DNA from: Halobacterium rubrum
Lineage (GTDB): Archaea; Halobacteriota; Halobacteria; Halobacteriales; Halobacteriaceae
Assembly: GCF_021729015.1 (NCBI RefSeq)
Contig: NZ_JAJQQZ010000001.1
Location: forward strand, 992,001-1,056,000
Length of the DNA stretch: 64,000 nt
Direction of reading: 5' to 3'
The number at the start of each line of letters is the position of its first letter. The first letter of the stretch is position 1. Shown here one piece after another: positions 1 through 64,000 of this stretch. A program made the position numbers and the translations under genes. The notes below the pieces were generated by a model. The model was not told the origin of the DNA. It did no database searches and worked only from the letters and a program-made list of their open reading frames with translations.

Positions 1-1
1 C

Positions 2-127
2 TTCATGCTCAGCGCCGGCGGAATCCCCACTCTGGACGTCGTGGCGTGGTCGCTGGGTCTCGGGCTGCTCGTCGTCGCAGTGGACGAGCTGACCGGCGGC
101 GTCACCCCCAGCGCCCCCGACGACTGA
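2..127 (+). CDS. C-terminal end of a membrane protein (partial)
   Basis: Only the last 41 codons are inside the window, and they end in TGA at 125-127. The visible part has a hydrophobic stretch (VVAWSLGLGLLVVAV) followed by a short acidic tail, so it looks like the last membrane helix and cytoplasmic end of an integral membrane protein. The family cannot be told from this fragment. The next gene begins 40 bp downstream on the same strand. Confidence 0.6.
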   Translation, partial: FMLSAGGIPTLDVVAWSLGLGLLVVAVDELTGGVTPSAPDD

Positions 128-167
128 CCGGAGAAAGCATTTACGCGGACCGTCGAAACGCCAGTGT

Positions 168-1031
168 ATGCGACGACGCGCCCTCCTCGCCGCCGGTGGC
201 TCTGCCCTCGGCGCCGCCTTCGCAGGCTGTCTCGCTGGTTCGGACGACGGCAATGCGACGACCACCGGGACGACTAGTCGTACCGGGCCCGCGGAGTCCC
301 AGGAGACGACCGACGACACGCCGACGACGACCCAGTTCGACGTCGACCTCGAAGTGGCAATGGAACGACACCAGCCGAACGTCGTCCTGACGGCCGTCGA
401 CTCGGTGGGTCTCCGACCGGAGGGCTACCAGTATCTGTTCTACCACGTGAACGTGACTCGCGGCGTCCCACCAGAGCGCATCGACTTCGGGTTCCGGTAC
501 GGCGGCCGCGTGTACGCGCCGGGCGTCGACACGGCGGGGACGCTGCGGCGCGAGGAGCAACGCGACGACCGGTACACCGCCGGGCGCGGTGAGGGCTGGC
601 TGGTGTTCGAGCTACCGGCGGACCGGGCTGCCACACACGCGGCGCTCGCGCTCGGCGGTGAAGAGTGGCCAGTCGACGAGACCACCCGCCGGCGGCTATC
701 AGAACCGGAGCCGCCGCTGACCGTCGACTGGGGGCTGACCGAGGACCAGCCAGAGAACGCCGCACGGCTGACGTTCACCGTGACGAACGAGGGCGACGTC
801 GACACCCGGTTCGTCGCCGCCCTGAACGGCATCCTCGTCGTCGGCGCGCACAGCCCGGTCGCCGGCTTCAACCGCGAGATTCCCGCCGGCGAGACTGTGT
901 CGTGGACGTACATCCACGACGGCGGCGACCCGTACGTCGCCAGCACCGAGTCGGAGTCGGACAGCCACTACAATCTGGAGTGGTCGCAGGGCGAGGACGA
1001 TCTGTACGTGGCGCACGCCAGCGGGGAGTAG
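168..1031 (+). CDS. Tat-exported lipoprotein, function unknown
   Basis: 287 residues. The N-terminus MRRRALLAAGG is a twin-arginine signal. It is followed by a short hydrophobic segment and the lipobox FAGC, with Cys21 as the expected lipidated residue, so the protein should be anchored outside the cell membrane, as is usual for haloarchaeal secreted lipoproteins. Residues 22-55 form a Thr/Gly/Asp-rich linker. The rest looks like two beta-rich halves, the second resembling an Ig-like or CARDB-like fold (VDWGL...ARLTFTVTNEGDVDTRF). No catalytic motif is visible. It belongs to a common haloarchaeal type of unknown function, and a similar lipoprotein lies at 30564. Confidence 0.75.
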   Translation: MRRRALLAAGGSALGAAFAGCLAGSDDGNATTTGTTSRTGPAESQETTDDTPTTTQFDVDLEVAMERHQPNVVLTAVDSVGLRPEGYQYLFYHVNVTRGVPPERIDFGFRYGGRVYAPGVDTAGTLRREEQRDDRYTAGRGEGWLVFELPADRAATHAALALGGEEWPVDETTRRRLSEPEPPLTVDWGLTEDQPENAARLTFTVTNEGDVDTRFVAALNGILVVGAHSPVAGFNREIPAGETVSWTYIHDGGDPYVASTESESDSHYNLEWSQGEDDLYVAHASGE

Positions 1032-1101
1032 GCGACTCGCTGGGGCGGGTCAGCCGTCCGATGTCGGGACGTTCAAATCGCCGCAGCCAGTACCCGGGTG
1101 C

Positions 1102-2094
1102 ATGACCGACGAGGACACGCGCGAGAACGTCCTGCCCGGCTCCGACGAGGAGCTGGACACGCCGGACGTCCGCGGCTACGACTTCAGCGGCGACTTCGAC
1201 TTCTTCGAGTTGCTCGATTCGTACGCGACCACGGGCTTCCAGGCGACGCACCTCGCCGAGGCCGTCGACATCACGAGGGAGATGCGCGAGGAGGACGCCA
1301 CCATCTACCTCACGCTGACCTCGAACATCGTCTCCTCGGGGCTGCGGGAGGTCGTCGCACACCTCGTGCGGGAGAACTACGTCGACGTCATCATCACCAC
1401 CTCGGGCTCCCTGACCGAGGACGTCATCAAGACCGCGAAGCCGTTCAAGATGGGCGAGTGGGACGCCGACGAGGCCGCGCTCCGCGAGGAGGGCATCAAC
1501 CGCCTCGGCAACATCTTCGTCCCCTCGGACCGCTACGTCTGGCTCGAAGAGTACCTCTACGACTTCTTCGACGACTTCTTCGCCGAGGAGCAGGTCCGCA
1601 CACCGACCGAGTTCGCGAAGGAACTGGGGGAGACCCTCGACGACGAGAACTCCATCCTGAAGAACGCCGCCGACAACGACGTCCCCGTCTACTGTCCCGC
1701 CCTGACGGACGCCGAGATCGGGAACTTCCTCTACTACTACCGGCAGGGCAGCGGCCCCGACGTCGGCATCGAGGTCCTCGAGGACTACGACTCCCTCATC
1801 GAGGACGGCCTGCTGTCGGACACGACCGGCCTCATCTGCGTGGGCGCCGGCGTCCCGAAACACCACGCCATCATGACGAACCTCTTCCGCGGCGGCGCCG
1901 ACTACGCCGTCTACATCTCCACGGGCATGGAGGGCGACGGCTCGCTCTCGGGTGCGCCGCCGGAGGAAGCCGTCTCCTGGGGGAAGATCAAAGACGAGGA
2001 CTCGGAACCGAACTACACCCTCGTCGAGGCGGAGGCCACACTCGTCTTCCCGCTGCTCGTCGCCGGGGCCTTCGAGGACGAGCGAACAGCGTAA
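1102..2094 (+). CDS. dys: Deoxyhypusine synthase
   Basis: 330 residues. The enzyme transfers the aminobutyl group of spermidine (or agmatine in archaea) to one lysine of translation factor aIF5A, the first step of hypusine formation. Visible family features are the N-terminal VRGYDFSG, the NAD-binding stretch TLTSNIVSSGLREVV, the IITTSGSLTEDV motif and the C-terminal active-site segment EAVSWGKI, where Lys295 corresponds to the lysine that forms the enzyme-substrate imine. The length is normal for archaeal DHS. The start at 1102 fits the alignment and sits 70 bp after the preceding lipoprotein gene. A strong hairpin follows the stop codon. Confidence 0.95.
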   Translation: MTDEDTRENVLPGSDEELDTPDVRGYDFSGDFDFFELLDSYATTGFQATHLAEAVDITREMREEDATIYLTLTSNIVSSGLREVVAHLVRENYVDVIITTSGSLTEDVIKTAKPFKMGEWDADEAALREEGINRLGNIFVPSDRYVWLEEYLYDFFDDFFAEEQVRTPTEFAKELGETLDDENSILKNAADNDVPVYCPALTDAEIGNFLYYYRQGSGPDVGIEVLEDYDSLIEDGLLSDTTGLICVGAGVPKHHAIMTNLFRGGADYAVYISTGMEGDGSLSGAPPEEAVSWGKIKDEDSEPNYTLVEAEATLVFPLLVAGAFEDERTA

Positions 2095-2097
2095 CAG

Positions 2098-2135
2098 GGC
2101 CACTTCCGGCCGATTTCGAGGTCGGTGAAGTGGCC
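2098..2135. terminator. Hairpin just downstream of deoxyhypusine synthase
   Basis: A perfect 9-bp inverted repeat (GGCCACTTC / GAAGTGGCC) starts three bases after the dys stop codon. A further five pairs (CGGCC with GGTCG, one a G-U wobble) form inside it around an AT-richer loop. The position fits a 3'-end or mRNA-stability element of dys. Archaeal terminators usually need a T-run rather than a hairpin, so the terminator role is an inference. Confidence 0.45.
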
Positions 2136-2179
2136 ACAGCACTCGCGAGCGGTCCCGACGGCTCAGACGAAACGAATGC

Positions 2180-2185
2180 TTTTAA
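2180..2185 (+). promoter_or_regulatory. TATA-like box for rps17e
   Basis: TTTTAA lies 25-30 bases before the ATG of rps17e. This is the expected distance for a leaderless haloarchaeal transcript that begins at or next to the start codon. No Shine-Dalgarno sequence is seen in front of that ATG, which agrees with leaderless translation. Confidence 0.45.
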
Positions 2186-2209
2186 CGCGCGGCGAATGAA
2201 ACGACGTGC

Positions 2210-2389
2210 ATGGCCATCAAGCCCGACTACGTCAAGAAGACGGGGAACATCCTCATGGAGCGATACGAGGACGCGTTCTCCCGGGAGGACTTCGAGCACA
2301 ACAAGGAAGCCGTCACGGAGCTGACGAACATCGAGTCGAAGAACGTCCGCAACCGCATCGCGGGCTACATCACGCACAAGCGCAACTAG
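2210..2389 (+). CDS. rps17e: 30S ribosomal protein S17e
   Basis: 59 residues, beginning [19 protein letters not shown] and ending YITHKRN. It is an archaeal/eukaryotic small-subunit ribosomal protein without a bacterial counterpart. The N-terminal basic helix, the acidic middle ([14 protein letters not shown]) and the conserved [16 protein letters not shown] end identify it clearly, and the length is typical of archaeal S17e. It lies between deoxyhypusine synthase and aspartate-semialdehyde dehydrogenase and is apparently transcribed from its own TATA box. Confidence 0.95.
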
Positions 2390-2435
2390 TTCTGCGACCC
2401 GAAGTCGTATCACCGCCCGCCGCCGAGAGGGGGGT

Positions 2436-3467
2436 ATGACTACGGTAGGCGTACTCGGTGCGACCGGTGCAGTCGGCCAGCGATTCGTACAGCTGCTGGA
2501 GGGCCACGACCAGTTCGACCTCTCCGTCGTGACGGCGAGCCCGTCGAGCGCAGGCGAAGCGTACCACGACGCGGCGAACTGGGGGCTAGATACGCCCATC
2601 CCCGGGGAGACGGCCGACCTCACGGTTCGAGCCACGGACCCGGACGAGATTCCCGACGACACCGACCTCCTGTTCTCGGCGCTGCCCTCGGACGTGGGCG
2701 CCGACGTCGAACCCGAACTCTGTGAGGCGGGGTTCGTCGTCTCCTCGAACGCGAGCAACGAGCGCCGCGCCGACGACGTGCCGCTCGTGATTCCCGAGGT
2801 GAACGCAGACCACCTCGGCCTCGTCGACGTGCAGCGCGACCGGCGCGGCTGGGACGGCGCGCTCGTGAAGAACCCGAACTGCTCGACCATCACGATGGTG
2901 CCGACCCTCGCCGCCCTCGACGAGTTCGGACTGGAGCGAATCCACGTCTCGACGCTGCAGGCCGTCTCCGGCGCGGGCTACTCCGGCGTCACCTCGATGG
3001 AGATTCTGGACAACGTCGTTCCCCACATCGGCGGCGAGGAGCGGAAGATGGAGACCGAGTCCCGGAAGCTCCTCGGGGAGTTCACGGGCGCCGAGGTCGA
3101 GTACCACGACGCCGTCGTCTCCGCCTCGTGCAACCGCGTGCCGACCCTCGACGGGCACCTCGAGAACGTGTTCGCCGAGACCCGGGACGAGCCCACGCCG
3201 GAGGACGTGGCGGCCGCCCTCGAGGACGCGCCGACCCTCGACCTCCCGAGCGCGCCCGACCCGCTCGTCGAAGTGTTCGACGACCCCGAGCGCCCGCAGC
3301 CCCGCCTCGACCGGATGCTCGGCGGCGGCATGGCCATCGCCGCCGGCGGCATCCAGACGACGGACACCGGCTTCCAGTACAACTGCCTCGCGCACAACAC
3401 CATCCGGGGCGCCGCCGGCGCCAGCATCCTGAACGGCGAACTGCTCGCCAGCGACGGCTGGCTGTGA
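2436..3467 (+). CDS. asd: Aspartate-semialdehyde dehydrogenase
   Basis: 343 residues. The enzyme makes aspartate semialdehyde from aspartyl phosphate with NADPH, the branch point to threonine, methionine, isoleucine and lysine. The N-terminal Rossmann motif GATGAVGQRF (residues 8-17) binds the cofactor. Cys149 in NPNCST is the acyl-enzyme nucleophile, and the C-terminal part carries the substrate-binding HLENVF and GGGMAIAAGG stretches. It is of the archaeal/fungal type rather than the enterobacterial type. A purine-rich stretch (GAGAGGGGGG) immediately before the ATG could act as a ribosome binding site, which makes the start secure. Confidence 0.95.
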   Translation: MTTVGVLGATGAVGQRFVQLLEGHDQFDLSVVTASPSSAGEAYHDAANWGLDTPIPGETADLTVRATDPDEIPDDTDLLFSALPSDVGADVEPELCEAGFVVSSNASNERRADDVPLVIPEVNADHLGLVDVQRDRRGWDGALVKNPNCSTITMVPTLAALDEFGLERIHVSTLQAVSGAGYSGVTSMEILDNVVPHIGGEERKMETESRKLLGEFTGAEVEYHDAVVSASCNRVPTLDGHLENVFAETRDEPTPEDVAAALEDAPTLDLPSAPDPLVEVFDDPERPQPRLDRMLGGGMAIAAGGIQTTDTGFQYNCLAHNTIRGAAGASILNGELLASDGWL

Positions 3468-3511
3468 GAACACCCCCGTCGTTTTAGCCGGCTCGGCCTC
3501 GAATCCCCACC

Positions 3512-4345
3512 GTGTCTCGCGTCGAGTGGACGTACACCGTCGAAAGCAGCCGATTCCTCCGAGTTCTCGCTGTCGCCGGCGCGGGCGCAGTCGGCTCTGT
3601 CTTCGTCTTCGTCGGCGCCGCAGTCGTCCTCGTCGTCGGGAGTTCCCTGCTCGACGGCGAGTTCGCCATCCTCGGTCTCCTCCTCGCGTTCGGACTGCTC
3701 GGCGCGCGCCGGCTGGCGACGCACGCCGCGCTCTTCGACAGCGAGACGTCGACGGTCACCGACGTGCTTCCCGCTCGCCAGGTCGTCGCGGCGAGCGTCG
3801 CGTGGGCCGTCCTGCTGGCTGCGCTCCTCGCGGCAGCCGTGCAATCCGAGGCGGTGTTCGCCGTGCTCGCGCTCGCTGCCGTCGGCTGCCTGCTGCTCGC
3901 CGGACTCCTCCACAGCGAGGGGCACGTCGACACAGACGAGGGCGTCGTCGTCGTCGACGGCGGCGGTGGCGGCAGCGAAGCGACGCTCGCCAGCGTCGAC
4001 GACGTTCGCCGACACGACCTCGGTAGCATCGCGGTCCTTCGGGTTCGCTACCACGACGGAACCGGGTCGTCAGTTCCCCGACTCCTGACAGTCCCCGGCG
4101 AGCAGACAGCCGCCGTCCAGCGCGCGCTCGAGTCAAGCGACGCCGAACCCCCCGAGAGCGACCGGAACCCACTGATCGCGAAGACGCTGTACGCGTTCGC
4201 GCTCGGGTCGTTCGTGCTCGCCGGCGTGTTCGGCTACTTCGCGGCGGCCGAGCGTGGCGACGCCGCGGTCATCGGCGCCTACGTCGCGCTCTTCGTGTCG
4301 GTCTTCGGACTCCTGTTCGCGTGGCTGGGGGTCGTCGAGGGCTAG
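3512..4345 (+). CDS. Haloarchaeal membrane protein, function unknown
   Basis: 277 residues from a GTG start. The N-terminal half has about four hydrophobic helices (roughly residues 18-40, 43-62, 88-107 and 112-130). A soluble acidic/Gly-rich middle domain (about 140-205, containing VVVVDGGGGGSEATLASVDDV) follows, and two further helices near 222-242 and 248-272 end the protein. No motif identifies a transporter or enzyme. It is convergent with the dehydrogenase on the other strand, the two stop codons overlapping by 4 bp. The middle domain looks like the small beta-rich PH-like domains seen in some haloarchaeal membrane proteins, but this is only an impression. Confidence 0.7.
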   Translation: MSRVEWTYTVESSRFLRVLAVAGAGAVGSVFVFVGAAVVLVVGSSLLDGEFAILGLLLAFGLLGARRLATHAALFDSETSTVTDVLPARQVVAASVAWAVLLAALLAAAVQSEAVFAVLALAAVGCLLLAGLLHSEGHVDTDEGVVVVDGGGGGSEATLASVDDVRRHDLGSIAVLRVRYHDGTGSSVPRLLTVPGEQTAAVQRALESSDAEPPESDRNPLIAKTLYAFALGSFVLAGVFGYFAAAERGDAAVIGAYVALFVSVFGLLFAWLGVVEG

Positions 4346-5292
4346 TCCACGCGGTTCTCGAGTGGGTCGCCGGTGTCGAGCCGCTGGACGTTCCCGGCGA
4401 CGATGTTGGCTAGCCGGTCCCAGTGCTCCGGCGTGTGGCCGGCGTTGTGCGGCGTCAGGAGGACGTTCTCGAAGTTCCACAGCGGGTGGTCCTCGGGCAG
4501 CGGCTCGGGGTCGGTGACGTCGAGGGCGGCACCGCGAATCGACTGCTTGCGGACGGCGTGGACGAGCGCGTCCGTGTCGACGACGCCGCCGCGAGCGACG
4601 TTCACGAGCACGCTCTCCGGCGGCAGCGTGTGGAACGCCGCTTCGTCGATCAGCCCCCGGGTTGCGTCGGTCAGCGGCGTGGCCAGCACGAGGTAGTCCG
4701 TCTGGGCGAGCGCGTCGTGGACAGCCTCGTCGTCGCGGACGCCGACGACCTCGTCCGTCGGCCCGCCCTTCTCAGGCGTGTACCGGATGCCGACGGTGTT
4801 CACGCCGAACCCCTGGAGGCGTTCGACGACGGCGTGCCCGATGGCCCCCATGCCGACGACCGTGACCGTCGACCCGCCGAGCTCGCGGCCCTGGTAGTGG
4901 CGGTACTCGCGGTTCCGCTGGCGCCGCCAGCCCTCGTGGAGGTCGCGCGCGAACGTCAACACGTACCCCAGTACTTGCTCGGCGATGCTGGGCGCGTGGA
5001 TGCCCGCCGCGTTCGTCACTGCCACGCCGCGCTCGCGGAGCGCGTCCATCGGGAGGTGGCCGTAGCCGGCGTACGCACACGCGAACAGCTCCAGGTCTCC
5101 CGCGGCAGCGAGCAGCCCCTCGTCGATGCCGACGCCCGTCACGACGCTGGCTTCGGCTGCCAGCTCGCGCTCCTCGCCGGGCGTCCGCGCCAGCGACACC
5201 TCGTGGCCGGTGAGCCGGTCGCGGAGCGCGTCGGCGTACTCCTCCATCCCGAGCCCGTGTGTCCCCTTCCGCAGCACGGCGACGTCTGTCAT
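4342..5292 (-). CDS. D-2-hydroxyacid dehydrogenase (NAD-dependent)
   Basis: 316 residues from the ATG at 5292; the open frame extends further upstream but that part is not protein-like. It belongs to the phosphoglycerate-dehydrogenase/formate-dehydrogenase-like family, reducing 2-oxoacids to D-2-hydroxyacids. Visible features are the catalytic-domain start, the Rossmann motif VVGMGAIGHAVVERL (GxGxxG type), the conserved arginine region LVNVARGGVVDTDAL, the glutamate region DVTDPEPLPEDHPLW and the active-site histidine in LTPHNAGHTPEH. The true substrate cannot be read from the sequence. It lies on the minus strand, divergent from the small HTH gene at 5395. Confidence 0.88.
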   Translation of the reverse strand: MTDVAVLRKGTHGLGMEEYADALRDRLTGHEVSLARTPGEERELAAEASVVTGVGIDEGLLAAAGDLELFACAYAGYGHLPMDALRERGVAVTNAAGIHAPSIAEQVLGYVLTFARDLHEGWRRQRNREYRHYQGRELGGSTVTVVGMGAIGHAVVERLQGFGVNTVGIRYTPEKGGPTDEVVGVRDDEAVHDALAQTDYLVLATPLTDATRGLIDEAAFHTLPPESVLVNVARGGVVDTDALVHAVRKQSIRGAALDVTDPEPLPEDHPLWNFENVLLTPHNAGHTPEHWDRLANIVAGNVQRLDTGDPLENRVD

Positions 5293-5394
5293 GCCCGGAG
5301 CGTCGGCGTCCCGGGCTGTAAGCGTTCCGCGACGCCCGCCCTCCTCGCCGCTTTGCGAAGGGTTTTTCAGCCATCTGCAGTAGGGTGAGGTGTA

Positions 5395-5664
5395 ATGAGC
5401 CAGCCACAGGGACTGTCCTGTGCCGCGAAGCTCGCACGCGTAGTCCTCGACAACCGCGGGCCGCTGTCGCCCGCGGAAGTCGCCGACGAGGGCCGCCTCA
5501 GCGAGCCGCAGGCTCGCGACGCGCTCGCCGAACTCGCCGACGTCGGCCTCGCAGAGGGCGTCTGCGGCCTCTGCGAATCGAAACAGGAAGTCTACGAGCT
5601 CACTGACGACGACGGCAGCGACGCCGACGCCGGCTCGGCCGGCGACAACGGCTGCGAGCCGTAA
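5395..5664 (+). CDS. Small winged-helix DNA-binding protein
   Basis: 89 residues. Residues 10-50 read as a MarR/ArsR-like helix-turn-helix (AKLARVVLDNRGPLSPAEVADEG then EPQARDALAELADVGLAEGV). The motif CGLC follows (a possible half metal site), and the C-terminus is an acidic Gly/Asp-rich tail. Such short HTH proteins are common in haloarchaea and usually have no assigned target. It is divergent from the dehydrogenase at 4342 across 102 bp and could regulate it. The accessory island begins directly downstream. Confidence 0.7.
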   Translation: MSQPQGLSCAAKLARVVLDNRGPLSPAEVADEGRLSEPQARDALAELADVGLAEGVCGLCESKQEVYELTDDDGSDADAGSAGDNGCEP

Positions 5665-5930
5665 CCCTGATTCTCCGCGCGCTCCTACGTACTTCCGCAC
5701 GCCGTTGTCCCCGGCCGAGCACGGCCATCCGGCCGCGATGAACACCCGGAGAACCCCGGCGTGCGACATCCAGCGCTGGCCGGCTCACGCCGGCTCGGCA
5801 ACTGGTGGCGCACAGCGCCACCCGGCTCGGCGGTTTCACCGCCTCGCCATCCGGTGCTCGCTCCGCGAGCACCCGCCCGCCACGAGGGTTTCCCGGCCGA
5901 CAGGGCACGCCGCCCACGGATGAGGCCGGT
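5665..5930. repeat. Cluster of four consecutive hairpins at the left edge of the accessory island
   Basis: No convincing gene lies here. Four perfect inverted repeats follow each other in 95 bp: 5779-5794 (GCCGGC, 4-base loop), 5804-5822 (GGTGGCG/CGCCACC, 5-base loop), 5829-5843 (GGCGG/CCGCC, 5-base loop) and 5853-5873 (GGTGCTCGC/GCGAGCACC, 3-base loop). The GC content is very high, unlike the AT-richer DNA that starts near 5950. The cluster may be a palindromic repetitive element, a structured RNA or the end of a mobile element. Role unknown. Confidence 0.6.
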
Positions 5931-5933
5931 CGT

Positions 5934-5951
5934 TAGTGTCGCGGGCGTACA
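5934..5951 (+). repeat. Island repeat, half copy (copy 0)
   Basis: TAGTGTCGCGGGCGTACA is identical to the right part of the 41-bp repeat found at 6711, 7605, 8338, 12528 and 13579. The left part with the CTACTAGTAG palindrome is missing. It sits where the GC-rich hairpin cluster gives way to the accessory DNA, so it may mark the left boundary of the island. Confidence 0.6.
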
Positions 5952-6080
5952 CCTCGAAATCCCCCGAAGCGACGGCTATCTGCTCTCTCAGGCGTCACGA
6001 AATCGCTGAAATAGAAGCCAAGTGTGCTCACGCGTCGCTAAGTACAGGTGATATGCCAATCGCTCACTAAAGAGGTTGCA

Positions 6081-6602
6081 CTATTCATGCACAAGTCCAC
6101 GGGTGACGTATTGGCCGTAGATACCTACTCCAAGAGCGACAATGAGACCGACGAGTCCGATACCGACGATGGCGTAATGGTAGCGAAAGGCCAGTCGGAG
6201 TGAGCGCTGGGATAGTTCAGGACCGCCGAGGAAGATAGTGGTGAGTTGTTCGCCGAATATCGGGACGGCCAATAAGCCATCAAGTACTTGCTGGCCCGTG
6301 TAGAACGCAAGCTGGTTCCACGGGAGTAACAGCCCCGACACGGCATACACGACGACGACTGGCAACGCCAAGAGACACCCAACCGTGTAGACCGGCCTGT
6401 ACATAACCCCGAGAATAATCCCGAGTGGTACCGTCACGCCTGCACCGACTGCGAGTAGCACTCGGAGAAGCTCTGCGCTCCCGTCGGGTGGCGTGACGAC
6501 CAAGAGTAGCAAATCGAGACACAGGAGTGTAGCGATGAACCCGGCAAACAGCCACTCTCCCACCCAACGGGAGGAATCTTTGCGCTCAAATAGCCAATGC
6601 AC
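6081..6602 (-). CDS. Cytochrome-b-like multi-pass membrane protein
   Basis: 173 residues from a GTG at 6602. An ATG at 6683 would add 27 basic residues that do not look like protein. There are about four membrane helices. The second half resembles the helix C-D region of cytochrome b/b6: GLLLPWNQLAFYTG, then AVPIFGEQ, LGGPELSQRSL and a helix start AFRYHY, whose histidine matches a haem-ligand position. The histidine pair of helix B in true cytochrome b is not seen, so haem binding is doubtful. It is alone on the minus strand between island repeats 0 and A. It could be a shortened or diverged quinone-cytochrome subunit. Confidence 0.55.
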   Translation of the reverse strand: MHWLFERKDSSRWVGEWLFAGFIATLLCLDLLLLVVTPPDGSAELLRVLLAVGAGVTVPLGIILGVMYRPVYTVGCLLALPVVVVYAVSGLLLPWNQLAFYTGQQVLDGLLAVPIFGEQLTTIFLGGPELSQRSLRLAFRYHYAIVGIGLVGLIVALGVGIYGQYVTRGLVHE

Positions 6603-6710
6603 AGATGCATGCCTACCCGCCGCTCGCCTATACTTTGTGTTTCCCCAATACGCAGATTGACCTACCGCCCACTTCACCGTCACTGATAGCGGATTTCACT
6701 CCCACTGCCC

Positions 6711-6751
6711 CTACTAGTAGATTCTCGCCCGGTAGTGTCGCGGGCGTACAT
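6711..6751 (+). repeat. 41-bp island repeat, copy A
   Basis: Direct repeat, one base different from copy B (ATTC instead of ATTG). It begins with the palindrome CTACTAGTAG. The second part holds the inverted pair CGCCCG ... CGGGCG around a 9-base loop, and the end is GTACAT. It separates the cytochrome-b-like gene from the UPF0175/DUF3368 toxin-antitoxin pair. Confidence 0.85.
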
Positions 6752-6828
6752 CGAGCCTCTCAGCGTTCGCTGTGTTCGTTTTCGGATTCAGCCAAACACT
6801 CAAGAATCACGTGCGCCTATCTATCGAT

Positions 6829-7074
6829 ATGGCGACAATCGAGATCGACGACGACGTCTACGAGGCGTTGCAGCTCCCGGAAGGGGAGCGCTCGTCTGCG
6901 ATGAAGCGAGAGTTGGCGGTCTCGCTGTACGCCCGTGACGTTCTCTCGTTCGGGAAGGCGCGAGCCCTGGCGGGGCTGTCGAAGCGAGAGTTCCAGGGCC
7001 TGCTCGGCGAGCGTGAGATTCCCCGCCATTACGGCGAACGGGAGCTCGAAGAAGACCTCGACTATGCCGAATAG
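6829..7074 (+). CDS. UPF0175-family antitoxin
   Basis: 81 residues from the ATG at 6829. The open frame is longer, but the upstream part runs back to the repeat and is not protein-like. The family pattern is clear: ATIEIDDDVYEALQLPEGER, a small helical region, then the HTH-like KARALAGLSKREFQGLLGER and IPRHYGERELEEDLDYA. UPF0175 proteins are small DNA-binding antitoxins that pair with PIN-like DUF3368 toxins. The stop overlaps the toxin start by 11 bp, so both are translated from one mRNA, antitoxin first. Confidence 0.85.
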   Translation: MATIEIDDDVYEALQLPEGERSSAMKRELAVSLYARDVLSFGKARALAGLSKREFQGLLGEREIPRHYGERELEEDLDYAE

Positions 7075-7552
7075 CGGGCTGGTCGTCTCGGACACGTCCC
7101 CACTCCTGAACCTCGCACTCATCGACCGACTCGACCTCCTCGAAGCCCAGTTCTCCGAAATTACGGTTCCACAGCAGGTCTGGGGCGAACTTACCGACGG
7201 AGAGGATGGACTGGAGGCGCTCCGTGGTTTGCGCGACGACGGGTTTCTACACCTCGTCGAAGTGGAACGCTCGGACTTGTTCGTGGAGCTCTTCCACGAA
7301 CTCGACCTCGGTGAAACGGCGGCGATCTGCTATGCTGTTAAGGCGGACGCTGACCTCGTTTTGCTCGACGAGCGAGACGGACGGCGTGTCGCGCGCAGAC
7401 ACGACCTGAACGTCACGGGCGTAATCGGAGTTCTTCTTCGCGGAGCGAAAACGGGGGCGGTGGACTTAGAACACGAGCTGGACGCCCTCCGCGACGCCGG
7501 ATTCTGGATTTCCGACGGTCTCTACTCGAAGGTTCTCTCCGAATCCGAATAG
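7064..7552 (+). CDS. DUF3368 PIN-like toxin
   Basis: 162 residues from the ATG at 7064. PIN-domain-like nucleases of this family are the toxic partners of UPF0175 antitoxins. The acidic active-site residues appear as VVSDTSPLLNL near the N-terminus, DLGETAAICYA in the middle and ADLVLLDERDGRRVA near residue 105, followed by the conserved VTGVIGVLLRGAKTG. The length is normal for the family, so it appears intact. The module is framed by repeats A and B, like a gene cassette. Confidence 0.88.
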   Translation: MPNSGLVVSDTSPLLNLALIDRLDLLEAQFSEITVPQQVWGELTDGEDGLEALRGLRDDGFLHLVEVERSDLFVELFHELDLGETAAICYAVKADADLVLLDERDGRRVARRHDLNVTGVIGVLLRGAKTGAVDLEHELDALRDAGFWISDGLYSKVLSESE

Positions 7553-7604
7553 TCATTCCCTCCGAGTAGACAGCTGCAGCCACCAGATTCTACTTCCACC
7601 GAGT

Positions 7605-7645
7605 CTACTAGTAGATTGTCGCCCGGTAGTGTCGCGGGCGTACAT
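7605..7645 (+). repeat. 41-bp island repeat, copy B
   Basis: Used here as the reference copy: palindrome CTACTAGTAG, then ATTGT, then the inverted pair CGCCCG/CGGGCG flanking GTAGTGTCG, ending in GTACAT. It follows the DUF3368 stop by 52 bp and precedes the HicB start by 125 bp. Confidence 0.88.
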
Positions 7646-7770
7646 CTCACGCTCCGACAATGCTGTCTGTGGACTTCGAGACGAGCTCCGATGACCTGGT
7701 TTGCCAAGCGGCAGTCTGGTCGGCTACCAGCCAAACGCTTATTCGACGTCTCCCGTTACTTGCAGGTAGC

Positions 7771-8040
7771 ATGGCCAGTTCGACCAGAAACGGGGGCGAC
7801 CACACCGACGAGATTCGGCTGTGGCGTGAAGACGACTGGTGGGTGGCCAAGGACGTCGAAACCGGTGTCACGACGCAGGGACAATCCCGGACGATCGCCC
7901 TGGAGAACCTCGACGAAGCGGTCGCGCTCCACGATGGCGACGTCGGCACCGAGCCGACCGACGGGGAACTCAACGAACTCGGCATCGACCCGGCAGACAA
8001 CACGACAGGCGAGGAAGAACCGCCGGACGTACTCGACTGA
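7771..8040 (+). CDS. HicB-family antitoxin
   Basis: 89 residues from the ATG at 7771. The core IRLWREDDWWVAKDVETGVTTQGQSRTIALENLDEAVAL is the partial RNase-H-like fold of short HicB antitoxins: a strand with WW, the conserved GV-TQG turn and a helix ALENLDEAV. The C-terminal part is an acidic tail. It overlaps the HicA start by one base (TGATG), so the two are translationally coupled. The antitoxin-toxin order is the reverse of the classical hicA-hicB order but common in archaea. Confidence 0.85.
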   Translation: MASSTRNGGDHTDEIRLWREDDWWVAKDVETGVTTQGQSRTIALENLDEAVALHDGDVGTEPTDGELNELGIDPADNTTGEEEPPDVLD

Positions 8041-8291
8041 TGGGACGGCGGACGTTCTCGGGAAGAGAGGTCGTGAAGGTGTTGGTCAACGTCGGCGGCT
8101 TCGAGTGGCGACGGACCGCTGGCGACCACGCGCAACTCTACTACGAACATCCAACAAACGAGAACGACCAGCGGAAAGTCACGGTCCCCTTGCACGACGA
8201 ACTCCGGACGGGCACACTGCGCGATATCGCTGACAGCGCCGGTGCGAACGACTTCGCCTCGTTCTGCAACTGGATCGACCGCCACGCGTAA
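8040..8291 (+). CDS. HicA-family mRNA interferase toxin
   Basis: 83 residues. HicA toxins are small dsRBD-like RNases that cleave mRNA. The family pattern is complete: FSGREVVKVLVNVGGFEWRR, then TAGDHAQLYY with the catalytic histidine, then KVTVPLHDELRTGTLRDIADSAG. It is coupled to the HicB gene. The pair lies between island repeats B and C without any other gene, the second self-contained toxin-antitoxin unit of the island. Confidence 0.88.
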   Translation: MGRRTFSGREVVKVLVNVGGFEWRRTAGDHAQLYYEHPTNENDQRKVTVPLHDELRTGTLRDIADSAGANDFASFCNWIDRHA

Positions 8292-8337
8292 CTACGTTGG
8301 ATTCCGTCGCTCTCTGCCCAGTTCGCGGTTGCCGAAT

Positions 8338-8378
8338 CTACTAGTAGATTGTCGCTCGGTAGTGTCGCGGGCGTACAT
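8338..8378 (+). repeat. 41-bp island repeat, copy C
   Basis: Differs from copy B by one base (CGCTCG instead of CGCCCG), which breaks one pair of the inner inverted repeat. Same orientation as all other copies. It follows the HicA stop by 46 bp. Confidence 0.87.
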
Positions 8379-8435
8379 TCCAGGACCGTGAAGCGATAGC
8401 ACTGTAGAATCGGGTATCGAACTGGTGGCTACCAG

Positions 8436-8690
8436 TCAGTCGTGTAGCCAGTCGTACCACTCATCGAGGTCAACGACCTCGTTTTCGATGGCTGTCGCTC
8501 CGTACTGGTCGAACACTTCGTCCACGACTCGTGCAAGTCCTTCCGGATCCTCGTCGGGGCGGTTCTGATCGTAGTAGAGCAGTAGCCCAGCGTGGTCGAT
8601 CTCCCGGTGCAGTTCCTCGAAGTCTCGCGCGTTGTTCGTCATCAGTGCGACGCCGTGCTCACCGCACCACGCCAGGAAATCGGTGGTCAA
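8436..8690 (-). pseudogene. 5'-truncated PIN-like (DUF5615-type) toxin remnant
   Basis: 84 codons from a TTG at 8690. The visible part is the C-terminal two thirds of a small PIN-like nuclease: DFLAWCGEHGVALMTNNARDFEELH, then HAGLLLYYDQ and an acidic C-terminal helix. Intact members of about 110-125 residues begin with an active-site aspartate in a DE motif that is absent here. The same frame stays open upstream, but there it runs into the 3' end of the trkA-like gene, which stops at 8711. I read this as a toxin whose 5' end was lost when the trkA/permease segment joined. It could be a short functional protein, but that is less likely. Confidence 0.55.
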
Positions 8691-8710
8691 CCTAGCACGG
8701 TTCGGGCGGA

Positions 8711-9367
8711 TTATCCCCGCATCAGGTTCATCACTTCCTCGGCGACGTCCGGTTCGACGGCGACGATGTACCGGCGGCCAGGTGTCAGGGTCGTGTCCGG
8801 CCGGGCGATCTGGTGGCCATCATCATCATCGGAGACGATCAGCGTCCCAGCCGGAAAACGCACGTCGGTCAGTTGCTTTCCGGCGGCCGGGGCCCCCTCT
8901 GCGACGCGAACGATCATGATATCAAGATCGCCAGTCACGTCCACCAGCGTCTGGACGTCGCTGCCGACGAGTTCGTTCGCCGCTACCCGTGCGCCCGCCC
9001 GCTCTGGAAAGAGAATCGCATCGACGAACCGCGTGTAGGCCTCCCCCGCCTGGCGATCGACACGCGCCACCGTTCTAATCTCAGGTGACAACTCCGAGGC
9101 GGCCAGACAGACCGCCAGGTTCAGTCCGGTTTCACCAGTCAGCGCCGCGATGGCGTCGGCTCGCTCGATACCGGCCTGTTCGATGATATCGGGGTTCGTC
9201 GCATCCCCCTGGATGACCGTTGCTACCCACTCGTCTGCAATCTCCGAGACGATTCGTTCGTCGCGTTCGATAATCGTTACGTCGTGGCCGCGGTCCGCGA
9301 GCAACTCGGCTGTCTGGAAGCCGACGCGCCCGCCACCCGCGATGACGATGTCGAGCGTGCTGGTCAT
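8711..9367 (-). CDS. TrkA-type NAD-binding/ligand-gating protein
   Basis: 218 residues. Residues 5-125 form an RCK/TrkA-N Rossmann domain (IVIAGGGRVGFQTAELLADRGHDV, then IQGDATNPDIIEQAGIERADAI). Residues 135-218 form a TrkA-C (RCK_C) domain ending in the dimer helix VAEEVMNLMRG. Such stand-alone RCK proteins regulate a membrane transporter in response to nucleotide. It starts 4 bp after the stop of the amino-acid permease, so the pair is an operon and the permease is the probable target. A paralogue with an in-frame stop lies at 11040 in opposite orientation. Confidence 0.88.
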   Translation of the reverse strand: MTSTLDIVIAGGGRVGFQTAELLADRGHDVTIIERDERIVSEIADEWVATVIQGDATNPDIIEQAGIERADAIAALTGETGLNLAVCLAASELSPEIRTVARVDRQAGEAYTRFVDAILFPERAGARVAANELVGSDVQTLVDVTGDLDIMIVRVAEGAPAAGKQLTDVRFPAGTLIVSDDDDGHQIARPDTTLTPGRRYIVAVEPDVAEEVMNLMRG

Positions 9368-9371
9368 GAGT

Positions 9372-10826
9372 TCAGTCTTCAGCCTCCGGTGTCATTGTGG
9401 TGTCGGAATCTGTCATCTTGCGATCCGAACGGCCTTTCAGCCGGTTGATGGCAACATATGCGAGGCCACCGAGCAAAATCCATGCCACGCTGAGTACCAG
9501 TGCCAACGGATCCGTCTGGAGCAGGTACTCAACGAGCACCCCGGTCAGGATCAAGTTGAGGACGACACCGATTACCGGCGGCGCCGGGTAGAAGGGCATC
9601 TCGTAAGGACGGTTCATGTTCGGCCGCTCGCGGCGGAGCCGGATCACGGCGACGTTCACGATAATAAACGATAGCAGAAAGAACAAGCTCGACATGTTGC
9701 CCGCACTCTGTGTCGGCAGCGCTACCGACGCGAGCATCACCACCGCGCTAGCGAGGATAGCGACGAACGGCGTCCCGTAGCGGTGGTGGAGCTGCCCGAA
9801 CGACGGCAGCAACTGTCCCTCGCGCCCCATCGAGAATGCCACCCGGGAGGAGGCGATTACGACCGCGTTCAGCGCCGTCAGCGTCGAGAACACCGCGCCG
9901 AAAACGACCAGTGCCCCGCCGTTCTGGATAATCGGCAGCCCGGTCGGCATGAACGACGTCGCCGCCGCGGCGATGCCTGCCTCTCCAGCGTCGGCAAGCT
10001 CCCCGGCCCCAAGCGTCCCGATGGCGACTGTTACAACCGCCAGATAGACGATTACGGTCACGGCGAGGCTCAGGAAGATTGCTTTCGGAATGTTCTCACG
10101 CGGGTTCTTCACTTCCTCTGTGACGGTGGTGATGAGGTCGTACCCCTCGAAAGCGATGAACGTCAGACCCATCGCCGGGAGAACCGCGGCCGCCCCGCTT
10201 CCCTCGGGAAACAGCGGCTGGAATTCGGCCCCGGAAAACATCGGCGAGGCGAGCCCGAAGGCAACAAACACCAGAAGGATACTCACCTTGATGATGGTGA
10301 AGATTGTTTCGACGCTGCCGCTGGCGGCCGTCGAGATAGCGTTCAGTAACACTAGGCCGAGGACCGCGACGAACGCCAGCAGGAAGGCAAGTGGTACCGC
10401 TGTATCGACGAGCGGCAGCACGACAGCACCCACCTGGTCTGGCGGTGGGACAATCCCGTAGACGTGCAGTAATTCGAGGAAGTTCGGCGCGAAGCCGAGC
10501 GCATACAGTGCCCCCGCAATCATGTAGGCGAACCAAAGCATCCAGCCCATGATGAACGAGGACAGGTCGTCGAAGATCTCTCTGACAAAGGCGTAGCCGC
10601 CGCCACTTTTGGGAATTGAGGCAGCGAGCTCGGCGTACGAGAGCCCGGTGAACGCGGTGACAACACCGTTCAGTGCGAAGACGATAATTGCGGCAGGGCC
10701 AGCGATTTCGGCCGCGAGCCCCGTCAGCACGAAGATACCGGCTCCGATCATCGCCCCCATCCCGATCATCGTCGCGTCGAGCAACCCGAGTTCGGCCTCC
10801 GGAGACCGAGTCTGACTTCCGCTCAT
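9372..10826 (-). CDS. APC-family amino-acid permease
   Basis: 484 residues with about 12 hydrophobic helices. The N-terminal transporter signature LLDATMIGMGAMIGAGIFVLTG marks the amino acid-polyamine-organocation superfamily (helix 1 break with GAGIF). SLPK-like IPKSGGGYAFVREIFDD and the EVKNPRENIPKA loop after helix 6 are also typical. The substrate cannot be deduced. It is first in an operon with the TrkA-type regulator and is divergent from the TrkA pseudogene at 11040 across 213 bp. Confidence 0.9.
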   Translation of the reverse strand: MSGSQTRSPEAELGLLDATMIGMGAMIGAGIFVLTGLAAEIAGPAAIIVFALNGVVTAFTGLSYAELAASIPKSGGGYAFVREIFDDLSSFIMGWMLWFAYMIAGALYALGFAPNFLELLHVYGIVPPPDQVGAVVLPLVDTAVPLAFLLAFVAVLGLVLLNAISTAASGSVETIFTIIKVSILLVFVAFGLASPMFSGAEFQPLFPEGSGAAAVLPAMGLTFIAFEGYDLITTVTEEVKNPRENIPKAIFLSLAVTVIVYLAVVTVAIGTLGAGELADAGEAGIAAAATSFMPTGLPIIQNGGALVVFGAVFSTLTALNAVVIASSRVAFSMGREGQLLPSFGQLHHRYGTPFVAILASAVVMLASVALPTQSAGNMSSLFFLLSFIIVNVAVIRLRRERPNMNRPYEMPFYPAPPVIGVVLNLILTGVLVEYLLQTDPLALVLSVAWILLGGLAYVAINRLKGRSDRKMTDSDTTMTPEAED

Positions 10827-10851
10827 GCCAGAGAACTGTAGTTTCGCTCCT

Positions 10852-10864
10852 TGTACATCGTACA
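10852..10864. promoter_or_regulatory. Small inverted repeat upstream of the permease
   Basis: TGTACATCGTACA is a short inverted repeat (TGTA/TACA) 26 bp before the permease ATG. Its position overlaps where the promoter of the permease-trkA operon should be, so it could be an operator of a dimeric regulator such as an Lrp-type protein. Only its position and symmetry support this. Confidence 0.25.
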
Positions 10865-11039
10865 GTTCGAGAGGCCTATTTGTCCCACTTTATGACCAGG
10901 GTGAATTCCCCTATCGCAGTAGCCGTACTCGCATTTGATAAATCATTACAAGCGTCGCTGACGGCTCCAAATACCACCATTCCGGACACGTAGGAATCCG
11001 AGAGACAATTGAAAACGATGCAGTTCGAACCAACGAACA

Positions 11040-11693
11040 ATGAGCAAACCAAAGCGGTTCGTAATCGCGGGCGGGGGGCGAGTCGGCCTACAGACGGCCG
11101 AGAATCTCGCGGACCAGGGCCACGAGGTAGTGTTGGTCGAATCCGACGAGGACCGCGTCGAAGAACTGTCAGACGCCTACACCGGCCTCGTCATCCATGG
11201 CGATGCCACCCGCCCCTCGATCCTGAAACAGACAGATCTGACCCGGGCCGACGCTATCGCAGCACTCACCGACGAGACGGGAACGAATCTGGCGATCTGT
11301 ATGGAGGCTCAGTAACTCGCCCCTTCTATCCAGACACTCGCCCGCGCCGAGACGCAGACCGATCAAGAATACGACGAGGTGGTTGATGCGACCGTCTTGC
11401 CAGAGTACCTGGGGGGCGATCACGCGGCGGACATGCTCACTGGCGAGGACATCCGGACACTGATCTACCCGACCGCAAATCTCGACATCATCGAAGTGAC
11501 CGTCACCGAATCGGCACCCGTAGCGGGGCGGCGGTTGGACGAGATCGCACTTCCGACCGGCAGCCTCCTGATCTCGACCGCAAACCGTGAAGCGCTCGCC
11601 GGGCCGGGGACGATTCTGGAGGCCGACGAGCGCTACATACTCGCCGTCGAATCTGATGTCGTCGACGAGGTGTTGAATCTGATGCGTGGATAG
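11040..11693 (+). pseudogene. TrkA-type protein interrupted by one in-frame stop codon
   Basis: The frame 11040-11693 reads as a complete TrkA-N/TrkA-C protein, parallel to the intact copy at 8711, except for a TAA at 11313-11315. Before it is a normal Rossmann half (FVIAGGGRVGLQTAENLADQGHEV ... GTNLAICMEAQ). After the stop the same frame continues with LAPSIQTLARAETQTDQEYDEVV through the RCK_C domain to VVDEVLNLMRG. By alignment with the intact paralogue the stop replaces a glutamate codon, so a single G to T change explains it. An N-terminal product of 91 residues and a separate C-terminal product from 11379 are possible, but a decaying gene is the simplest reading. Confidence 0.8.
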
Positions 11694-12016
11694 CACTCGG
11701 GATGTCGATAGCTGAAACAAAACACATGAAGTGGCTATACCGACCGTTGTCTCTGTGTCTGCATGCCAGTACAGCGTGTCATAGAATACGTCTCACACCC
11801 TCTACACGGTGATTTTGACTGCTTCATCTCACGTCTGATTCAGGGAAACACCGCAGCCCAGACTCTATTCAGGCGAGACTATGTGAGATGTTCTGGTCGA
11901 GAATTATTGTATGACGGTCAGTAATCTTACTAAGCCGAACAATCTGCAAGCACTGAGCGATTCAGGAGGGCAAAGATGGGTGTGCGACCTGTTCGATGAC
12001 ACCCTCCGAATGCCGG
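11694..12016. other. Unassigned AT-richer stretch with a weak 53-codon ORF
   Basis: No recognised gene. The only frame with some protein character is plus strand 11763-11924 (MPVQRVIEYVSHPLHG ... RELLYDGQ, 53 residues). It uses codons rare in the rest of the window (ATA, AGA, TTA), so it may be foreign or not coding. Base composition differs clearly from the flanking core genes. Confidence 0.35.
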
Positions 12017-12301
12017 CTACGAATCAGACGACGCCTCGACCGCCTCCGCAATTGCCTGGAGGTCGGCCTTCCGTAAGGTGGAGTCGTCTGCTGCCTCCAA
12101 CGACTCTTCTACGCCGACCTGAGTCCGGATGAGTCGGCGCATCCGTGCTGTTGACGGCTGCCCTGCCTCGTCGATAGCAACTCCGAGGGCCTCACAAATC
12201 GCTTGCAGTTCCTCCTTCGTAAACGACGCCGCAACCTCCCGCTCGAAGCGACCCGTCGCCACTCGAATCGCATTTCGAAGTTCATGGACAGTTGGACTCA
12301 T
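12017..12301 (-). CDS. Small conserved-looking helical protein, function unknown
   Basis: 94 residues from the ATG at 12301; an ATG ten codons upstream is also open. The protein is helical: HELRNAIRVATGRFEREVAASFTKEELQAICEALGV, then ARMRRLIRTQVGVEES, then LRKADLQAIAEAV. The two EL/DLQAI(C/A)EA segments look like an internal duplication of a SAP/HeH-like helix-extended-helix unit, which would suggest nucleic-acid binding; this is only an impression. It lies between the TrkA pseudogene and repeat D. Not recognised otherwise. Confidence 0.5.
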   Translation of the reverse strand: MSPTVHELRNAIRVATGRFEREVAASFTKEELQAICEALGVAIDEAGQPSTARMRRLIRTQVGVEESLEAADDSTLRKADLQAIAEAVEASSDS

Positions 12302-12831
12302 AACGTTCCACTTTCCTCTCAGTCCCCTCAAAGTTCCTACTCAGGTGCGGTGAGACGTTTCCGGAACTGCGGACTAGTACGGCCTTGCCCATCGCCGAAC
12401 AGACGCTCTATACCTAGCAATCAATTGGCGCGATGGTACTGGACGGTGACCTGGGCTGTGACACCGCCAGAGAGCTGCTCGGCGAGCGAGTTTTGCTGCT
12501 GAATACACCGTTCCACTTTCGCTGAGTCTACTAGTAGATTGTCGCCCGGTAGTATCGCAGGCGCACATATCCCGTATGCTGCTAGTAACTTATAAAATAA
12601 TATAGATTTCTTCAGGTACGGCCTACCGCTGAGACCGATTCGTCCGTGATGACCCCCTTTCTCGCCGAGTTCTCGGAACTAATCGAGGATGACACGCCTG
12701 AGCTGAGATATTCCTTCGTGCTGATATCGTATAGAGTCGTAGCGCGCGGAATCGGCCGTATCTTCGACGCCTGGGTGTACGTTCTCTCCACCGGGGTATC
12801 TGGTCAATAGCCGCTCAGCAGGGAGACCCAC
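12302..12831. other. Intergenic DNA around repeat D with a gene remnant
   Basis: Apart from repeat D no intact gene is seen. On the minus strand the frame ending with TGA at 12421-12423 reads IQQQNSLAEQLSGGV then TAQVTVQYHRAN, which looks like the C-terminus of a real protein, but its upstream part is missing and the frame runs into the repeat. The stretch 12575-12615 is strikingly AT-rich (ATAAAATAATATAG) and could hold a promoter. Confidence 0.4.
12528..12568 (+). repeat. 41-bp island repeat, copy D
   Basis: Three bases differ from copy B (GTATCG, CAGGCG and GCACAT variants), all in the right half. The left palindrome CTACTAGTAG is perfect. This copy is more worn than A-C, and one pair of the inner inverted repeat is lost. 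Confidence 0.82.
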
Positions 12832-13101
12832 TTAGCGGTGGGATTCGATTGTGATGACCGGGTCGCCATGTTTGTCGGCACTGATTGTCGCGGTCGTCGA
12901 ATCCGCTTCAAACTGGAGGGTCATCTTGAGATGGTTGTCTTGGAAGAGTCCGTCGAGTGCGTCCGTGTTGATGTCTTCGTTGATGAGCCACTCTTGTTCA
13001 AGGATGTCCTCGTCGTGGGCCGCTGCAACCGCCGAGACGACTGCGATGCTCAGCTCTTCGCCCTCCGCAGGCTCGTAGGAGAACTCCCGTGTACTCTCCA
13101 T
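12832..13101 (-). CDS. HalOD1-type output-domain protein
   Basis: 89 residues. The pattern LSIAVVSAVAAAHDEDILEQEWLINEDINTDALDGLF followed by three strands (LQFEADSTTATISADKHGDPVITI) matches the haloarchaeal output domain HalOD1, found alone or after response-regulator receivers. Its molecular role is not established. It stands alone on the minus strand between repeats D and E with more than 500 bp of apparently non-coding DNA on one side. Confidence 0.7.
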   Translation of the reverse strand: MESTREFSYEPAEGEELSIAVVSAVAAAHDEDILEQEWLINEDINTDALDGLFQDNHLKMTLQFEADSTTATISADKHGDPVITIESHR

Positions 13102-13845
13102 ACCGCTCTTTAGGTAGTCAGCGGGAAACCCGCTCCTGCCAGTAACTATCGTGATAGCTGTCTATCGTCGCCAGTTTAGTACAACTCTCGAAGGCGGCAG
13201 CCAAATCACGCAATATCACCGTCGGAACGGAAGAACGACAGCGGGTGTGTCACCCGCTGTGCGTCTCCCACGTCGGTGTCGATGCCAACGGGGGGGACTG
13301 GGTGTGCTGCTGGAATGTGGTCTGTTGACACCGACGAACAACGCTACCACAGCAGGAAGCAAAAGGAAACCGACCCAGTAAACGCAATTTGCCGGCGGTG
13401 TAGTTACCACGGATGATGTGTTAGAAGATAGTCGGGAAAATATGGTTGATATATCCCCTGTACGTAGCAATTTCTGGGACGGGAATACTGGCAGACGTTC
13501 TGTTCTTTGACACCGCCGAGGCGCTAATCGCTCTGATTTCGTTCGAAAGCCGATTGCGGCGTTCCACGTTCTCCGAGCCGACTAGTAGATTGTCGGCCGG
13601 TAGTGTCTCGGGCGTACATCTCTTGCCTTCGTAATCACAGGTAAAGCCTCTTTGTCGGGGTCATTTGGGGTCTCCGGAGTGACACCATCTGCGGTCGTCC
13701 GGGTCCGCAAGACGAGCGTGAGAGAGTCGGCGGGGTACCGGGGCAACTGACTGGGTTCGAGGCCATCACGCTGGTCTCCGGTCTCTCAGCTTGCTATCAT
13801 CCAGTAGCACATTTTTATGACTCGTCAAAAAAAGGAGAGATACCG
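13102..13845. other. 744-bp region without a convincing gene, containing repeat E
   Basis: I see no supported gene. A minus-strand frame at 13216-13470 contains one hydrophobic segment (VYWVGFLLLPAVVALFVGV) but the rest is Arg/Ser-rich and not convincing. A plus-strand frame from 13446 runs through the repeat and is likely chance. The 3' part carries the promoter region of the sensor kinase at 13846. Confidence 0.4.
13579..13619 (+). repeat. 41-bp island repeat, copy E
   Basis: Three bases differ from copy B: CGACTAGTAG at the left end, CGGCCG in the first arm and CTCGGGCG in the second. It is the last copy on the right side. The sensor kinase starts 226 bp further on, so E may mark the right boundary of the island. 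Confidence 0.82.
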
Positions 13846-15219
13846 ATGGAACGACTCGAGGCGCAGTTGGCCGCAGAGACGACGCGTCAGGCGACTGCCG
13901 CAGAGCTCCGTGCGGAACTCGGGTCTCGAGAACTGCCACGCCACCTCGCGCTCTTCTACCGGTCGAACGAGTCCCAGCTGGCTGCTACCACGGCCTTCCT
14001 CGTCGAAGGCCTCCAGTCTGGCCATCGCTGTGTCTACCTGCTCGACGTCAACACCGCTGCCGAGATCAAAGCGGCACTCCGGCGAGGGAACGTCGACGTC
14101 GAGAGACGCATCGACGCTGGGGATCTCGTCATCCGAGACGCCGAAGCGGTCTACCTCGAATCCGGCTTCGACCCTGACAAGATGATCACGACACTCGAAG
14201 ACGAAGCCAGGGCCAGCGTCGAGGACGGCTACGATGGGTTGTGGCTCGCCGGCGAGAACTCGTGGTGTTTCCACACCGACCAGTCGTTCGACCACATCCT
14301 CGACTTCGAAGCGGACTTCGACGCGACCTGTCCGGAGCTCCCGGTCACTGCACTCTGCCAGTACGACCTCGAACGCTTCAACGGGACGTCGGCCGCGAAA
14401 GCCCTCCGGACGCACGAACAGGTCATCTACCGTAACCAGCTCTGCAAGAACCCGTTCTACGTCCCACCCGAGGAGTATCGCTCGACCGATCGTCCGGAGT
14501 CGAACGCGCAACTGATGCTGGAGCAGGCGTACTCGCTGACGAGCGCCCGACGGGACGTCGACGAACGAGAACAGCGGTTAGGTATCGTCAATCGCGTCCT
14601 CCGGCACAACATCCGCAACGACCTGAACCTCGTGAAGGGGACGCTCGAACTGCTAGGCGAGACGGAGTCGTTGTCAGCGGAGAGCAGCCAGCAACTTGCG
14701 ACCGCCATCGAGGCCGCCGAGTCGGTCGTCCAGATCGCGGAGAAAACCCGCCACATTCAACAGACGACGGGCGATCCGGCTGTCGAGCCACAGAACCTCG
14801 GTCCCCTCGTCGAGACGGCCATCGACGAAGTGACAGGCGAACATCCGACTGCCGACGTCCAGTTCTCCGGAGTGGACGGCGTGACTGTGCTCGCTGACGA
14901 GAACCTCACCGTTGCGTTGCGTGAAGCCGTCGAGAACGGGGTTGTCCACCAGGACGCGGCGTCTCCGACCGTTCTGGTCTCTGTCTCGACGCCGAGCGAG
15001 GATACGGCCCGGATAGAGATCCGGAACGAGGGGGCAATTCCGGACGTGGAACGGTATACGCTGGAGAAGGGCAAGGAGACGCCACTGGCGCACTCCAGTG
15101 GGCTGGGCCTCTGGCTGATCAAGTGGATCGTCGAGAACGCGCACGGGTCAATCGAGTTCCCGGACTCGAACGGAGACGAGACACGCCTCCGGATCGAACT
15201 GTACCGGGTTCCCTCCTAG
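13846..15219 (+). CDS. MEDS-domain sensor histidine kinase
   Basis: 457 residues. Residues about 28-200 form a MEDS (DcmR-type sensory) domain: LALFYRSNESQLAATTAFLVEGL, CVYLLDVNT, a WLAGENSW turn and CQYDLERF. Residues 215-245 are a linker helix. His254 in VLRHNIRNDL is the phosphoacceptor of a haloarchaeal HisKA-like H-box. The HATPase domain shows ALREAVENGVVHQD (N-box) and SSGLGLWLIKWIVE (G-box). There are no membrane helices, so it is a cytoplasmic sensor. MEDS domains are thought to sense small hydrocarbons or be redox related. No response-regulator gene is adjacent. Confidence 0.88.
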   Translation: MERLEAQLAAETTRQATAAELRAELGSRELPRHLALFYRSNESQLAATTAFLVEGLQSGHRCVYLLDVNTAAEIKAALRRGNVDVERRIDAGDLVIRDAEAVYLESGFDPDKMITTLEDEARASVEDGYDGLWLAGENSWCFHTDQSFDHILDFEADFDATCPELPVTALCQYDLERFNGTSAAKALRTHEQVIYRNQLCKNPFYVPPEEYRSTDRPESNAQLMLEQAYSLTSARRDVDEREQRLGIVNRVLRHNIRNDLNLVKGTLELLGETESLSAESSQQLATAIEAAESVVQIAEKTRHIQQTTGDPAVEPQNLGPLVETAIDEVTGEHPTADVQFSGVDGVTVLADENLTVALREAVENGVVHQDAASPTVLVSVSTPSEDTARIEIRNEGAIPDVERYTLEKGKETPLAHSSGLGLWLIKWIVENAHGSIEFPDSNGDETRLRIELYRVPS

Positions 15220-15468
15220 GCGGAGCCGCCACCGACAGGCCGGGCGCACGTGCGGACGGAGTCCGGATTAGCCGTCCCGCAGACGCCCGGATTACGACGC
15301 TGTGCGTTCACTCGACGGTGTGTGCGTGGCGCTGCCGCCGGTCGCGTCACCGGTGGTGCCGTGCCCCCGCCAGAGAGAAGGTCGGTTCGAGTCGTCTCGA
15401 CACCGACCGCGCAACTCCACTTTCGTCGGTCGTGCTGGCAGACTGTTGCCCGGCGGCGACGGTGCCGT

Positions 15469-16287
15469 TCACAACTCGGGGCAAGCTCGCGCAGCGTAGA
15501 CGACTGTCGGCGGCACGTCCGCCATCAGTTCGGGGTCGAACCCACCGAACGCCGACTCGTACTCGTCGGGGTCTGCGTAGCCGGGCTCCCGGATCGCCTC
15601 CACCGTGAACCCGGCGTCGTCGAGGTGAGCGACGGTCTCGGAGACGGGCCGGCTGTAGACGACCATCTCTGCGTCGAAGGGCTCGCTGTACTCGCGGCGC
15701 GGGCTGTCTCCGAAGTAGCTGCGCGCGACGTCGCCGGACTCGGGGTCGAAGAGCTTGTAGCAGGGGTGGTCCACGCTGAACACCAGGCGGCCGCCCGGTC
15801 GAAGGACGCGGTGGGCTTCCCGGAAGCAGCCCGTGAGGTCCTCGACCCACTGGAACGCGAACGCCGACACGGCGAGGTCGAAGGCGTCTGTGGGTAGCGG
15901 GAGGTCGGTGACGGACGCCTCGATGAACGTTGCGTCGGACGCCCCGACGCCGGCCGCGTTCGCCCGAGCGTGCGCGAGCTGGGCAGACGAGAGGTCCACG
16001 CCGGTGTAGTCGGCGCCCCGGTCGGCGAGCGCCAGCCCGAACTGGGCGCCGCCACAGCCGAGCTCCACGACGTCCTCGCCGGCCACGTCACCGAGCAGCC
16101 CGAGGTCGTCGTCGTGCGGGGCCCCCGGTCCCCGCGCCACGCCGACGTCGATGTCGCCGACCGTCTGGAAGTGGTCGGCCCACGCGTCCCACCACGTCTT
16201 CGCTGCTTCCTCGCCGCAGTGGTCGCCAGCACCCCCGCTACCGCTTCGCTCATCACCATCGCCGTCGCCGTCCTCGGCACTCGTCAT
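15469..16287 (-). CDS. Class I SAM-dependent methyltransferase
   Basis: 272 residues from the ATG at 16287. Motif I VVELGCGGAQFGLALADRG, then YTGVDLSSAQLAHARANA, motif II/III DLAVSAFAFQWVEDL and HRVLRPGGRLVFS identify a class I methyltransferase of the UbiE/Methyltransf_11 type. The N-terminus is an acidic Gly/Asp-rich extension. The substrate is unknown. The ATG overlaps the stop of the upstream kinase gene by 4 bp (ATGA), so both act in one operon, perhaps modifying the same small molecule. Confidence 0.88.
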   Translation of the reverse strand: MTSAEDGDGDGDERSGSGGAGDHCGEEAAKTWWDAWADHFQTVGDIDVGVARGPGAPHDDDLGLLGDVAGEDVVELGCGGAQFGLALADRGADYTGVDLSSAQLAHARANAAGVGASDATFIEASVTDLPLPTDAFDLAVSAFAFQWVEDLTGCFREAHRVLRPGGRLVFSVDHPCYKLFDPESGDVARSYFGDSPRREYSEPFDAEMVVYSRPVSETVAHLDDAGFTVEAIREPGYADPDEYESAFGGFDPELMADVPPTVVYAARACPEL

Positions 16288-17285
16288 CGGATCGCGTCGA
16301 GGCGGGCGTCCATCTCGGCCTCGAAGCGGTCGGCGAGCGCCTCCGGGTCGTCGTCGACGACGTCGACCCACTTCTCGTAGAAGCCGACGCGCCCGAGATA
16401 CCGGACGGCGTCGTAGACGGGCTCGCGGTCGCCGTAGCCCGGCGGCAAGTCGCCCGCTCGCTCGCGGTAGCCGCCGTGGAGCGCGTCGACGACACCGGCC
16501 GGCGCGTTCCCGTCGGCGTCCGCGAACACGAGGCTCGTCGCGCGGTGGAGCTCCCGCGCGGGGTCGCCGACGTGCGCGAGCTCCCAGTCCACGAAGCCGA
16601 CGCTGCCGCCGGCGAGCGGGAAGCAGTTCGGCATCGCGGGGTCGCCGTGCAGGAGCGCAGCGGGCGCCCCGTCGAGCAGGTCGCGGTTCGCCTCGACGGC
16701 GGCGGCGACCTCGCCGTAGTAGTAGCCGAAGCGGTCGGCGGGCGCGATGGTGTGCATCCAGTCGATGCGGTCGACGAGCACGTCCGTCCACGACCCCTCG
16801 TCGACTTCGAGGCCGTTCGCGCCGCCACCGACCACGTGGCCGTGGGCGTCGAAGCGGTGGTCGTGGAGGGCGGCGAGTGCTCGGCCGACGCGCTCCGCGA
16901 GGCGGGCGCGGTCGTCCTCGTGGGCCTCGCTCCACTGGCGGCGCAGGCTGTGGTCGCCCAGCGGCGCCGTCGCGAGGTACGGCGTCTCGCAGTCCGCGTC
17001 CGCCGCCAGCACGTCCGGCACGGCGACCCGTGCGTGCTCCCGGACGTAGTCAGTGACGGCGCACTCTCGGGTAACGCGGCTGCCGTCGCCGTCGCTGGCC
17101 ACCTTCAGGAACGCGGTCTCGCCGTCCGCGAACTCGACGTGCACGGTCTGGTTCTGGTCGTTCCACGACGGGCCGGTGCCAGCCAGCCCGGACACGCTCC
17201 GGTCCGGGAACGCTGCCTCGACTGCGTCCACCAGTCCGTCGTCGGCCTGCGACCGCCAGTCGGTCGCTTGCTCCGTATCGCTCAT
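16284..17285 (-). CDS. Aminoglycoside-phosphotransferase-family kinase
   Basis: 333 residues with a protein-kinase-like fold. The N-lobe has AFLKVASDG with the ATP-binding lysine. The C-lobe has the Brenner motif LLHGDPAMPN and the metal-binding GFVDWELAHVGDPAREL. Members phosphorylate small molecules (antibiotics, choline, sugars); in haloarchaea the substrate is generally not known, so antibiotic resistance should not be assumed. It is the first gene of a two-gene operon with the methyltransferase. It is divergent from the ArsR-like regulator at 17397, which may control it. Confidence 0.88.
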   Translation of the reverse strand: MSDTEQATDWRSQADDGLVDAVEAAFPDRSVSGLAGTGPSWNDQNQTVHVEFADGETAFLKVASDGDGSRVTRECAVTDYVREHARVAVPDVLAADADCETPYLATAPLGDHSLRRQWSEAHEDDRARLAERVGRALAALHDHRFDAHGHVVGGGANGLEVDEGSWTDVLVDRIDWMHTIAPADRFGYYYGEVAAAVEANRDLLDGAPAALLHGDPAMPNCFPLAGGSVGFVDWELAHVGDPARELHRATSLVFADADGNAPAGVVDALHGGYRERAGDLPPGYGDREPVYDAVRYLGRVGFYEKWVDVVDDDPEALADRFEAEMDARLDAIR

Positions 17286-17396
17286 ACAGCACTCGGAGGG
17301 CTGCCTCCCACATAGCTCTCATCTGTAGTGTCGTACAGCCGCCGCGCCGACGGGCGCCGGAACAGACTCATTACGACTGGCCGGCAACAGTCCGGC

Positions 17397-18275
17397 GTGA
17401 CCGAAGACACCGACCGAGTGGCGGTCGACGCCCGCGACCCCGCCGAGGTCTTCGGCCTGCTCGCCGCAGAAGCCCGCGTCGACGTGCTTCGAGCGCTCGC
17501 CGACCACCCCCAGGACGCCGTCTCGTTCTCCGGGCTGTTCGCCGCCGTCGACGCCGTCCGGGACTCCGGGAACTTCAGCTACCACCTCGAGAAGCTCCGC
17601 GGGGCGTTCGTCCGCGAGGCCGACGGCGGCTACGCGCTCACGCACGCCGGCCGGCAGGTCGTCGGTGCGATCCACGCCGGCAGCTACACCGCCGACGCGG
17701 CCGTCGACCCCGTGGACGTCGGGTGGCACTGCCAGCGCTGCGGCGGCCGGATGACCGTCGCGTACGCCGACGGCGCCGCCAGCATGGAGTGCCGGGACTG
17801 CGGGAGCGGGGCCCGAATCCCGTTGCCGCCGGCCACTGTCGACCAGGTCGACCGGTCGGCGTTCCCGGAAGCTGCCGCGGCCTGGTACCACCAGCGCGTC
17901 CGCCGCACACTCGATGGCTTCTGCGCGGACTGCACGGGGCGAATCGACGCCGAACTGGTCTCGGCGCCCACCGCCGACGGCCCGTCGTTGGCGGAGTTCT
18001 CGTGTCCGCGCTGCGGCCGCACGGCGACCCTCTCCGGGACCACCATCGCCACCTTCCACCCCGTCGTCGAGGGGTTCCTCGTCGAACACGGCTTCGACAC
18101 GACGGCCCACCACCCCTCCCAGATATGGCCCGAGCTGGACGACACTGCGGTTTCGGTGCGGTCGCGGGACCCGATTGCGCTCACGGTCCGATTCGAGCAC
18201 GGCGGAGAGGCCGTCAGCGTCGACGTCGCTCCGGACGCCTCCGTCGAGACCGTCGACCGGTCCCCGGTCGAGTAG
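17397..18275 (+). CDS. ArsR-like winged-helix regulator with zinc-ribbon domain
   Basis: 292 residues from the GTG at 17397, chosen because TEDTDRVAVDARDPAEVF fits the family start. Residues about 15-95 are an ArsR-type winged helix (VFGLLAAEARVDVLRALAD, SGNFSYHLEKLRGAFV, YALTHAGRQVV). The C-terminal 190 residues hold three Cys pairs: CQRCGGR, CRDCGS, and later CADC with CPRCGR. This architecture is a haloarchaeal regulator type, and a clear paralogue is at 36967. Divergent transcription from the kinase-methyltransferase operon suggests that as a target. Confidence 0.82.
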   Translation: MTEDTDRVAVDARDPAEVFGLLAAEARVDVLRALADHPQDAVSFSGLFAAVDAVRDSGNFSYHLEKLRGAFVREADGGYALTHAGRQVVGAIHAGSYTADAAVDPVDVGWHCQRCGGRMTVAYADGAASMECRDCGSGARIPLPPATVDQVDRSAFPEAAAAWYHQRVRRTLDGFCADCTGRIDAELVSAPTADGPSLAEFSCPRCGRTATLSGTTIATFHPVVEGFLVEHGFDTTAHHPSQIWPELDDTAVSVRSRDPIALTVRFEHGGEAVSVDVAPDASVETVDRSPVE

Positions 18276-18839
18276 TCAGCTCGCGCCGTCCGTCTCGGCG
18301 GGCTCCTCGAGGCGCTCGGAGACCTCAGCCGCTACCTGCTCCGCGACTTCCTCCTCGACCCGTTCGTCGACTTCCGCCTCGACGCGCTCCTCGACTTCGT
18401 CGGCGACCTCCTCGGTGACCGTCTCCTCGACCTCGTCGACGACCTCTTCCTCCACGCGGTCGCCGACTTCCTCGGTCACCGTCTCCTCGACGCGCTCCTC
18501 GACCTCGTCGGCGACGCGCTCGTCGACCTCCGGCGGCACCTGTTCGGCAACCTCGTCGCCCACGCGCTCCTCGGCCTCCGCCTGCACGCGCTGTTCGGCT
18601 TCTGCCTGCACCTGCGCCTCGGCCTCCTCGGAGACGGCCTGCTGGATGGCGCGCTCGTAGATGGACATCTTCTCCCAGACGCGCAGGATGTACCCGACCA
18701 CCAGGCCCGCCTCGAAGGCGGCGACTCGCGGGTCGAACCGGTAGACGAGCACGGCGAACCCGCCGACGAACAGCACACCGTACAGCAGTTCTATCTGGAA
18801 CATCGTCTGCCAGCCCTGGAGTCGACTGCGCACGGACAT
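18276..18839 (-). CDS. Membrane-anchored coiled-coil protein with acidic repeats
   Basis: 187 residues. The N-terminal 60 residues contain two hydrophobic helices (IELLYGVLFVGGFAVLVY and AAFEAGLVVGYILRVW). From residue 63 to the end the protein is one long Glu/Val-rich helix with tandem variants of EEVxDxVEE and ERVEExV, giving a very regular coiled coil of about 110 residues. The DNA is correspondingly repetitive. No enzyme motif is visible. It could be a structural or scaffolding protein at the membrane. Downstream of the taxis transducer on the same strand but 100 bp apart. Confidence 0.72.
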   Translation of the reverse strand: MSVRSRLQGWQTMFQIELLYGVLFVGGFAVLVYRFDPRVAAFEAGLVVGYILRVWEKMSIYERAIQQAVSEEAEAQVQAEAEQRVQAEAEERVGDEVAEQVPPEVDERVADEVEERVEETVTEEVGDRVEEEVVDEVEETVTEEVADEVEERVEAEVDERVEEEVAEQVAAEVSERLEEPAETDGAS

Positions 18840-18935
18840 CGCTGTCTGTCACTACGGCCGTGTCGACAAAAAGACTACCACCGACCCCGGAGCAGGCAGG
18901 CGAATCTGTAGCGGGAACGTCCGTTCTGGTCGGGC

Positions 18936-20258
18936 TCAGTCGCCGCCCGAGTCACCGGCGCCGTCGAGTGCCCGTTCGGCGTCGCGGACGGCCTCCTCGA
19001 TGTCGGAGAGCATCGCCGTCTGCTCCTCGTTCGCGGCGGCGATGGTCGACGTCTCGTCGGCGACCTCGTCGGCGCGCTCGACGACCTCGTCGACGACGCC
19101 CGCGATGGCCTCGGCGGTCTCGGCCTGCTCGTCGGTCGCGTCGGCGATCTCCGCGACGCCGTCGGCGGTCTCCCCGATGCCCTCCACGATGGCGGTCTGA
19201 TTCTCGACCAGCTGTTCGGCGGCCTCTCGGGCCGCCTCGACCTCGTCGATGGCCGCAGTGACGCTCTCGGCCGTCTCCTCGCTGTCCGCTTCGATGTCCG
19301 CGACCAGCGCTTCGATCTCTGCCACCTGGCTCTGGGACTGCTTGGCGAGGTCCTTGACCTCGTCGGCGACGACGGCGAAGCCCTCGCCGTCCTCGCCCGC
19401 GCGAGCGGCCTCGATGTTCGCGTTCAGCGCCAGCATGTTCGTCTGGTCGGCGATGTCGTTGATGACGTCGACGAGCTGGTCGATCTCCGCCAGCCGGTCG
19501 TGCAGCGCCTCGGTGTTCTCGCCGACGGTGTCACCAGCTTCGGCGAACGCCTCGACGGCGTCCAGTACGTCCTCGGCAGCTTCGAGCGACTGCTCGGCGC
19601 GCTCGCGCGCCTGTTCGCTGCGCTGACGGACCTCATCGGCGCTGGCAGCCACCTCCTCGATGGTCGCCGACAGCCGAGAGACGTCCTCGGCGACCTCGTC
19701 GATACGGTCGGCCTGCTGGGCCGCGAGGTCGCTGATCTGCTGGCTCGAGTCGGCGACCTCCTCGCTCGCGTCGGTGAGTTCGTTGACGGCGGCCTCGACC
19801 TCTTCGGTGAGTGTCTCCTGGGCTCGTTCGACGCGCTGGCGCTGCTCGACGACGTCCGTGACTAGCGTCAGCACCTCGACGGCGCCGACGACCTCCCCGT
19901 CGGCGTCGGTCAGTGGGGTGGCCGACGCCTGCGCGTGCTGGGTGCCGGACGGCATCTCTGCCGTTCGGATGTCGTCCTCGCGTATCGGTTCCCCGAGCCG
20001 GGCGACGGTGTCGGCGAGCGTCTCGTCTTCGCCCTCCGTCCCGAACACCTCGATGGCGGGGGTGCCGACCGCTTGCTCGGCGGCCAGCCCGGTCATCTCG
20101 ACGACTGCGTCGTTCCAGACAGTAATGACACCGTCGCGGTCGACGACGAACAGTGGTTCCGGGTACGCCTCGAAGAAGCCCGTCGCGAGCTGCTGCCAGG
20201 GGCCCCCGGTGTCGCCGCTGCCGTCGTTGGTCGCGACGTCGAGTGCAGAGAGCGTCAT
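18936..20258 (-). CDS. Soluble PAS-containing halobacterial taxis transducer (methyl-accepting)
   Basis: 440 residues without membrane helices. Residues 25-135 are a PAS domain ([30 protein letters not shown]). Residues 150-430 are the MCP signalling helix bundle, with the conserved hairpin tip [21 protein letters not shown] and [18 protein letters not shown]. Glu-rich pairs on the flanking helices fit methylation sites. It should signal to CheA/CheW from the cytoplasm, with the PAS domain sensing an internal cue such as redox state or a ligand. It is divergent from hisD. Confidence 0.9.
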
Positions 20259-20349
20259 GACCTGCGTTCGACGCAGGCAGCGGTTAAGCCTCTCGGTGTT
20301 GGCAACGGCCGATGAAAACGCACTAACGCCGGGCGACCCAACGGCACGT

Positions 20350-21627
20350 ATGGACTACGAAGCCGTCGCCGACCTCGCGCCGGACCGACGCCGCGCGCTG
20401 TTCGAGCGGGACGCCGGCGTCGACGCGGTGCGGTCGGACGTGCGGGAGATTCTCGACCGGGTGGAGACGGAGGGCGACGTGGCGCTCCGGGAGTTCGCCA
20501 GCGAGTTCGACGGCGTCGAGGTCGGGAACCTCGACGTCACCGACGAGGCCGAGCGCGCCTACGAGGAGATCGGCGACGGCGTCCGCGAGGCCATCGAGGA
20601 CGCCGCGGCGAACGTCCGCGAGTTCCACGAGGCCCAGGTGCCCGAGGACTGGCGCGAGGAGTTCGGGGAAGGAAGGGAGCTCGGCCGGCGGTTCCGCCCC
20701 ATCGAGCGCGTCGGCGTCTACGCGCCGGGGGGCACGGCGACCTACCCGTCGTCGGTGCTGATGGGCGTGATTCCGGCGGTCGTGGCGGGCGTCGAGCAGG
20801 TGGCGGTGGCGACGCCGCCGGCCGAGGAGCTGAACCCGGTGACGCTGGCGGCGGCCCACGTCGCGGGCGCAGACCGCGTGTATCAGATTGGTGGCGCGCA
20901 GGCCGTCGGCGCGTTCGCGTACGGCACCGAGACCGTCGACACCGTCCAGAAGGTCGTCGGGCCGGGCAACAAGTGGGTGACCGCGGCGAAGGCCGAGGTC
21001 CGGGGCGACGTGGAGATCGACTTCCTCGCCGGCCCCTCGGAGCTGCTGGTGGTCGCCGACGAGACCGCCGACCCCGGGTTCGTCGCGGCGGACGTGCTCG
21101 CGCAGGCCGAACACGACCCGAACGCGAGCGTCGTCGCTGTGACGGACGACGAGGCGACCGCCGGGGCAATCACCGACGAGGTCGCGGCCCGGCTCGACGA
21201 CCGCGAGCGCGCCGACACCATCCGGCAGGCGCTCGACCACGAGGCCAGCGGCGTGTTCGTCGCGCGGTCGATGAGCGAGGCGGTCGTGTTCGCCGAGGAG
21301 TACGCCGCCGAACACCTCTCGGTTCAGGCCGACGACGACGAGGCGCTGCTGGACCGCATCGACAGCGCCGGTTCGGTGTTTCTCGGCGGGTACGCGCCGG
21401 TCGCCGCTGGCGACTACGCGACCGGCACGAACCACGTGCTGCCGACGAACGGGAAGGCGCGAGTGACGGGCGGCCTGAGCGTCGACACGTTCCTGCGGTC
21501 GACGACCGTCCAGCGCCTCGACCGCGAGGGCCTCGAGGACCTCCGGGAGACGGTGACGACGCTGGCGGACGCCGAAGGACTGGAGGGGCACGCCGCGAGC
21601 GTCGACGCGCGCTTCGAGGACGAGTAA
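20350..21627 (+). CDS. hisD: Histidinol dehydrogenase
   Basis: 425 residues from the ATG at 20350. It catalyses the last two oxidations of histidine biosynthesis, histidinol to histidine with two NAD. Family features are [25 protein letters not shown], the long signature beginning at [13 protein letters not shown], the [13 protein letters not shown] stretch and the catalytic Glu-His in [10 protein letters not shown]. It is a zinc enzyme of normal length. The other his genes are not in the window, which is usual for haloarchaea, where they are scattered. Confidence 0.95.
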
Positions 21628-21631
21628 GTCG

Positions 21632-21838
21632 CTACTCGCCGTTCTCCAGCTCGAACGCGACCTCTACCTCTGTCTGGTACTCGCGGCCGTCGACGGACGC
21701 GATTTCGACGCCCTGCTCGACGACTTCCGCCCACATCACGTTGTCCAGAGTCTGTTCGGCGCGGTCGATGGCGTCGTCTGCGGCGGCGGCGAAACTCTCC
21801 GTGCTGGTACCCGTGAGTCGGACCTTCTTGAATACCAT
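21632..21838 (-). CDS. Dodecin (flavin-binding protein)
   Basis: 68 residues from the ATG at 21838; an ATG five codons upstream is less likely. It matches the flavin-storing dodecin known structurally from Halobacterium salinarum: [27 protein letters not shown], then [15 protein letters not shown] with the tryptophan that stacks on the isoalloxazine ring, then the final strand [11 protein letters not shown]. Twelve copies form a hollow shell that binds riboflavin/lumichrome and protects against photochemistry. Convergent with hisD, the stops 4 bp apart. Confidence 0.93.
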
Positions 21839-21869
21839 GTGGCTCCGTACCACGGGTGTCGGTATAAAA

Positions 21870-22538
21870 CTACTCGCCGGCCGACCGCTCGCCCAGCCGC
21901 CGGCGCAGGGCCGCCGTGACGCCGCCGAGGTACGCCGTCCCCCAGGCTGCGGCGACGACGGCGCCGGCGGCGTTGAACACGAGGTCGAGGACGACGTCCC
22001 CGATGCCGAAGACCGTGAGGACGCTGCCGCCGGTCAGGTCGCCGACCGCCATCAGCGCGTACTCCACGACCTCCCAGAGCACGCCCACCGCGAGCACGGT
22101 CGAGAGGATGAACACCGACACGAACCGCGGCGGCAACTCGACGTCGTCGCTGTGCTCGTCGACGGCCCGCACCACCGCGTAGCCGCCGCCGGCCACCACC
22201 GACGAGGACAGCGCGTGCGTCAGGTGGTCCCACCACGGGATGCCACCGGGGGCGTAGAAGTTCGTCCCGCTGCCCGGGAGCCCGACGACCCCGAGCGCGT
22301 GCAGGAACACCGCCGACGTGATCCACAGCGTCAGTCCCGGGTCCATCGGGATGCCGTAGTCGCGCTCGAGGACGGCCGGCAGGTACGTGACGGCCAGCCC
22401 CAGCACGGCGTTGGCCACGATGCCCGTGTCGCCCTCGTAGACACCGACGAACAGGAAGCCGACCAGCGACAGCTGCATCCCGCGGGCGGCCTGCCGCTGG
22501 CGACGCGCGGACACGCCGAGGCGGTCGCCGAGCGTCAC
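21870..22538 (-). CDS. Multi-pass membrane protein, YjdF/DUF2238-like
   Basis: 222 residues from the GTG at 22538, which overlaps the stop of the upstream gene (GTGA). It has about six hydrophobic helices. The pattern [20 protein letters not shown], then [15 protein letters not shown] and [19 protein letters not shown] resembles the DUF2238/YjdF membrane family (D-H, WE..E and D..D motifs), whose function is unknown. It forms an operon with the membrane protein at 22535. Confidence 0.72.
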
Positions 22539-23209
22539 TCCGTCACCACCTCCGCGACCTCCGCGGGGAGGCGGCCGTGGGGGTCGGCGTACCGCCGGAC
22601 GTAGTAGACGAACACGCCCCCGGCGAGCGCGCCGACGGCCGTCGCCGCGACGAAGTCGAGCATCAGCGCGTCGACGGCGGCGGTCTGCTGGGCGTCGGTC
22701 AGCGGCGGCGCCGCCGGCAGCACGAAGCGCGTTCCCAGCAACACGTCGGAGGCGTACTGGACGACGGCCCACAGGCCGGCGGTGGCCATCGTCGTCACCA
22801 CGACGAACACGCCGGCGAACCAGTTGGTCATCGCGACGGGCGTGAACACGTCGAGCTCGACGGCGACGACCAGCGCGAGCGCGGCGACGGAGAGGTAGGC
22901 GGCGACGTCGGCGGTCAGCGGCGTGGTCGCGACGGCGCGCCAGACGCAGGGGATGGCGACGACGGCGACGACCTCCCAGGGGAGCATCGCGGTCGGCTGG
23001 CGGAACGCCACCGGCGGCACGGCGACGACGACGAGGACGGCGACGGCGAACGCCGCCCAGGCGATATCACTGGCGGCGCTGTCGACGGCGACGGCCGCGA
23101 CGACTGCCGCGACCAGCCACGAGAGCGCGGCGTTCGCGCGCTCGTCCCGCACGAGCGGCGCGAGGGTCGAGGGTCCAGCCACACTCGCTGCTACGTCCGT
23201 GCCCGGCAT
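22535..23209 (-). CDS. Haloarchaeal multi-pass membrane protein, function unknown
   Basis: 224 residues with about six hydrophobic helices (starting near residues 29, 50, 76, 103, 130 and 180), interrupted by short polar loops and ending in the basic VRRYADPHGRLP tail. No transporter or enzyme motif is seen. It overlaps the YjdF-like gene by 4 bp, so the two products probably act together. Confidence 0.7.
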   Translation of the reverse strand: MPGTDVAASVAGPSTLAPLVRDERANAALSWLVAAVVAAVAVDSAASDIAWAAFAVAVLVVVAVPPVAFRQPTAMLPWEVVAVVAIPCVWRAVATTPLTADVAAYLSVAALALVVAVELDVFTPVAMTNWFAGVFVVVTTMATAGLWAVVQYASDVLLGTRFVLPAAPPLTDAQQTAAVDALMLDFVAATAVGALAGGVFVYYVRRYADPHGRLPAEVAEVVTE

Positions 23210-23245
23210 TAAGCGTCAGGGCTCGGCGCGGGCCCGATCGGTTCG

Positions 23246-24166
23246 TCAGGCGACGCCGGCGAGGTACGCTGCGGTGTACGCGACGCCGGCGACGGTGACG
23301 GCCGCCAGCCCCGTCAGCGCGGCCGCCGGGAGCGAGGGAAGCGTGCGGGGCGCCGTCGGCTTCGGTGCGACGCCGACGGTGCCGACCGCGAGCACGCTGA
23401 ACACGAACTGGTAGGACGCGTCCAGTGTCGGCGCGGGCACGGCGAGCACGGCCAGCGCGTACCCGGCGCCGGCGACCGCGCGGTAGTCGACGAACTCGCC
23501 GAGGTTGCGGTCGGCGACAGCGAGCGCGCCCAGCACGCCCAGCCAAACCGCCGCGAGTTCGACGCCGAACGCCCCCAGCACCTGGAGCGTCGGGTCGGCG
23601 GTGAACGTCACGCGACCGCCGAGCAGGACGGCGTCGAGCGGGTACAGCAGCGCGGGGGGGTCGCCCGTGAGGAGGTCGCCGAACGGGTGGCTGACGAGGC
23701 CGAACGCGGCGACTGCGAGCAGGCTGCGACCCTGCACACCGACGGCGTGCCCGAAGCGGGCGACGACCCAGCCGGTGAGCGCGAACGCCGCCACGACGAC
23801 TGCCGCCAGCGGGCCGGAGACGGCGAACGCCACGGCGACGAGCGCACCGAGGACGCCCGCTGCGAGCCGCCGGTGGGTGGGCGCGAGCGCGAACGCGGCC
23901 GCCGCCGGGAGCGCGACGACCAGCGAGTGCGTCACGCCCCGGTGGACGGCCGTCGACGCGCCCCAGAAGGAGTTCGCCGCGGCGAGGGGCTGGGTCGGGT
24001 CGACGCCGACGAGGCCGACCAGCGCGTACGCCATGTCGACGTCGGGCGCAGCGGCGAACAGGCCGGCGACGCCGGCGAGCGCGAGCGCGCGGCGGCGGGA
24101 CACGCCGGTCTGGAGGGCGAGCAGCGCCACTATCCCGAACGCGGCCGTGGCGTGTCCCAGGAACAT
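23246..24166 (-). CDS. Membrane-bound metal-dependent hydrolase family (DUF457/YdjM-like)
   Basis: 306 residues from the ATG at 24166. The N-terminus MFLGHATAAF, then LAGVAGLFAAAPDVDMAY and STAVHRGVTHSLVVALP are the H-x-A, PD-D and HR-THS motifs of the LexA-regulated YdjM/DUF457 membrane hydrolases, followed by GLVSHPFGDLLT. About eight membrane helices. The natural substrate is unknown. The histidines and aspartates are consistent with a metal site inside the membrane domain. Confidence 0.82.
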   Translation of the reverse strand: MFLGHATAAFGIVALLALQTGVSRRRALALAGVAGLFAAAPDVDMAYALVGLVGVDPTQPLAAANSFWGASTAVHRGVTHSLVVALPAAAAFALAPTHRRLAAGVLGALVAVAFAVSGPLAAVVVAAFALTGWVVARFGHAVGVQGRSLLAVAAFGLVSHPFGDLLTGDPPALLYPLDAVLLGGRVTFTADPTLQVLGAFGVELAAVWLGVLGALAVADRNLGEFVDYRAVAGAGYALAVLAVPAPTLDASYQFVFSVLAVGTVGVAPKPTAPRTLPSLPAAALTGLAAVTVAGVAYTAAYLAGVA

Positions 24167-24222
24167 ACGGGTGTGTACGGCGCCACACGTCATAAGTCAG
24201 TCGGCGGCCGTGCTAGCGGGCG

Positions 24223-24759
24223 TCACTCGACCTGCTTCGTCCACTTCTTCTCGACGTCGGCGTTCGCGCGGACCACGGTGTCGCCGTCGGGCGACTCGAA
24301 CCGCGTCTTCCGGAGCTCGATGGAGCGCACGGTGCCGGTGACGTCGCCCGCGACGACCTCGTCACCGGGGTTGAAGTCGGGGTCGCGCAGAAGGTAGAGG
24401 CCGGCGACGGCGTCGGCGAGCATCCCGGAGAGCGCGTAGGAGACGCCGAGCGCGAGGAAGCCCGAGGCGGTGCCGAGCGCAGCGGCGATCTCGGGGAGAC
24501 CGACCACGGAGAGGAACGCCAGCAGGACGCCGAACCAGAGCACGATGGACCCCAGCGTCCCGCCGAGCTGGACGTAGACCGGCTGGTCGGGGAAGGTCCG
24601 CCGGAGCAGCGCGCGCACGGCGGTCATCACGACGCGGACGGCGACGGCGGCGAGCACGAGGAAGACGATGCCGGCGGCGACGTCCGGCAGCGCGCCGACG
24701 ACGGTGTCGACGAAGCCGTCGACAGTACGCTCGACGACGCCAGCGGTCTGGGCTGTCAT
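24223..24759 (-). CDS. Small MscS-type mechanosensitive channel
   Basis: 178 residues from the ATG at 24759. Two hydrophobic helices (about 24-46 and 66-90) precede the pore-lining helix region GTASGFLALGVSYALSGMLADAVAGLYLL and a short beta domain (FNPGDEVVAGDVTGTVRSIELRKTRF, then DTVVRANADV). It is the minimal form of MscS, lacking the large C-terminal cage, and acts as an osmotic release valve. Confidence 0.87.
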   Translation of the reverse strand: MTAQTAGVVERTVDGFVDTVVGALPDVAAGIVFLVLAAVAVRVVMTAVRALLRRTFPDQPVYVQLGGTLGSIVLWFGVLLAFLSVVGLPEIAAALGTASGFLALGVSYALSGMLADAVAGLYLLRDPDFNPGDEVVAGDVTGTVRSIELRKTRFESPDGDTVVRANADVEKKWTKQVE

Positions 24760-24896
24760 GGGACGCCGGTCGCACCCCGGGTACGTAAGCGCTGGTGGCG
24801 GAGCGGGCGGCGGCAGCGCTGCGACGGCCTGCACGGGACAGCGGCGCCCTGACCGCTTCCCGAAGGTATTTGCGCCCGCCACGTCCCGGCCTAGGT

Positions 24897-26084
24897 ATGT
24901 CCGAGACACCACCCGACGTCGGAGAGCTGTCGCCGCCGCAGCGAACGCTCATGGGCCCGGGCCCGAGCCCGGTACACCCTCGCGTCCTGAAGGCGATGAG
25001 CACGCCGCTCGTGGGCCACCTCGACCCGTCGTTCGTGGAGATCATGGACGAGACCCAGGAGCTGCTGCGGTACACGTTCCAGACGGACAACCAGTGGACG
25101 ATTCCGGTCTCGGGGACGGGGTCGGCGGCGATGGAGGCCGCCATCGGGAACCTCACCGAACCCGGTGACACCTTCCTCGCGCCGACGAACGGCTACTTCG
25201 GCGACAGGATGGCGGAGATGGCGCGCCGCGCCGGCGCCGACGTCGTGCGCGTCGGCGCGCCGTGGGGCGAGCCGCTGGACCCCGACGACGTCGCGGACGC
25301 CTGTGCGGAGTTCGACCCGGACGTCTTCGGGTTCGTGCACGCCGAGACGTCGACGGGCGCGAAACAGACGAACGTCCCGGCCATCACGGAGGCCGCTCAC
25401 GACCACGGCGCGCTCGTCATCGCGGACACAGTGACGAGCATCGGCGGCGTGGAGCTGCGGGTCGACGACTGGAACATCGACGCCGCGTACGCCGGGCCCC
25501 AGAAGTGCCTGTCGTGTCCGCCGGGCGCCAGCCCGCTGACGCTGAACGACCGCGCGATGGACAAGGTGCTCGACCGCGACGAGCCGGCGCGCTCGTGGTA
25601 CCTGGACCTCTCGCTGCTGGAGGGGTACTGGGGCGACGAGCGGGCGTACCACCACACCGCCCCCATCTCGAACGTGTACGCGCTGCGGGAGGCGCTGCGG
25701 CTGGTCGCCGAGGAGGGCATCGAGGAGCGCTGGGCGCGCCACGAGCGGGTCGCCGGCGCGCTGAAGGCGGGCGTCGAGGCGATGGGGCTCGGTCTGAACC
25801 CCGAGGACGACTACTGGCTGCCGAGCCTCAACGCCGTCCACGTCCCGGACGGCGTCGAGGACAGCGACGTCATCGAGTACGTTCTCGAGCACTACGACCT
25901 CGAGATTGCGTCGGGGCTGGGTGACCTCGAGGGCGACATCTTCCGCATCGGCTGTATGGGCCACGGCGCCCGGCCCGAGAACGTCACGCTCGTGCTCGCC
26001 GCGCTCGCGGACGCGTTCGACGCGCTGGGCGCGGACGTGGACGCCGCTGCCGGGATGGCTGCGGCTCGCGAACAACTTCGGTAG
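24897..26084 (+). CDS. Class V PLP aminotransferase (alanine-glyoxylate/serine-pyruvate type)
   Basis: 395 residues from the ATG at 24897. MGPGPSPVHPRVLKAMSTPLVGHLDP is the typical N-terminus of the archaeal serine-glyoxylate/alanine-glyoxylate transaminases. SGTGSAAMEAAIGNL binds the cofactor phosphate, Asp177 in IADTVTSIGG contacts the pyridine nitrogen, and Lys203 in GPQKCLSCPPG forms the Schiff base. The exact amino donor cannot be told. The longer open frame upstream is not protein-like and the MscS gene is divergent. Confidence 0.9.
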   Translation: MSETPPDVGELSPPQRTLMGPGPSPVHPRVLKAMSTPLVGHLDPSFVEIMDETQELLRYTFQTDNQWTIPVSGTGSAAMEAAIGNLTEPGDTFLAPTNGYFGDRMAEMARRAGADVVRVGAPWGEPLDPDDVADACAEFDPDVFGFVHAETSTGAKQTNVPAITEAAHDHGALVIADTVTSIGGVELRVDDWNIDAAYAGPQKCLSCPPGASPLTLNDRAMDKVLDRDEPARSWYLDLSLLEGYWGDERAYHHTAPISNVYALREALRLVAEEGIEERWARHERVAGALKAGVEAMGLGLNPEDDYWLPSLNAVHVPDGVEDSDVIEYVLEHYDLEIASGLGDLEGDIFRIGCMGHGARPENVTLVLAALADAFDALGADVDAAAGMAAAREQLR

Positions 26085-26120
26085 TCGGCAAAAAGACCGG
26101 CCGCGGTCGCGCGGCGTCTG

Positions 26121-26429
26121 TTACTCTGCCGGTGGTGCGCGCGCGACCTCGTAGTCACCGTCCTCCTCGACGCCGAGCACCGCCCACTCGCCGGACGGGT
26201 CGCGGCGCTCGAGCTCGCGTTCGAGGGCGTCTGTGTGCTCCGCCCACGTGACGAAGCAGCGGTAGCCGCCCTCGTCGTTCGTGTCGACGTCGTCGGTGAC
26301 GGCGCGCACTCGTATCTCCTTCCAGTCGCGGGTGGCGGAGAACTCGGCGCCGTCGCCAGCGAGACTGTACCCGAGGTCGTCGAAGATCGACCGGGCCTGC
26401 TCGTCGGGAGGAGTGGTAACAGCTCCCAT
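26121..26429 (-). CDS. Conserved small haloarchaeal protein, function unknown
   Basis: 102 residues from the ATG at 26429; the open frame extends 20 codons further, but those residues are basic and atypical. It begins VTTPPDEQARSIFDDLGY and has a mixed alpha/beta pattern with an internal YRCFVTWAEHTDALERELE. This is a recognisable haloarchaeal-only family (DUF7116-like, from memory), without known activity. Convergent with the aminotransferase. Confidence 0.72.
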   Translation of the reverse strand: MGAVTTPPDEQARSIFDDLGYSLAGDGAEFSATRDWKEIRVRAVTDDVDTNDEGGYRCFVTWAEHTDALERELERRDPSGEWAVLGVEEDGDYEVARAPPAE

Positions 26430-26510
26430 GCAACTACTTCGTTCACGGGCACGGGTCATAAACCTTCTTGCCGTGCGAGGTAGTAGCATACCCTGCTGTA
26501 GAATCGCTGC

Positions 26511-27905
26511 TCAGACGCTGTCGGCGTGGAGCCGCCACCGGCGCACGAAGAGGTCGAGGCCGTCTGCGGTCGGCTCGAACTCGACTGGCACACGGTCGCC
26601 GGCCGCCGACACCGCCTCGAACGCGAGGTCGTCGGGGTCGGTGGACACGGGGCGCGCGGTCACCGTCTCCCCGCCGAGCGCCGTATCGATGCTCACCTCG
26701 ACGCCCCCGCCGGCGGGCTCCACCTCGGCCGACGCGACACCCCGGTAGGACTCGTAGCTGCCCGCGACTCGCCTGGCCTTCGCCCGCAGCCCGTGGAAGG
26801 CCACGGCGCCCGCCGGGTCCTCGCCCTCCACGATGGCCAGCAGCGCGGGGCCGACGTGCATCGGGTGCACCTCGGGGGCCGTGTTCGCCGCCACCGCGAC
26901 CCCGAGCTCGCGCTCGGCGAGGAACCCCAGGTACGCCGACGTCACCGACAGCGTGCCACTGTGGCCGACGAGGTCGTCGCCCCCGAGGAACGACCGCCGC
27001 ATCCAGCCGTAGCCGTACCGCTTCTCGGTGCCGTCGACCTGTTCGCCCCTGCCGACGTGGCCGCGCTGCGCGCGCTCCAGCAGCCCTTCGGGAACGACGG
27101 CCTCGTCGCCGTGCATCGCGAACCGGAGGTAGGCTGCGAGGTCGCGGGCCGTGCTCAGGAGGCCGCCGGCCGCGCCGATGCCCTTCACCGGGAACGTCGA
27201 GCGCTCGGGCCCGTCCTCGTCCATCAGGTACGGCGTCATGCCGTCCTCGTGCTCGGTCGGGTCGGCGGCCAGCACCGACCGGTCCATCCCCAGCGGCGCC
27301 AGCACCTCGTCGTCGACGTACGCCGGGAGGGCTCTGCCGTCCACGGCCTCGACCAGCTCGCCGAGCACGGTGTAGCCCGTGTTGTAGTAGAAGAAGCGCT
27401 CGCCGTCCTCGCCGCCGCCGCCGGCGCGCTCGCCGAGCGACTGCTCGACGTGGCGGCGGTGGTCGCCGTCGCTGCTCAGCGGCGCTGTCTCGCTGCCCTC
27501 GCCGAGCATCCGGGCAGCGAGCGCGACGCTCGCGCCGTCGCTGGGCATCCCGGACGTGTGCGTCAGGAGGTCGTGGACCGTCGGCGGGTCCGCCAGGCCC
27601 TCGAAGTAGCCGTCCACGTGCGCGGTCACGGGGTCGTCGAGGGCGACGTCGCCGGCGTCGACGAGCTGGAGCACACACGTCGCCACCACGGACTTCGTGA
27701 TGGACGCGACGCCGTACAGGGTGTCCGAGGTCGCGGGCTCGTTGGCCTCGAGGTCGCGCGCACCGAAACCGTCCAGATAGGCGACGTCGTCGCCGTCCAC
27801 GATGGCGACACCCGCGCCGGGCACGTCGTTCTCGGTCAGCCAGTCGTCGACGAACGCCTCCACGCGCCGCCGGGTCTCGGCGGCCAGCAGAGCTGTCTCG
27901 GCCAT
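26511..27905 (-). CDS. Serine hydrolase, beta-lactamase/class C family
   Basis: 464 residues. The SxxK motif is Ser68-Ile-Thr-Lys71 in YGVASITKSVV, the YxN-type motif is in FFYYNTGYTVLGEL, and the region DDLVGHSGTLSVTSAY resembles the third (HSG) motif. Family members are esterases or D-aminopeptidases more often than true beta-lactamases. No signal peptide is seen, so it should act in the cytoplasm. The C-terminal 120 residues form an extra beta-rich domain. Archaea lack murein, so a resistance role is unlikely. Confidence 0.87.
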   Translation of the reverse strand: MAETALLAAETRRRVEAFVDDWLTENDVPGAGVAIVDGDDVAYLDGFGARDLEANEPATSDTLYGVASITKSVVATCVLQLVDAGDVALDDPVTAHVDGYFEGLADPPTVHDLLTHTSGMPSDGASVALAARMLGEGSETAPLSSDGDHRRHVEQSLGERAGGGGEDGERFFYYNTGYTVLGELVEAVDGRALPAYVDDEVLAPLGMDRSVLAADPTEHEDGMTPYLMDEDGPERSTFPVKGIGAAGGLLSTARDLAAYLRFAMHGDEAVVPEGLLERAQRGHVGRGEQVDGTEKRYGYGWMRRSFLGGDDLVGHSGTLSVTSAYLGFLAERELGVAVAANTAPEVHPMHVGPALLAIVEGEDPAGAVAFHGLRAKARRVAGSYESYRGVASAEVEPAGGGVEVSIDTALGGETVTARPVSTDPDDLAFEAVSAAGDRVPVEFEPTADGLDLFVRRWRLHADSV

Positions 27906-27967
27906 ACCCGGTGTGTGTCACACAGCAGCAAAGAAGCGAGGGTGCCGGCAGCCCGCCGGCGGGGCGC

Positions 27968-28207
27968 CTACTCGTGGGCCGAATCCCACTCCTCGGGCTT
28001 CCGGAAGTTCCCGCAGACGTTGCACTTGATGCGGCCCATCGAGTCCATCGCGTTGTCGACCGACTCGCAGTTCGAACAGTACCACCCCCAGCGATTCTCG
28101 CGGCTCTCGGTCCGGTACACCACGAAGAACGGGCCGTCCTGCCCGCGCTCCCCCTCGTCCTCGGCGACGTACAGCGTCCCGCCGTCGTCGCGCTCGACCG
28201 TCAGCAT
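27968..28207 (-). CDS. Small zinc-ribbon protein (DUF5816-like)
   Basis: 79 residues from the ATG at 28207. The C-terminal half has two CxxC knuckles, YCSNCESVDNAMDSMGRI and KCNVCGNFRKPEEWD, which should bind one zinc ion. The N-terminal half is a beta strand pair with VVYRTESRENRWGWY. It is a conserved haloarchaeal family; the role is unknown, possibly nucleic-acid or protein binding. It is divergent from the nucleotidase at 28299. Confidence 0.75.
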   Translation of the reverse strand: MLTVERDDGGTLYVAEDEGERGQDGPFFVVYRTESRENRWGWYCSNCESVDNAMDSMGRIKCNVCGNFRKPEEWDSAHE

Positions 28208-28298
28208 ACCCCCGCCTACCGCGGTCCCGCATTTATCGCTTTCTCCCGGGTGCCGGTTCCGAAACCCCCTTGGCCGCCAGCGTCCTCCATCCGCCACC

Positions 28299-29645
28299 GT
28301 GGCTCCCTCCATCTATCACTACTCGGACCTCGAGAGCGTCTACGACACGCCCGAGCGGGCCGGCAGGCTGGCGACCCTGCTCGCCGAGCGCGACGGGGAC
28401 GCCATCGCGGCCGGCAGCGGCGACAATACCTCGCCGGGCGTGCTGTCGCTGGTGACCGGCGGCTGGCAGGCGACGGACCTCTACGACGTCGTCGAGCCCG
28501 ACGTCGCGACGTTCGGCAACCACGACTTCGACTACGGCCCGGAGACGACCGCCGACCTCGTCGCCGCCACGCCACAGACGTGGGTGTCGGCGAACGTCTT
28601 CCTCGGCGACGACCGAATCGCGGGCGTCGACCCGTGGACGCTCGTCGAGCGCGACGGCGTGACAGTCGGCTTCTTCGGCGTGCTGGACGACTCGACGCCC
28701 GCACTGAACCCGATGGCCAGCGACCTCACCGTCACCGACCCGATCGCGGCCGCCGAGGACGCGGAAGCCGACCTCCGGGCGGCCGGTGCCGACTACGTCG
28801 TCGCGCTGTCGCACCTCGGCCGCGGGGACGGGGAGCTCGCCGCCGCCACCACCGTCGACGCCGTACTCGGCGGCCACATCGCCAGCGAGCGCGTCGAACG
28901 CATCGACGACACGCTGATCACGCGCCCGGGCTCCGGGGGCGAGGTTGTCCTCGAAGTCGACCTCGACTCGGGGGACGTCACCCGCCACGTCGTCGACGAT
29001 GCCGCCGTCCACGAGGGCGTCGCCGAGTCGCTCCGCCAGCGGATGGCCGACGCCGGCCTCGACGAGGTCGTCGGGCACGTCGCCGAGCCGATGGAGCGCA
29101 CCGAACGCACGCTGTTCCGGGGCGAGTCCCGCATCGGGAACTTCGTCGCCGACGCCTACCGCTGGACAGCCGGCGCCGACGTCGGCCTCCAGAACTCGGG
29201 GGGCGTCCGCGACGGCCCCGCCCTCGACGGCGACGTGACCGTCGCCGACCTCGTCAGCGTCGTGCCCTTCGAGGAGCCGGTGTCCGTCGCCGAACTCACT
29301 GGCGCCGAACTGCTGGACGTGTTCCGCGCGGCGAAGGGCGGCGACCTCGGGTTCGCCGAACCGGACTGGTGGCACGCCCACGTCTCCGGCGCCGAGCTGG
29401 AGTGGCACGACGGCGACGGCCTCGCGGCGGCCCGTGTCGGCGGGGAGCCCGTCGACCACGACGCCACCTACACCGTCGCCACCACGGACTACCTGTTCTA
29501 CTCGGACGACGAGTTCCCCGCGCTCGACGAACGCCACCGCGTCGACCGCCTCGACGTCCAGCACGAGGTGCTGGCCGCCTACGCCCGCCAGCAGGGCATC
29601 GACCCGAGCGTCGAGGGCCGCGTCCGCCTGCACGCCGACGACTGA
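28299..29645 (+). CDS. 5'-nucleotidase/metallophosphatase family protein
   Basis: 448 residues from the GTG at 28299. The N-terminal metallophosphatase domain shows HYSDLESVYDTPER, AGSGDNTSPGV, FGNHDFDYG (the GNHE/D motif) and LSHLGRGDGE with GGHIASER. The C-terminal nucleotidase domain shows RIGNFVADAYRW, GLQNSGGVRDG (N-GG-R) and VVPFEEPVSVAELTG. There is no signal peptide, so unlike bacterial UshA it should be intracellular. The usual first D-H pair is partly altered (YHYSDLES). The likely job is nucleotide or sugar-nucleotide dephosphorylation. Confidence 0.87.
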   Translation: MAPSIYHYSDLESVYDTPERAGRLATLLAERDGDAIAAGSGDNTSPGVLSLVTGGWQATDLYDVVEPDVATFGNHDFDYGPETTADLVAATPQTWVSANVFLGDDRIAGVDPWTLVERDGVTVGFFGVLDDSTPALNPMASDLTVTDPIAAAEDAEADLRAAGADYVVALSHLGRGDGELAAATTVDAVLGGHIASERVERIDDTLITRPGSGGEVVLEVDLDSGDVTRHVVDDAAVHEGVAESLRQRMADAGLDEVVGHVAEPMERTERTLFRGESRIGNFVADAYRWTAGADVGLQNSGGVRDGPALDGDVTVADLVSVVPFEEPVSVAELTGAELLDVFRAAKGGDLGFAEPDWWHAHVSGAELEWHDGDGLAAARVGGEPVDHDATYTVATTDYLFYSDDEFPALDERHRVDRLDVQHEVLAAYARQQGIDPSVEGRVRLHADD

Positions 29646-29757
29646 CCCACCGGTCCGCCCGCTGCCGACCCGGATGCCGTGCTCGCCACTCCAGCAGTGA
29701 CGCCCCGTCGATCGAGTGGGCCGAACTGCTAAGGAGCCAGTCGCCGTCTGTGCTCTC

Positions 29758-30507
29758 ATGCCGACACCCTACCCCAGCGTCGACGCCGGGTCCTTCCACT
29801 TCAGTCACGAGACCGCGGCCGGCGACATCCTGCTGTGTGGGTTCTCCCAGTTCGGGCTCGCCGGCCTCACCGCCGCCGACTACCTCGTCGACCACCTCGG
29901 GCTCGAACAGACCGGCCACGTCGCCGCCGACGACCTCCCCGCAATCACGCCGTTCGAGAACGGCACGCCCCGCCACCACACCCGGCTGTTCTCCCGCCAG
30001 GACCTCGACGTGACCGTGCTCGTCGGCGAGCTGTTCGTCCCCGTGTCGGCCGCCGAGCCGTTCACGTCGGCGCTGGCCGACTGGCTCGACGCCAGCGACG
30101 TCGCCGAGGTCGCCGTGATGGCGGGGGTACCGATGCCCCACGGCCCCGACGATCACCAGACGTACTACGTCGCCACCGAGGACTATCAGGCCACCCGGCT
30201 CGCCGACAGCGACGTGCCGCCGATGGGCAACGGGTTCCTCGACGGCGTGAACGCGGCGCTGCTCGAGCGCGGCATCGACTCGCCGTTCCGGGCGGCCGTG
30301 TTTACGACGCCCGTCCACGCACAGGCGCCGGACGCCGAGGCCGCTGTCCGGCTCGTGGAGACCGCGAGCGAGGTCTACGGCCTCGACGTCGACACCGGTC
30401 CGCTGGAGGCGTTCGCGGCAGAGGTCGCCGACCACTACGAGCAGCTCAGCGAACGCCTCGAGGAAGCGCCCGAGGCGGAGCGCCCCGACGACCGGATGTT
30501 CATGTGA
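29758..30507 (+). CDS. PAC2-family proteasome-assembly-chaperone-like protein
   Basis: 249 residues from the ATG at 29758. The fold pattern ILLCGFSQFGLAGLTAADYLVDHLGLEQTGHV, then VTVLVGELFVPVSAAEPFTSALADWL and the G-P...GNGFLDGVN region are typical of the archaeal PAC2 (PbaB-like/DUF75) family. Related proteins help assemble proteasome core particles. The C-terminal 45 residues are an acidic helix. It is transcribed in the same direction as the nucleotidase but separated by 112 bp. Confidence 0.82.
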   Translation: MPTPYPSVDAGSFHFSHETAAGDILLCGFSQFGLAGLTAADYLVDHLGLEQTGHVAADDLPAITPFENGTPRHHTRLFSRQDLDVTVLVGELFVPVSAAEPFTSALADWLDASDVAEVAVMAGVPMPHGPDDHQTYYVATEDYQATRLADSDVPPMGNGFLDGVNAALLERGIDSPFRAAVFTTPVHAQAPDAEAAVRLVETASEVYGLDVDTGPLEAFAAEVADHYEQLSERLEEAPEAERPDDRMFM

Positions 30508-30563
30508 AACGGCCGCTTGACCACCCACGAGACACTTACCGGCAGCAGTGAAACCGACGGGGT

Positions 30564-31600
30564 ATGAAGCGACGCGCCCTCCTCGGCACGGTGGCGACAC
30601 TCGGTGCCTCCAGCGCCGCTGCCGGCTGTCTGGGGTCCCCCGGCCAGTCGGACGACTCGACGACAGCGACGACGACGACGCAGTCGCCCACCACGAGCAC
30701 GGAGCCGGGGACCTCGACGACCGACGACGGGACCACCACTCCCACCGAACTGCTGGACCTCGGCGAGCCGGCGTCGGCCGTCGACTGTCCGGTGCCCGAC
30801 GAGGGACGCGCCGTCTGCTACCCCGAGCACGCCGACGCCGCGCTCTCGCTCTCGCCGGACCCGGAGACCGTCGGGCTGCCGGCCGGTGAGACGACGCTGA
30901 CGCTCGCGAACGACACCGACCACGAGTACCGCGCCAACTTCTACGGCTGGACGCTCTCGAAGCGCGTCGACGGCCAGTGGTACCGAATCGCGCCCCAGTA
31001 CCACCCCGAGCCGCTGCACGTGCTCCCGTCGGGCGCGACCCACGAGTGGACGCTCGCTGTCGACAACAGCGAAGCGCCGACGGGGGGCGCCGCCGCCGAG
31101 GAGGACGTCGACCTCGCCGGGCTCGGCGGCGGCGAGTACGCGTTCACCGTCTCCGGGTGGTTCCCGATAAACGACGACCGCGACGGGTCGTTTCACGTCG
31201 CCGCCAGCGCGCGCTTCGACCTCGACGGCGACCCGCTGGAACTCACTCCAGTCGGTGACCCCGACACCAGTCGCGACGGCAGCACGGTCACCGTCACGTC
31301 CAGCGAGGCGCCAACCGAGGAGACGCCGCTGTCGGTGCTCACCGTCGAGCGCGTCGGCGAGGCCGGCGTCCCGCCCTCGCGCCCGATACGGGACCGCATC
31401 GTCGAACAGCTCCTCCGACCCCGGATGGAGGTGATGGGCGACCCGAATCCGCTGCGGAACGCCCTGCCGTTCTTCGAGGACGGCGTCGACACCGTCCGCT
31501 ACGAGGCGCCGTCGGGCGTGACGCCGCCGTTCGGGCTGGACGAACCCTGCTACCTCAGGTACGGCGACGAGATCTACGAGATCGCGAGCGAGCCGAGTGA
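30564..31600 (+). CDS. Tat lipoprotein, function unknown; 3' end uncertain
   Basis: MKRRALLGTVATLG is a twin-arginine signal and AAGC (Cys22) a lipobox. A Thr/Ser-rich linker (residues 29-60) and a beta-rich exported domain follow, up to about residue 345 (YLRYGDEIYEIASEP). The reading frame then has no stop: it stays open to 32198, running in the wrong frame through the first half of the TrmB gene and coding an Arg-rich tail of nearly 200 residues. A TGA in another frame at 31598-31600 is where a normal protein would be expected to end. I place the end there; a frameshift or lost stop codon is likely. Related in type to the lipoprotein at 168. Confidence 0.65.
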
Positions 31601-31686
31601 CTGCCGAGGTCCCACCCGCACTCCGGTGGCGCGGTCGCGGCCCGCCGACCGCCACCTAAAAGGCGGGGCTGTTCGTCCGTACGGGT

Positions 31687-32745
31687 ATGAGCGACGAGGA
31701 CCTCCGCGGGACCGTCGAGCGCGTCGGCAGGGGATTCGACCTCGGCGAGTACGAGGTCGAAGCCTACCTCACGGTGCTCCGGCACGGCGAACTCACCGCC
31801 AGCGACATCGCCGACCGCACCGACATCCCGCAGCCACGCGTCTACGACACCGTCCGGAGTCTCGGCGACCGCGGACTCGTCGAACTCCGGGAGTCCCGCC
31901 CGATGAAAGTCGTCGCCCTCGACCCCGAGGAAGCCTTCTCGAGCCTTCGCCAGGACTTCACCGAGATGGTCGGCGCGCTCGAAGCCGAGTACACCAAGCC
32001 GGCCCGCGAGACCGAGGCCGTCTCGCTGGTGAAGTCGCGGTCGACCATCGTCCGGTACTTCGGCGAAGTCGTCGACGAGGCGGAGTTCGAGCTCGTGTGC
32101 TCGCTCACGCCCAGCCTCCTCGAGCGCTTCGCGGACGACCTTGCGGCCGCGAAAGACCGCGGCGTGAGCGTCGACGTCGTCGTCACGCCCGCCCGTGACG
32201 CCCCGGACCCCGAGGAGTTCGACTACAGTCGTTCGACGACGACGGCGCGCGGCCGTCGCGGCATCACGACCCCCGTCATCGCCGTCGCCGACGGCCACTA
32301 CTCGGTGTACGCCACGCAGGACGCCGTCCGCGACGACTCCGAGCGCTACGGCGTCATCTTCGACCGCTCGGCGCTTGGCTTCCTGGTCTCGGGCTTCTTC
32401 GGCACCGTCATCTGGTCGACGGCGACGGAGACCCTCTACGAACCGGACGACGGCGTCGAACTCCCGCGGACCTACGCCTCTATCCGGCGCTGCGTGCGAG
32501 ACCTCCAGTCCGTCGACGGCGACGTCTACGCGACCGTCAGCGGCCGCGACGTCCTGACGGGCGACGACCGCCGGGTCGCCGGCCGGGTCGCGGAGACGCG
32601 CTTCGAGGAGACCGGCGAGGTCGCCACCATCGTCGTCGACAGCGAGGAGGCAGGTCGCGTCGAAGTCGGCGGCCGGGTCGCCGCGCTCGAAGACGTCGAA
32701 GCACACGAGATAGCCGTCGGCCGCAGCGAGCCGCCGGAACTGTAG
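31687..32745 (+). CDS. TrmB-family transcriptional regulator
   Basis: 352 residues. The N-terminal winged helix ([27 protein letters not shown], then [20 protein letters not shown] and [14 protein letters not shown]) is a TrmB HTH. A coiled-coil linker follows at about 80-115. The larger C-terminal part contains a phospholipase-D-like/effector domain ([13 protein letters not shown]) and a beta-rich sugar-binding-type end. TrmB proteins control sugar transport or central metabolism in response to sugars. It is not next to a transporter here; the neighbours are a lipoprotein and the eIF2B-like gene. Confidence 0.87.
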
Positions 32746-32765
32746 GAGAACGCCGGCGGTCCCGT

Positions 32766-33617
32766 CTAGTACTCCCGGACGCCCTCGTCCGTCACCACGG
32801 CGTCCAGCAGCCGGGTCGGCGTCGCGTCGTACGCCGGGTTCTGCACCTCGAAGCCCTCCGGCGGCTCCCGGATGACCTCGCTCGTGTCCCGGAAGTCGTT
32901 CTCGAACTGGAACCCCGACTCGACGAGCTTCGCGCCCGACCCGGCCACCGTCACCGGCGTCCCGACGTCGGCCGCCGTCGCCACCAGCGGGTACGTCCCC
33001 ACGCGGTTGTAGTACGTGTCCTCGACGATGCAGTCCATCCCGAGCAGGACCTGGTCGCAGTCGCCGAGGTAGTAGCCGGACGCGCCGTCCACGATGAGGG
33101 TCGGGTCGACGCGGTCCATCGCCGCCAGCGTCCGCGCCGTCTTCCGGCCGAGGTGTCGCGGCCGGGCCTCAGTCACGACCACGTCGAGGTGTTTGCCGTC
33201 CCGCGCCGCCAGTTCGATGGCCTCCAGCACGGTCGACGAGTAGTCGTGCGTGAGCAGCGTCTGGCCGTCTTTGATGCGGTCGGCGGTGGCTTCGGCTGCC
33301 TCGTGTTTCCCGGTGTTCACGCGATCGACCACGTCGTCGATGGCGGCGGCCGTCAGCTCCTGGGCCTCCATCACCGACGCGGGGTCCATGTCGCGGACGC
33401 GCTCGACGACCTCCCGCTGGGTCGTCACCAGCGACGCGTGGGAGGGGTTGGCGCGCCGGAGCGCCGTGCTGTTGCGCTCCAGCGCCCGCACGTACTCCTC
33501 GACGGTCGGATACTCGCCGTCCAGCAGCGCTTCGAGGGCTCGCGCCGCTTTCACCGCGACGACCGAGGAGGAGTGCGTCCGCATCTCGCGGATCTCCTCG
33601 GCAGTCTCGTCTATCAT
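32766..33617 (-). CDS. eIF2B-alpha-like / ribose-1,5-bisphosphate isomerase family protein
   Basis: 283 residues. The N-terminal helical part (VVAVKAARALEALL) and the C-terminal Rossmann-like part (LLTHDYSSTVLEAIELA, VVTEARPRHLGRKTA, VLLGMDCIVEDTYYNRVGTYPLVATA) belong to the eIF2B alpha/beta/delta, MTNA and ribose-1,5-bisphosphate isomerase superfamily. In archaea related proteins work in the AMP/Rubisco pathway as ribose-1,5-bisphosphate isomerase. Here the usual GADRV motif reads GMDCI, so a different member of the family is possible. Convergent with the TrmB gene. Confidence 0.8.
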   Translation of the reverse strand: MIDETAEEIREMRTHSSSVVAVKAARALEALLDGEYPTVEEYVRALERNSTALRRANPSHASLVTTQREVVERVRDMDPASVMEAQELTAAAIDDVVDRVNTGKHEAAEATADRIKDGQTLLTHDYSSTVLEAIELAARDGKHLDVVVTEARPRHLGRKTARTLAAMDRVDPTLIVDGASGYYLGDCDQVLLGMDCIVEDTYYNRVGTYPLVATAADVGTPVTVAGSGAKLVESGFQFENDFRDTSEVIREPPEGFEVQNPAYDATPTRLLDAVVTDEGVREY

Positions 33618-33690
33618 ACAGGAACGTCCGGCGGGTCGAGCAATAGGTCTTTTCGTAAGCCCCTGCTGGCTGCTGCGGGCTCGCGAGCGC

Positions 33691-36384
33691 TCACCCCGTG
33701 TTCTGCATGCCGGCGGCGATGCCCTTCACGGCCAGGCGGAGCGCCCGCTCCTCGACCGACGACCGGTCGTCCGTGGCGAGCAACTGCATCTGGAGGTGGT
33801 GGAGCGGGTCGACGTAGGGGTTCCGGCGGTCGAGACTCTCCGCGAGCCACCCCGGAATCGGGAGGTCGTCCGTCTGGGCGACGGTCGTGACGAGGTCGAC
33901 CGCGCGCTCGTACTCCGCCTCGATCTCCGGGAAGAAGCGGTCCCGCAACGGGTCGGGCGCGAGGTCGGCGTACTCGCGGGCGACCGCCATGTCGGTGCGG
34001 GCGAGCGCGTGGGCGGCGTTCTCGAGCACCGTCCTGAAGAACGGCCACGACTCGTACATCTCCTGGAGCGTCTCGACGTCGCCGCCGTCGTCGAGGTACG
34101 CGTCGAGGCCGGTCGCCAGCGAGTACCAGCCCGGGACGATGCACCGCGACTGCGTCCACGAGAACACCCAGGGAATCGCGCGCAGGTCCTCGATGCTGCG
34201 GTCCCCGCTCCGCGACGCCGGCCGCGATCCGAGGTTGAGGTTCTCGATGACGGTGATGGGGGTGGCGTGCTCGAAGTACGACACGAACCCCTCGCTGTCG
34301 AGGAGGTCACGGTAGGACTCCCGGGCAGCGTCGGCCGCCGTCGCCACCGCCTCCAGCCACTCGTCGGCGACCGGCTCGGTCGGCGTCTCGATGGCGTTCA
34401 CCCGGGCGCGGAGCTGGGCGTTCAGCATCTGTTCGAGCTCCCGCTCCGCGATGGTCGGGTTCGCGTACTTCTCGGCGATGGTCTCGCCCTGCTCGGTGAA
34501 CTTCACCTGGCCGGTGACCGACTCGTTCGGGAGCGCGAGCAGCGCGTCGTTCATCCGGCCGCCGCCCCGCGAGACCGACCCGCCGCGCCCGTGGAACAGC
34601 CGGAGGTCGACGCCGTAGTCCTCGCAGATGGCCGCGAGGCGCTTCTGGTTCCGGTACAGCGACCACCGGGCGGCCAGGTAGCCGTTCTCCTTGTTGGAGT
34701 CAGAGTATCCGAGCATCACCTCCTGGGTGTCACCGCGTGCCTCGAGGGCCGCCGCGTACGCCTCGTTCTCGAACAGTGTCCCCATGATGCGGCGGGCGTC
34801 CGAGAGCGCGGCCTCGGTCTCCAGCAGCGGCACGACGTCGAGGTTGCAGGTCTCGGGGAGGTCGACGACGCCGGCCTGGTCGGCGAGGAACAGGACTTCG
34901 AGGACGTGGCTGGGCTGCTCGCACATCGAGATGCAGTACGTGTCGATGGCGTCCACGCCGAACTCGCGGTGCCAGTCCGCGAGCGCGTCGAACCGTTCGA
35001 GGACGCGGGTAGCCTCGTCGTCGAGGGCGTCGGTGTCGGTGAGATCGAGCATCGGCGACGGCTGCGTGATGGCGTCGGTGAGGAAGTCGACGCGCTCGGA
35101 CTCACTCATCCCCGCGTAGTCGGTGCCGTGCCGGTCGAGTACCGCCGAGATGGCGTGCGTGTGTTTCTCGCGGTGGTCGCGGAGGTCGAGACTGGCGAGC
35201 GTGAACCCGAACGTCTCGACCTGCCGGACGAGCGGGTCGACGTGCAGCCGCGCCACCTCGTCGGCCCCGTTCGCACGGAGGTCCTCGGCCAGCCCCGCCA
35301 GTTCCGCGCGGAACTGGTCGGGAGTGGCGTACCCGCCGTCGCGGGGGTCGGTGACGCGGTCGAGACGTTCGGTCAGCAGCGCGACCTGCTGGCGGTACGG
35401 CTCGCCGTCGTACTCGTCGGCGGCGCGGTCGGCCGCCGCGGGGAACCGTTCCCGGTTCGCGCGGAGCTGGTCGTCGAACCGGTCGCAGTGCGAGAGCCGT
35501 GACCCGTCGTGGCTCACGACGTCGACGAGGTCGTCGACGGCCTCCAGGTACTTCTCCAGGACGACGCGCTGCTGGCGGTCGAGCGTGCGCTCGGTGACCT
35601 CGCGCGTGACGAAGGGGTTGCCGTCGCGGTCGCTGCCCGCCCACGACCGGAACTCCAGGAGCTTCGGCACGTCCAGTGACGCCTCCAGGTCGTCGTCGTC
35701 GAGCGCGTGCTCCAGCTCGCGGTACACCTCGCCGACCACGTCGAAGAGCACGTGTTCGAGGTGCCACTGGACGTTCAGCGCCTCGTCGAACGGCTCCGGC
35801 CGGCGCTGCCTGACCTGCCGGGTCTGCCAGAGGCTCGTCACGGTGGCCGCGAGCGCCTCCTCGTGCTGGCGTTGCTCTTTGGTCGTGAGGAGCTGCTGGT
35901 CGAGCGTCTCGAGTTCGTCCGCGACCGACCGGAGCTGGGACTTCACGGTCTTGCGCCGGGCTTCGGTGGGGTGTGCGGTGAACGTCGGTTCGACGAGCAC
36001 GTCCTCGAACGCGCGCTGGACGGTCTCCGGGTCGGCGGTCGCGAGCGCCTCGACGGCGGCTTCGAGGCCGTCGTCGGGTCGGCCGGCCTGGCTCTGCTCG
36101 CGGAGCGCGCGGATGCGGTCGCGTTCCTCCGCGAGGTTCACGAGTTCGAAGTACGTGGTGAAGGCGCGAGCGACTGCCAGTCCGTCCTCGTCGTCCAGGT
36201 CGGCACACAGCGCGCGGAGGTCGCCGTGGTCGCCGTCGCCGCGGTCGCGGTTCTCGATAGCCCGCGTGCGGAGCCCCTCGACCGCGTCGAAGGTCGAGTC
36301 GGAGGTCTGGGCCCGCAGTACCTCACCGAGGAGGCCGCCGAGGTGTCGGACGTCTACCCGGATGTCCCTGTCAGACAATTCCAT
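33691..36384 (-). CDS. ppc: Phosphoenolpyruvate carboxylase (bacterial type)
   Basis: 897 residues from the ATG at 36384; the frame extends 23 codons upstream but MELSDRDIRVDVRHLG is the better start. It fixes bicarbonate on PEP to make oxaloacetate, replenishing the citric-acid cycle. His138 in TFTAHPTEARRKTV and the second catalytic region LFHGRGGSVSRGGG are present, with MLGYSDSNKENGYLAARW and the conserved C-terminus AAGMQNTG. It is the large bacterial form rather than the short archaeal form, as expected for haloarchaea. Confidence 0.95.
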   Translation of the reverse strand: MELSDRDIRVDVRHLGGLLGEVLRAQTSDSTFDAVEGLRTRAIENRDRGDGDHGDLRALCADLDDEDGLAVARAFTTYFELVNLAEERDRIRALREQSQAGRPDDGLEAAVEALATADPETVQRAFEDVLVEPTFTAHPTEARRKTVKSQLRSVADELETLDQQLLTTKEQRQHEEALAATVTSLWQTRQVRQRRPEPFDEALNVQWHLEHVLFDVVGEVYRELEHALDDDDLEASLDVPKLLEFRSWAGSDRDGNPFVTREVTERTLDRQQRVVLEKYLEAVDDLVDVVSHDGSRLSHCDRFDDQLRANRERFPAAADRAADEYDGEPYRQQVALLTERLDRVTDPRDGGYATPDQFRAELAGLAEDLRANGADEVARLHVDPLVRQVETFGFTLASLDLRDHREKHTHAISAVLDRHGTDYAGMSESERVDFLTDAITQPSPMLDLTDTDALDDEATRVLERFDALADWHREFGVDAIDTYCISMCEQPSHVLEVLFLADQAGVVDLPETCNLDVVPLLETEAALSDARRIMGTLFENEAYAAALEARGDTQEVMLGYSDSNKENGYLAARWSLYRNQKRLAAICEDYGVDLRLFHGRGGSVSRGGGRMNDALLALPNESVTGQVKFTEQGETIAEKYANPTIAERELEQMLNAQLRARVNAIETPTEPVADEWLEAVATAADAARESYRDLLDSEGFVSYFEHATPITVIENLNLGSRPASRSGDRSIEDLRAIPWVFSWTQSRCIVPGWYSLATGLDAYLDDGGDVETLQEMYESWPFFRTVLENAAHALARTDMAVAREYADLAPDPLRDRFFPEIEAEYERAVDLVTTVAQTDDLPIPGWLAESLDRRNPYVDPLHHLQMQLLATDDRSSVEERALRLAVKGIAAGMQNTG

Positions 36385-36529
36385 ACACACCGGTTCCGAC
36401 TGGTGGAAGATAAAACGACCATCCCGCCACGAGTATTGCCACTCGGAGACCACCGCCGCGACCGGCTACGCCCGGTCGTCGGGCTGCCGGCGCCGCACTG
36501 GCTTTACGCCGCGCGCCCGAACCACTGGT

Positions 36530-36931
36530 ATGGTCGCCGTCTCGTACTACTGTCCGCGGTGTGGCGCCGTCGCCGAACTCGACCGCGACCCCTACATGGC
36601 GGACAAGTCCGTGACGCCGTTCCCGCTGGAGGGCTGGACGTACGCCGACCCCGCCGAGGACGACTACGAGGCCGACGAGTTCGACGGCGTGCGGCTGGAC
36701 TGCGGGGAGGGAGGCGTGCTCGACTGGTCGCACCCGCCCGACGCGAGCGAGGCGAGCGACGCCGACGAACCGGGCTGCGGGGAGCCGTTCTACCTGAACT
36801 TCGTGCGCTTCGAGGACGGCAGCGAAGTCGAGGGGAGCCGGGAGTCCCGGCGCGTCGAACTCTCCGAGACGCAGGGTCCGGACTCGCCGGGCGGTCCCGG
36901 TGGACCGTCCGGGCCGGGCTTCTCGCGGTAG
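36530..36931 (+). CDS. Small haloarchaeal protein with N-terminal zinc knuckle
   Basis: 133 residues from the ATG at 36530. It begins VAVSYYCPRCGAVAELDRD (CxxC), has a second cysteine region LDCGEGGVLDW and GCGEPFYLNFVRFEDG, and ends in a Gly/Pro-rich tail (PGGPGGPSGPGF). The cysteines could bind zinc. Function unknown. It is divergent from PEP carboxylase across 145 bp and convergent with the ArsR-like gene. Confidence 0.72.
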   Translation: MVAVSYYCPRCGAVAELDRDPYMADKSVTPFPLEGWTYADPAEDDYEADEFDGVRLDCGEGGVLDWSHPPDASEASDADEPGCGEPFYLNFVRFEDGSEVEGSRESRRVELSETQGPDSPGGPGGPSGPGFSR

Positions 36932-36966
36932 GGGTCGCTCCGCGCCAGTCTCGCTGCCGTCGTCGG

Positions 36967-37815
36967 TCAGGTGCGCTCTGTTTCGACTACCTCACCGTCG
37001 CCGTCGACGGTCAGTGACAGTGTCTCGCAGCCCGCTTCGACGACGACGCGCACCCGGAGCGGCGCCCTCGACACCACGGACTCGGCGCCCGGTTCGCAGA
37101 AGTCCAGCGTCCAGAACGGCACCGTACGGACATCGACGCCGTGGTCGAAGTGGAAAGCCAGTACGTCGGGGTGCCCGAGTAGGAACAGCCCGACGGGAAG
37201 CACGTGCTGGAACCCACAGTGGTGGCAGTCGCCGTGATAGACGTAGTGCTCGGGGTCGCCGTGCCATAGCTCGAGTTCGCCCTTGACGCGCCCCGAACAC
37301 TCCGAGCAGACGCCCGCTCGGGTCAGCGACCCCCAGCGGTTTTCGAGGAAGCCGGCGCGCTCGGCGACGACATCCCGGGGCTGTGACTGAAGAAAGCTCG
37401 GCGGGACGTACAGCGCCAGCGCGTGGTCGTCGTCGCCGCAGGTCACGTGGAGCGCGCCCGCCTCGTAACGCAGACAGAGGTCGTCGCCGCAGGTCCAGCA
37501 CTCCCCCGGCGCATCCACCGGTCCCCACGTCCAGTCGGTGTCGAGGAATCCCGACCGCAGCATAGACACTACGCGCATCCCCACGCGGGAGAGCCGGTAG
37601 CCGTCGGCCCCGCCTTCGACGAGTCCATCGAGGCGGTCGAGGTGGTAGGTGAAGTTCCCGCTGTCGCGCTCGCCGACGCGCTTCCGGAGGTCGTTGTACG
37701 CGAGCCTCGCGTCCGCGCCCTCGCTCCGGTGGAAGTCGGCGAGGGCGCGCAAGATGTCGGCGCGAGTGGCCTGCGAAACCACGTCGAACACGTCCGTCGA
37801 GGCGTCGTCGTCCAC
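36967..37815 (-). CDS. ArsR-like winged-helix regulator with zinc-ribbon domain
   Basis: 282 residues, a paralogue of the protein at 17397. The winged helix is at about residues 8-95 (VFDVVSQATRADILRALAD, SGNFTYHLDRLDGLVEGG, YRLSRVGMRVV). The rest contains Cys pairs CWTCGDD, CSECSGR and CHHCGF. The extra domain may bind metal or sense redox state. The DNA target is unknown. It is divergent from the DUF5788-like gene at 37919, whose promoter lies in between. Confidence 0.82.
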   Translation of the reverse strand: MDDDASTDVFDVVSQATRADILRALADFHRSEGADARLAYNDLRKRVGERDSGNFTYHLDRLDGLVEGGADGYRLSRVGMRVVSMLRSGFLDTDWTWGPVDAPGECWTCGDDLCLRYEAGALHVTCGDDDHALALYVPPSFLQSQPRDVVAERAGFLENRWGSLTRAGVCSECSGRVKGELELWHGDPEHYVYHGDCHHCGFQHVLPVGLFLLGHPDVLAFHFDHGVDVRTVPFWTLDFCEPGAESVVSRAPLRVRVVVEAGCETLSLTVDGDGEVVETERT

Positions 37816-37918
37816 TCCCGAGAACTACGCCGCGCGCCACGTAAACCCACCGTGTCAACAGGGTTAGTGTATCGAGTTGCTCAGAACGACTAATGCCGAT
37901 GCCCGTCACGCGGCAGGT

Positions 37919-38323
37919 ATGGACGACCGAGAACGAGAGCGACTGCTTGACCGCGTCGAACGGTCCTCGAACAGCATCGGCGAGTCGATTCCAGACGAGC
38001 TTACCGTCGGCGACACCACCATCGACCTGAAGGCGTTCGTCTTCGAGTGCAAGCGCCTCGACTCCGTACCGGCCGACCGGCGCGAAGAAATCGAGTCGGT
38101 TCAGTCGATGCTCCGTCGCGAACGCCTCCGACGCAAGCACCGAATCAGGGACGACGACCTCACCTGCGAGACGGCCGAGGACCTCGCGGCGAGCGTCCAC
38201 GGAATCGACCGCGCGTTGAACGCGCTGGCAGGATTGGACGACCCCGGCATCGGCGAGGAACTCCGGCAGAAGCGTCTCGACGACGCGAGAGAACTAATCG
38301 CACTCGCCGACACCTCGCTCTGA
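37919..38323 (+). CDS. DUF5788-like conserved haloarchaeal protein
   Basis: 134 residues from the ATG at 37919. The sequence is almost entirely helical and charged: RERERLLDRVERSSNSIGES, a short strand part VGDTTIDLKAFVFECKRLD, then long basic-acidic helices (MLRRERLRRKHRI, EELRQKRLDDARELI). It matches a haloarchaeal family that I recall as DUF5788; no function is known. Convergent with rtcB, 28 bp apart. Confidence 0.75.
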   Translation: MDDRERERLLDRVERSSNSIGESIPDELTVGDTTIDLKAFVFECKRLDSVPADRREEIESVQSMLRRERLRRKHRIRDDDLTCETAEDLAASVHGIDRALNALAGLDDPGIGEELRQKRLDDARELIALADTSL

Positions 38324-38351
38324 CCGGTGCGCGGGCCGACGGCACTGACGG

Positions 38352-39863
38352 TCACCCCTTGACGTTACAGACGGGGTAGGTGCGGACGACGAGGTCGCCG
38401 ATGCCGAGGGCGTCGGAGACGCCGACGACGTCGTCGACGTCCTTGTAGACGCCGGGGGCCTCCTCGGCGATGGTGGCGCCGGAGGCCGCCTTCACGTAGA
38501 TGTCGCTGTCCTCGCGGAGGTCGTCTTGCACGTCGCCGCCCCAGTACTCGTCTTTGGCTTGCGTGCGGCTCATCAGGCGGCCGGCGCCGTGGGCGGTGGA
38601 GCCAAACGACCGGCCGAGCGAGCCGTCGCCGCCCTTCAGGACGTAGCTGCCCGCACCCATCGACCCGGGGATGATGACTGGCTGGCCGACCTCGCGGTAC
38701 GCTGCCGGGACGTCCGGGTGGCCGGCGGGGAACGCCCGCGTCGCGCCCTTCCGGTGGACGAACAGCTCGCGGTCGACGCGCTCGCCGTCGCCGTAGAGGC
38801 TGTAGCCGCCGTCGTCGTCCTCGCCGGCGACGACCTCGTGGGTCTCGCGCTTCGCGATGTTGTGGGCCACGTCGTACAGCAGGTCCATCTCGAGGGCTTC
38901 CCAGTCCGGCGCGTCGAAGACGTCCGCGAACGTCTCCCGGACGGCGTGCGTGATGAGCTGGCGGTTCACCCACGCGAAGTTGATGGCGGCGCACATCGCA
39001 CCGTAGTACTCCTCGGCGAGCTCGGAGCCCGCGGGCGCCGCCGCGAGGTCCTTGTCCGGCAGCGACTCCAGAAAGTCGGGGTGTTCCTGTTCGATGCGCC
39101 GCAGGTAGTCCGAACACACCTGGTGGCCGAGCCCCCGCGAGCCGCAGTGAATCAGGACCACGATCTGGTCCTCGGCGAGACCGAAGGCGTCGGCCGTCTC
39201 GTCGTCGTGGACGTCCGTGACGCGCTGGACTTCGAGGAAGTGGTTGCCCGACCCCAGCGACCCCATCTGGCTGGCGCCCCGGTCCCGGGCCTTCTTCGAG
39301 ACGGCGTCGAGGTCGGCGTCCGGCCGCTGGCCCTCGTCCTCGCAGTGCAGGCGGTCCTCGCGGACGGCGTACCCCGCCTCGACGCACCAGTCCACGCCCC
39401 GCTCCAGCGCCTCGTCGAGGTCGGTGTGGTTGCCGTCGTGGACGCCGCCGCCCCCCAGCCCGCAGGGCACGGCGTCGAACAGCGCGTCCACGAGCTCCTC
39501 CTCGTGGCCCCGGACGTCGTCGTAAGTGAGGTTCGTCTTCACCATTCTCACTCCGCAGTTGATGTCGAAGCCGATTCCTGCGGGCGATATACAGCCGTCT
39601 TCGGCGTCGAAGGCGGCGACGCCGCCGACGGGGAAGCCGTAGCCCTGGTGGCCGTCGGGCATGCAGAGCGCGGGCGCGACGACGCCGGGCATGCAGGCGA
39701 CGTTCCGGAGCTGGTCGAGGGTTTTGTCGCCTCCAATCTGCTCGAGGAGCGCCTCGCTGGCGAGCACGCGCGCCGGGACGCGCATCTCGTCGTCCCGGGC
39801 GAGCTCCCAGACGTCCGGCTCGACCTCGGTGAGGTGGTGGCCGCGCGCGTCGAAGGAAGTCAT
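38352..39863 (-). CDS. rtcB: tRNA-splicing ligase RtcB
   Basis: 503 residues from the ATG at 39863. RtcB joins 2',3'-cyclic phosphate and 5'-OH RNA ends, completing archaeal tRNA splicing, with GTP and Mn. Motifs visible are MPDGHQGYGFPVGGVAAFD, GIGFDINCGVRM (metal-binding Asp and Cys), GSLGSGNHFLEVQ, IHCGSRGLGHQ, the guanylylated-histidine segment HRKGATRAFP and IIPGSMGAGSYVLKG. There is no intein, although RtcB genes of other haloarchaea often have one. The activator archease is 1.1 kb upstream, separated by a DoxX-type gene on the same strand. Confidence 0.96.
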   Translation of the reverse strand: MTSFDARGHHLTEVEPDVWELARDDEMRVPARVLASEALLEQIGGDKTLDQLRNVACMPGVVAPALCMPDGHQGYGFPVGGVAAFDAEDGCISPAGIGFDINCGVRMVKTNLTYDDVRGHEEELVDALFDAVPCGLGGGGVHDGNHTDLDEALERGVDWCVEAGYAVREDRLHCEDEGQRPDADLDAVSKKARDRGASQMGSLGSGNHFLEVQRVTDVHDDETADAFGLAEDQIVVLIHCGSRGLGHQVCSDYLRRIEQEHPDFLESLPDKDLAAAPAGSELAEEYYGAMCAAINFAWVNRQLITHAVRETFADVFDAPDWEALEMDLLYDVAHNIAKRETHEVVAGEDDDGGYSLYGDGERVDRELFVHRKGATRAFPAGHPDVPAAYREVGQPVIIPGSMGAGSYVLKGGDGSLGRSFGSTAHGAGRLMSRTQAKDEYWGGDVQDDLREDSDIYVKAASGATIAEEAPGVYKDVDDVVGVSDALGIGDLVVRTYPVCNVKG

Positions 39864-39901
39864 ACGTGTCCGTCCGCCGTCCGCGCTGGAATACGTTTCG
39901 T

Positions 39902-40927
39902 CTACTCCGCGGTCGCACGGACTCGCGCGCGGTCGGAGACGGTGCCGAGGCGTTCGTCGACCGACAGGGGGCCGCCGCCGGTGACGAACAGCGCGGAGAC
40001 TAGCCCGAACAGCGTGACGTGTGCGAGCACTGGATCGTCGGGCAGGCCGAACAGCGTGGTCGTGAGCACGAGGAACGCGGTGGCGGCGGTGGCTCGCGTG
40101 AACAGGCCGAACACGAGGAGAACGCCGATTGCGAGTTCGGTGAGCCCGGCGCCGACTACCCAGAGGCCGGGGTCGACGGGGACGACGGCGGTGAGGCCGT
40201 ACTTCTCGACGACGGCGAGCGCGCGCCCGGGGTGGGCGAGTTTCTCCCAGAACCCGAGCAGCGCGAAGTTGACGCCGAGGCCGACGCGGACGACAGTCGG
40301 CGCGAACCGCTCGTAGGGCGCAACTACGTCGTTGAATCGGTCGACCAGTGGGTGGAGGGGGTCCAGTCGGCCGTAGAGGGTGTCGTCGGCAGCGGCGACC
40401 CGCTGGAGGAGGTGGTCGGCACTCGGGCGGCCGCCGCCGAGCACGGCGATGCCGAGGAAGCCACCGACGTACTCGCTGGCCAACAGGAGGTCTGGGTCGA
40501 CGACGAGACCGGCGAGGTAGACGGCCAGTCCGGCCAGCGCCACCGCCCGGGTGGCGAGTCCGAACAGCAACAGGAACCCCAGCGACACCTGGAGCACGCG
40601 CGTGGGACTCTGGACTGCCGGCGAGAAGAAGTAGCCGGCGAACCCGGCGCCGACCAGCGGCAGGCCGACCGCGAGCCGGAGCATCCACGGGACGAACGCG
40701 CGGTAGCTGGCGAGCGCGTCGCGCAGCGCGTCGATGTCGGCGGCGGCGGGCCGGTACCGGAGGAACGCCGCCATAGCCGTGACCACGGCGAGACCGCCGG
40801 CGCCGACCGCGGTCGCGTTCACCGGGGCCGAGAGGACGTCGAGGAGAAACGCTACTGCCTCGACCGCCGACGACCCGTCGACGACGTAGCGGACGTGGGT
40901 GGGAGCCCCGAGACCTGCGAGAGCCAT
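39902..40927 (-). CDS. DoxX-like membrane protein
   Basis: 341 residues with about nine hydrophobic helices. The second half (VVRVGLGVNFALLGFWEKLAHPGRAL, GLWVVGAGLTELAIGVLLVFGLFTRATA) is a DoxX-type four-helix unit, and the first half appears to contain a similar, more diverged unit (PWMLRLAVGLPLVGAGFAGYFF, LLLFGLATRAVALAG), so the protein may be an internal duplication. DoxX proteins are thought to act in redox/thiol stress. It is inserted between the genes of archease and RtcB, all on the minus strand. Confidence 0.8.
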   Translation of the reverse strand: MALAGLGAPTHVRYVVDGSSAVEAVAFLLDVLSAPVNATAVGAGGLAVVTAMAAFLRYRPAAADIDALRDALASYRAFVPWMLRLAVGLPLVGAGFAGYFFSPAVQSPTRVLQVSLGFLLLFGLATRAVALAGLAVYLAGLVVDPDLLLASEYVGGFLGIAVLGGGRPSADHLLQRVAAADDTLYGRLDPLHPLVDRFNDVVAPYERFAPTVVRVGLGVNFALLGFWEKLAHPGRALAVVEKYGLTAVVPVDPGLWVVGAGLTELAIGVLLVFGLFTRATAATAFLVLTTTLFGLPDDPVLAHVTLFGLVSALFVTGGGPLSVDERLGTVSDRARVRATAE

Positions 40928-40972
40928 AGTCGTCGTACGGCCGCCACACCGAAAAGTCTCGCAGGTGCGGCG

Positions 40973-41437
40973 TCAGACGTCGAAGACGACGTACGCGTGC
41001 CAGCCGGATTCGCGGGGCTCGAGGACCATCTCGGAGTACGTGACGGCCTTGAGGTCGCGGGCGTGGAGTTCGCTCAGCGGGACGCCGCGAGCCGTCGCCT
41101 CGACCACCCACTCGCTGGCGTCCTCCTCACCGTCCTCGCCCGCCCCGGTGTCGCCGCTGCCGGTGGCCACCTCGCGCACCGTCGCGTCGCTGTCGACGGG
41201 GAGGACGCCGCGGACGTCTCGCTCGTAGAGGAGTCGGCTGAGGTAGTCGTAGAGCACGGCTTCCCGGGACTCGGCGCGTTCCTCGACGGCGAACCGCTCG
41301 CCCGCGTCGGGGACATCGCCGTCGGCCATCGCGGCGGCCATGCCGTCGGCGAGCGCGGCGAACACGCCGCCGAGGCTGTCGGCGTCGGCTTCCACGGCGA
41401 CGTCGGCGGTGTGGTCGCGGAGCGTGAACGACGTCAC
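40973..41437 (-). CDS. Archease (RtcB activator)
   Basis: 154 residues from the GTG at 41437; an upstream ATG at 41503 adds 22 residues that do not fit the family. Archease helps RtcB to turn over and broadens its nucleotide use. Family features are FTLRDHTADVAVEADADSLGGVFAALADGM (D-HTAD), then AVLYDYLSRLLYERDV and the C-terminal LHARDLKAVTYSEMVLE. An acidic Gly/Asp-rich insert (GSGDTGAGEDGEEDAS) lengthens one loop. Its neighbourhood with rtcB supports the assignment. Confidence 0.92.
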   Translation of the reverse strand: MTSFTLRDHTADVAVEADADSLGGVFAALADGMAAAMADGDVPDAGERFAVEERAESREAVLYDYLSRLLYERDVRGVLPVDSDATVREVATGSGDTGAGEDGEEDASEWVVEATARGVPLSELHARDLKAVTYSEMVLEPRESGWHAYVVFDV

Positions 41438-41563
41438 CGCGACGCACCCCGGGAGTCGGCTGTGGTCATCGTCGGACGCGACGGCGAGCACGGAGGAAAG
41501 CATTTCGACGGCGAGCCCCCGCGGGACGGTGGAATTATGGTCGTCGGCGCGCTACCGTCTCGG

Positions 41564-42079
41564 GTGAGCGTCACGGTGGACGAACAGGTGGTTCCCCCGG
41601 GCAGCGACGAACACCTCGAAGCGGCCTGGGCGCTGAAAGAGCACATCCGGGAGCACGAGGGCCTCCTGAAGCAGCGACGCGGGTTCTTCGCGAACGCGTA
41701 CCGGCGGGCGACGGTCCACTGTTTCCTCGCGGGTGACGGCAGCAACGACGGTGACGACGACGGCGGCGACGACCTGATAGGGTTCGCGGCGGCGCGCTCC
41801 GACGGCTACATTCTCTTCCTGGCGGTGGCGCCCGAGTACCGCGGCGAGAACTTCGGCGAGCGCCTCGTCGCGTCGGTCGCCTCCGAGGCGGGGAAGGCGT
41901 CCTGTCACGCCCGGAAGACCAACGAGAACGCCATCGGGTTCTACCGGAATCTCGGGTTCACTGTCGAGCGCGAGATCGACGACTACTACGAGGACGGCAC
42001 CGGCGCCTACTACCTCCGGCTCGGCGACCACGACCGTATCCGGGACCGTATCTCGGAACTGCTGCGCGGCGGCCGGTAG
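41564..42079 (+). CDS. GNAT-family N-acetyltransferase
   Basis: 171 residues from the GTG at 41564 (SVTVDEQVVPPGSDEHLEAAW); an ATG at 41537 is an alternative. The acetyl-CoA-binding region is LAVAPEYRGENFGERLVASVA, followed by SCHARKTNENAIGFYRNLGFTVE, both typical of RimI-like acetyltransferases acting on protein N-termini or amines. A Gly/Asp-rich insert (DGSNDGDDDGGDD) interrupts the N-terminal half. Divergent from archease. Confidence 0.85.
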   Translation: MSVTVDEQVVPPGSDEHLEAAWALKEHIREHEGLLKQRRGFFANAYRRATVHCFLAGDGSNDGDDDGGDDLIGFAAARSDGYILFLAVAPEYRGENFGERLVASVASEAGKASCHARKTNENAIGFYRNLGFTVEREIDDYYEDGTGAYYLRLGDHDRIRDRISELLRGGR

Positions 42080-42108
42080 CGGGCCATCCGGTGGCGCAGC
42101 GTTGCCCG

Positions 42109-43086
42109 TCAGTCAGAGTTCGCAGTGGCGTCGCCGACCGCGGCGTTCGTGTTCGCGGGGACGGCGAACTCGTCGTCGTCCGGCGCCGCGAGGTCGGTGA
42201 CGGCGTAGAACACGTCGAGTGGGTCGTCGGTGAACTGCCAGCGCAGCCACGCGCGGGCGACGAGACTCAGTCGCCGCGGGAGTGTCAGCGTCGGCCGCTC
42301 GGAGACCACGTCGCAGCCCCGGTCGCGGATCAGCCGGTGCTGGTCGGCGTACATCACAGCCGCCGCCAGCACGGGGAACTGGCAGCCGTCGGGCAGGTAA
42401 CGGATGCCGTCGACGCCGTGGTGGTAGAGCCGTTCGGTTCGCCGGAGCTCCGCCTGAACGGCGTGCCCGACGGCGGGCGAGAACGACAGGCTGGTGACGT
42501 CCCCGTGGCTGGCACCGTAGCCGTCCAGCGTCTCGGCCGGGAGGTAGACGCGGTCGTAGTCGACGACGTCCTCCCGGACGTCCCGCAGGAAGTTCGTGAG
42601 CTGGAACGCCTCGCCCAGCGAGGCGGCGTGCGGTCGCGCGACCGCCTTCTGTTCGGGGTCCATGACTTCGAGCATCATGTACGCGACGGCGACCGAGGAC
42701 CCGCGGAGGTACGTCGACAGCTCGTCGTGGTCCCGGTACCGGACGGTGTCCTCGACGTCCATCAGCATCGAGTCGACGAACGCGTCGACCTCCTCGCGGG
42801 GGATGTCGTGGCGCTCCCGGAGGTCGGCGAACGCCGCGAGCACTGGCTCGTCGGTCTCGCGCTCTCCGAGTGCTGCCTCGCGGACGCGCTCGAGTTCCCG
42901 GCGCTGGGCCTCGGGCGGTCCGGGGTCCTCGTCGTCGACGATCTCGTCCGTCAGCCGGAAGAACGCGTACAGGACGTACGTCGGGTACCGGACCTGTCCG
43001 GGGAGGAACCGGGTCGCGACGTGGAACGTCCTGCCGGTGGTCCGCTGGACGGCCTTGCTCCGTCGTATCTGTTCCCGTGAGACCAT
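42109..43086 (-). CDS. crtB1: Phytoene synthase
   Basis: 325 residues. It condenses two geranylgeranyl diphosphates to phytoene, the first C40 carotenoid and thus the source of bacterioruberin and, through beta-carotene, retinal. The two aspartate-rich sites are D47-E-I-V-D51 in FFRLTDEIVDD and D169-V-R-E-D173 in QLTNFLRDVREDVVDYD, with FLPGQVRYPTYVLYAFFRL before the first. In H. salinarum the gene crtB1 is near bat and is controlled with bop by Brz and Bat; the same arrangement and a UAS-like element at 43167 are seen here. Confidence 0.94.
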   Translation of the reverse strand: MVSREQIRRSKAVQRTTGRTFHVATRFLPGQVRYPTYVLYAFFRLTDEIVDDEDPGPPEAQRRELERVREAALGERETDEPVLAAFADLRERHDIPREEVDAFVDSMLMDVEDTVRYRDHDELSTYLRGSSVAVAYMMLEVMDPEQKAVARPHAASLGEAFQLTNFLRDVREDVVDYDRVYLPAETLDGYGASHGDVTSLSFSPAVGHAVQAELRRTERLYHHGVDGIRYLPDGCQFPVLAAAVMYADQHRLIRDRGCDVVSERPTLTLPRRLSLVARAWLRWQFTDDPLDVFYAVTDLAAPDDDEFAVPANTNAAVGDATANSD

Positions 43087-43166
43087 GTGGTGGTGAGTGG
43101 ACTGCGTCGGTTGCCGCGTGGTACCACGTCACTCTCCCCTAGGGACGCGCCCGGCCTCAAAGGGAT

Positions 43167-43181
43167 ACCCCACCAGTTTGG
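43167..43181 (-). promoter_or_regulatory. bop-type UAS-like element upstream of crtB1
   Basis: ACCCCACCAGTTTGG on the plus strand fits the published H. salinarum UAS consensus ACCcnactagTTnGG with one lower-case mismatch. Read on the crtB1 strand it is CCAAACTGGTGGGG, the same core as at 43592 and 46042. It lies 80 bp before the crtB1 ATG and after the stop of the zinc-ribbon gene, so crtB1 is the likely target. Confidence 0.75.
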
Positions 43182-43195
43182 AGTGCTTATCTGGG

Positions 43196-43555
43196 CTAGT
43201 ACTCGTGGAACACCTCGCCGCAGCGACGGCACTCGATTCGCGCCGACCCGAACCACGGGTCGATCTTCTCCACTGGCCCGTGGCACTCCGGACAGACGCC
43301 CATGCCGCGGTCGTCCGCCGCGCGCACCGAGAGGTCCAGCAACAGGTCCTCCAGTTCCTCGATCTGTTCGCCCTGTTCCTCGACGAGGGCTTCGAGCTCG
43401 TCGACGCGCTGCTCGTAGGCCTCCGCCGAGTCGAGGTCCACGACCACGTCCTCGCTCTCGTCCGTCGTCGCGTCGGTGTCGGTGGTCACGGACGACTCCG
43501 TCGTCGCTTCGTCCACTGTCGCCGTGTCGGCCGTCTCGTCGGTGTCTTCGGTCAC
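43196..43555 (-). CDS. Coiled-coil zinc-ribbon protein in the bop locus
   Basis: 119 residues from a GTG at 43555; an ATG at 43588 is possible but would place the start against the UAS-like element. The N-terminal third is Thr/Asp/Glu-rich. Residues about 50-80 form a heptad-like coil (QRVDELEALVEEQGEQIEEL). The C-terminus is a zinc ribbon with VCPECHGPVE and IECRRCGEVFHEY. No enzyme motif is visible. It lies directly upstream of crtB1 and has its own UAS-like element, so it may be co-regulated with bacterio-opsin. A regulatory or assembly role is possible but unproven. Confidence 0.72.
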   Translation of the reverse strand: MTEDTDETADTATVDEATTESSVTTDTDATTDESEDVVVDLDSAEAYEQRVDELEALVEEQGEQIEELEDLLLDLSVRAADDRGMGVCPECHGPVEKIDPWFGSARIECRRCGEVFHEY

Positions 43556-43591
43556 GGCTAGTGGTCGGTGTTCTGTGGCTTCAAACACGGA

Positions 43592-43606
43592 CCAAACTGG
43601 TGGCCC
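43592..43606 (-). promoter_or_regulatory. bop-type UAS-like element upstream of the zinc-ribbon gene
   Basis: GGGCCACCAGTTTGG on the minus strand (CCAAACTGGTGGCC on the plus strand) shares twelve consecutive bases, CCACCAGTTTGG, with the crtB1 element 425 bp away. It ends 37 bp before the proposed GTG start, nearly the same spacing as the 39 bp between the UAS and start codon of bop. Confidence 0.6.
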
Positions 43607-43661
43607 CCGGAGTGTGTCTCGGCGTCCTGACAGCCGCTGGCGCGGTCTCGCGAGGACGCCC

Positions 43662-43829
43662 TCAGACCAGGCGACCCATGTAGACGCCGACGCCGACGAC
43701 GGCAGCCGCCATCCCGACGTTCAGCAGACCGGGAATCCGCTGGCCGCGCGAGACCCGGTAGAGGCCGAACGCCGCGATTGCGACCGCGACCATCACGTGC
43801 ACGCCGACGACGAGGTTCTGCTGTTCCAT
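43662..43829 (-). CDS. Small two-helix membrane protein (55 residues)
   Basis: The ATG at 43829 starts a 55-residue protein with two hydrophobic helices: LVVGVHVMVAVAIAAFGLY and LLNVGMAAAVVGVGVYMG, joined by the basic loop RVSRGQRIP. It is too short for most gene finders but is protein-like throughout and uses the codon pattern of its neighbours. A degenerate UAS-like stretch (CCCCAAACCCCGTGGG) lies about 35 bp upstream. Position in the retinal-protein locus suggests a membrane partner role; no function is known. Confidence 0.65.
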   Translation of the reverse strand: MEQQNLVVGVHVMVAVAIAAFGLYRVSRGQRIPGLLNVGMAAAVVGVGVYMGRLV

Positions 43830-43901
43830 ACGCCGAGTTCGGTCCTCGGGGCCTTCAACGGCACCCCAAACCCCGTGGGCCGGCTCGGGCGCTGGGTCGC
43901 G

Positions 43902-45980
43902 TCACGCCGACTCGCCGACCGACGGCTCGGTGCGGTCGACTGCCCGCCTGAGATGGTCCTGCTGGAGGACGAGGCCGTCGGCGTCCTCGGCGTCGAAATC
44001 CGTCTGGCGGAGGTGGTCTTCCATCGCGAGCAGGGCGGCCTCCCGGACGACGCCGGCGAGGTCGCTGCCGGTGTAGCCCGGCGTGGCGTCAGCGAGCGCG
44101 CCGGTGTCGACGCCGCCGCCGGTCGTGACGTCCGCGAGGTGCACGTCGAGGATGGCGGCCCGCGCGTCACGGTCCGGGACCGGGACCTCGACGCGCTTCT
44201 CGATGCGGCCCGGCCGGAGCAGCGCCGGGTCGACGGAGTCCGGGCGGTTCGTCGCCGCGAGCACGGCGACCTCGCCGCGGGCCGAGAGGCCGTCGAGCTC
44301 CGTCAGCAGCTGGGAGACGACGCGCTCTGCGGCGCCGGTGTCGGTGTCGCGGCGGGCCGGCGCGAGCGCGTCCAGTTCGTCGAGGAACACCACCGACGGG
44401 GCGAGCCGACGCGCGCGCTCGAAGAGCTCCCGGACGCCCTTCTCGCTCTCCCCGACGTACCGGTCCATCAGCTCGGGGCCGTCGACGGCCAGAAAGTTCG
44501 CGTTGGTCGACTCGGCGACCGCCTTCGCGAGCATCGTCTTCCCGGTGCCCGGCGGGCCGTAGAGGAGGACGCCGGACGGCGCGTCGGTGTCGAGGCGCTC
44601 GAAGAGGTCGGGGTACCGCTGTGGCCACTCGACGGTGCGCACGACCTCCCGTTTCGCGGGCTCCAGCCCGCCGATGTCGCGGTACGAGACCGACGGGCGC
44701 TCTACCGTGACCTCGCGCAGTGTGGAGGGGCCGACGGCGTCGAGCGCGGCGTCGACGTCCCGGGCCGCGACGACGGGGTCCCGGGCGGCGCTGCGGCCCA
44801 CGGCTCGGGTGGCCGCGTCGACGAGCACGGCTTCGAGGTCGGCGCCGGTGTAGCCGTGGGTCCGGGCGGCGACGGCGTCGAGGTCGACGTCGTCGTCGAT
44901 GCCGACGCCGTCGGCGTGGACGGCCAGGATCTCGCGGCGCGCGTCTGAGCCGGGGACGCCCACGCGCAGTTCACCGTCGAAGCGCCCGCCGCGCCGCAGC
45001 GCCGGGTCGACCGCGTCGGCGCTCGCCGCCTCCCCGACGACCACGAGGTCCTCGCGGTCCCGGACCTGGTCGAGCAGCCAGCCCAGACGGGACTCCGTTC
45101 GCGGGCTCCCGCCGCCACCGGCCTCGGGGTTGGGGGCGGCGGCCGGGAGGTCCTCGACGAACAGCACGGCCGGCGCGTCGTCGCTGGCGGCGCGCAGCAC
45201 GGCAGCCAGCGCGTCACGGTCGCGGGCGTCGACAGGCGTCACCTCGTGAACGGGCAGGCCCGCGCTGTCGGCGACCGTGTGGACGAGCAGCGTCTTCCCG
45301 GTGCCCGCAGGGCCGTGGACGAGCACGCCGGCAGGCGACCGCGCACCGACGTCCTCGAAGGCGTCGTCCACGAGCGGTGCGGCGACGAGCCGGCGGAGGG
45401 TCGCGCGCTCCTCGCGTAGCCCGCCGAGGCCACTCCGTGGACCGTCGGCAGCGGGAACTGGCTCGGCATCAGTTCCGCCGTCCTCGACTGGCTGGAGCGT
45501 CACCGTCGTCTCCGCGGTGGCCGTCACCGGTGAACCGGGCTCGGTCTCGACCACGTCGACGGCAACGACGACGGTCCCGCCGAACAGCCGGACGTTCACA
45601 CGGTCACCGACCGCCAGATGCCGGCCCGCGAGCGCTCGCGCGAGCGCGTCGGCGTCGCCCTCGAGCGCGGACGGCTGGGCGGGCGCGACCACGACTTCGG
45701 CAGCCGGCTCGGGATCGACACGGGCGATAGTGACGGCGTCGGTGTCGCCGACGTTCCGACGGACGTCGTCGCCGGCGAGTGCGCTGTCGGGGCCGAACGC
45801 GTCGCTGTCGGGGCCGACCGCCGCGACGGTGTCGTCGGCACCCTCGACGCGTACGGCGCCGCCGACAGCGACGCCGACGCGCTCCCGGGTCTCGGATGCG
45901 AGCCTGAGCTCCTTACCGTCGACTCCGGTCGCCCCGTCGTCGTTGCTCGAGTCCCGCAGGACCACTCGCGCTCGCGTCAT
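43902..45980 (-). CDS. CDC48-like double AAA ATPase in the bop locus
   Basis: 692 residues. The N-terminal 180 residues resemble a diverged CDC48 N-domain (VVLRDSSNDD, then ALARALAGRHLAVGDRVNVRLFGG). The first AAA domain has Walker A GPAGTGKT (223-230) but an altered Walker B, VLFVEDLP (272-279), where the usual DE is ED, so its hydrolysis may be weak. The second domain is canonical: GPPGTGKT (475-482), VVFLDELDAL, NRPDSVDPALLRPGR. It is much more diverged than the VAT protein at 53994. A UAS-like element lies 61 bp upstream, so a role in the purple-membrane programme is possible. Confidence 0.85.
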   Translation of the reverse strand: MTRARVVLRDSSNDDGATGVDGKELRLASETRERVGVAVGGAVRVEGADDTVAAVGPDSDAFGPDSALAGDDVRRNVGDTDAVTIARVDPEPAAEVVVAPAQPSALEGDADALARALAGRHLAVGDRVNVRLFGGTVVVAVDVVETEPGSPVTATAETTVTLQPVEDGGTDAEPVPAADGPRSGLGGLREERATLRRLVAAPLVDDAFEDVGARSPAGVLVHGPAGTGKTLLVHTVADSAGLPVHEVTPVDARDRDALAAVLRAASDDAPAVLFVEDLPAAAPNPEAGGGGSPRTESRLGWLLDQVRDREDLVVVGEAASADAVDPALRRGGRFDGELRVGVPGSDARREILAVHADGVGIDDDVDLDAVAARTHGYTGADLEAVLVDAATRAVGRSAARDPVVAARDVDAALDAVGPSTLREVTVERPSVSYRDIGGLEPAKREVVRTVEWPQRYPDLFERLDTDAPSGVLLYGPPGTGKTMLAKAVAESTNANFLAVDGPELMDRYVGESEKGVRELFERARRLAPSVVFLDELDALAPARRDTDTGAAERVVSQLLTELDGLSARGEVAVLAATNRPDSVDPALLRPGRIEKRVEVPVPDRDARAAILDVHLADVTTGGGVDTGALADATPGYTGSDLAGVVREAALLAMEDHLRQTDFDAEDADGLVLQQDHLRRAVDRTEPSVGESA

Positions 45981-46041
45981 CCCGTTCCCGCCTCCGGTAA
46001 CACGTGCTAGCTGTGAACTGACAGCCGCAAAGGGACACCCC

Positions 46042-46056
46042 CCAAACTGCTGGGGT
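46042..46056 (-). promoter_or_regulatory. UAS-like element upstream of the AAA ATPase
   Basis: On the minus strand ACCCCAGCAGTTTGG matches the UAS consensus except in the lower-case core; on the plus strand it is CCAAACTGCTGGGG. It is part of a larger inverted repeat (GACACCCC ... GGGGTGTC, 46035-46058). It lies 61 bp before the ATPase start at 45980 and 33 bp from the next UAS-like element, which faces the other gene. Confidence 0.6.
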
Positions 46057-46088
46057 GTCGCGGCCCCGAGCGGACTGTGTCACTCGCT

Positions 46089-46103
46089 ACCAAATTGATT
46101 GGG
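46089..46103 (+). promoter_or_regulatory. UAS-like element upstream of the SRPBCC gene
   Basis: ACCAAATTGATTGGG differs from the bop element ACCATACTGATTGGG in only two of fifteen bases. It lies 51 bp before the ATG at 46155. The likeness to the bop element is the strongest in the window. Confidence 0.65.
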
Positions 46104-46154
46104 CGGCGGAGTTACCCCCGGTGCACCCGACGTTCCTGTTGCCGTTACACAGCC

Positions 46155-46598
46155 ATGTTCACGGTCGAGCAACAGGTCCGCATCGACTCGCCGCCCGGTG
46201 AAGTGTTCTCCTTCCTCGACGACCCCCGGAACCACGTGAAAGTCACGCCCGGCCTCGTCGACGTCGCAGACGTGGAAGCGCTCGCCAGCGGCGGCAAACG
46301 TGCCGAGTACCGCTACAAGCTCGCCGGCGTCGAACTGGTCGGCGTCGTCGAGGACGTCGAACGCGTCCCCGGTAGCCGCCTCGTCCAGCGGCTCACTGGC
46401 GCCATCGACGGCACCATCACGTACGAACTCGCGGGTGACGACAACGACGACGACGGCGCCACCGACCTCACGTACGAGGCCGAGTACGACCTCCCCGACA
46501 CCGTCATCGAGTCGGTCCTCGCACCCATCGCGGAAGCCTACAACCGACGCGAAGCCAGAGCCACCGTCGAGAACCTCAAGACGTTCCTCGAGAACTGA
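46155..46598 (+). CDS. SRPBCC (START-like/CoxG-type) ligand-binding protein
   Basis: 147 residues from the ATG at 46155. FTVEQQVRIDSPPGEVFSFLDDPRNHVKVTPGL is the classical start of the SRPBCC fold. A curved sheet (AEYRYKLAGVELVGVVEDVE, GAIDGTITYEL) and the long C-terminal helix REARATVENLKTFLEN follow. The fold has a deep hydrophobic pocket that typically binds lipids, polyketides or isoprenoids, so retinal or a carotenoid is an attractive but unproven ligand. It is divergent from the AAA ATPase and has a bop-like UAS. Confidence 0.8.
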   Translation: MFTVEQQVRIDSPPGEVFSFLDDPRNHVKVTPGLVDVADVEALASGGKRAEYRYKLAGVELVGVVEDVERVPGSRLVQRLTGAIDGTITYELAGDDNDDDGATDLTYEAEYDLPDTVIESVLAPIAEAYNRREARATVENLKTFLEN

Positions 46599-46667
46599 CC
46601 GGTCGCGCGACCCCGCTTGCGACGCCGCCACGGTCCCCGCTGGCGACGCCTCGCCGGCTCCCCGCCG

Positions 46668-48665
46668 CTATTCTTCGAAGAACGCGCCTACGAGCTTCTG
46701 CTTGGCCGCCTGCAGGTGCTGGTGGTACGTCGACGGCACGATGTCCATCGACTCGGCGAGCTGTTTGCCCTCGGCGCGCCGCGGCCACTCGAAGTAGCCG
46801 CTCACGTACGCCTTCTGCAGCGCCGTGAGCTGGCGGTCGGTGAGTTCGCTGCGGAGCTCCTCCCGGAAGCCGTGGGGGGTCTGCTCGGGGTCGTCCTCGT
46901 GGTACGCGACCAGCTCGACGTCCTCGTAGGTCTCCCGGAGCGCGCTCAGAACGCGCCGGGCGGCGCCCTCCGTGCCGACCCGGACCTCCAGCTCGAGTGT
47001 CGAGCCGTCCGCGCGCATCGACCTCACCCGGCTCCCGAACTCCGAGAGCACGTCGACCAGCGGCGAGTTCTCGAGGCTGAACTGGACGACGCTCTCGTCG
47101 TCCGTCGACACGATTACCTCCGCGTCCAGCACGTCGTCGTAGGCCCGGGCGGCCTCGACGACGGCCTCGGCGTCGTCGTGGGGCGTGCTGACGAGCGTGA
47201 GCACGCCAGGCTCCTGGCTGTCCGCGATGGTGGCTTCCTGCTCGAACGTCGTGTCGACGGCCGCCGCGAGGTCGACCAGGAAGATGTCGTCGTCGGACAG
47301 CTCCACGCCGATGTTCAACACGGTGTCGGTGGCGATGGTGCGTCGCGTCAGCACGTCGTTGATGGACGCCCCGACAGTGCGCCCCAGCGACCGCAACAGG
47401 ACCTGCTCGCGGTCGTCGAGCAGCCGTTCCTCCGTCGCGACGGCGAGCACGCCGTACGTCGTCGAACGGTACGTCAGCGGCACGAGCACGCACCGCTCGC
47501 CGTCTCTCACGCCCGGCAGCGCCTCCGCCTCGTCGACCGTAGTGGCCTCCCGCTTCTCGAGGACCTCCCGGAGCGCGACGACGCACGCCGAGTCCCCGTC
47601 GAGAGAGAGGGTGGTGCCCCCGGCACCCTCGCAGTCGCCCGTCGCCTCCCGCACCTCGACGGTGTTCTCCGTCGCGTCGTACCGGCCGAGCCACGCGCCG
47701 GCGTACTCGCTGCCCGTCCCGACGCGCTCGGCGATGCTGCCCTCGATCTCCTCGCGGTTGTCGGCCCTGACGAGCGCCGACGTGACGTCGTTCACGAGGC
47801 CGTTCACGCGGTCCAGCAGCCGGTCCAGTGACTCGCGCTCGGCCTGCAGGTCCTGCTGGGCTTCCCGCCGCTCGGTGACGTCCATCTGGAAGCCGACGTA
47901 GTGGGAGACGTCGCCGTTCTCGTCGAAGATGGGGCTGATGGTCACCTGGTTCCAGAACAGCGACCCGTCGCGCCGGTAGTTCCGCAGAACGACCTCTGCG
48001 TCCCGCCGCTCGCCGATGGCCTCGCCGAACGCCGCGACCTTCTCCTCGTCGGTCCCCGGCCCCTGCAGGAAGCGGTGGTTCGCCCCGACGACCTCCTCGG
48101 CCGGATACCCCGTGATGTCCTCGAAGGAGTCGTTCATGTAGATGACCGGCTCCTCGGGGTTCTCGGCGTCCGAGATGGTGATGCCGATGGGCGCCTCGTC
48201 GAGCGCCTGCTCCTTGAGGCGGCGCTCGGCCTCCACCGTCAGGTCCGATATCGGCATCCGGGTGTCGCCCTCGGCGGCGTACGTCGGCACAGTGCTGTGG
48301 AGGCGTTCGACGACCGTCTCCGTCGCGTCGGCTGCGAACGACGGGACGAGCCCGGTGGCGTCGGCTTCGACGGCGCGCCGCGCCACCTCGCCGTCGACGG
48401 CCGTCGGCACCAGCACCACCGGCAGTTCGGCGTGTGTCTGTCGGACGGCCTCGAGGAACGCCACGCCGTCGAAGCCGTCGGCGACGTGGACCGCGACCAC
48501 GCAGTCGATGTCCGGGTCGTCCACGCGGTCGCGCGCGGCGACGAAGTCCCGTACCTGTGTCACCTCGAGGCGGTCGTCGTCGGCGAGGCTGCCGGCGGTC
48601 GGACCCGTCTCGGGGTCCTCGCCCGCGAACAGTACGCCGATCGTCTGTGTGTCTGTTGATGTCAT
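46668..48665 (-). CDS. bat: Bacterio-opsin activator Bat
   Basis: 665 residues. Domains in order: a receiver-like part (about 8-125), a PAS domain of LOV type (about 150-275, with GYPAEEVVGANHRFLQGPGTD), a GAF domain (about 285-440), the bacterio-opsin-activator beta domain (about 450-600) and the C-terminal HTH_10 (ELTDRQLTALQKAYVSGYFEWPRR, GKQLAESMDIVPSTYHQHL). Bat activates bop and carotenoid genes in response to low oxygen and light. At the place where LOV domains have the flavin-binding cysteine (NCRFLQ) this protein has His197. It is in an operon with brp, 22 bp apart. Confidence 0.94.
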   Translation of the reverse strand: MTSTDTQTIGVLFAGEDPETGPTAGSLADDDRLEVTQVRDFVAARDRVDDPDIDCVVAVHVADGFDGVAFLEAVRQTHAELPVVLVPTAVDGEVARRAVEADATGLVPSFAADATETVVERLHSTVPTYAAEGDTRMPISDLTVEAERRLKEQALDEAPIGITISDAENPEEPVIYMNDSFEDITGYPAEEVVGANHRFLQGPGTDEEKVAAFGEAIGERRDAEVVLRNYRRDGSLFWNQVTISPIFDENGDVSHYVGFQMDVTERREAQQDLQAERESLDRLLDRVNGLVNDVTSALVRADNREEIEGSIAERVGTGSEYAGAWLGRYDATENTVEVREATGDCEGAGGTTLSLDGDSACVVALREVLEKREATTVDEAEALPGVRDGERCVLVPLTYRSTTYGVLAVATEERLLDDREQVLLRSLGRTVGASINDVLTRRTIATDTVLNIGVELSDDDIFLVDLAAAVDTTFEQEATIADSQEPGVLTLVSTPHDDAEAVVEAARAYDDVLDAEVIVSTDDESVVQFSLENSPLVDVLSEFGSRVRSMRADGSTLELEVRVGTEGAARRVLSALRETYEDVELVAYHEDDPEQTPHGFREELRSELTDRQLTALQKAYVSGYFEWPRRAEGKQLAESMDIVPSTYHQHLQAAKQKLVGAFFEE

Positions 48666-48687
48666 GAAGTGAAGTCGAGAGTGGGAG

Positions 48688-49770
48688 TCAGGGGACGTAC
48701 CAGATGCCGCGAGTGCGGTCGAGCCACGCGCCGACCACGACGTGCGGGAGCGCGATGATGCTCACGAAGATGCTCCAGAACGCTACCAGGCCGACGAGCA
48801 GGCCGGCGCCGCCCAGCGGCTGCGGCGACAGCGTCCAGACGACGGCGGCCAACCCGAACGTGGCGACGCTTCCGACCACCAGCACGCCCCACGACGCCAG
48901 CGTGACGCGCTTCGGGTCGTCGGAGTCCAGCGCGTCCAGCAGGCCGCCGTCGTGGTCGTCCGGGTCGACTGCCGGCTCGTCGACGGCCGTCGAGCGCGCC
49001 ACCTGCCGGGCCGAGTACCACAGCGGGAAGTACAGGCCGACCGCGACCACGACGGGGACGATAGCGAAGTACGCGACGAGCAGCAGCGTCTCTGCGGCGT
49101 CCGCGAGGAACGAGCCCGTGCCGGCCGACCGGTGGTAGCCGAGCACGAGGTGCGCGACCAGGAGGCTGCCGAACCCGGCCCCGAGGTAGAGCCGGCTGGT
49201 CGCGGGGTCGCCGGCGACAGCCGACAGTGCCCCCGGCTCGAAGATGTTCACCATCACGGCGCTGAACGCGTAGAAGGTGTCCGTCCAGAACACCATCGGC
49301 ACCACCATCACGGCGCCGCCGCGCACGACGGCGGCCAGCCAGCGCTGCAGGCGCGTCCGCAAGTGGTCAGTCCCGTACAGGGCCTCCATGGACTGGACGC
49401 CGCCGAACCCGCCTTTCGCGACGGCGACGCTCACTGCGAGCGCGAGTCCGGCTACCGGCGCGACGAAGAACAGCGCCACGAACAGCGTGATGCCCACGAG
49501 GTACGTCACGACGTACGTCCCCTGGAAGGACGTCGCCCGCCGCCGCAGGTTCTCGAAGTGCTCGTAGCCGCCGTGCGGGAGATTCATCGCGACCATCCCC
49601 AGCAGGTAGACGCCGGCCTGTACCCGGAGCGGCACCGATAGCCCGGCCAGCCGCCCGACGCCGAACGCGGCGGCGACCACCACCAGCGACAGCCGGGACG
49701 CCGTCAGTGGCAGGCCGCCGGCGGCGTTCGGGACGAGCCACGCTGGGCCGAACTGCGACTCGTTGCTCAT
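48688..49770 (-). CDS. brp: Beta-carotene 15,15'-dioxygenase-like protein Brp
   Basis: 360 residues from the ATG at 49770; the ATG ten codons upstream is less likely. It is an integral membrane protein with about eight helices. Brp/Blh proteins are needed to convert beta-carotene to retinal. The conserved histidines appear in AMNLPHGGYEHFENL (His66, His71), VLGYHRSAG and SIIALPHVVVGAW (His343), fitting an iron site. A long acidic cytoplasmic loop (DEPAVDPDDHDGGLLDALDSDD) is an insert near residue 265. First gene of the brp-bat operon, divergent from brz. Confidence 0.94.
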   Translation of the reverse strand: MSNESQFGPAWLVPNAAGGLPLTASRLSLVVVAAAFGVGRLAGLSVPLRVQAGVYLLGMVAMNLPHGGYEHFENLRRRATSFQGTYVVTYLVGITLFVALFFVAPVAGLALAVSVAVAKGGFGGVQSMEALYGTDHLRTRLQRWLAAVVRGGAVMVVPMVFWTDTFYAFSAVMVNIFEPGALSAVAGDPATSRLYLGAGFGSLLVAHLVLGYHRSAGTGSFLADAAETLLLVAYFAIVPVVVAVGLYFPLWYSARQVARSTAVDEPAVDPDDHDGGLLDALDSDDPKRVTLASWGVLVVGSVATFGLAAVVWTLSPQPLGGAGLLVGLVAFWSIFVSIIALPHVVVGAWLDRTRGIWYVP

Positions 49771-49805
49771 GCTGCATACGTTGTCTCGTGCCAGCATCAA
49801 AAAAG

Positions 49806-49822
49806 ACCCCAGCTAGTGGGGT
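49806..49822. promoter_or_regulatory. Near-palindromic UAS between brp and brz
   Basis: ACCCCAGCTAGTGGGGT; read on the minus strand it is ACCCCACTAGCTGGG, one base from the upper- and lower-case UAS consensus ACCcnactagTTnGG. It lies 35 bp before the brp ATG and 49 bp before the brz GTG, so one symmetric site can serve both divergent operons. Confidence 0.78.
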
Positions 49823-49870
49823 GTTCCCCGGGGAGAATATTTAACCGGTGGGGCTACGGACCCCCGGACG

Positions 49871-50056
49871 GTGCCGATCACCGAACTTCAGTGTCCGCGG
49901 TGCGGGACGGAGGTCAAGATGGGGCTGCCGATGGGAGCGACTGTGAAATCCGTCACCGCCGCCGAGGAGCCGGAGCCATCCGACGACGACGGGAAGAAAC
50001 TGCGGGCGCTGCGCTGCCGGAACGACCACGAGTTCGCCGTCGTCTTCGAGTTGTGA
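49871..50056 (+). CDS. brz: Bacteriorhodopsin-regulating zinc-finger protein Brz
   Basis: 61 residues from the GTG at 49871. It begins PITELQCPRCGTEVKMG and ends LRALRCRNDHEFAVVFEL: two metal-binding pairs, CPRC and C-x3-H, make a single small zinc finger. In H. salinarum the protein encoded at this position between brp and bop is needed for expression of bop and crtB1. Same position, size and finger pattern support the name. A 4-bp overlap (GTGA) couples it to the next tiny gene. Confidence 0.88.
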   Translation: MPITELQCPRCGTEVKMGLPMGATVKSVTAAEEPEPSDDDGKKLRALRCRNDHEFAVVFEL

Positions 50057-50142
50057 GCGTCCGGCAGGCCGACCGACCACGGGGGAGACCCCCCGGCTCG
50101 CAGCCCCAGCTACGCAGTTATCGGGCCGATTCTCGGCCGTAA
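50053..50142 (+). CDS. brb: Tiny basic protein, candidate Brb
   Basis: 29 residues from a GTG that overlaps the brz stop by 4 bp. The product contains seven arginines, two aspartates and no lysine (RPRGRPPGSQPQLRSYR), so it is strongly basic. In H. salinarum a brz-brb operon encodes a small basic protein that influences bop transcription; position and charge agree. I recall the salinarum protein as longer, so this could be a shortened form. No other frame here gives a better candidate. Confidence 0.55.
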   Translation: MSVRQADRPRGRPPGSQPQLRSYRADSRP

Positions 50143-50265
50143 ACCGCTCGTTTTCGGACTGTTAGACGGCTCGTAACGGAGGGGTGCTCTATTTCGGTAC
50201 GGTCCGACGTGCAGCGCCACGCCAGGCCGACTGCCGAGAATCGCTCGGAGCGCTCCCGAGAACGT

Positions 50266-50280
50266 ACCATACTGATTGGG
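50266..50280 (+). promoter_or_regulatory. UAS of the bop promoter
   Basis: ACCATACTGATTGGG, 39 bp before the bop ATG. The stretch from here to the start codon, including GGTCGTGGAATTAC and CTCGTTAGGTGATATTGC, is close to the H. salinarum bop promoter as I remember it. There the UAS, a TATA-like box about 25-30 bp upstream and a start of transcription two bases before ATG have been mapped. Here the TATA-like region is about 50288-50302. Confidence 0.85.
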
Positions 50281-50319
50281 TCGTGGAATTACTCGCGTAT
50301 ACTCGTTAGGTGATATTGC

Positions 50320-51108
50320 ATGTTGGAGCTACTACCAACAGCAGTGGAGGGGGTATCGCAGGCAAACATAACCAGCCGCCCGGAGTGGATCTGGCTGGCG
50401 CTCGGGACGGTGCTGATGGGGGTCGGGACGCTGTACTTCCTCATCAAGGGGATGGGGGTCACTGACCCCGACGCGAAGAAGTTCTACGCAATCACGACGC
50501 TCATCCCGGCCATCGCGTTCACGATGTACCTGTCGATGCTGCTGGGGTACGGGCTGACGATGGTTCCGTTCGGCGGTGAACAGCACCCGATCTACTGGGC
50601 GCGGTACGCGGACTGGCTGTTCACGACGCCGTTGCTCCTGCTCGACCTGGCGTTGCTCGTCGACGCCGACCAGGGGACTATCCTCGCCCTCGTGGGCGCG
50701 GACGGTATCATGATCGGTACCGGTCTCGTCGGCGCGCTCACGAAGGTCTACGAGTTCCGCTTCATCTGGTGGGCCATCAGCACGGCCGCGATGCTGTACA
50801 TCCTGTACGTGCTGTTCTTCGGCTTCACCGCGAAGGCCGAGCAGATGCGCCCGGAGGTCGCGTCCACGTTCAAAGTGTTGCGTAACGTCGTCCTCGTCCT
50901 GTGGTCGGCGTACCCCATCGTGTGGCTCGTCGGGAGCGAGGGCGCGGGCATCGTTCCCCTGAGCATCGAGACGCTGCTGTTCATGGTGCTGGACGTGAGC
51001 GCGAAGGTCGGCTTCGGGCTCATCCTGCTCCGCAGCCGGGCCATCTTCGGTGAGAGCGAAGCACCCGAACCGTCCGCTGGCGAAGGTGCGGCCGCGACGA
51101 GCGACTAA
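50320..51108 (+). CDS. bop: Bacterio-opsin (bacteriorhodopsin, light-driven proton pump)
   Basis: 262 residues with a 13-residue N-terminal leader (MLELLPTAVEGVS) that is cleaved, and seven helices. All proton-pump residues are present: Arg95-Tyr-Ala-Asp98 (mature Arg82 and Asp85, proton acceptor), Asp109 (mature Asp96, donor), Asp in VGADGIMIG (mature Asp115), the release glutamates in GSEGAGIVPLSIETLL, and the retinal lysine in LDVSAKVGFGLILL (mature Lys216). The protein is nearly identical to that of H. salinarum, with small changes such as HPIYW instead of NPIYW. The transcript should be leaderless. Confidence 0.98.
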   Translation: MLELLPTAVEGVSQANITSRPEWIWLALGTVLMGVGTLYFLIKGMGVTDPDAKKFYAITTLIPAIAFTMYLSMLLGYGLTMVPFGGEQHPIYWARYADWLFTTPLLLLDLALLVDADQGTILALVGADGIMIGTGLVGALTKVYEFRFIWWAISTAAMLYILYVLFFGFTAKAEQMRPEVASTFKVLRNVVLVLWSAYPIVWLVGSEGAGIVPLSIETLLFMVLDVSAKVGFGLILLRSRAIFGESEAPEPSAGEGAAATSD

Positions 51109-51249
51109 CCGCAGCTCCCACCACCGCAGACACACCCGACCCCGCTTTCGGCACCGTGACGGCGGCGGGAACGGCGACACCGATTGCAGCGACGCCGCTG
51201 GTGGCGTGACACCGCAGTGCCGGCGCCACTCCCGCGGTGCCCACGAGAC

Positions 51250-51531
51250 ATGACACTGATGAGTTTGTTCGGCATCCTGGCACGCTCGGGCGACAGTACT
51301 GGCGGCGGCGACGACGAGCCGGACATGCCGGCGGTCCTGAACCGGCTGGCGGTCGTCGCGTTCGTCGGCGCGGCACTGGTCGGTGCAGCCGGCCTGTTCG
51401 CGGTGCCCGTCTTGCGCGACCACGGGATGACGTTCCGGGCGGCGTTCGCGGTCGTCGGCGTCACCGAGTTCTCGGCGGCTGTGGTGGCAGCGTTCGCCGG
51501 CTACCACCTCTACTCCGTCCCGGAAGAGTAG
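51250..51531 (+). CDS. Small membrane protein downstream of bop (possible blp counterpart)
   Basis: 93 residues from the ATG at 51250. After a polar Gly/Asp-rich N-terminus come two hydrophobic helices (LNRLAVVAFVGAALVGAAGLFAV and FAVVGVTEFSAAVVAAFAGYHLY). In H. salinarum a gene called blp (bop-linked protein) follows bop at this position; I can support the counterpart only by location, not by sequence. No UAS-like element is seen directly upstream, so read-through from bop or an own promoter are both possible. Confidence 0.65.
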   Translation: MTLMSLFGILARSGDSTGGGDDEPDMPAVLNRLAVVAFVGAALVGAAGLFAVPVLRDHGMTFRAAFAVVGVTEFSAAVVAAFAGYHLYSVPEE

Positions 51532-51636
51532 GCACCACCGCCGGCAGTGCTCGGCCGGTCCGCTCCCGACCCGACCCGGACCGGTCGTGAAGACGACACG
51601 CCTTTGGGGCCGGTCGGCGTACCCGACGCCGGACTA

Positions 51637-52812
51637 ATGGAGGAACGCACGCGAGCCTATCTCCGGGGCCGGTTCGGCGACTTCTACCGCCGCACGGAGG
51701 TCACCCTGCCGCCGCGGGCCGACGAACGCGAGTGGGGGTACATTCCGTGGACGAGCGGCCCGGACACGACGATGGTCCGCCACAAGTCCACGCTGGACCT
51801 GGGTGACACGTCGGCGTTCCTCGAACGCGAGCGGCCCCGTCACGTGTACTTCTCGGCGGGGTTCTACGAGGAGCCGGGCGCCGCCACGATGGAGGAGAAA
51901 CACTGGCTGGGCAGCGACCTCGTCTTCGACCTGGACGCCGACCACCTGCCGCGCGTGACCCTCGGCGAGGACTCGTACGCCGAGATGCTCGCGAAGTGCA
52001 AGGACGCACTGTTGCGGTTGCTGGACTTCCTCGAGCGCGACTTCGGCTTCGAGGACCTGACGGTGACGTTCTCGGGCGGCCGCGGGTACCACGTCCACGT
52101 CCGCGACGAGGGCGTCTACGATCTCGAACGCGAGCAGCGCCGCGAGATCGTCGACTACGTCAGGGGGAACGAACTCGACCTGGAGACACTGATTCGGGAG
52201 GAGGCCGTCGACGGCATCGGCCTGAAGAACCCGACCGAGAAGCGCACGCTGCCCGCAGACGGCGGCTGGGGGCGCCGGGTAACTGACCGCCTCGGGGCGT
52301 TCGCCGACGACCTCCTGGAGCGCGGCGAGGACGACGCCGTGGAGTACCTCTCGGACTTCGAGGGCGTCGGCGAGAAGTCCGCGCGTGCCATCTACAACGT
52401 CGTCCAGAACAACACCGAGGCGGTGAAAGCGGGGAACGTCGACGTGCATCCAGCCTTCCTGAAGGTCGCCCGGCGGTACGTCGCGGAGACCGTCGAGGCG
52501 GAGAACGCGCCCATCGACGAGCCCGTGACGACTGACACGAACCGGCTGATTCGGCTGCCGGGGACCCTGCACGGCGGCAGCGGGCTGGAAGTCAAGCGAC
52601 TCGACCGGGAAGCACTGGACGACTTCGACCCGCTGGTGGACGCCGTCCCCGAGACGTTCGTCGGCCACGACATCACCGTCGAGGTCAGCGAACAGCGCAC
52701 GCTCGAACTGCTCGGGGAAACGCTTACAGTGGGGCCGGGAGTCGAGACTGTACCAGAGTACGCGGGCGTCTTCCTGATGGCCCGCGGGACCGCCGAGAAG
52801 GCCAAAGAATGA
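51637..52812 (+). CDS. priS: DNA primase small (catalytic) subunit
   Basis: 391 residues from the ATG at 51637; 30 upstream in-frame codons are not protein-like. It synthesises primers in archaeal replication with PriL. The catalytic aspartates are Asp98 and Asp100 in LVFDLDADH, and the second signature is VTFSGGRGYHVHVRD. Its stop codon overlaps the start of the GINS gene by 4 bp, so two replication-fork proteins are made from one message, as in other haloarchaea. Confidence 0.95.
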   Translation: MEERTRAYLRGRFGDFYRRTEVTLPPRADEREWGYIPWTSGPDTTMVRHKSTLDLGDTSAFLERERPRHVYFSAGFYEEPGAATMEEKHWLGSDLVFDLDADHLPRVTLGEDSYAEMLAKCKDALLRLLDFLERDFGFEDLTVTFSGGRGYHVHVRDEGVYDLEREQRREIVDYVRGNELDLETLIREEAVDGIGLKNPTEKRTLPADGGWGRRVTDRLGAFADDLLERGEDDAVEYLSDFEGVGEKSARAIYNVVQNNTEAVKAGNVDVHPAFLKVARRYVAETVEAENAPIDEPVTTDTNRLIRLPGTLHGGSGLEVKRLDREALDDFDPLVDAVPETFVGHDITVEVSEQRTLELLGETLTVGPGVETVPEYAGVFLMARGTAEKAKE

Positions 52813-53738
52813 ACCTAGAGGACCTGCGTTCGGCCCAGACACGGGAGCGCGCGACGGACGGTCTCCAGGACCTACGGGACTCGTTCTACGCCGACGTGGC
52901 CGAGTTCATCGAGGACCTCAAGGACCGCCGGGAGAAGGCCGCGGAGGCCGCCGACGACCCGTTCGGCGACCCGGAGGTTCAGGAGCTCACGGACAAGATC
53001 GAGACCGCCGAGCAGGTCTCGGAGGCCATCTACGAGCGCCGGATGGGGAAGCTCGTGAAGCAGGCGAGTCTGGCGGCCGCGGGAATGCCCGACGACGAGA
53101 ACGGGCTCACCGCCGAGGAGCAGGAGCTGTACACCGACCTCGTGGACCGAATCGAGGCGAACAAGGCCCACGTGCTGGACGTCATCTCCGGCGACGCCGA
53201 CCCGGCTGCCGGCGACGAGACCGAGGATGCAGCCGGAACGCCTTCGCCGGACGCGCTCGACGCCGGCCCGACGAACCCGGCCGAGGCAGACGGCAGCGCC
53301 AGCGAGCCCGCCGATTCGTCGGCCGCCGCGGCGATGGGCGGCGGGCTCGACGACGACGAAGAGGCGGCCAGCCCCGAACCGGTCGACAGCGATGCCGGCG
53401 CGAGCGAACCGACGCCGACACCGGAGGCGGAGCCGCCGGAGGCGGTGGCGAAGGACCTCGCTCGCGTCGCGGGCGACGACGGCGAGGACACCGATGGGGA
53501 CACTGGCACGACGCCCGACGGCGGCGTACAGAGCGAACCCGCGGGAAGCGGTGCCGGAGCGGCTGGGGACGACGGCGACGACACGGACCGAGTCCGGGTG
53601 CGCGTGACCGACGACGTCGGCGAGATTCTCGGGGTCGACGAACGCCCCTACGACCTCGAAGCCGACGACGTCGTCACGCTCCCCGAAGCGAACGCTGAGC
53701 CGCTCGTCCAGAAGGACGTCGCCGAACGACTGGAGTAG
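52809..53738 (+). CDS. GINS complex subunit
   Basis: 309 residues. The N-terminal A-domain is helical (LRSAQTRERATDGLQDLRDSFYADVAEFIEDL, then EELYTDLVDRIEANKAHVLDVI). The C-terminal 50 residues form the small B-domain (RVRVTDDVGEILGVDERPYDLEADDVVTLPEANAEPLVQKDVAERLE pattern, with RVRVTDDVGEI and VVTLPEANA as key parts). Between them lie about 125 residues of Ala/Asp/Glu/Pro-rich disordered linker, a typical halophilic expansion. GINS links the MCM helicase and GAN/primase at the fork; the overlap with priS supports this. Confidence 0.88.
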   Translation: MNLEDLRSAQTRERATDGLQDLRDSFYADVAEFIEDLKDRREKAAEAADDPFGDPEVQELTDKIETAEQVSEAIYERRMGKLVKQASLAAAGMPDDENGLTAEEQELYTDLVDRIEANKAHVLDVISGDADPAAGDETEDAAGTPSPDALDAGPTNPAEADGSASEPADSSAAAAMGGGLDDDEEAASPEPVDSDAGASEPTPTPEAEPPEAVAKDLARVAGDDGEDTDGDTGTTPDGGVQSEPAGSGAGAAGDDGDDTDRVRVRVTDDVGEILGVDERPYDLEADDVVTLPEANAEPLVQKDVAERLE

Positions 53739-53811
53739 CGGTCGCTGGTGGATTCTCAGCGACTGTACCGCGAAAGTTCAGCAGCCGGTAGTGACACGAG
53801 TATACTCGCGC

Positions 53812-53981
53812 CTTGGCGGGAGTTTCACCGCGCGACCGAAGGGAGCGCGGGAAGTTTTTAGCGTAGCTTTTTACGAGGTGGGGGTTGCCGGCGGAGCCGG
53901 CAACCGAAAACGTGGCGGCGAAGCCGCCACGCGGTTCCCGCAGCGAGCGCCGAAGGCGCGAGAGAGGAAACCCGCCGAAGT
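53812..53981. repeat. Multi-hairpin element between GINS and CDC48
   Basis: Perfect inverted repeats follow each other: 53828-53850 (CCGCGC/GCGCGG, 11-base loop), 53883-53905 (GGTTGCCGGC/GCCGGCAACC, 3-base loop), 53911-53931 (CGTGGCGGC/GCCGCCACG, 3-base loop) and 53947-53959 (GCGCC/GGCGC). An outer pair (GGCGGGAGTTTC with GAAACCCGCC) can close the whole element. On the CDC48 strand several loops read TTC or TTCG, a very stable RNA loop. It lies between two convergent genes, so it may act as a two-way transcription end or be a repetitive element. Confidence 0.6.
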
Positions 53982-53993
53982 AAAAAGGTACTA

Positions 53994-56273
53994 CTACTGG
54001 AACGCGCCGGGCTTGGGGTCGTCGTCCGCCGGCGTTTCGGCGGAGTTGAACTGCTGTTCGATCTCCTCGTACTCTTCTTTGACGTCCTCGTCGACGCTCG
54101 GCGTCACCTCGTCGAGGGCGTCCTCGAAGTGCTGCATAGTCACGCGGACGTTTCCGACGGATTCGGCTGCCTCGTCGGCGTCGACGGAGTTGACGAACTC
54201 ACGGGTGGCGTTCATCGTGGCCTCGCGGACGAGCGCTTCGACGTCGGCACCGACGAAGCCGTCCATGCGGTCGGCGACCGCGTCGAGGTCGACGTCGTCG
54301 GCGAGCGGCTTGTCCCGCGTGTGGACCTCGAGGATGGCGCGGCGGGCGTCGGCGTCCGGCACCGGCACGTGGACGTGGCGGTCCAGGCGGCCCGGGCGCA
54401 GCAGCGCGCTGTCGATGAGGTCCGGCCGGTTCGAGGTGGCGACGACGACGACGTCCTCGAGGGCTTCGATGCCGTCGAGTTCGGTGAGCAGCTGGGAGAC
54501 GACGCGTTCGCCGACGCCCGAGTCACTGCTGGTGCGGCCGCGTTCGCCGGCGATGGCGTCGATCTCGTCGAAGAACACCACCGTCGGAGCGTTCGAGCGG
54601 GCCTTCTCGAAGACCTCGCGGACGCCCTTCTCGGACTCCCCGACGTACTTGTTGAGGAGCTCGGGGCCCTTCACGGAGATGAAGTTCGAGTTGGCCTCGT
54701 TGGCGACGGCTTTCGCCAGCAGCGTCTTCCCGGTACCGGGCGGGCCGTACAGCAGGACGCCTTTCGCGGACTGGAGGTCCATCGCGTCGAAGACCTCGGG
54801 GTAGTCCAGCGGCCACTGGATGGTCTCGCGGAGGCGTTCTTTGGTGTCCCCGAGGCCGCCGACGTCCTCCCAGGTGACGTCTGGGACTTCGACGAAGACC
54901 TCGCGGAGCGCGGACGGCTCGATGCCCTTCAGCGCCTGCTTGAAGTCGGTCTCGGTGACTTTGATGGACTCCAGCAGCTCCGCGTCGATCTCGTCGGACT
55001 CGAGGTCGATATTCGGTCGGACGCGGCGCAGCGCGTTCATCGCGGCCTCCTTCGCGAGGCTCTCGATGTCGGCGCCGACGAAGCCGTGGGTGCTCTCGGC
55101 GTACTCGTCGAGGTCGATTCCCTCGGCGAGCGGCATGCCGCGCGTGTGGACCTGCATGATCTCTTTGCGGCCCTCCTGGTCCGGAACGCCGATCTCGATT
55201 TCGCGGTCGAAGCGACCGCCGCGGCGGAGTGCGGGGTCGATGGCGTCGACACGGTTCGTCGCCGCGATGACGGTGACGTCACCGCGCTCTTCGAGGCCGT
55301 CCATCAGGCTCAGCAGCTGGGCGACGACGCGGCGCTCCACGTCGCCCTGGGTCTCGCCGCGCTTGGGCGCGATGGAGTCCAGTTCGTCGACGAAGACGAT
55401 GGCGGGCGTGTTCTCCTCTGCCTCGTCGAAGACCTCGCGGAGCTTCTCCTCGCTCTCGCCGTAGTACTTCGACATGATCTCCGGCCCGGAGATGGTCTGG
55501 AAGTGGGCGTCGATCTCGTTGGCGACGGCCTTCGCGATGAGCGTCTTCCCGGTGCCGGGCGGGCCGTGCAGGAGCACGCCCTTCGGCGGTTCGATGCCGA
55601 GCTGCTGGAAGAGCTCGGGGTGGCGCATCGGGAGCTCGATCATCTCCCGGACCTGTTCGAGTTCGCGGTCGAGGCCGCCGATGTCCTCGTAGGTGACGTT
55701 CGGCGTGGCGTCACCGCCTTCCGGGGATTCGCCGGCGCCCGGCGCGATCTCTTCGGCCGGCCGTTCGGACACCTGAATCTCGGTGTCGTTGCTGACGACG
55801 ACCGTGCCCTCGGGCTCGGTCTCCGCGACCTTCACGGGAATCTGCTGGCCGGAGATGGTGCTCATGCCGCCGAACCCGAACGAGATGGGGATGGTCTGGC
55901 CGGCGGTGACCGGGCGGCCACTGAGGCGGTCCCGGACCATCGGCGCGATGTTCCCGCGCACGCGGAGGTTCTGCGGGAGCGCGACGGTGATGGCGGCCGC
56001 GGGCTTGATATCGGCGGGCTCGACGGTCACCTTGTCGTCGATGCCGACGTCGGCCTCCTGCCGGAGGCGGCCGTCGATGCGCACGATGCCCTCGCCGTCG
56101 TCCTCGGGGTAGCCGGGCCACACGCGGGCGACCGCTCGGCCCTGGTCGTTGCGGCCCTCGACGACGACGTAGTCGCCGTTCTCGAGGTCCAGCTCCTCCA
56201 TGGACTTGCGGTCGACGGCGGCGAGGCCGCGACCGGCGTCCTTCTGCTTGAGGGGTTTGACGGTGAGTTTCAT
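53994..56273 (-). CDS. cdc48: CDC48/VAT-type AAA ATPase (unfoldase)
   Basis: 759 residues. The N-terminal double-psi barrel and four-stranded domain (1-185, [32 protein letters not shown]) are followed by two full AAA modules. D1 has Walker A GPPGTGKT at 237-244 and Walker B IVFVDELD at 292-299. D2 has Walker A at 510-517 with [10 protein letters not shown]. The C-terminus ([21 protein letters not shown] region) is acidic and extended. It unfolds proteins for the proteasome in archaea. Its ATG overlaps the stop of the small gene at 56270 by 4 bp, so the two are co-translated. Confidence 0.96.
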
Positions 56274-56530
56274 CGCTGTACCTCGACAGTAACGACGCCG
56301 TTGTTGATGAATGCTCGCGTCACGTCGCCCTCGGGGGCGTCGAGCTCGTACTGCGCGTCCGTCTCGGCGCCGTCCTCGCCGAGGACGACTACGATGACGG
56401 TGTCGTCGACCACGTCGACGGACACCCGGTCGTCGTCCAGACCGAGGTCGGCTGCGAGCACGCGTTCGTCGCCGTAATCGTACCGGCGGGCCAGCGCGTT
56501 CGTCTCGCTGTTGAGTGTCTCCAGGTTCAT
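56270..56530 (-). CDS. Small Hsp20-like haloarchaeal protein coupled to CDC48
   Basis: 86 residues. After a short helix ([20 protein letters not shown]) the sequence is beta-rich ([28 protein letters not shown] ... [13 protein letters not shown]), similar to a minimal alpha-crystallin/Hsp20 or CS-like fold. The conserved [11 protein letters not shown] end recalls the NGVL motif of small heat-shock proteins. The 4-bp overlap with cdc48 suggests that it works with this ATPase, perhaps as an adaptor for unfolded substrates. Confidence 0.75.
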
Positions 56531-56671
56531 CTGACTAACGTAACGTTATCTTCGAGAGTACTTAACGGTGTCGTCCAATTGCGGGGGACGTGACGGGGGC
56601 GACAACAGACGACTTGAATTGCGGTTCACACCTCCGTAGCTGTTATGGCCCTGGTGGCTCTCGCCACAATC

Positions 56672-57466
56672 ATGGAGACGGTCTCCCACCACGGCCGCCG
56701 GACCGCCTACCGCGTCCGCGGCAGCGACGGTGACGGCGCGCCCGCCCTCTTCGTCCACGGCAGCGGCGGCACCCACGCCGTCTGGAAGTCACAGCTCGCC
56801 CGGCTCGTCGGCGACCGCCCGGTCGCAGCCCTCGACCTCTCCGGCCACGGCGAGAGCGAGGACGTCGCCACCGACGCCGGCCCCCAGACCCTCGACGCCT
56901 ACGCGCAGGACGTGCTCGCCGTCGCCGACGCCGTCGACGCCGGCGTCCTCGTCGGCAACAGCCTCGGCGGCGCAGTCGCCCTGACCGCAGTCCTCGACCA
57001 CGGCGCCAGCCCTGACGCCCTCGTCCTCGCCGGTTCGGGCGCCAAACTCGCCGTGCTCGACGACCTCCGGGACTGGCTGGCTGGCGAGGACGGCGGCTTC
57101 GACCGCGCCGTCGAGTTCCTCCACGGCGACGACCTCCTCCTCCACGACCCCGCCGACCGCGAGCTCGCGTTCTCGAAAACCGCCATGCGCGAGTGCGGCC
57201 GGGCGGTCGTCGAACGCGACTTCCTGTCATGTCACACTTTCGATGTCCGGGACAGACTGGGCGAACTCGCGATGCCGGTGTTCGCACTCACGGGCGAACA
57301 CGACCGACTCACGCCCCCGGAGTTCCACGAGTACGTCGCAGAACACGTGCAAGATGGGGCGTGGACCACAGTCGAGGACGCCGCCCACCTCTCGATGCTC
57401 GAGGCGCCCGAGGCGTTCAACGCCGAGCTCGCCGGCTTCTTCGACGACCTGGAGGTGTCGCGATGA
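56672..57466 (+). CDS. Alpha/beta hydrolase
   Basis: 264 residues from the ATG at 56672; nine upstream codons are also open. FVHGSGGTHAVWKSQL is the oxyanion-hole segment. Ser97 in GVLVGNSLGGAVAL is the nucleophile, the acid is in FALTGEHDRLTPP and the histidine in VEDAAHLSMLEAP, a complete triad. A cap region lies between about 130 and 195. The substrate is unknown. The stop overlaps the next small membrane gene (ATGA). Confidence 0.87.
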   Translation: METVSHHGRRTAYRVRGSDGDGAPALFVHGSGGTHAVWKSQLARLVGDRPVAALDLSGHGESEDVATDAGPQTLDAYAQDVLAVADAVDAGVLVGNSLGGAVALTAVLDHGASPDALVLAGSGAKLAVLDDLRDWLAGEDGGFDRAVEFLHGDDLLLHDPADRELAFSKTAMRECGRAVVERDFLSCHTFDVRDRLGELAMPVFALTGEHDRLTPPEFHEYVAEHVQDGAWTTVEDAAHLSMLEAPEAFNAELAGFFDDLEVSR

Positions 57467-57635
57467 GGAGCCCGGACCAGCCGTCCCCCGGGCGGACGAT
57501 GCCGTACCCGCCGCTGCTCGTCGTCGTCGTCGGCCTCGTCGTACTCGGCGTGGTCACGCACCAGCCGCTCCTGTGGTCGCTGGTCGCGGCGGGCGTCGTC
57601 GCGCTGTACGCTGGCTACCGGGCGGCCCGGTCGCG

Positions 57636-57642
<7 letters not shown>
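57463..57642 (+). CDS. Small membrane protein coupled to the hydrolase gene
   Basis: 59 residues from the ATG at 57463. After a polar start (RSPDQPSPGRTMPYP) two hydrophobic segments, LLVVVVGLVVLGVV and LLWSLVAAGVVALYAGY, precede a basic end (RAARSRQ). It overlaps the hydrolase stop by 4 bp and, at its 3' end, overlaps the convergent panB stop by 7 bp. No function can be given. Confidence 0.65.
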
Positions 57643-58448
<806 letters not shown>

Positions 58449-58566
58449 ACACCTGACTCGGTCCGACTGCGTGTTAAACGTACGCGAAGCAGCGCCGGAC
58501 GCCGGACAGTGTGGCCGTGGCGTCGATGACGGGAGAGTTAAGCCCGGCGCGGCCGTCGCTGGAGAC

Positions 58567-58800
58567 GTGCCAGAACTCGAGGAGCGCACCGACCCCGACG
58601 GCGTCGACTACGGGTGGGTGATGCAGACCACGTTCGTCGCCACCATCGTCGTCGGGGCGCCCGTCGTCGCGGTGCTCTCGACGTTCTACGCGCTGCCGAC
58701 GTGGGCGGCCCGGGTGTCGTTCGCCGTGCGCGTCGGCGCCATCGTCTGGTTCCTGACCGCCGTCGCGACGTTCCTGTACGCGCGCAGCCGACACGCCTGA
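58567..58800 (+). CDS. Small two-helix membrane protein (DUF5822-like)
   Basis: 77 residues from the GTG at 58567. It begins PELEERTDPDGVDYGWVMQTTFVATIVVGAPVVAVLS and has a second helix FAVRVGAIVWFLTAVATFLYA. The start DPDGVDYGWVMQ is strongly conserved in a haloarchaeal family that I recall as DUF5822. Function unknown. Divergent from panB and convergent with the phosphatase. Confidence 0.75.
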   Translation: MPELEERTDPDGVDYGWVMQTTFVATIVVGAPVVAVLSTFYALPTWAARVSFAVRVGAIVWFLTAVATFLYARSRHA

Positions 58801-58804
58801 GCGG

Positions 58805-59323
58805 CTACACCCAGCGGAAGTCGGCGCCGGCGCGCTCGGCGGTCGTCTCGTCGCTCTCGGAGTCCCCGACGAACAGCACCCGCTGGACGTCGACGCCGAG
58901 TTCGCCGGCGACCCACTCCAGCGCGCGCGGGTCCGGCTTTCGCGCGGGCACGGTGTCGCGCCCGGCGACCACCGACACTGCGTCTGCGAGACCGTGGCGG
59001 TCGAGCGCGCGTCGGCAGGCGACTTCGGCGTTCAGCGAGCAGACGCCCACGGGCACGTCCAGCGGGAGTTCCTCGGCCGTCTCCAGCAGCCGGCCGGTCT
59101 CGGCGCCCGCGACCTCGTGGTCGGCGATGCAGTCGTGCACGGCGTCGCCGATGCCCGCGTCCTCGGCCGCCGTGAGGAGCTCCCAGGTGTCGAGGTCGTC
59201 GGGGTCGACTCCGGCGTCCCGGAGGAGCGTCGAGACCTCGCGCCCGACGGCCGCCCAGTCGACGTCGAGTCGCACGAGCGTGCCGTCGAGGTCGTAGACG
59301 ACGGCGTCGTAGTCCGCTGTCAC
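58805..59323 (-). CDS. HAD-family phosphatase (phosphoglycolate-phosphatase-like)
   Basis: 172 residues from the GTG at 59323; a GTG/ATG further upstream would add residues without homology. Motif I is VVYDLDGTLV with the nucleophilic aspartate, motif II VGVCSLNAE, motif III includes the lysine in PARKPDPRALEW and motif IV is VLFVGDSESDE. The helical cap between motifs I and II is of the small C1 type. The substrate is a small phosphorylated metabolite, possibly phosphoglycolate. Divergent from the oxidoreductase gene. Confidence 0.87.
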   Translation of the reverse strand: MTADYDAVVYDLDGTLVRLDVDWAAVGREVSTLLRDAGVDPDDLDTWELLTAAEDAGIGDAVHDCIADHEVAGAETGRLLETAEELPLDVPVGVCSLNAEVACRRALDRHGLADAVSVVAGRDTVPARKPDPRALEWVAGELGVDVQRVLFVGDSESDETTAERAGADFRWV

Positions 59324-59402
59324 GGGCGCTGATTCGGCGCCGGGACGTGTTAGTACTTCGGTGGGAGCCAACGCTTACAACGCCCAGGCGGCTGGGTCCG
59401 GT

Positions 59403-60506
59403 ATGACTGACGCGCTCTCCGTGGCCGCGCTCGGCTACGGGTTCATCGGCGAAGCCCACGCGAACGCGCTCGCCCGCCTCCCGCAGTTCTTCCCGGACGC
59501 CCCCGACGTCTCCCGTGACGTCCTCGTCGGCCGCGACGAGACCGCGGCCCGGGAGGCGGCCGACCGGTTCGGCTTCGACCGCGTCGAGACGGACTGGCGG
59601 GACGCAATCGAGGATGTCGACGTCTTCCTGAATCTCGGCCCGAACCACGTCCACGTCGAGCCGACGGTCGCGGCCCTCGAAGCAGGCGTCCACGTGCTCT
59701 GCGAGAAACCGCTCGCGCCGACCGTCGAGGGCGCCGAGCGGGTCGTCGACGCCGCCGAGGTCAGCGACGCGACGGCGGGCGTCGTGTTCAACTACCGGTT
59801 CCTGCCGGCCGTCCAGCACGCGAAGGACCTGCTCGACGCCGGGGACCTCGGGACTGTCCGGCACGTCCGCTTCCAGTACCTCCAGGACTGGCTCGTCGAC
59901 GACGACGCCCCCTGGACGTGGCGCCACGACGCCGAGCGAGCCGGTGCGGGCGCGCTCGGTGACCTCGGCGCGCACAGCGTCGACCTCGCGCGCTTCCTCG
60001 TCGGCGACCTCGAGCGCGTCAGCGGCCACCTCGCGACGTTCACCGAGGAGCGCGTCCCAGAGGGCGGCGGCGACCCGCGGCCGGTCACGGTCGACGACGC
60101 GTTCACAGCGCAGGCGGAATTCGAGTCGGGCGCACTCGGGACGTTCGAGGCGTCGCGCTGTGCGCCCGGCCGGAAGAACGGCCACACGTTCGAGATAGAC
60201 GCCAGCGAGGGAGCGCTCGCGTTCGACCTCCAGCGCCCGAACGAACTCGAGGTGAAGTACCCGGACGCCCGGGGGTTCGAGACGGTGCTGGTCACCGAGG
60301 ACGCCGACCCGTACGGCGAGCACTGGTGGCCGCCCGGCCACGTCCTCGGCTGGGAGCACTCCGTCGTCCACCAGGACTACGAGTTCCTCTCTGCGGTCGC
60401 CGACGGCTCGGAGGCCTCGCCGGACGTCCGGGACGGCCTCGCCGCCCAGCGCGTGCTCGCTGCCGTCGCTGCCAGCGACGAGCGCGGCGAGTGGGTGTCG
60501 GTGTGA
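59403..60506 (+). CDS. Gfo/Idh/MocA-family oxidoreductase
   Basis: 367 residues from the ATG at 59403. The Rossmann domain starts VAALGYGFIGEAHANALARLP and contains VHVLCEKPLAPTVEGAERVVDAA, whose Glu-Lys-Pro is the family signature. The second half has the two-domain substrate pocket (GALGDLGAHSVDLARFLVGDLERV). Members oxidise or reduce sugars, inositols or their derivatives with NAD(P). The substrate is unknown; no sugar-catabolism genes are next to it. Confidence 0.88.
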   Translation: MTDALSVAALGYGFIGEAHANALARLPQFFPDAPDVSRDVLVGRDETAAREAADRFGFDRVETDWRDAIEDVDVFLNLGPNHVHVEPTVAALEAGVHVLCEKPLAPTVEGAERVVDAAEVSDATAGVVFNYRFLPAVQHAKDLLDAGDLGTVRHVRFQYLQDWLVDDDAPWTWRHDAERAGAGALGDLGAHSVDLARFLVGDLERVSGHLATFTEERVPEGGGDPRPVTVDDAFTAQAEFESGALGTFEASRCAPGRKNGHTFEIDASEGALAFDLQRPNELEVKYPDARGFETVLVTEDADPYGEHWWPPGHVLGWEHSVVHQDYEFLSAVADGSEASPDVRDGLAAQRVLAAVAASDERGEWVSV

Positions 60507-60614
60507 CGCCGGTCCACCCCGGGGGACTTTTCCCGCGCGACCGACGAGGTGTGGATATGCACGAACGAAACAAGACTGCCGGGGCGACCGCCGGCAGCGT
60601 GGAGGTCACCACAG

Positions 60615-61145
60615 ATGCTCGCCCGCGTACGTGAGGACGTTCGCGCGATGCGGCGCCGCGACCCCGCTGCGGACGGACAGCTCGACGTCGCGCTCACCTA
60701 CCCCGGGCTGCACGCCGTCTGGCTGCACGTCTTCCTCGCCGCGCCGCTGTACCAGTGGTGGCCGCTGGCCGGCCGGCTCGTCGCGTTCTGGACGCGCTTC
60801 CTGACCAGTGTCGAGATCCACCCGGACGCCGACCTCGGCCGCCGGGTCACCATCGACCACGGCGACGGCGTCGTCGTCGGGGAGACCGCCGAGGTCGGCG
60901 ACGACGTCCACATGTACCACGGAGTCACGCTCGGCGGCAACGACCCCCGGCCGGTGAAGCGCCACCCGACCGTCCGCGACGGCGCGACCCTCGGCGCGAA
61001 CGCGACGCTCATCGGCGACATCGAAATCGGCGAGAACGCCAGCGTCGGCGCCGCCTCGGTCGTCACCGACGACGTCCCGGCAAACGCCACGGTCGCCGGC
61101 ATCCCCGCCGAGCGCGTCGACGACGGCACTGCGGTCGAGGAGTAG
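60615..61145 (+). CDS. cysE: Serine O-acetyltransferase
   Basis: 176 residues from the ATG at 60615. A short N-terminal helical part (LARVREDVRAMRRRDPAADG) is followed by the left-handed beta-helix with hexapeptide repeats: IHPDADLGRRVTIDHGDGVVVGETAEVGDDVHMYHGVTLGG, where the histidine pair is catalytic, then GATLGANATLIGDIEIGENASVGAASVVTDDVP. It makes O-acetylserine for cysteine synthesis. The N-terminal domain is short compared with bacterial CysE, like many archaeal forms. No cysteine synthase is adjacent. Confidence 0.9.
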   Translation: MLARVREDVRAMRRRDPAADGQLDVALTYPGLHAVWLHVFLAAPLYQWWPLAGRLVAFWTRFLTSVEIHPDADLGRRVTIDHGDGVVVGETAEVGDDVHMYHGVTLGGNDPRPVKRHPTVRDGATLGANATLIGDIEIGENASVGAASVVTDDVPANATVAGIPAERVDDGTAVEE

Positions 61146-61159
61146 TTTCGGCCGCCCCG

Positions 61160-62284
61160 TCAGTCGATGAGGCCGCGTGCGATAACTTCCTTCTGAATCT
61201 CGGAGGTGCCCTCGTAGATGGTCGTGATCTTCGAGTCGCGGTAGAACCGCTCCACGTCGAAGTCCGACGTGTAGCCGTAGCCACCGTGGACCTGGACGGC
61301 CTCGTTGGTGACATCGACGGCCGCCTCGCTGGCGAAGTACTTCGCCTTCGCGGCGGCGTCGCGGTGGTCCTCGCCGGCGTCCGCCTTCCGGGCGGCGTCG
61401 CGGGCGAGCAGGCGGGCCGCCTGCGTCTGGGTCTCCATGTCAGCGAGCTTGTGCCGGATGGTCTGGATCTGGGAGATGGGCTGGTCGAACTGCTCGCGGT
61501 CGTCGGCGTACTCCAGTGCGGCGTCGAGACCGGCCTGCGCGAGGCCGACGGCCTGCGACGCGATGCCGATGCGGCCGCCGGTCAGGATGTGCAGGGCTGC
61601 GGAGAGCCCACGACCCTCCTCCGTGAGCTGGTTCTCGGCGGGAATCCGGCAGTCGTCGAACAGCAGGCTCGTGGTATCGCTGGCGCGCAGCCCGAGCTTG
61701 TCCTCTTTCTTGCCGACCTCGAGACCGTCGGTGTCTTTCGGCACGAGGAACTGCGTGATCTTGTCGTCGTCGCCGTCGACCTTCGCGAACACGACGGCGA
61801 CGCCCGAGCGCTGGCCGTTCGTGATCCACTGCTTCTTCCCGTTCAGCACGAACTCGTCGCCCTCGCGGCGGGCTTCCGTCGACATCTGGGCGGGGTTCGA
61901 GCCGGCCTCGGGCTCGGAGAGCGCGAACGCACCGACCGGCCGGCCGTCCACCATCTCGGGCAGCCAGCGGTCCTTCTGGTCCTCGTCGCCGAACTCGGCG
62001 ATACACGAGGTCGCAAGGCAGTGCACCGACAGCGCCGTCGCCACCGACAGCGCACCGTACGCGAGCTGTTCGTTCACGACGCTGTACGTCAGCGAATCGA
62101 CGTCCAGCCCGCCGTACTCCTCGGGGGTCGTCATCGCGGTGACACCGAGCTCGCCGAGGCCGTCCCAGACGTCCTCGGGGAACGACTGTTCGCGGTCGGC
62201 CTCGGCGGCCACGGGCCGAATCTCCTCGACGGCGAACTCGCGGACGGAGTCCCGCATCCGCCGCTGTTCCGCAGAGAGGTCCAT
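61160..62284 (-). CDS. Acyl-CoA dehydrogenase
   Basis: 374 residues. A FAD-dependent enzyme introducing the alpha-beta double bond in fatty or branched acyl-CoA. The N-terminal helical domain (LSAEQRRMRDSVREFAVEEI), the middle beta domain with FALSEPEAGSNPAQM and KKQWITNG, and the C-terminal helical domain with QVHGGYGYTSDFDVERFYRDSKI are complete. Glu358 in ITTIYEGTSEIQ is the usual catalytic base of short-chain type enzymes. Chain-length preference cannot be read. Convergent with cysE. Confidence 0.94.
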   Translation of the reverse strand: MDLSAEQRRMRDSVREFAVEEIRPVAAEADREQSFPEDVWDGLGELGVTAMTTPEEYGGLDVDSLTYSVVNEQLAYGALSVATALSVHCLATSCIAEFGDEDQKDRWLPEMVDGRPVGAFALSEPEAGSNPAQMSTEARREGDEFVLNGKKQWITNGQRSGVAVVFAKVDGDDDKITQFLVPKDTDGLEVGKKEDKLGLRASDTTSLLFDDCRIPAENQLTEEGRGLSAALHILTGGRIGIASQAVGLAQAGLDAALEYADDREQFDQPISQIQTIRHKLADMETQTQAARLLARDAARKADAGEDHRDAAAKAKYFASEAAVDVTNEAVQVHGGYGYTSDFDVERFYRDSKITTIYEGTSEIQKEVIARGLID

Positions 62285-62338
62285 ACCGACTCTCTCGGAC
62301 GCTCGGGAGAAAAGGTATCTGGTTCCGCCCGGCGACTG

Positions 62339-63535
62339 CTACTCCTCTCGGACGTAGTCGGCGACCGCCTCCGGGTCGGCGTCGATGCCGCCACCCTGCG
62401 CGAACGGCGGGCCGCCGCCACCGCCGCCGCCGAACTCGCCGGTCACGTCGTCGACGACGTCGCCGGCGTTCGCGTCGGCGCCCTGGGCCGCCGCGACCAC
62501 GAACGTCGAGCCGTCCCCGCCCGTTGCGACGACCACGTCGCCGGCGTCACCGGCCACGGCCTTCGCCGCGTCGCCGACCTCGTTGGCGTCGAAGCCGTCG
62601 ACCGTGCCGACCAGCCACGTCTCGCCGTCGCGCTCGACGGCCGGCAGACTCGCCACCCGGGAACCGAGGACCTCACTTTTCAAGTCCGCGAGCTCGCTCT
62701 CGAGGTCGTCGGTCTGCTGCTGGAGGCGTTCGGCAGCCTCGCCGAGTTCGTCTTCTGGGACGCCGAGGGTCGCGGCAGCGTCGAGGGCCGCTCGGCGGAC
62801 GTCGGCCTGCCGCTCGACGGCCGACGGCCCGACGGCGAACTCCACCCGGGTCAGCCCCTCGCCGGGGTTCGACCGCGAGATCACCGAGACCGGGCCGATC
62901 TCCTCGGTGTTCGCGACGTGCGTGCCGCCGCAGGCCGCCACGTCCCAGCCCTCGACGGTGACGATGCGGACGGTGTCGGCGTCGGCCATCACGCCCTCCT
63001 CGGTCTTCGTGTTGAACGCCACGTCGTCCCGGTCGCGCGCCTCGTCGGCGGGAATCTCCGTCCACGTCACGTCGTGGCTGTCCCAGACCGCGCGGTTCGT
63101 GAGGCGTTCGAGTTCGGCCACGACGTCGTCGTCGATGTCCGTGCTCGTCTCGAAGTCCACGCGGACCTTCCGGGCGCTGATGTCGAACCCGCCGTACCCG
63201 AGGTCCTCCAGCAGCCGGCGACCCGCGCCGTACAGCACGTGGCTGGCGGTGTGGGCGCGCATACAGTACTGCCGGAACGCCGGGTCGACCTCGCCCTGCA
63301 CGCGGTCGCCCGCGGCGAACTCGGGCTCCTCGGCGAGCACGTGGACGACGCCGTCGACGTCCTCGGAGACGTGGTCGACGGCGACCCCGCCGACCGTCCC
63401 GCGGTCGGCCGGCTGCCCGCCGCCCTCCGGGTAGAAGTACGTCTCCGTCAGCCGCACGTCGGTGCCCGCGACCGCGGCCACATCCGTCGTGAACGACGTC
63501 GTGTACGGGTCCGCGGGGGCGTTGCTGTCTGCCAT
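62339..63535 (-). CDS. Alanyl-tRNA-editing (AlaX-like) protein with DHHA1 domain
   Basis: 398 residues from the ATG at 63535. It contains the second half of alanyl-tRNA synthetase without the catalytic domain: editing-site motifs HxxxH (His95, His99 in RAHTASHVLY) and CxxxH (Cys202, His206 in ACGGTHVAN), a helical linker with a coiled coil (EAAERLQQQTDDLESELADLK) and a C-terminal DHHA1 domain with the Gly-rich GGGGGGGPPFAQGGG. Such AlaX-type proteins hydrolyse mischarged Ser- or Gly-tRNA(Ala) in trans. Confidence 0.92.
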   Translation of the reverse strand: MADSNAPADPYTTSFTTDVAAVAGTDVRLTETYFYPEGGGQPADRGTVGGVAVDHVSEDVDGVVHVLAEEPEFAAGDRVQGEVDPAFRQYCMRAHTASHVLYGAGRRLLEDLGYGGFDISARKVRVDFETSTDIDDDVVAELERLTNRAVWDSHDVTWTEIPADEARDRDDVAFNTKTEEGVMADADTVRIVTVEGWDVAACGGTHVANTEEIGPVSVISRSNPGEGLTRVEFAVGPSAVERQADVRRAALDAAATLGVPEDELGEAAERLQQQTDDLESELADLKSEVLGSRVASLPAVERDGETWLVGTVDGFDANEVGDAAKAVAGDAGDVVVATGGDGSTFVVAAAQGADANAGDVVDDVTGEFGGGGGGGPPFAQGGGIDADPEAVADYVREE

Positions 63536-63583
63536 GCCCGAGTGGAGTCGCTCCCGCGTCAAAAACAGTCGGGCCGCCCCGGC

Positions 63584-64000
63584 CTACTCGTCGCTGAGCT
63601 CGACGTCGAGGAACTCCTCGAGGGCCGCGATGACGGAGCCGCCGACGTTCGCCTGCGTCGCGCGGGCCTGCTCGACAGCCAGCAGGTCGGACTCGTCGAT
63701 CTCCAGCTCCTCGGCGAGCTCCTCGCGCTGGAGGCCCGCGTCCTGCCGCGCGCGAACGACGCGCTCGCCGTAGTCGCTGACGAGGTACGGCAGCCGGTCG
63801 GCCTCGTAGTTCGTGCCCTCCTCCTCCCAGTGACTGGAGTCACCGCTCGTGACGGCGTCGAACTGCTTGGCCTGGTTCTGGACGGCACGCTGCTTCCGGT
63901 CGGCGTCGGCGTCGTCCCCGTCGTCGCTGTCGGCCTGCGGGCTCTCGTCGTGGCTCGCACAGTCCGGGCAGACGGTGAGCTCCGCCCCGGCGACGTTCGC
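63584..64000 (-). CDS. Multiprotein-bridging-factor-like protein MBF1 (partial, N-terminus outside window)
   Basis: The last 138 residues are visible, ending at the TAG at 63584-63586. The start lies beyond the window end. Seen are a cysteine pair CPDC of the N-terminal zinc ribbon, an acidic linker, and a Cro/C1-type HTH: YLVSDYGERVVRARQDAGLQREELAEELEIDESDLLAVEQA, followed by the helix GGSVIAALEEFLDVEL. This is the archaeal MBF1 arrangement, a putative transcription or translation factor. It precedes the tRNA-editing gene on the same strand by 48 bp. Confidence 0.85.
   Translation of the reverse strand, partial: ANVAGAELTVCPDCASHDESPQADSDDGDDADADRKQRAVQNQAKQFDAVTSGDSSHWEEEGTNYEADRLPYLVSDYGERVVRARQDAGLQREELAEELEIDESDLLAVEQARATQANVGGSVIAALEEFLDVELSDE

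Follow-up and report, generated by a model that had tools for sequence, protein, structure and literature searches.

A histidine at the adduct-cysteine position of the LOV-type domain of Bat in haloarchaeal bacteriorhodopsin gene clusters

In Halobacterium salinarum, Bat mediates the induction of bop by low oxygen and light (PMC3184054, PMC2253796). A direct light response of Bat is described as one that "has not been definitively established" (PMC4682037). A first-pass annotation of a 64,000-nucleotide stretch of Halobacterium rubrum DNA (the window) drew attention to a Bat with a LOV-type domain in which histidine replaces the cysteine that bonds to flavin, and proposed that such a domain, if it still binds flavin, cannot form the normal adduct and may sense redox state rather than blue light. 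Is this histidine a property of the family, where did it come from, and what could a domain of this kind do at a bacteriorhodopsin locus? The basic idea is largely in print already: Losi et al. 2014 (PMC4844311) stated that H. salinarum Bat has no reactive cysteine, and Yee et al. 2015 (PMC4682037) counted about 70 LOV-like entries that lack the cysteine, the natural replacements including Ala, His and Pro. A 2025 survey of 28 archaeal LOV domains (PMC12202551) reports two with Pro and one with Phe at the cysteine place, and we found no mention of His there in the portions of the survey available to us. Within the open-licence literature on Bat and LOV, flavin or cysteine-less LOV domains, we found no study of flavin binding by, or the spectrum of, a His-type Bat domain. 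What we add is the conservation of the histidine, its origin from a cysteine ancestor among brp-linked Bats, a separate loss of cysteine to proline, and the loss of an arginine common to both clades.

The Bat gene of the window and its LOV-type domain

The source genome (3.07 Mb) belongs to the same genus as the H. salinarum genome in our set (G018). The features of the locus are as follows.

46668..48665, minus strand: bat (bacterio-opsin activator), 665 aa; from the ORF, its translation and Pfam matches to BAT, HTH_10, GAF_2 and PAS_9
47763..48254, minus strand: LOV-type domain with flanking helices, residues 138-301; from YtvA-family and PAS_9 matches, AlphaFold2 and a PDB search
48077-48075, minus strand: codon CAC, encoding His197 where LOV domains have the adduct cysteine
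48024..48026, minus strand: codon of Gly214, which takes the place of the second FMN-phosphate arginine (R70 of PpSB1-LOV, cysteine +17; arginine cluster from PMC5314338)
Bat residues 161-265: PAS_9 (Pfam)
47361..47732, minus strand: GAF_2, residues 312-435 (Pfam)
46863..47327, minus strand: BAT domain, residues 447-601 (Pfam)
46689..46844, minus strand: HTH_10 DNA-binding domain, residues 608-659 (Pfam)
48688..49800, minus strand: brp, for retinal synthesis, immediately upstream of bat; the coordinates are those of the longest ORF, the true start being probably internal
49871..50056, plus strand: brz, encoding a small zinc-ribbon protein and placed between brp and bop; 61 codons plus stop, with an uncertain start codon; Pfam Zn_ribbon_Brz, 74.6 bits
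50320..51108, plus strand: bop, bacteriorhodopsin; from the ORF
43902..45980, minus strand: Cdc48-type AAA ATPase of the bop cluster; from the ORF and Pfam matches to AAA and CDC48_2

Judged by its domains and neighbours, the gene at 46668-48665 is the Bat of the known bop cluster. BAT and HTH_10 domains form its C terminus and are preceded by GAF and PAS domains (Pfam), and the gene is adjoined by brp, brz and bop. The N terminus scored 24.3 bits against Response_reg (Pfam), under the cut-off of 30.2, and the best NCBIfam partial match of the protein was to the YtvA blue-light receptor family (145 bits, under the full-length cut-off of 250). The brp product matches the Pfam beta-carotene 15,15'-dioxygenase family with 240.8 bits (for 48688-49734) and is 81% identical to the Brp that adjoins bat in H. 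salinarum, while the position and size of brz agree with the description of H. salinarum Brz in PMC2253796. The bop product keeps the proton-pump residues R82, D85, T89, D96, D115, E204, D212 and K216. The Cdc48-type ATPase of the cluster has been named bac (PMC1885257); another ATPase of this type, 40% identical to it, lies at 54087-56051 on the minus strand of the window.

The LOV motif of this Bat reads G-A-N-H197-R-F-L-Q-G, with histidine in place of the adduct Cys of the canonical GxNCRFLQ. Translation and codon bear out the ORF, NHRFLQ motif and His197 of the first-pass annotation, and since no thiol is present where the adduct forms, the normal cysteinyl-flavin adduct would not be expected, as it had argued. 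The other signature residues are all present (G194, N196, R198, F199, L200, Q201, N229, N239 and Q260). These correspond to the set given for LOV* domains in PMC4682037, namely the equivalents of G59, N61, R63, F64, L65, Q66, N94, N104 and Q123 in YtvA numbering without an adduct cysteine, so that the domain qualifies as a LOV* by sequence. An AlphaFold2 model of residues 138-301, built from an alignment of 20 sequences, has a mean pLDDT of 87. When it was used to search the PDB, all 50 matches listed were LOV domains or LOV chimeras, the best being MrLOV (9vf7) with a TM-score by target of 0.91; fold, motif and signature residues together uphold the assignment to the LOV type. In the model, a helix at domain residues 127-163 follows the LOV core and leads to the GAF, BAT and HTH domains.

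That a regulator responsive to oxygen has a conserved histidine in its PAS domain could also suggest an oxygen sensor of the haem- or metal-PAS kind, with His197 as ligand. In FixL and DosP, however, the haem histidine sits on the next helix. His197 begins a short helix (model residues 60-63), and the helix after it has no conserved histidine in the 13 His-type Bats described below; moreover, the flavin residues are kept, and the 50 structure matches listed were all flavin LOV domains or chimeras of them. We regard a haem or metal ligand role for His197 as highly improbable.

Distribution and origin of the histidine

Protein searches covered 391 haloarchaeal genomes and then 170, 26 and 146 genomes of three families, which overlap the first set. 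They recovered 14 Bat proteins of the window's clade, from 14 genomes, of which 13 (the window's included) have His at the cysteine position and one has Leu. His197 is therefore not an isolated case, and its recurrence in 13 of 14 clade members rules out chance or sequencing error as its source. Among named contigs, the His motif is found in H. salinarum DSM 3754, Haloplanus ruber, Halohasta salina, Haloarcula rara and strain SHRA6. The Leu protein (L116:2783-4747) comes from genome G399, which is 83% complete with 6% contamination; unless this gene is a decaying copy, it means that members of the wider clade can do without His. The 19 loci ranked next in the 391-genome search (L019-L037) all have Cys.

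The pattern GxN[x]RFLQG, with the codon at the variable place not starting in T, gave 89 matches in 67 of the 391 genomes, which we tallied by eye as 70 Pro, 12 His, 2 Ser, 2 Thr, 1 Asp, 1 Ile and 1 Arg. As a control, the reversed pattern matched once in 391 genomes; with Cys at the variable place, the pattern matched in 308 of them. The Asp match (G298), with no LOV match in the surrounding stretch (L183), is probably a chance occurrence. Eleven of the 12 His matches are Bat. The twelfth (L182:5951-9490, genome G287) lies in an unrelated 1180-residue histidine kinase with receiver, GAF and PAS domains that has kept the second arginine discussed below, and to judge from its sequence its histidine arose independently of that in Bat.

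Other LOV domains came to light in these searches. The window's genome encodes a second one with the canonical Cys (LGSNCRFLQGD; G000:C4:4438-5214, in L002, ORF 331-2514), within a protein of 727 aa that combines a histidine-kinase ATPase domain with several PAS domains. A Pro-type LOV domain forms part of a large protein, 1490 aa long in L187, whose DNA is 82-96% identical over 1-3 kb among L187, L151, L152, L158, L149 and L168, in genomes of four genera and two families; this similarity suggests that a cysteine-less Pro-type LOV protein has moved by transfer among haloarchaea.

We surveyed the neighbours of 43 Bats (13 His, 10 Pro, 7 sister Cys, 12 further Cys and 1 Leu) in stretches of up to 17 kb, some of them ending at contig ends; 11 further loci were set aside, as they hold other cysteine-less LOV proteins or none. 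A rhodopsin gene lies near 10 of the 13 His-Bats, nine encoding proteins 76-100% identical to the window's (the window included) and one, at L117, a protein 36% identical; H. salinarum is among the three His loci without one, because its contig begins there. brp is present at 10 His loci, with a fragment at one more, and the ATPase at 9 (window included). The ten Pro-Bats, all from one genus (g9, which we infer to be Halorubrum), have a rhodopsin of 57-61% identity in 8 cases, brp in 9 and the ATPase in 8. All seven sister Cys-Bats (genera g30 and g40, family f2) have a brp whose product is 55-64% identical, and four have a rhodopsin of 44-47% identity; the 12 further Cys-Bats have a rhodopsin of 47-51% identity in five stretches and none in seven. 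brp is also present at the Leu locus.

Taken from the side of the rhodopsin, the 17 Bat stretches whose rhodopsin shares 57% identity or more with that of the window all hold cysteine-less Bats, whereas the rhodopsins near nine Cys-type Bats are 44-51% identical to it. This pattern is suggestive of cysteine loss tracking linkage to bacteriorhodopsin, although it is confounded by there being just two or three clades, and the His-Bat of L117 has just the 36% rhodopsin. Four His loci carry a second rhodopsin, 33-48% identical, beyond the ATPase (L110:12588-13292, L111:12703-13422, L113:3534-4247 and L115:12869-13603). Three of these second rhodopsins have Gly or Val for the proton donor D96, and that of L115 differs at 4 of the 8 key sites, the retinal lysine included (Thr).

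The spacing of brp and bat also varies. In the window, H. salinarum and L117 the two genes are 26-157 bases apart; seven of the ten brp-bearing His loci, the Leu locus and every one of the seven sister Cys loci have a gap of 1.55-1.73 kb. At nine loci where we read that gap (L107, L110, L111, L115, L116, L118, L119, L120 and L125; 5 His, 1 Leu and 3 Cys), it holds a desaturase-like gene of 505-543 aa, judged from sequence to be of CrtI type; two of the nine were searched, and both match the Pfam flavin amine oxidoreductase family. This gene is missing in the window.

In a tree of the 43 Bat proteins, computed from the LOV domain to the HTH with the two trait columns excluded, the 13 His-Bats and the Leu-Bat form one clade (support 100/99). 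The seven sister Cys-Bats adjoin it (100/96 for all 21), and the ten Pro-Bats lie far from the His clade (100/100), so that the states on the tree need three changes. A single origin of all cysteine-less Bats was rejected by the AU test (p-AU 0.011, 43 rows). In view of a warning from the tree software about long branches meeting at L137 and the Pro clade, we made a second run without the long or half-empty rows L117, L130, L134 and L137; a single origin was again rejected (p-AU 0.00024, 39 rows), and the His-plus-sister group had a support of 100/99.8. The His clade also held together in a tree of 105 LOV domains alone (SH-aLRT 99), in which, with few columns, the sister was not resolved; 16 of the 18 bacterial domains in that tree have Cys.

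The first-pass annotation had named, as evidence that would tell against it, a lack of cysteine here in every Bat homologue. A comparison of this position across Bats disposes of that idea, as Cys is present in 7 of 7 sister Bats behind brp. Most simply, then, the alignments and trees suggest that Cys was ancestral in Bat and changed to His (then once to Leu) and separately to Pro, the rooting being based on how widely Cys occurs. Yee et al. ask whether ancestral LOV domains were cysteine-less redox sensors (PMC4682037); for LOV evolution, the Bat data would most simply point the opposite way, to a cysteine-less state derived from a Cys ancestor.

Flavin binding, redox and light

A second position, 17 residues past the cysteine, bears on whether flavin is bound. 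In PpSB1-LOV it is occupied by R70, which belongs to the phosphate-binding arginine cluster (PMC5314338). It is Gly, Ala, Ser or Trp in all 13 His-Bats and Gly, Ala or Ser in all 10 Pro-Bats, and Arg in 7 of 7 sister Cys-Bats; by these counts, the cysteine-less Bats of the two clades hold one cluster arginine against two in their Cys sisters. The Leu-Bat retains the arginine; it has Ser at the second flavin asparagine (the N239 equivalent). Outside these groups, Arg or Lys is found in 49 of 56 other Cys LOV domains (7 have neither), and Arg is kept in 13 of 17 Pro domains outside the Pro-Bat clade. A general coupling of cysteine loss with loss of this arginine was unsupported by an independent-pairs test on the 105 LOV domains (median p 1), in which just 4 pairs on starred branches were possible and the arginine went neither way. 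On the alignment, then, arginine loss is claimed only for the His and Pro clades of Bat.

With the second phosphate arginine absent from all 13 His-Bats, flavin affinity may be low or absent, and one may ask whether the domain is vestigial, its flavin binding lost along with the cysteine and the arginine and its PAS fold left only to transmit or to bind some other ligand. The joint absence of the two residues in both clades fits this reading, as does the modest flavin held, as purified, by the Pro-type domain of Halorubrum hochstenium, BAT-LOV* (PMC4682037). However, the flavin-contacting equivalents of R198, Q201, N229, N239 and Q260 are unchanged in 13 of 13 His-Bats, which is unexpected under relaxed selection, and BAT-LOV*, whose clade shows the same arginine loss, can be reconstituted with FAD, FMN or riboflavin (PMC4682037). 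The notion that no Bat homologue binds flavin, which the first-pass annotation had weighed against its own proposal, fails on the same evidence. Flavin loading is also known to differ strongly between two proteins with identical sets of four arginines (PMC5314338). We consider an apo domain decidedly unlikely.

BAT-LOV* is also the nearest guide to what a cysteine-less Bat domain can do. It is photoreduced slowly, is fully reduced chemically, and shifts conformation on reduction (PMC4682037). Its Pro-to-Cys mutant forms no adduct (Yee 2015, PMC4682037), which means that this residue is not the only difference in the pocket of the Pro clade. Changing its W172 to Phe, atop two Tyr changes, restores photoreduction (PMC4682037). 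All ten members of the Pro clade agree with BAT-LOV* at its residues Y163, W172, P188, Y247 and N252; at the same places the window's Bat has E172, F181, H197, Y256 and M261. As Phe is thus already present at the Trp172 place, the window's domain may photoreduce if flavin is bound.

These data bear on how strictly redox can be set against light. The absence of an adduct thiol stands, and the first-pass proposal of redox rather than blue light is too strict as an either/or, because cysteine-less LOV domains can photoreduce and signal: cysteine-less VVD and YF1 do so via the neutral semiquinone (PMC4682037). By analogy, a light response of the window's Bat is possible if flavin is bound. One could go further and give blue light the main role in the His-type domain: photoreduction to the neutral semiquinone would generate the signal, and chemical redox sensing would come second. 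Besides the photoreduction of cysteine-less LOV domains, this would account for the response of bop and brp to light in H. salinarum (PMC3184054, PMC2253796); it would suit a pocket that has Phe181 and Glu172 at two places where aromatics were mutated in the Pro type, although Y256 is kept at the third; and the exact GxNCRFLQG motif was not found in the draft genome of H. salinarum (G018), where Bat is the only LOV match at E<=1e-20. On the other hand, light induction may come via the rhodopsins or the energy state, and published genetics firmly link Bat with oxygen (Gropp and Betlach 1994, cited in PMC2253796). In two cases without an adduct, light efficiency was lower, VVD-III having a relative efficiency of 0.11 and YF1 H22P:C62A being less light-sensitive (PMC4682037). 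We think it unlikely that blue light is the main input.

The reading that we favour, with moderate confidence and by analogy with these proteins, is that the Bat of the bop cluster has a flavin-binding LOV-type domain without adduct chemistry that would act as an integrator of flavin redox state and light, with His197 as a possible proton donor to N5. The domain would bind FMN, FAD or riboflavin, as we infer for the His type, less tightly than a photoreceptor does. The signal would be flavin reduction and N5 protonation, brought about by cellular reductants at low oxygen or by light-driven photoreduction. Reduced flavin would alter the hydrogen bonding of Q260 and then the outer sheet and the following helix, which would pass the signal to the GAF, BAT and HTH domains, and bop and its partners would presumably be activated. 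Four positions (I160, V226, R232 and M261) are fixed in at least 12 of the 13 His-Bats and differ from the sister Cys-Bats; the V226 equivalent is Glu in 7 of 7 sisters, and M261 adjoins Q260. From the alternation of residues along a strand, V226 and M261 should point away from the flavin, toward the face of the sheet by which LOV domains usually pass on their signal.

His197 may take part directly, donating a proton to flavin N5 and so stabilising the neutral semiquinone or speeding protonation. It sits at one of two places whose side chain can reach N5: besides the cysteine position, only the conserved Gln was judged suitably placed for a proton donor (PMC5645311). The argument draws on an engineered protein, iLOV, which was made photoreducible by one added proton donor beside the flavin (Q489D; PMC5645311), and His197 could merely fill or block the pocket.

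A bolder form of this reading, which we put forward tentatively, is that an adduct-forming receptor at bacteriorhodopsin loci was converted twice, independently, into a cysteine-less integrator of flavin redox state and light, the cysteine loss being derived and no relic of a cysteine-less LOV ancestor such as has been suggested in print. His would be a built-in N5 proton donor, taking over from the thiol, and the neutral semiquinone itself would be the physiological signal by which low oxygen and light bring about purple-membrane synthesis. Cys, His and Pro are three natural states of one Bat domain, the Cys and His forms lying directly or one gene behind brp, and swaps or point mutants can thus separate light from redox input.

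Comparison with known systems

The closest known system is the Bat of H. salinarum (OE3101R, VNG1464G; L106). It is the same gene, directly behind brp and with the same NHRFLQ motif, and the window's protein is 68% identical to it in the N-terminal part, 81% in the LOV domain and 76% in the C-terminal part; the species is another, and the second-arginine position is Trp there and Gly in the window. BAT-LOV* of Halorubrum hochstenium shares the cysteine-less LOV domain and the Bat architecture, and the Pro clade that it matches is also without the second arginine (10 of 10). It differs in having Pro for His and Trp172 for Phe, and its cysteine was, by the tree, lost separately. The Cys-type Bats of g30 and g40, from the family of Haloarcula rara, occupy the same place relative to brp, with LOV domains 55-59% identical and, in the two that were read, the same domains; unlike the window's Bat, they have the adduct Cys and the second Arg (7 of 7). 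Finally, the fold and the pocket residues are common to this domain and to those of YtvA and MrLOV (PDB 2pr5 and 9vf7), whereas the adduct-forming cysteine is theirs only.
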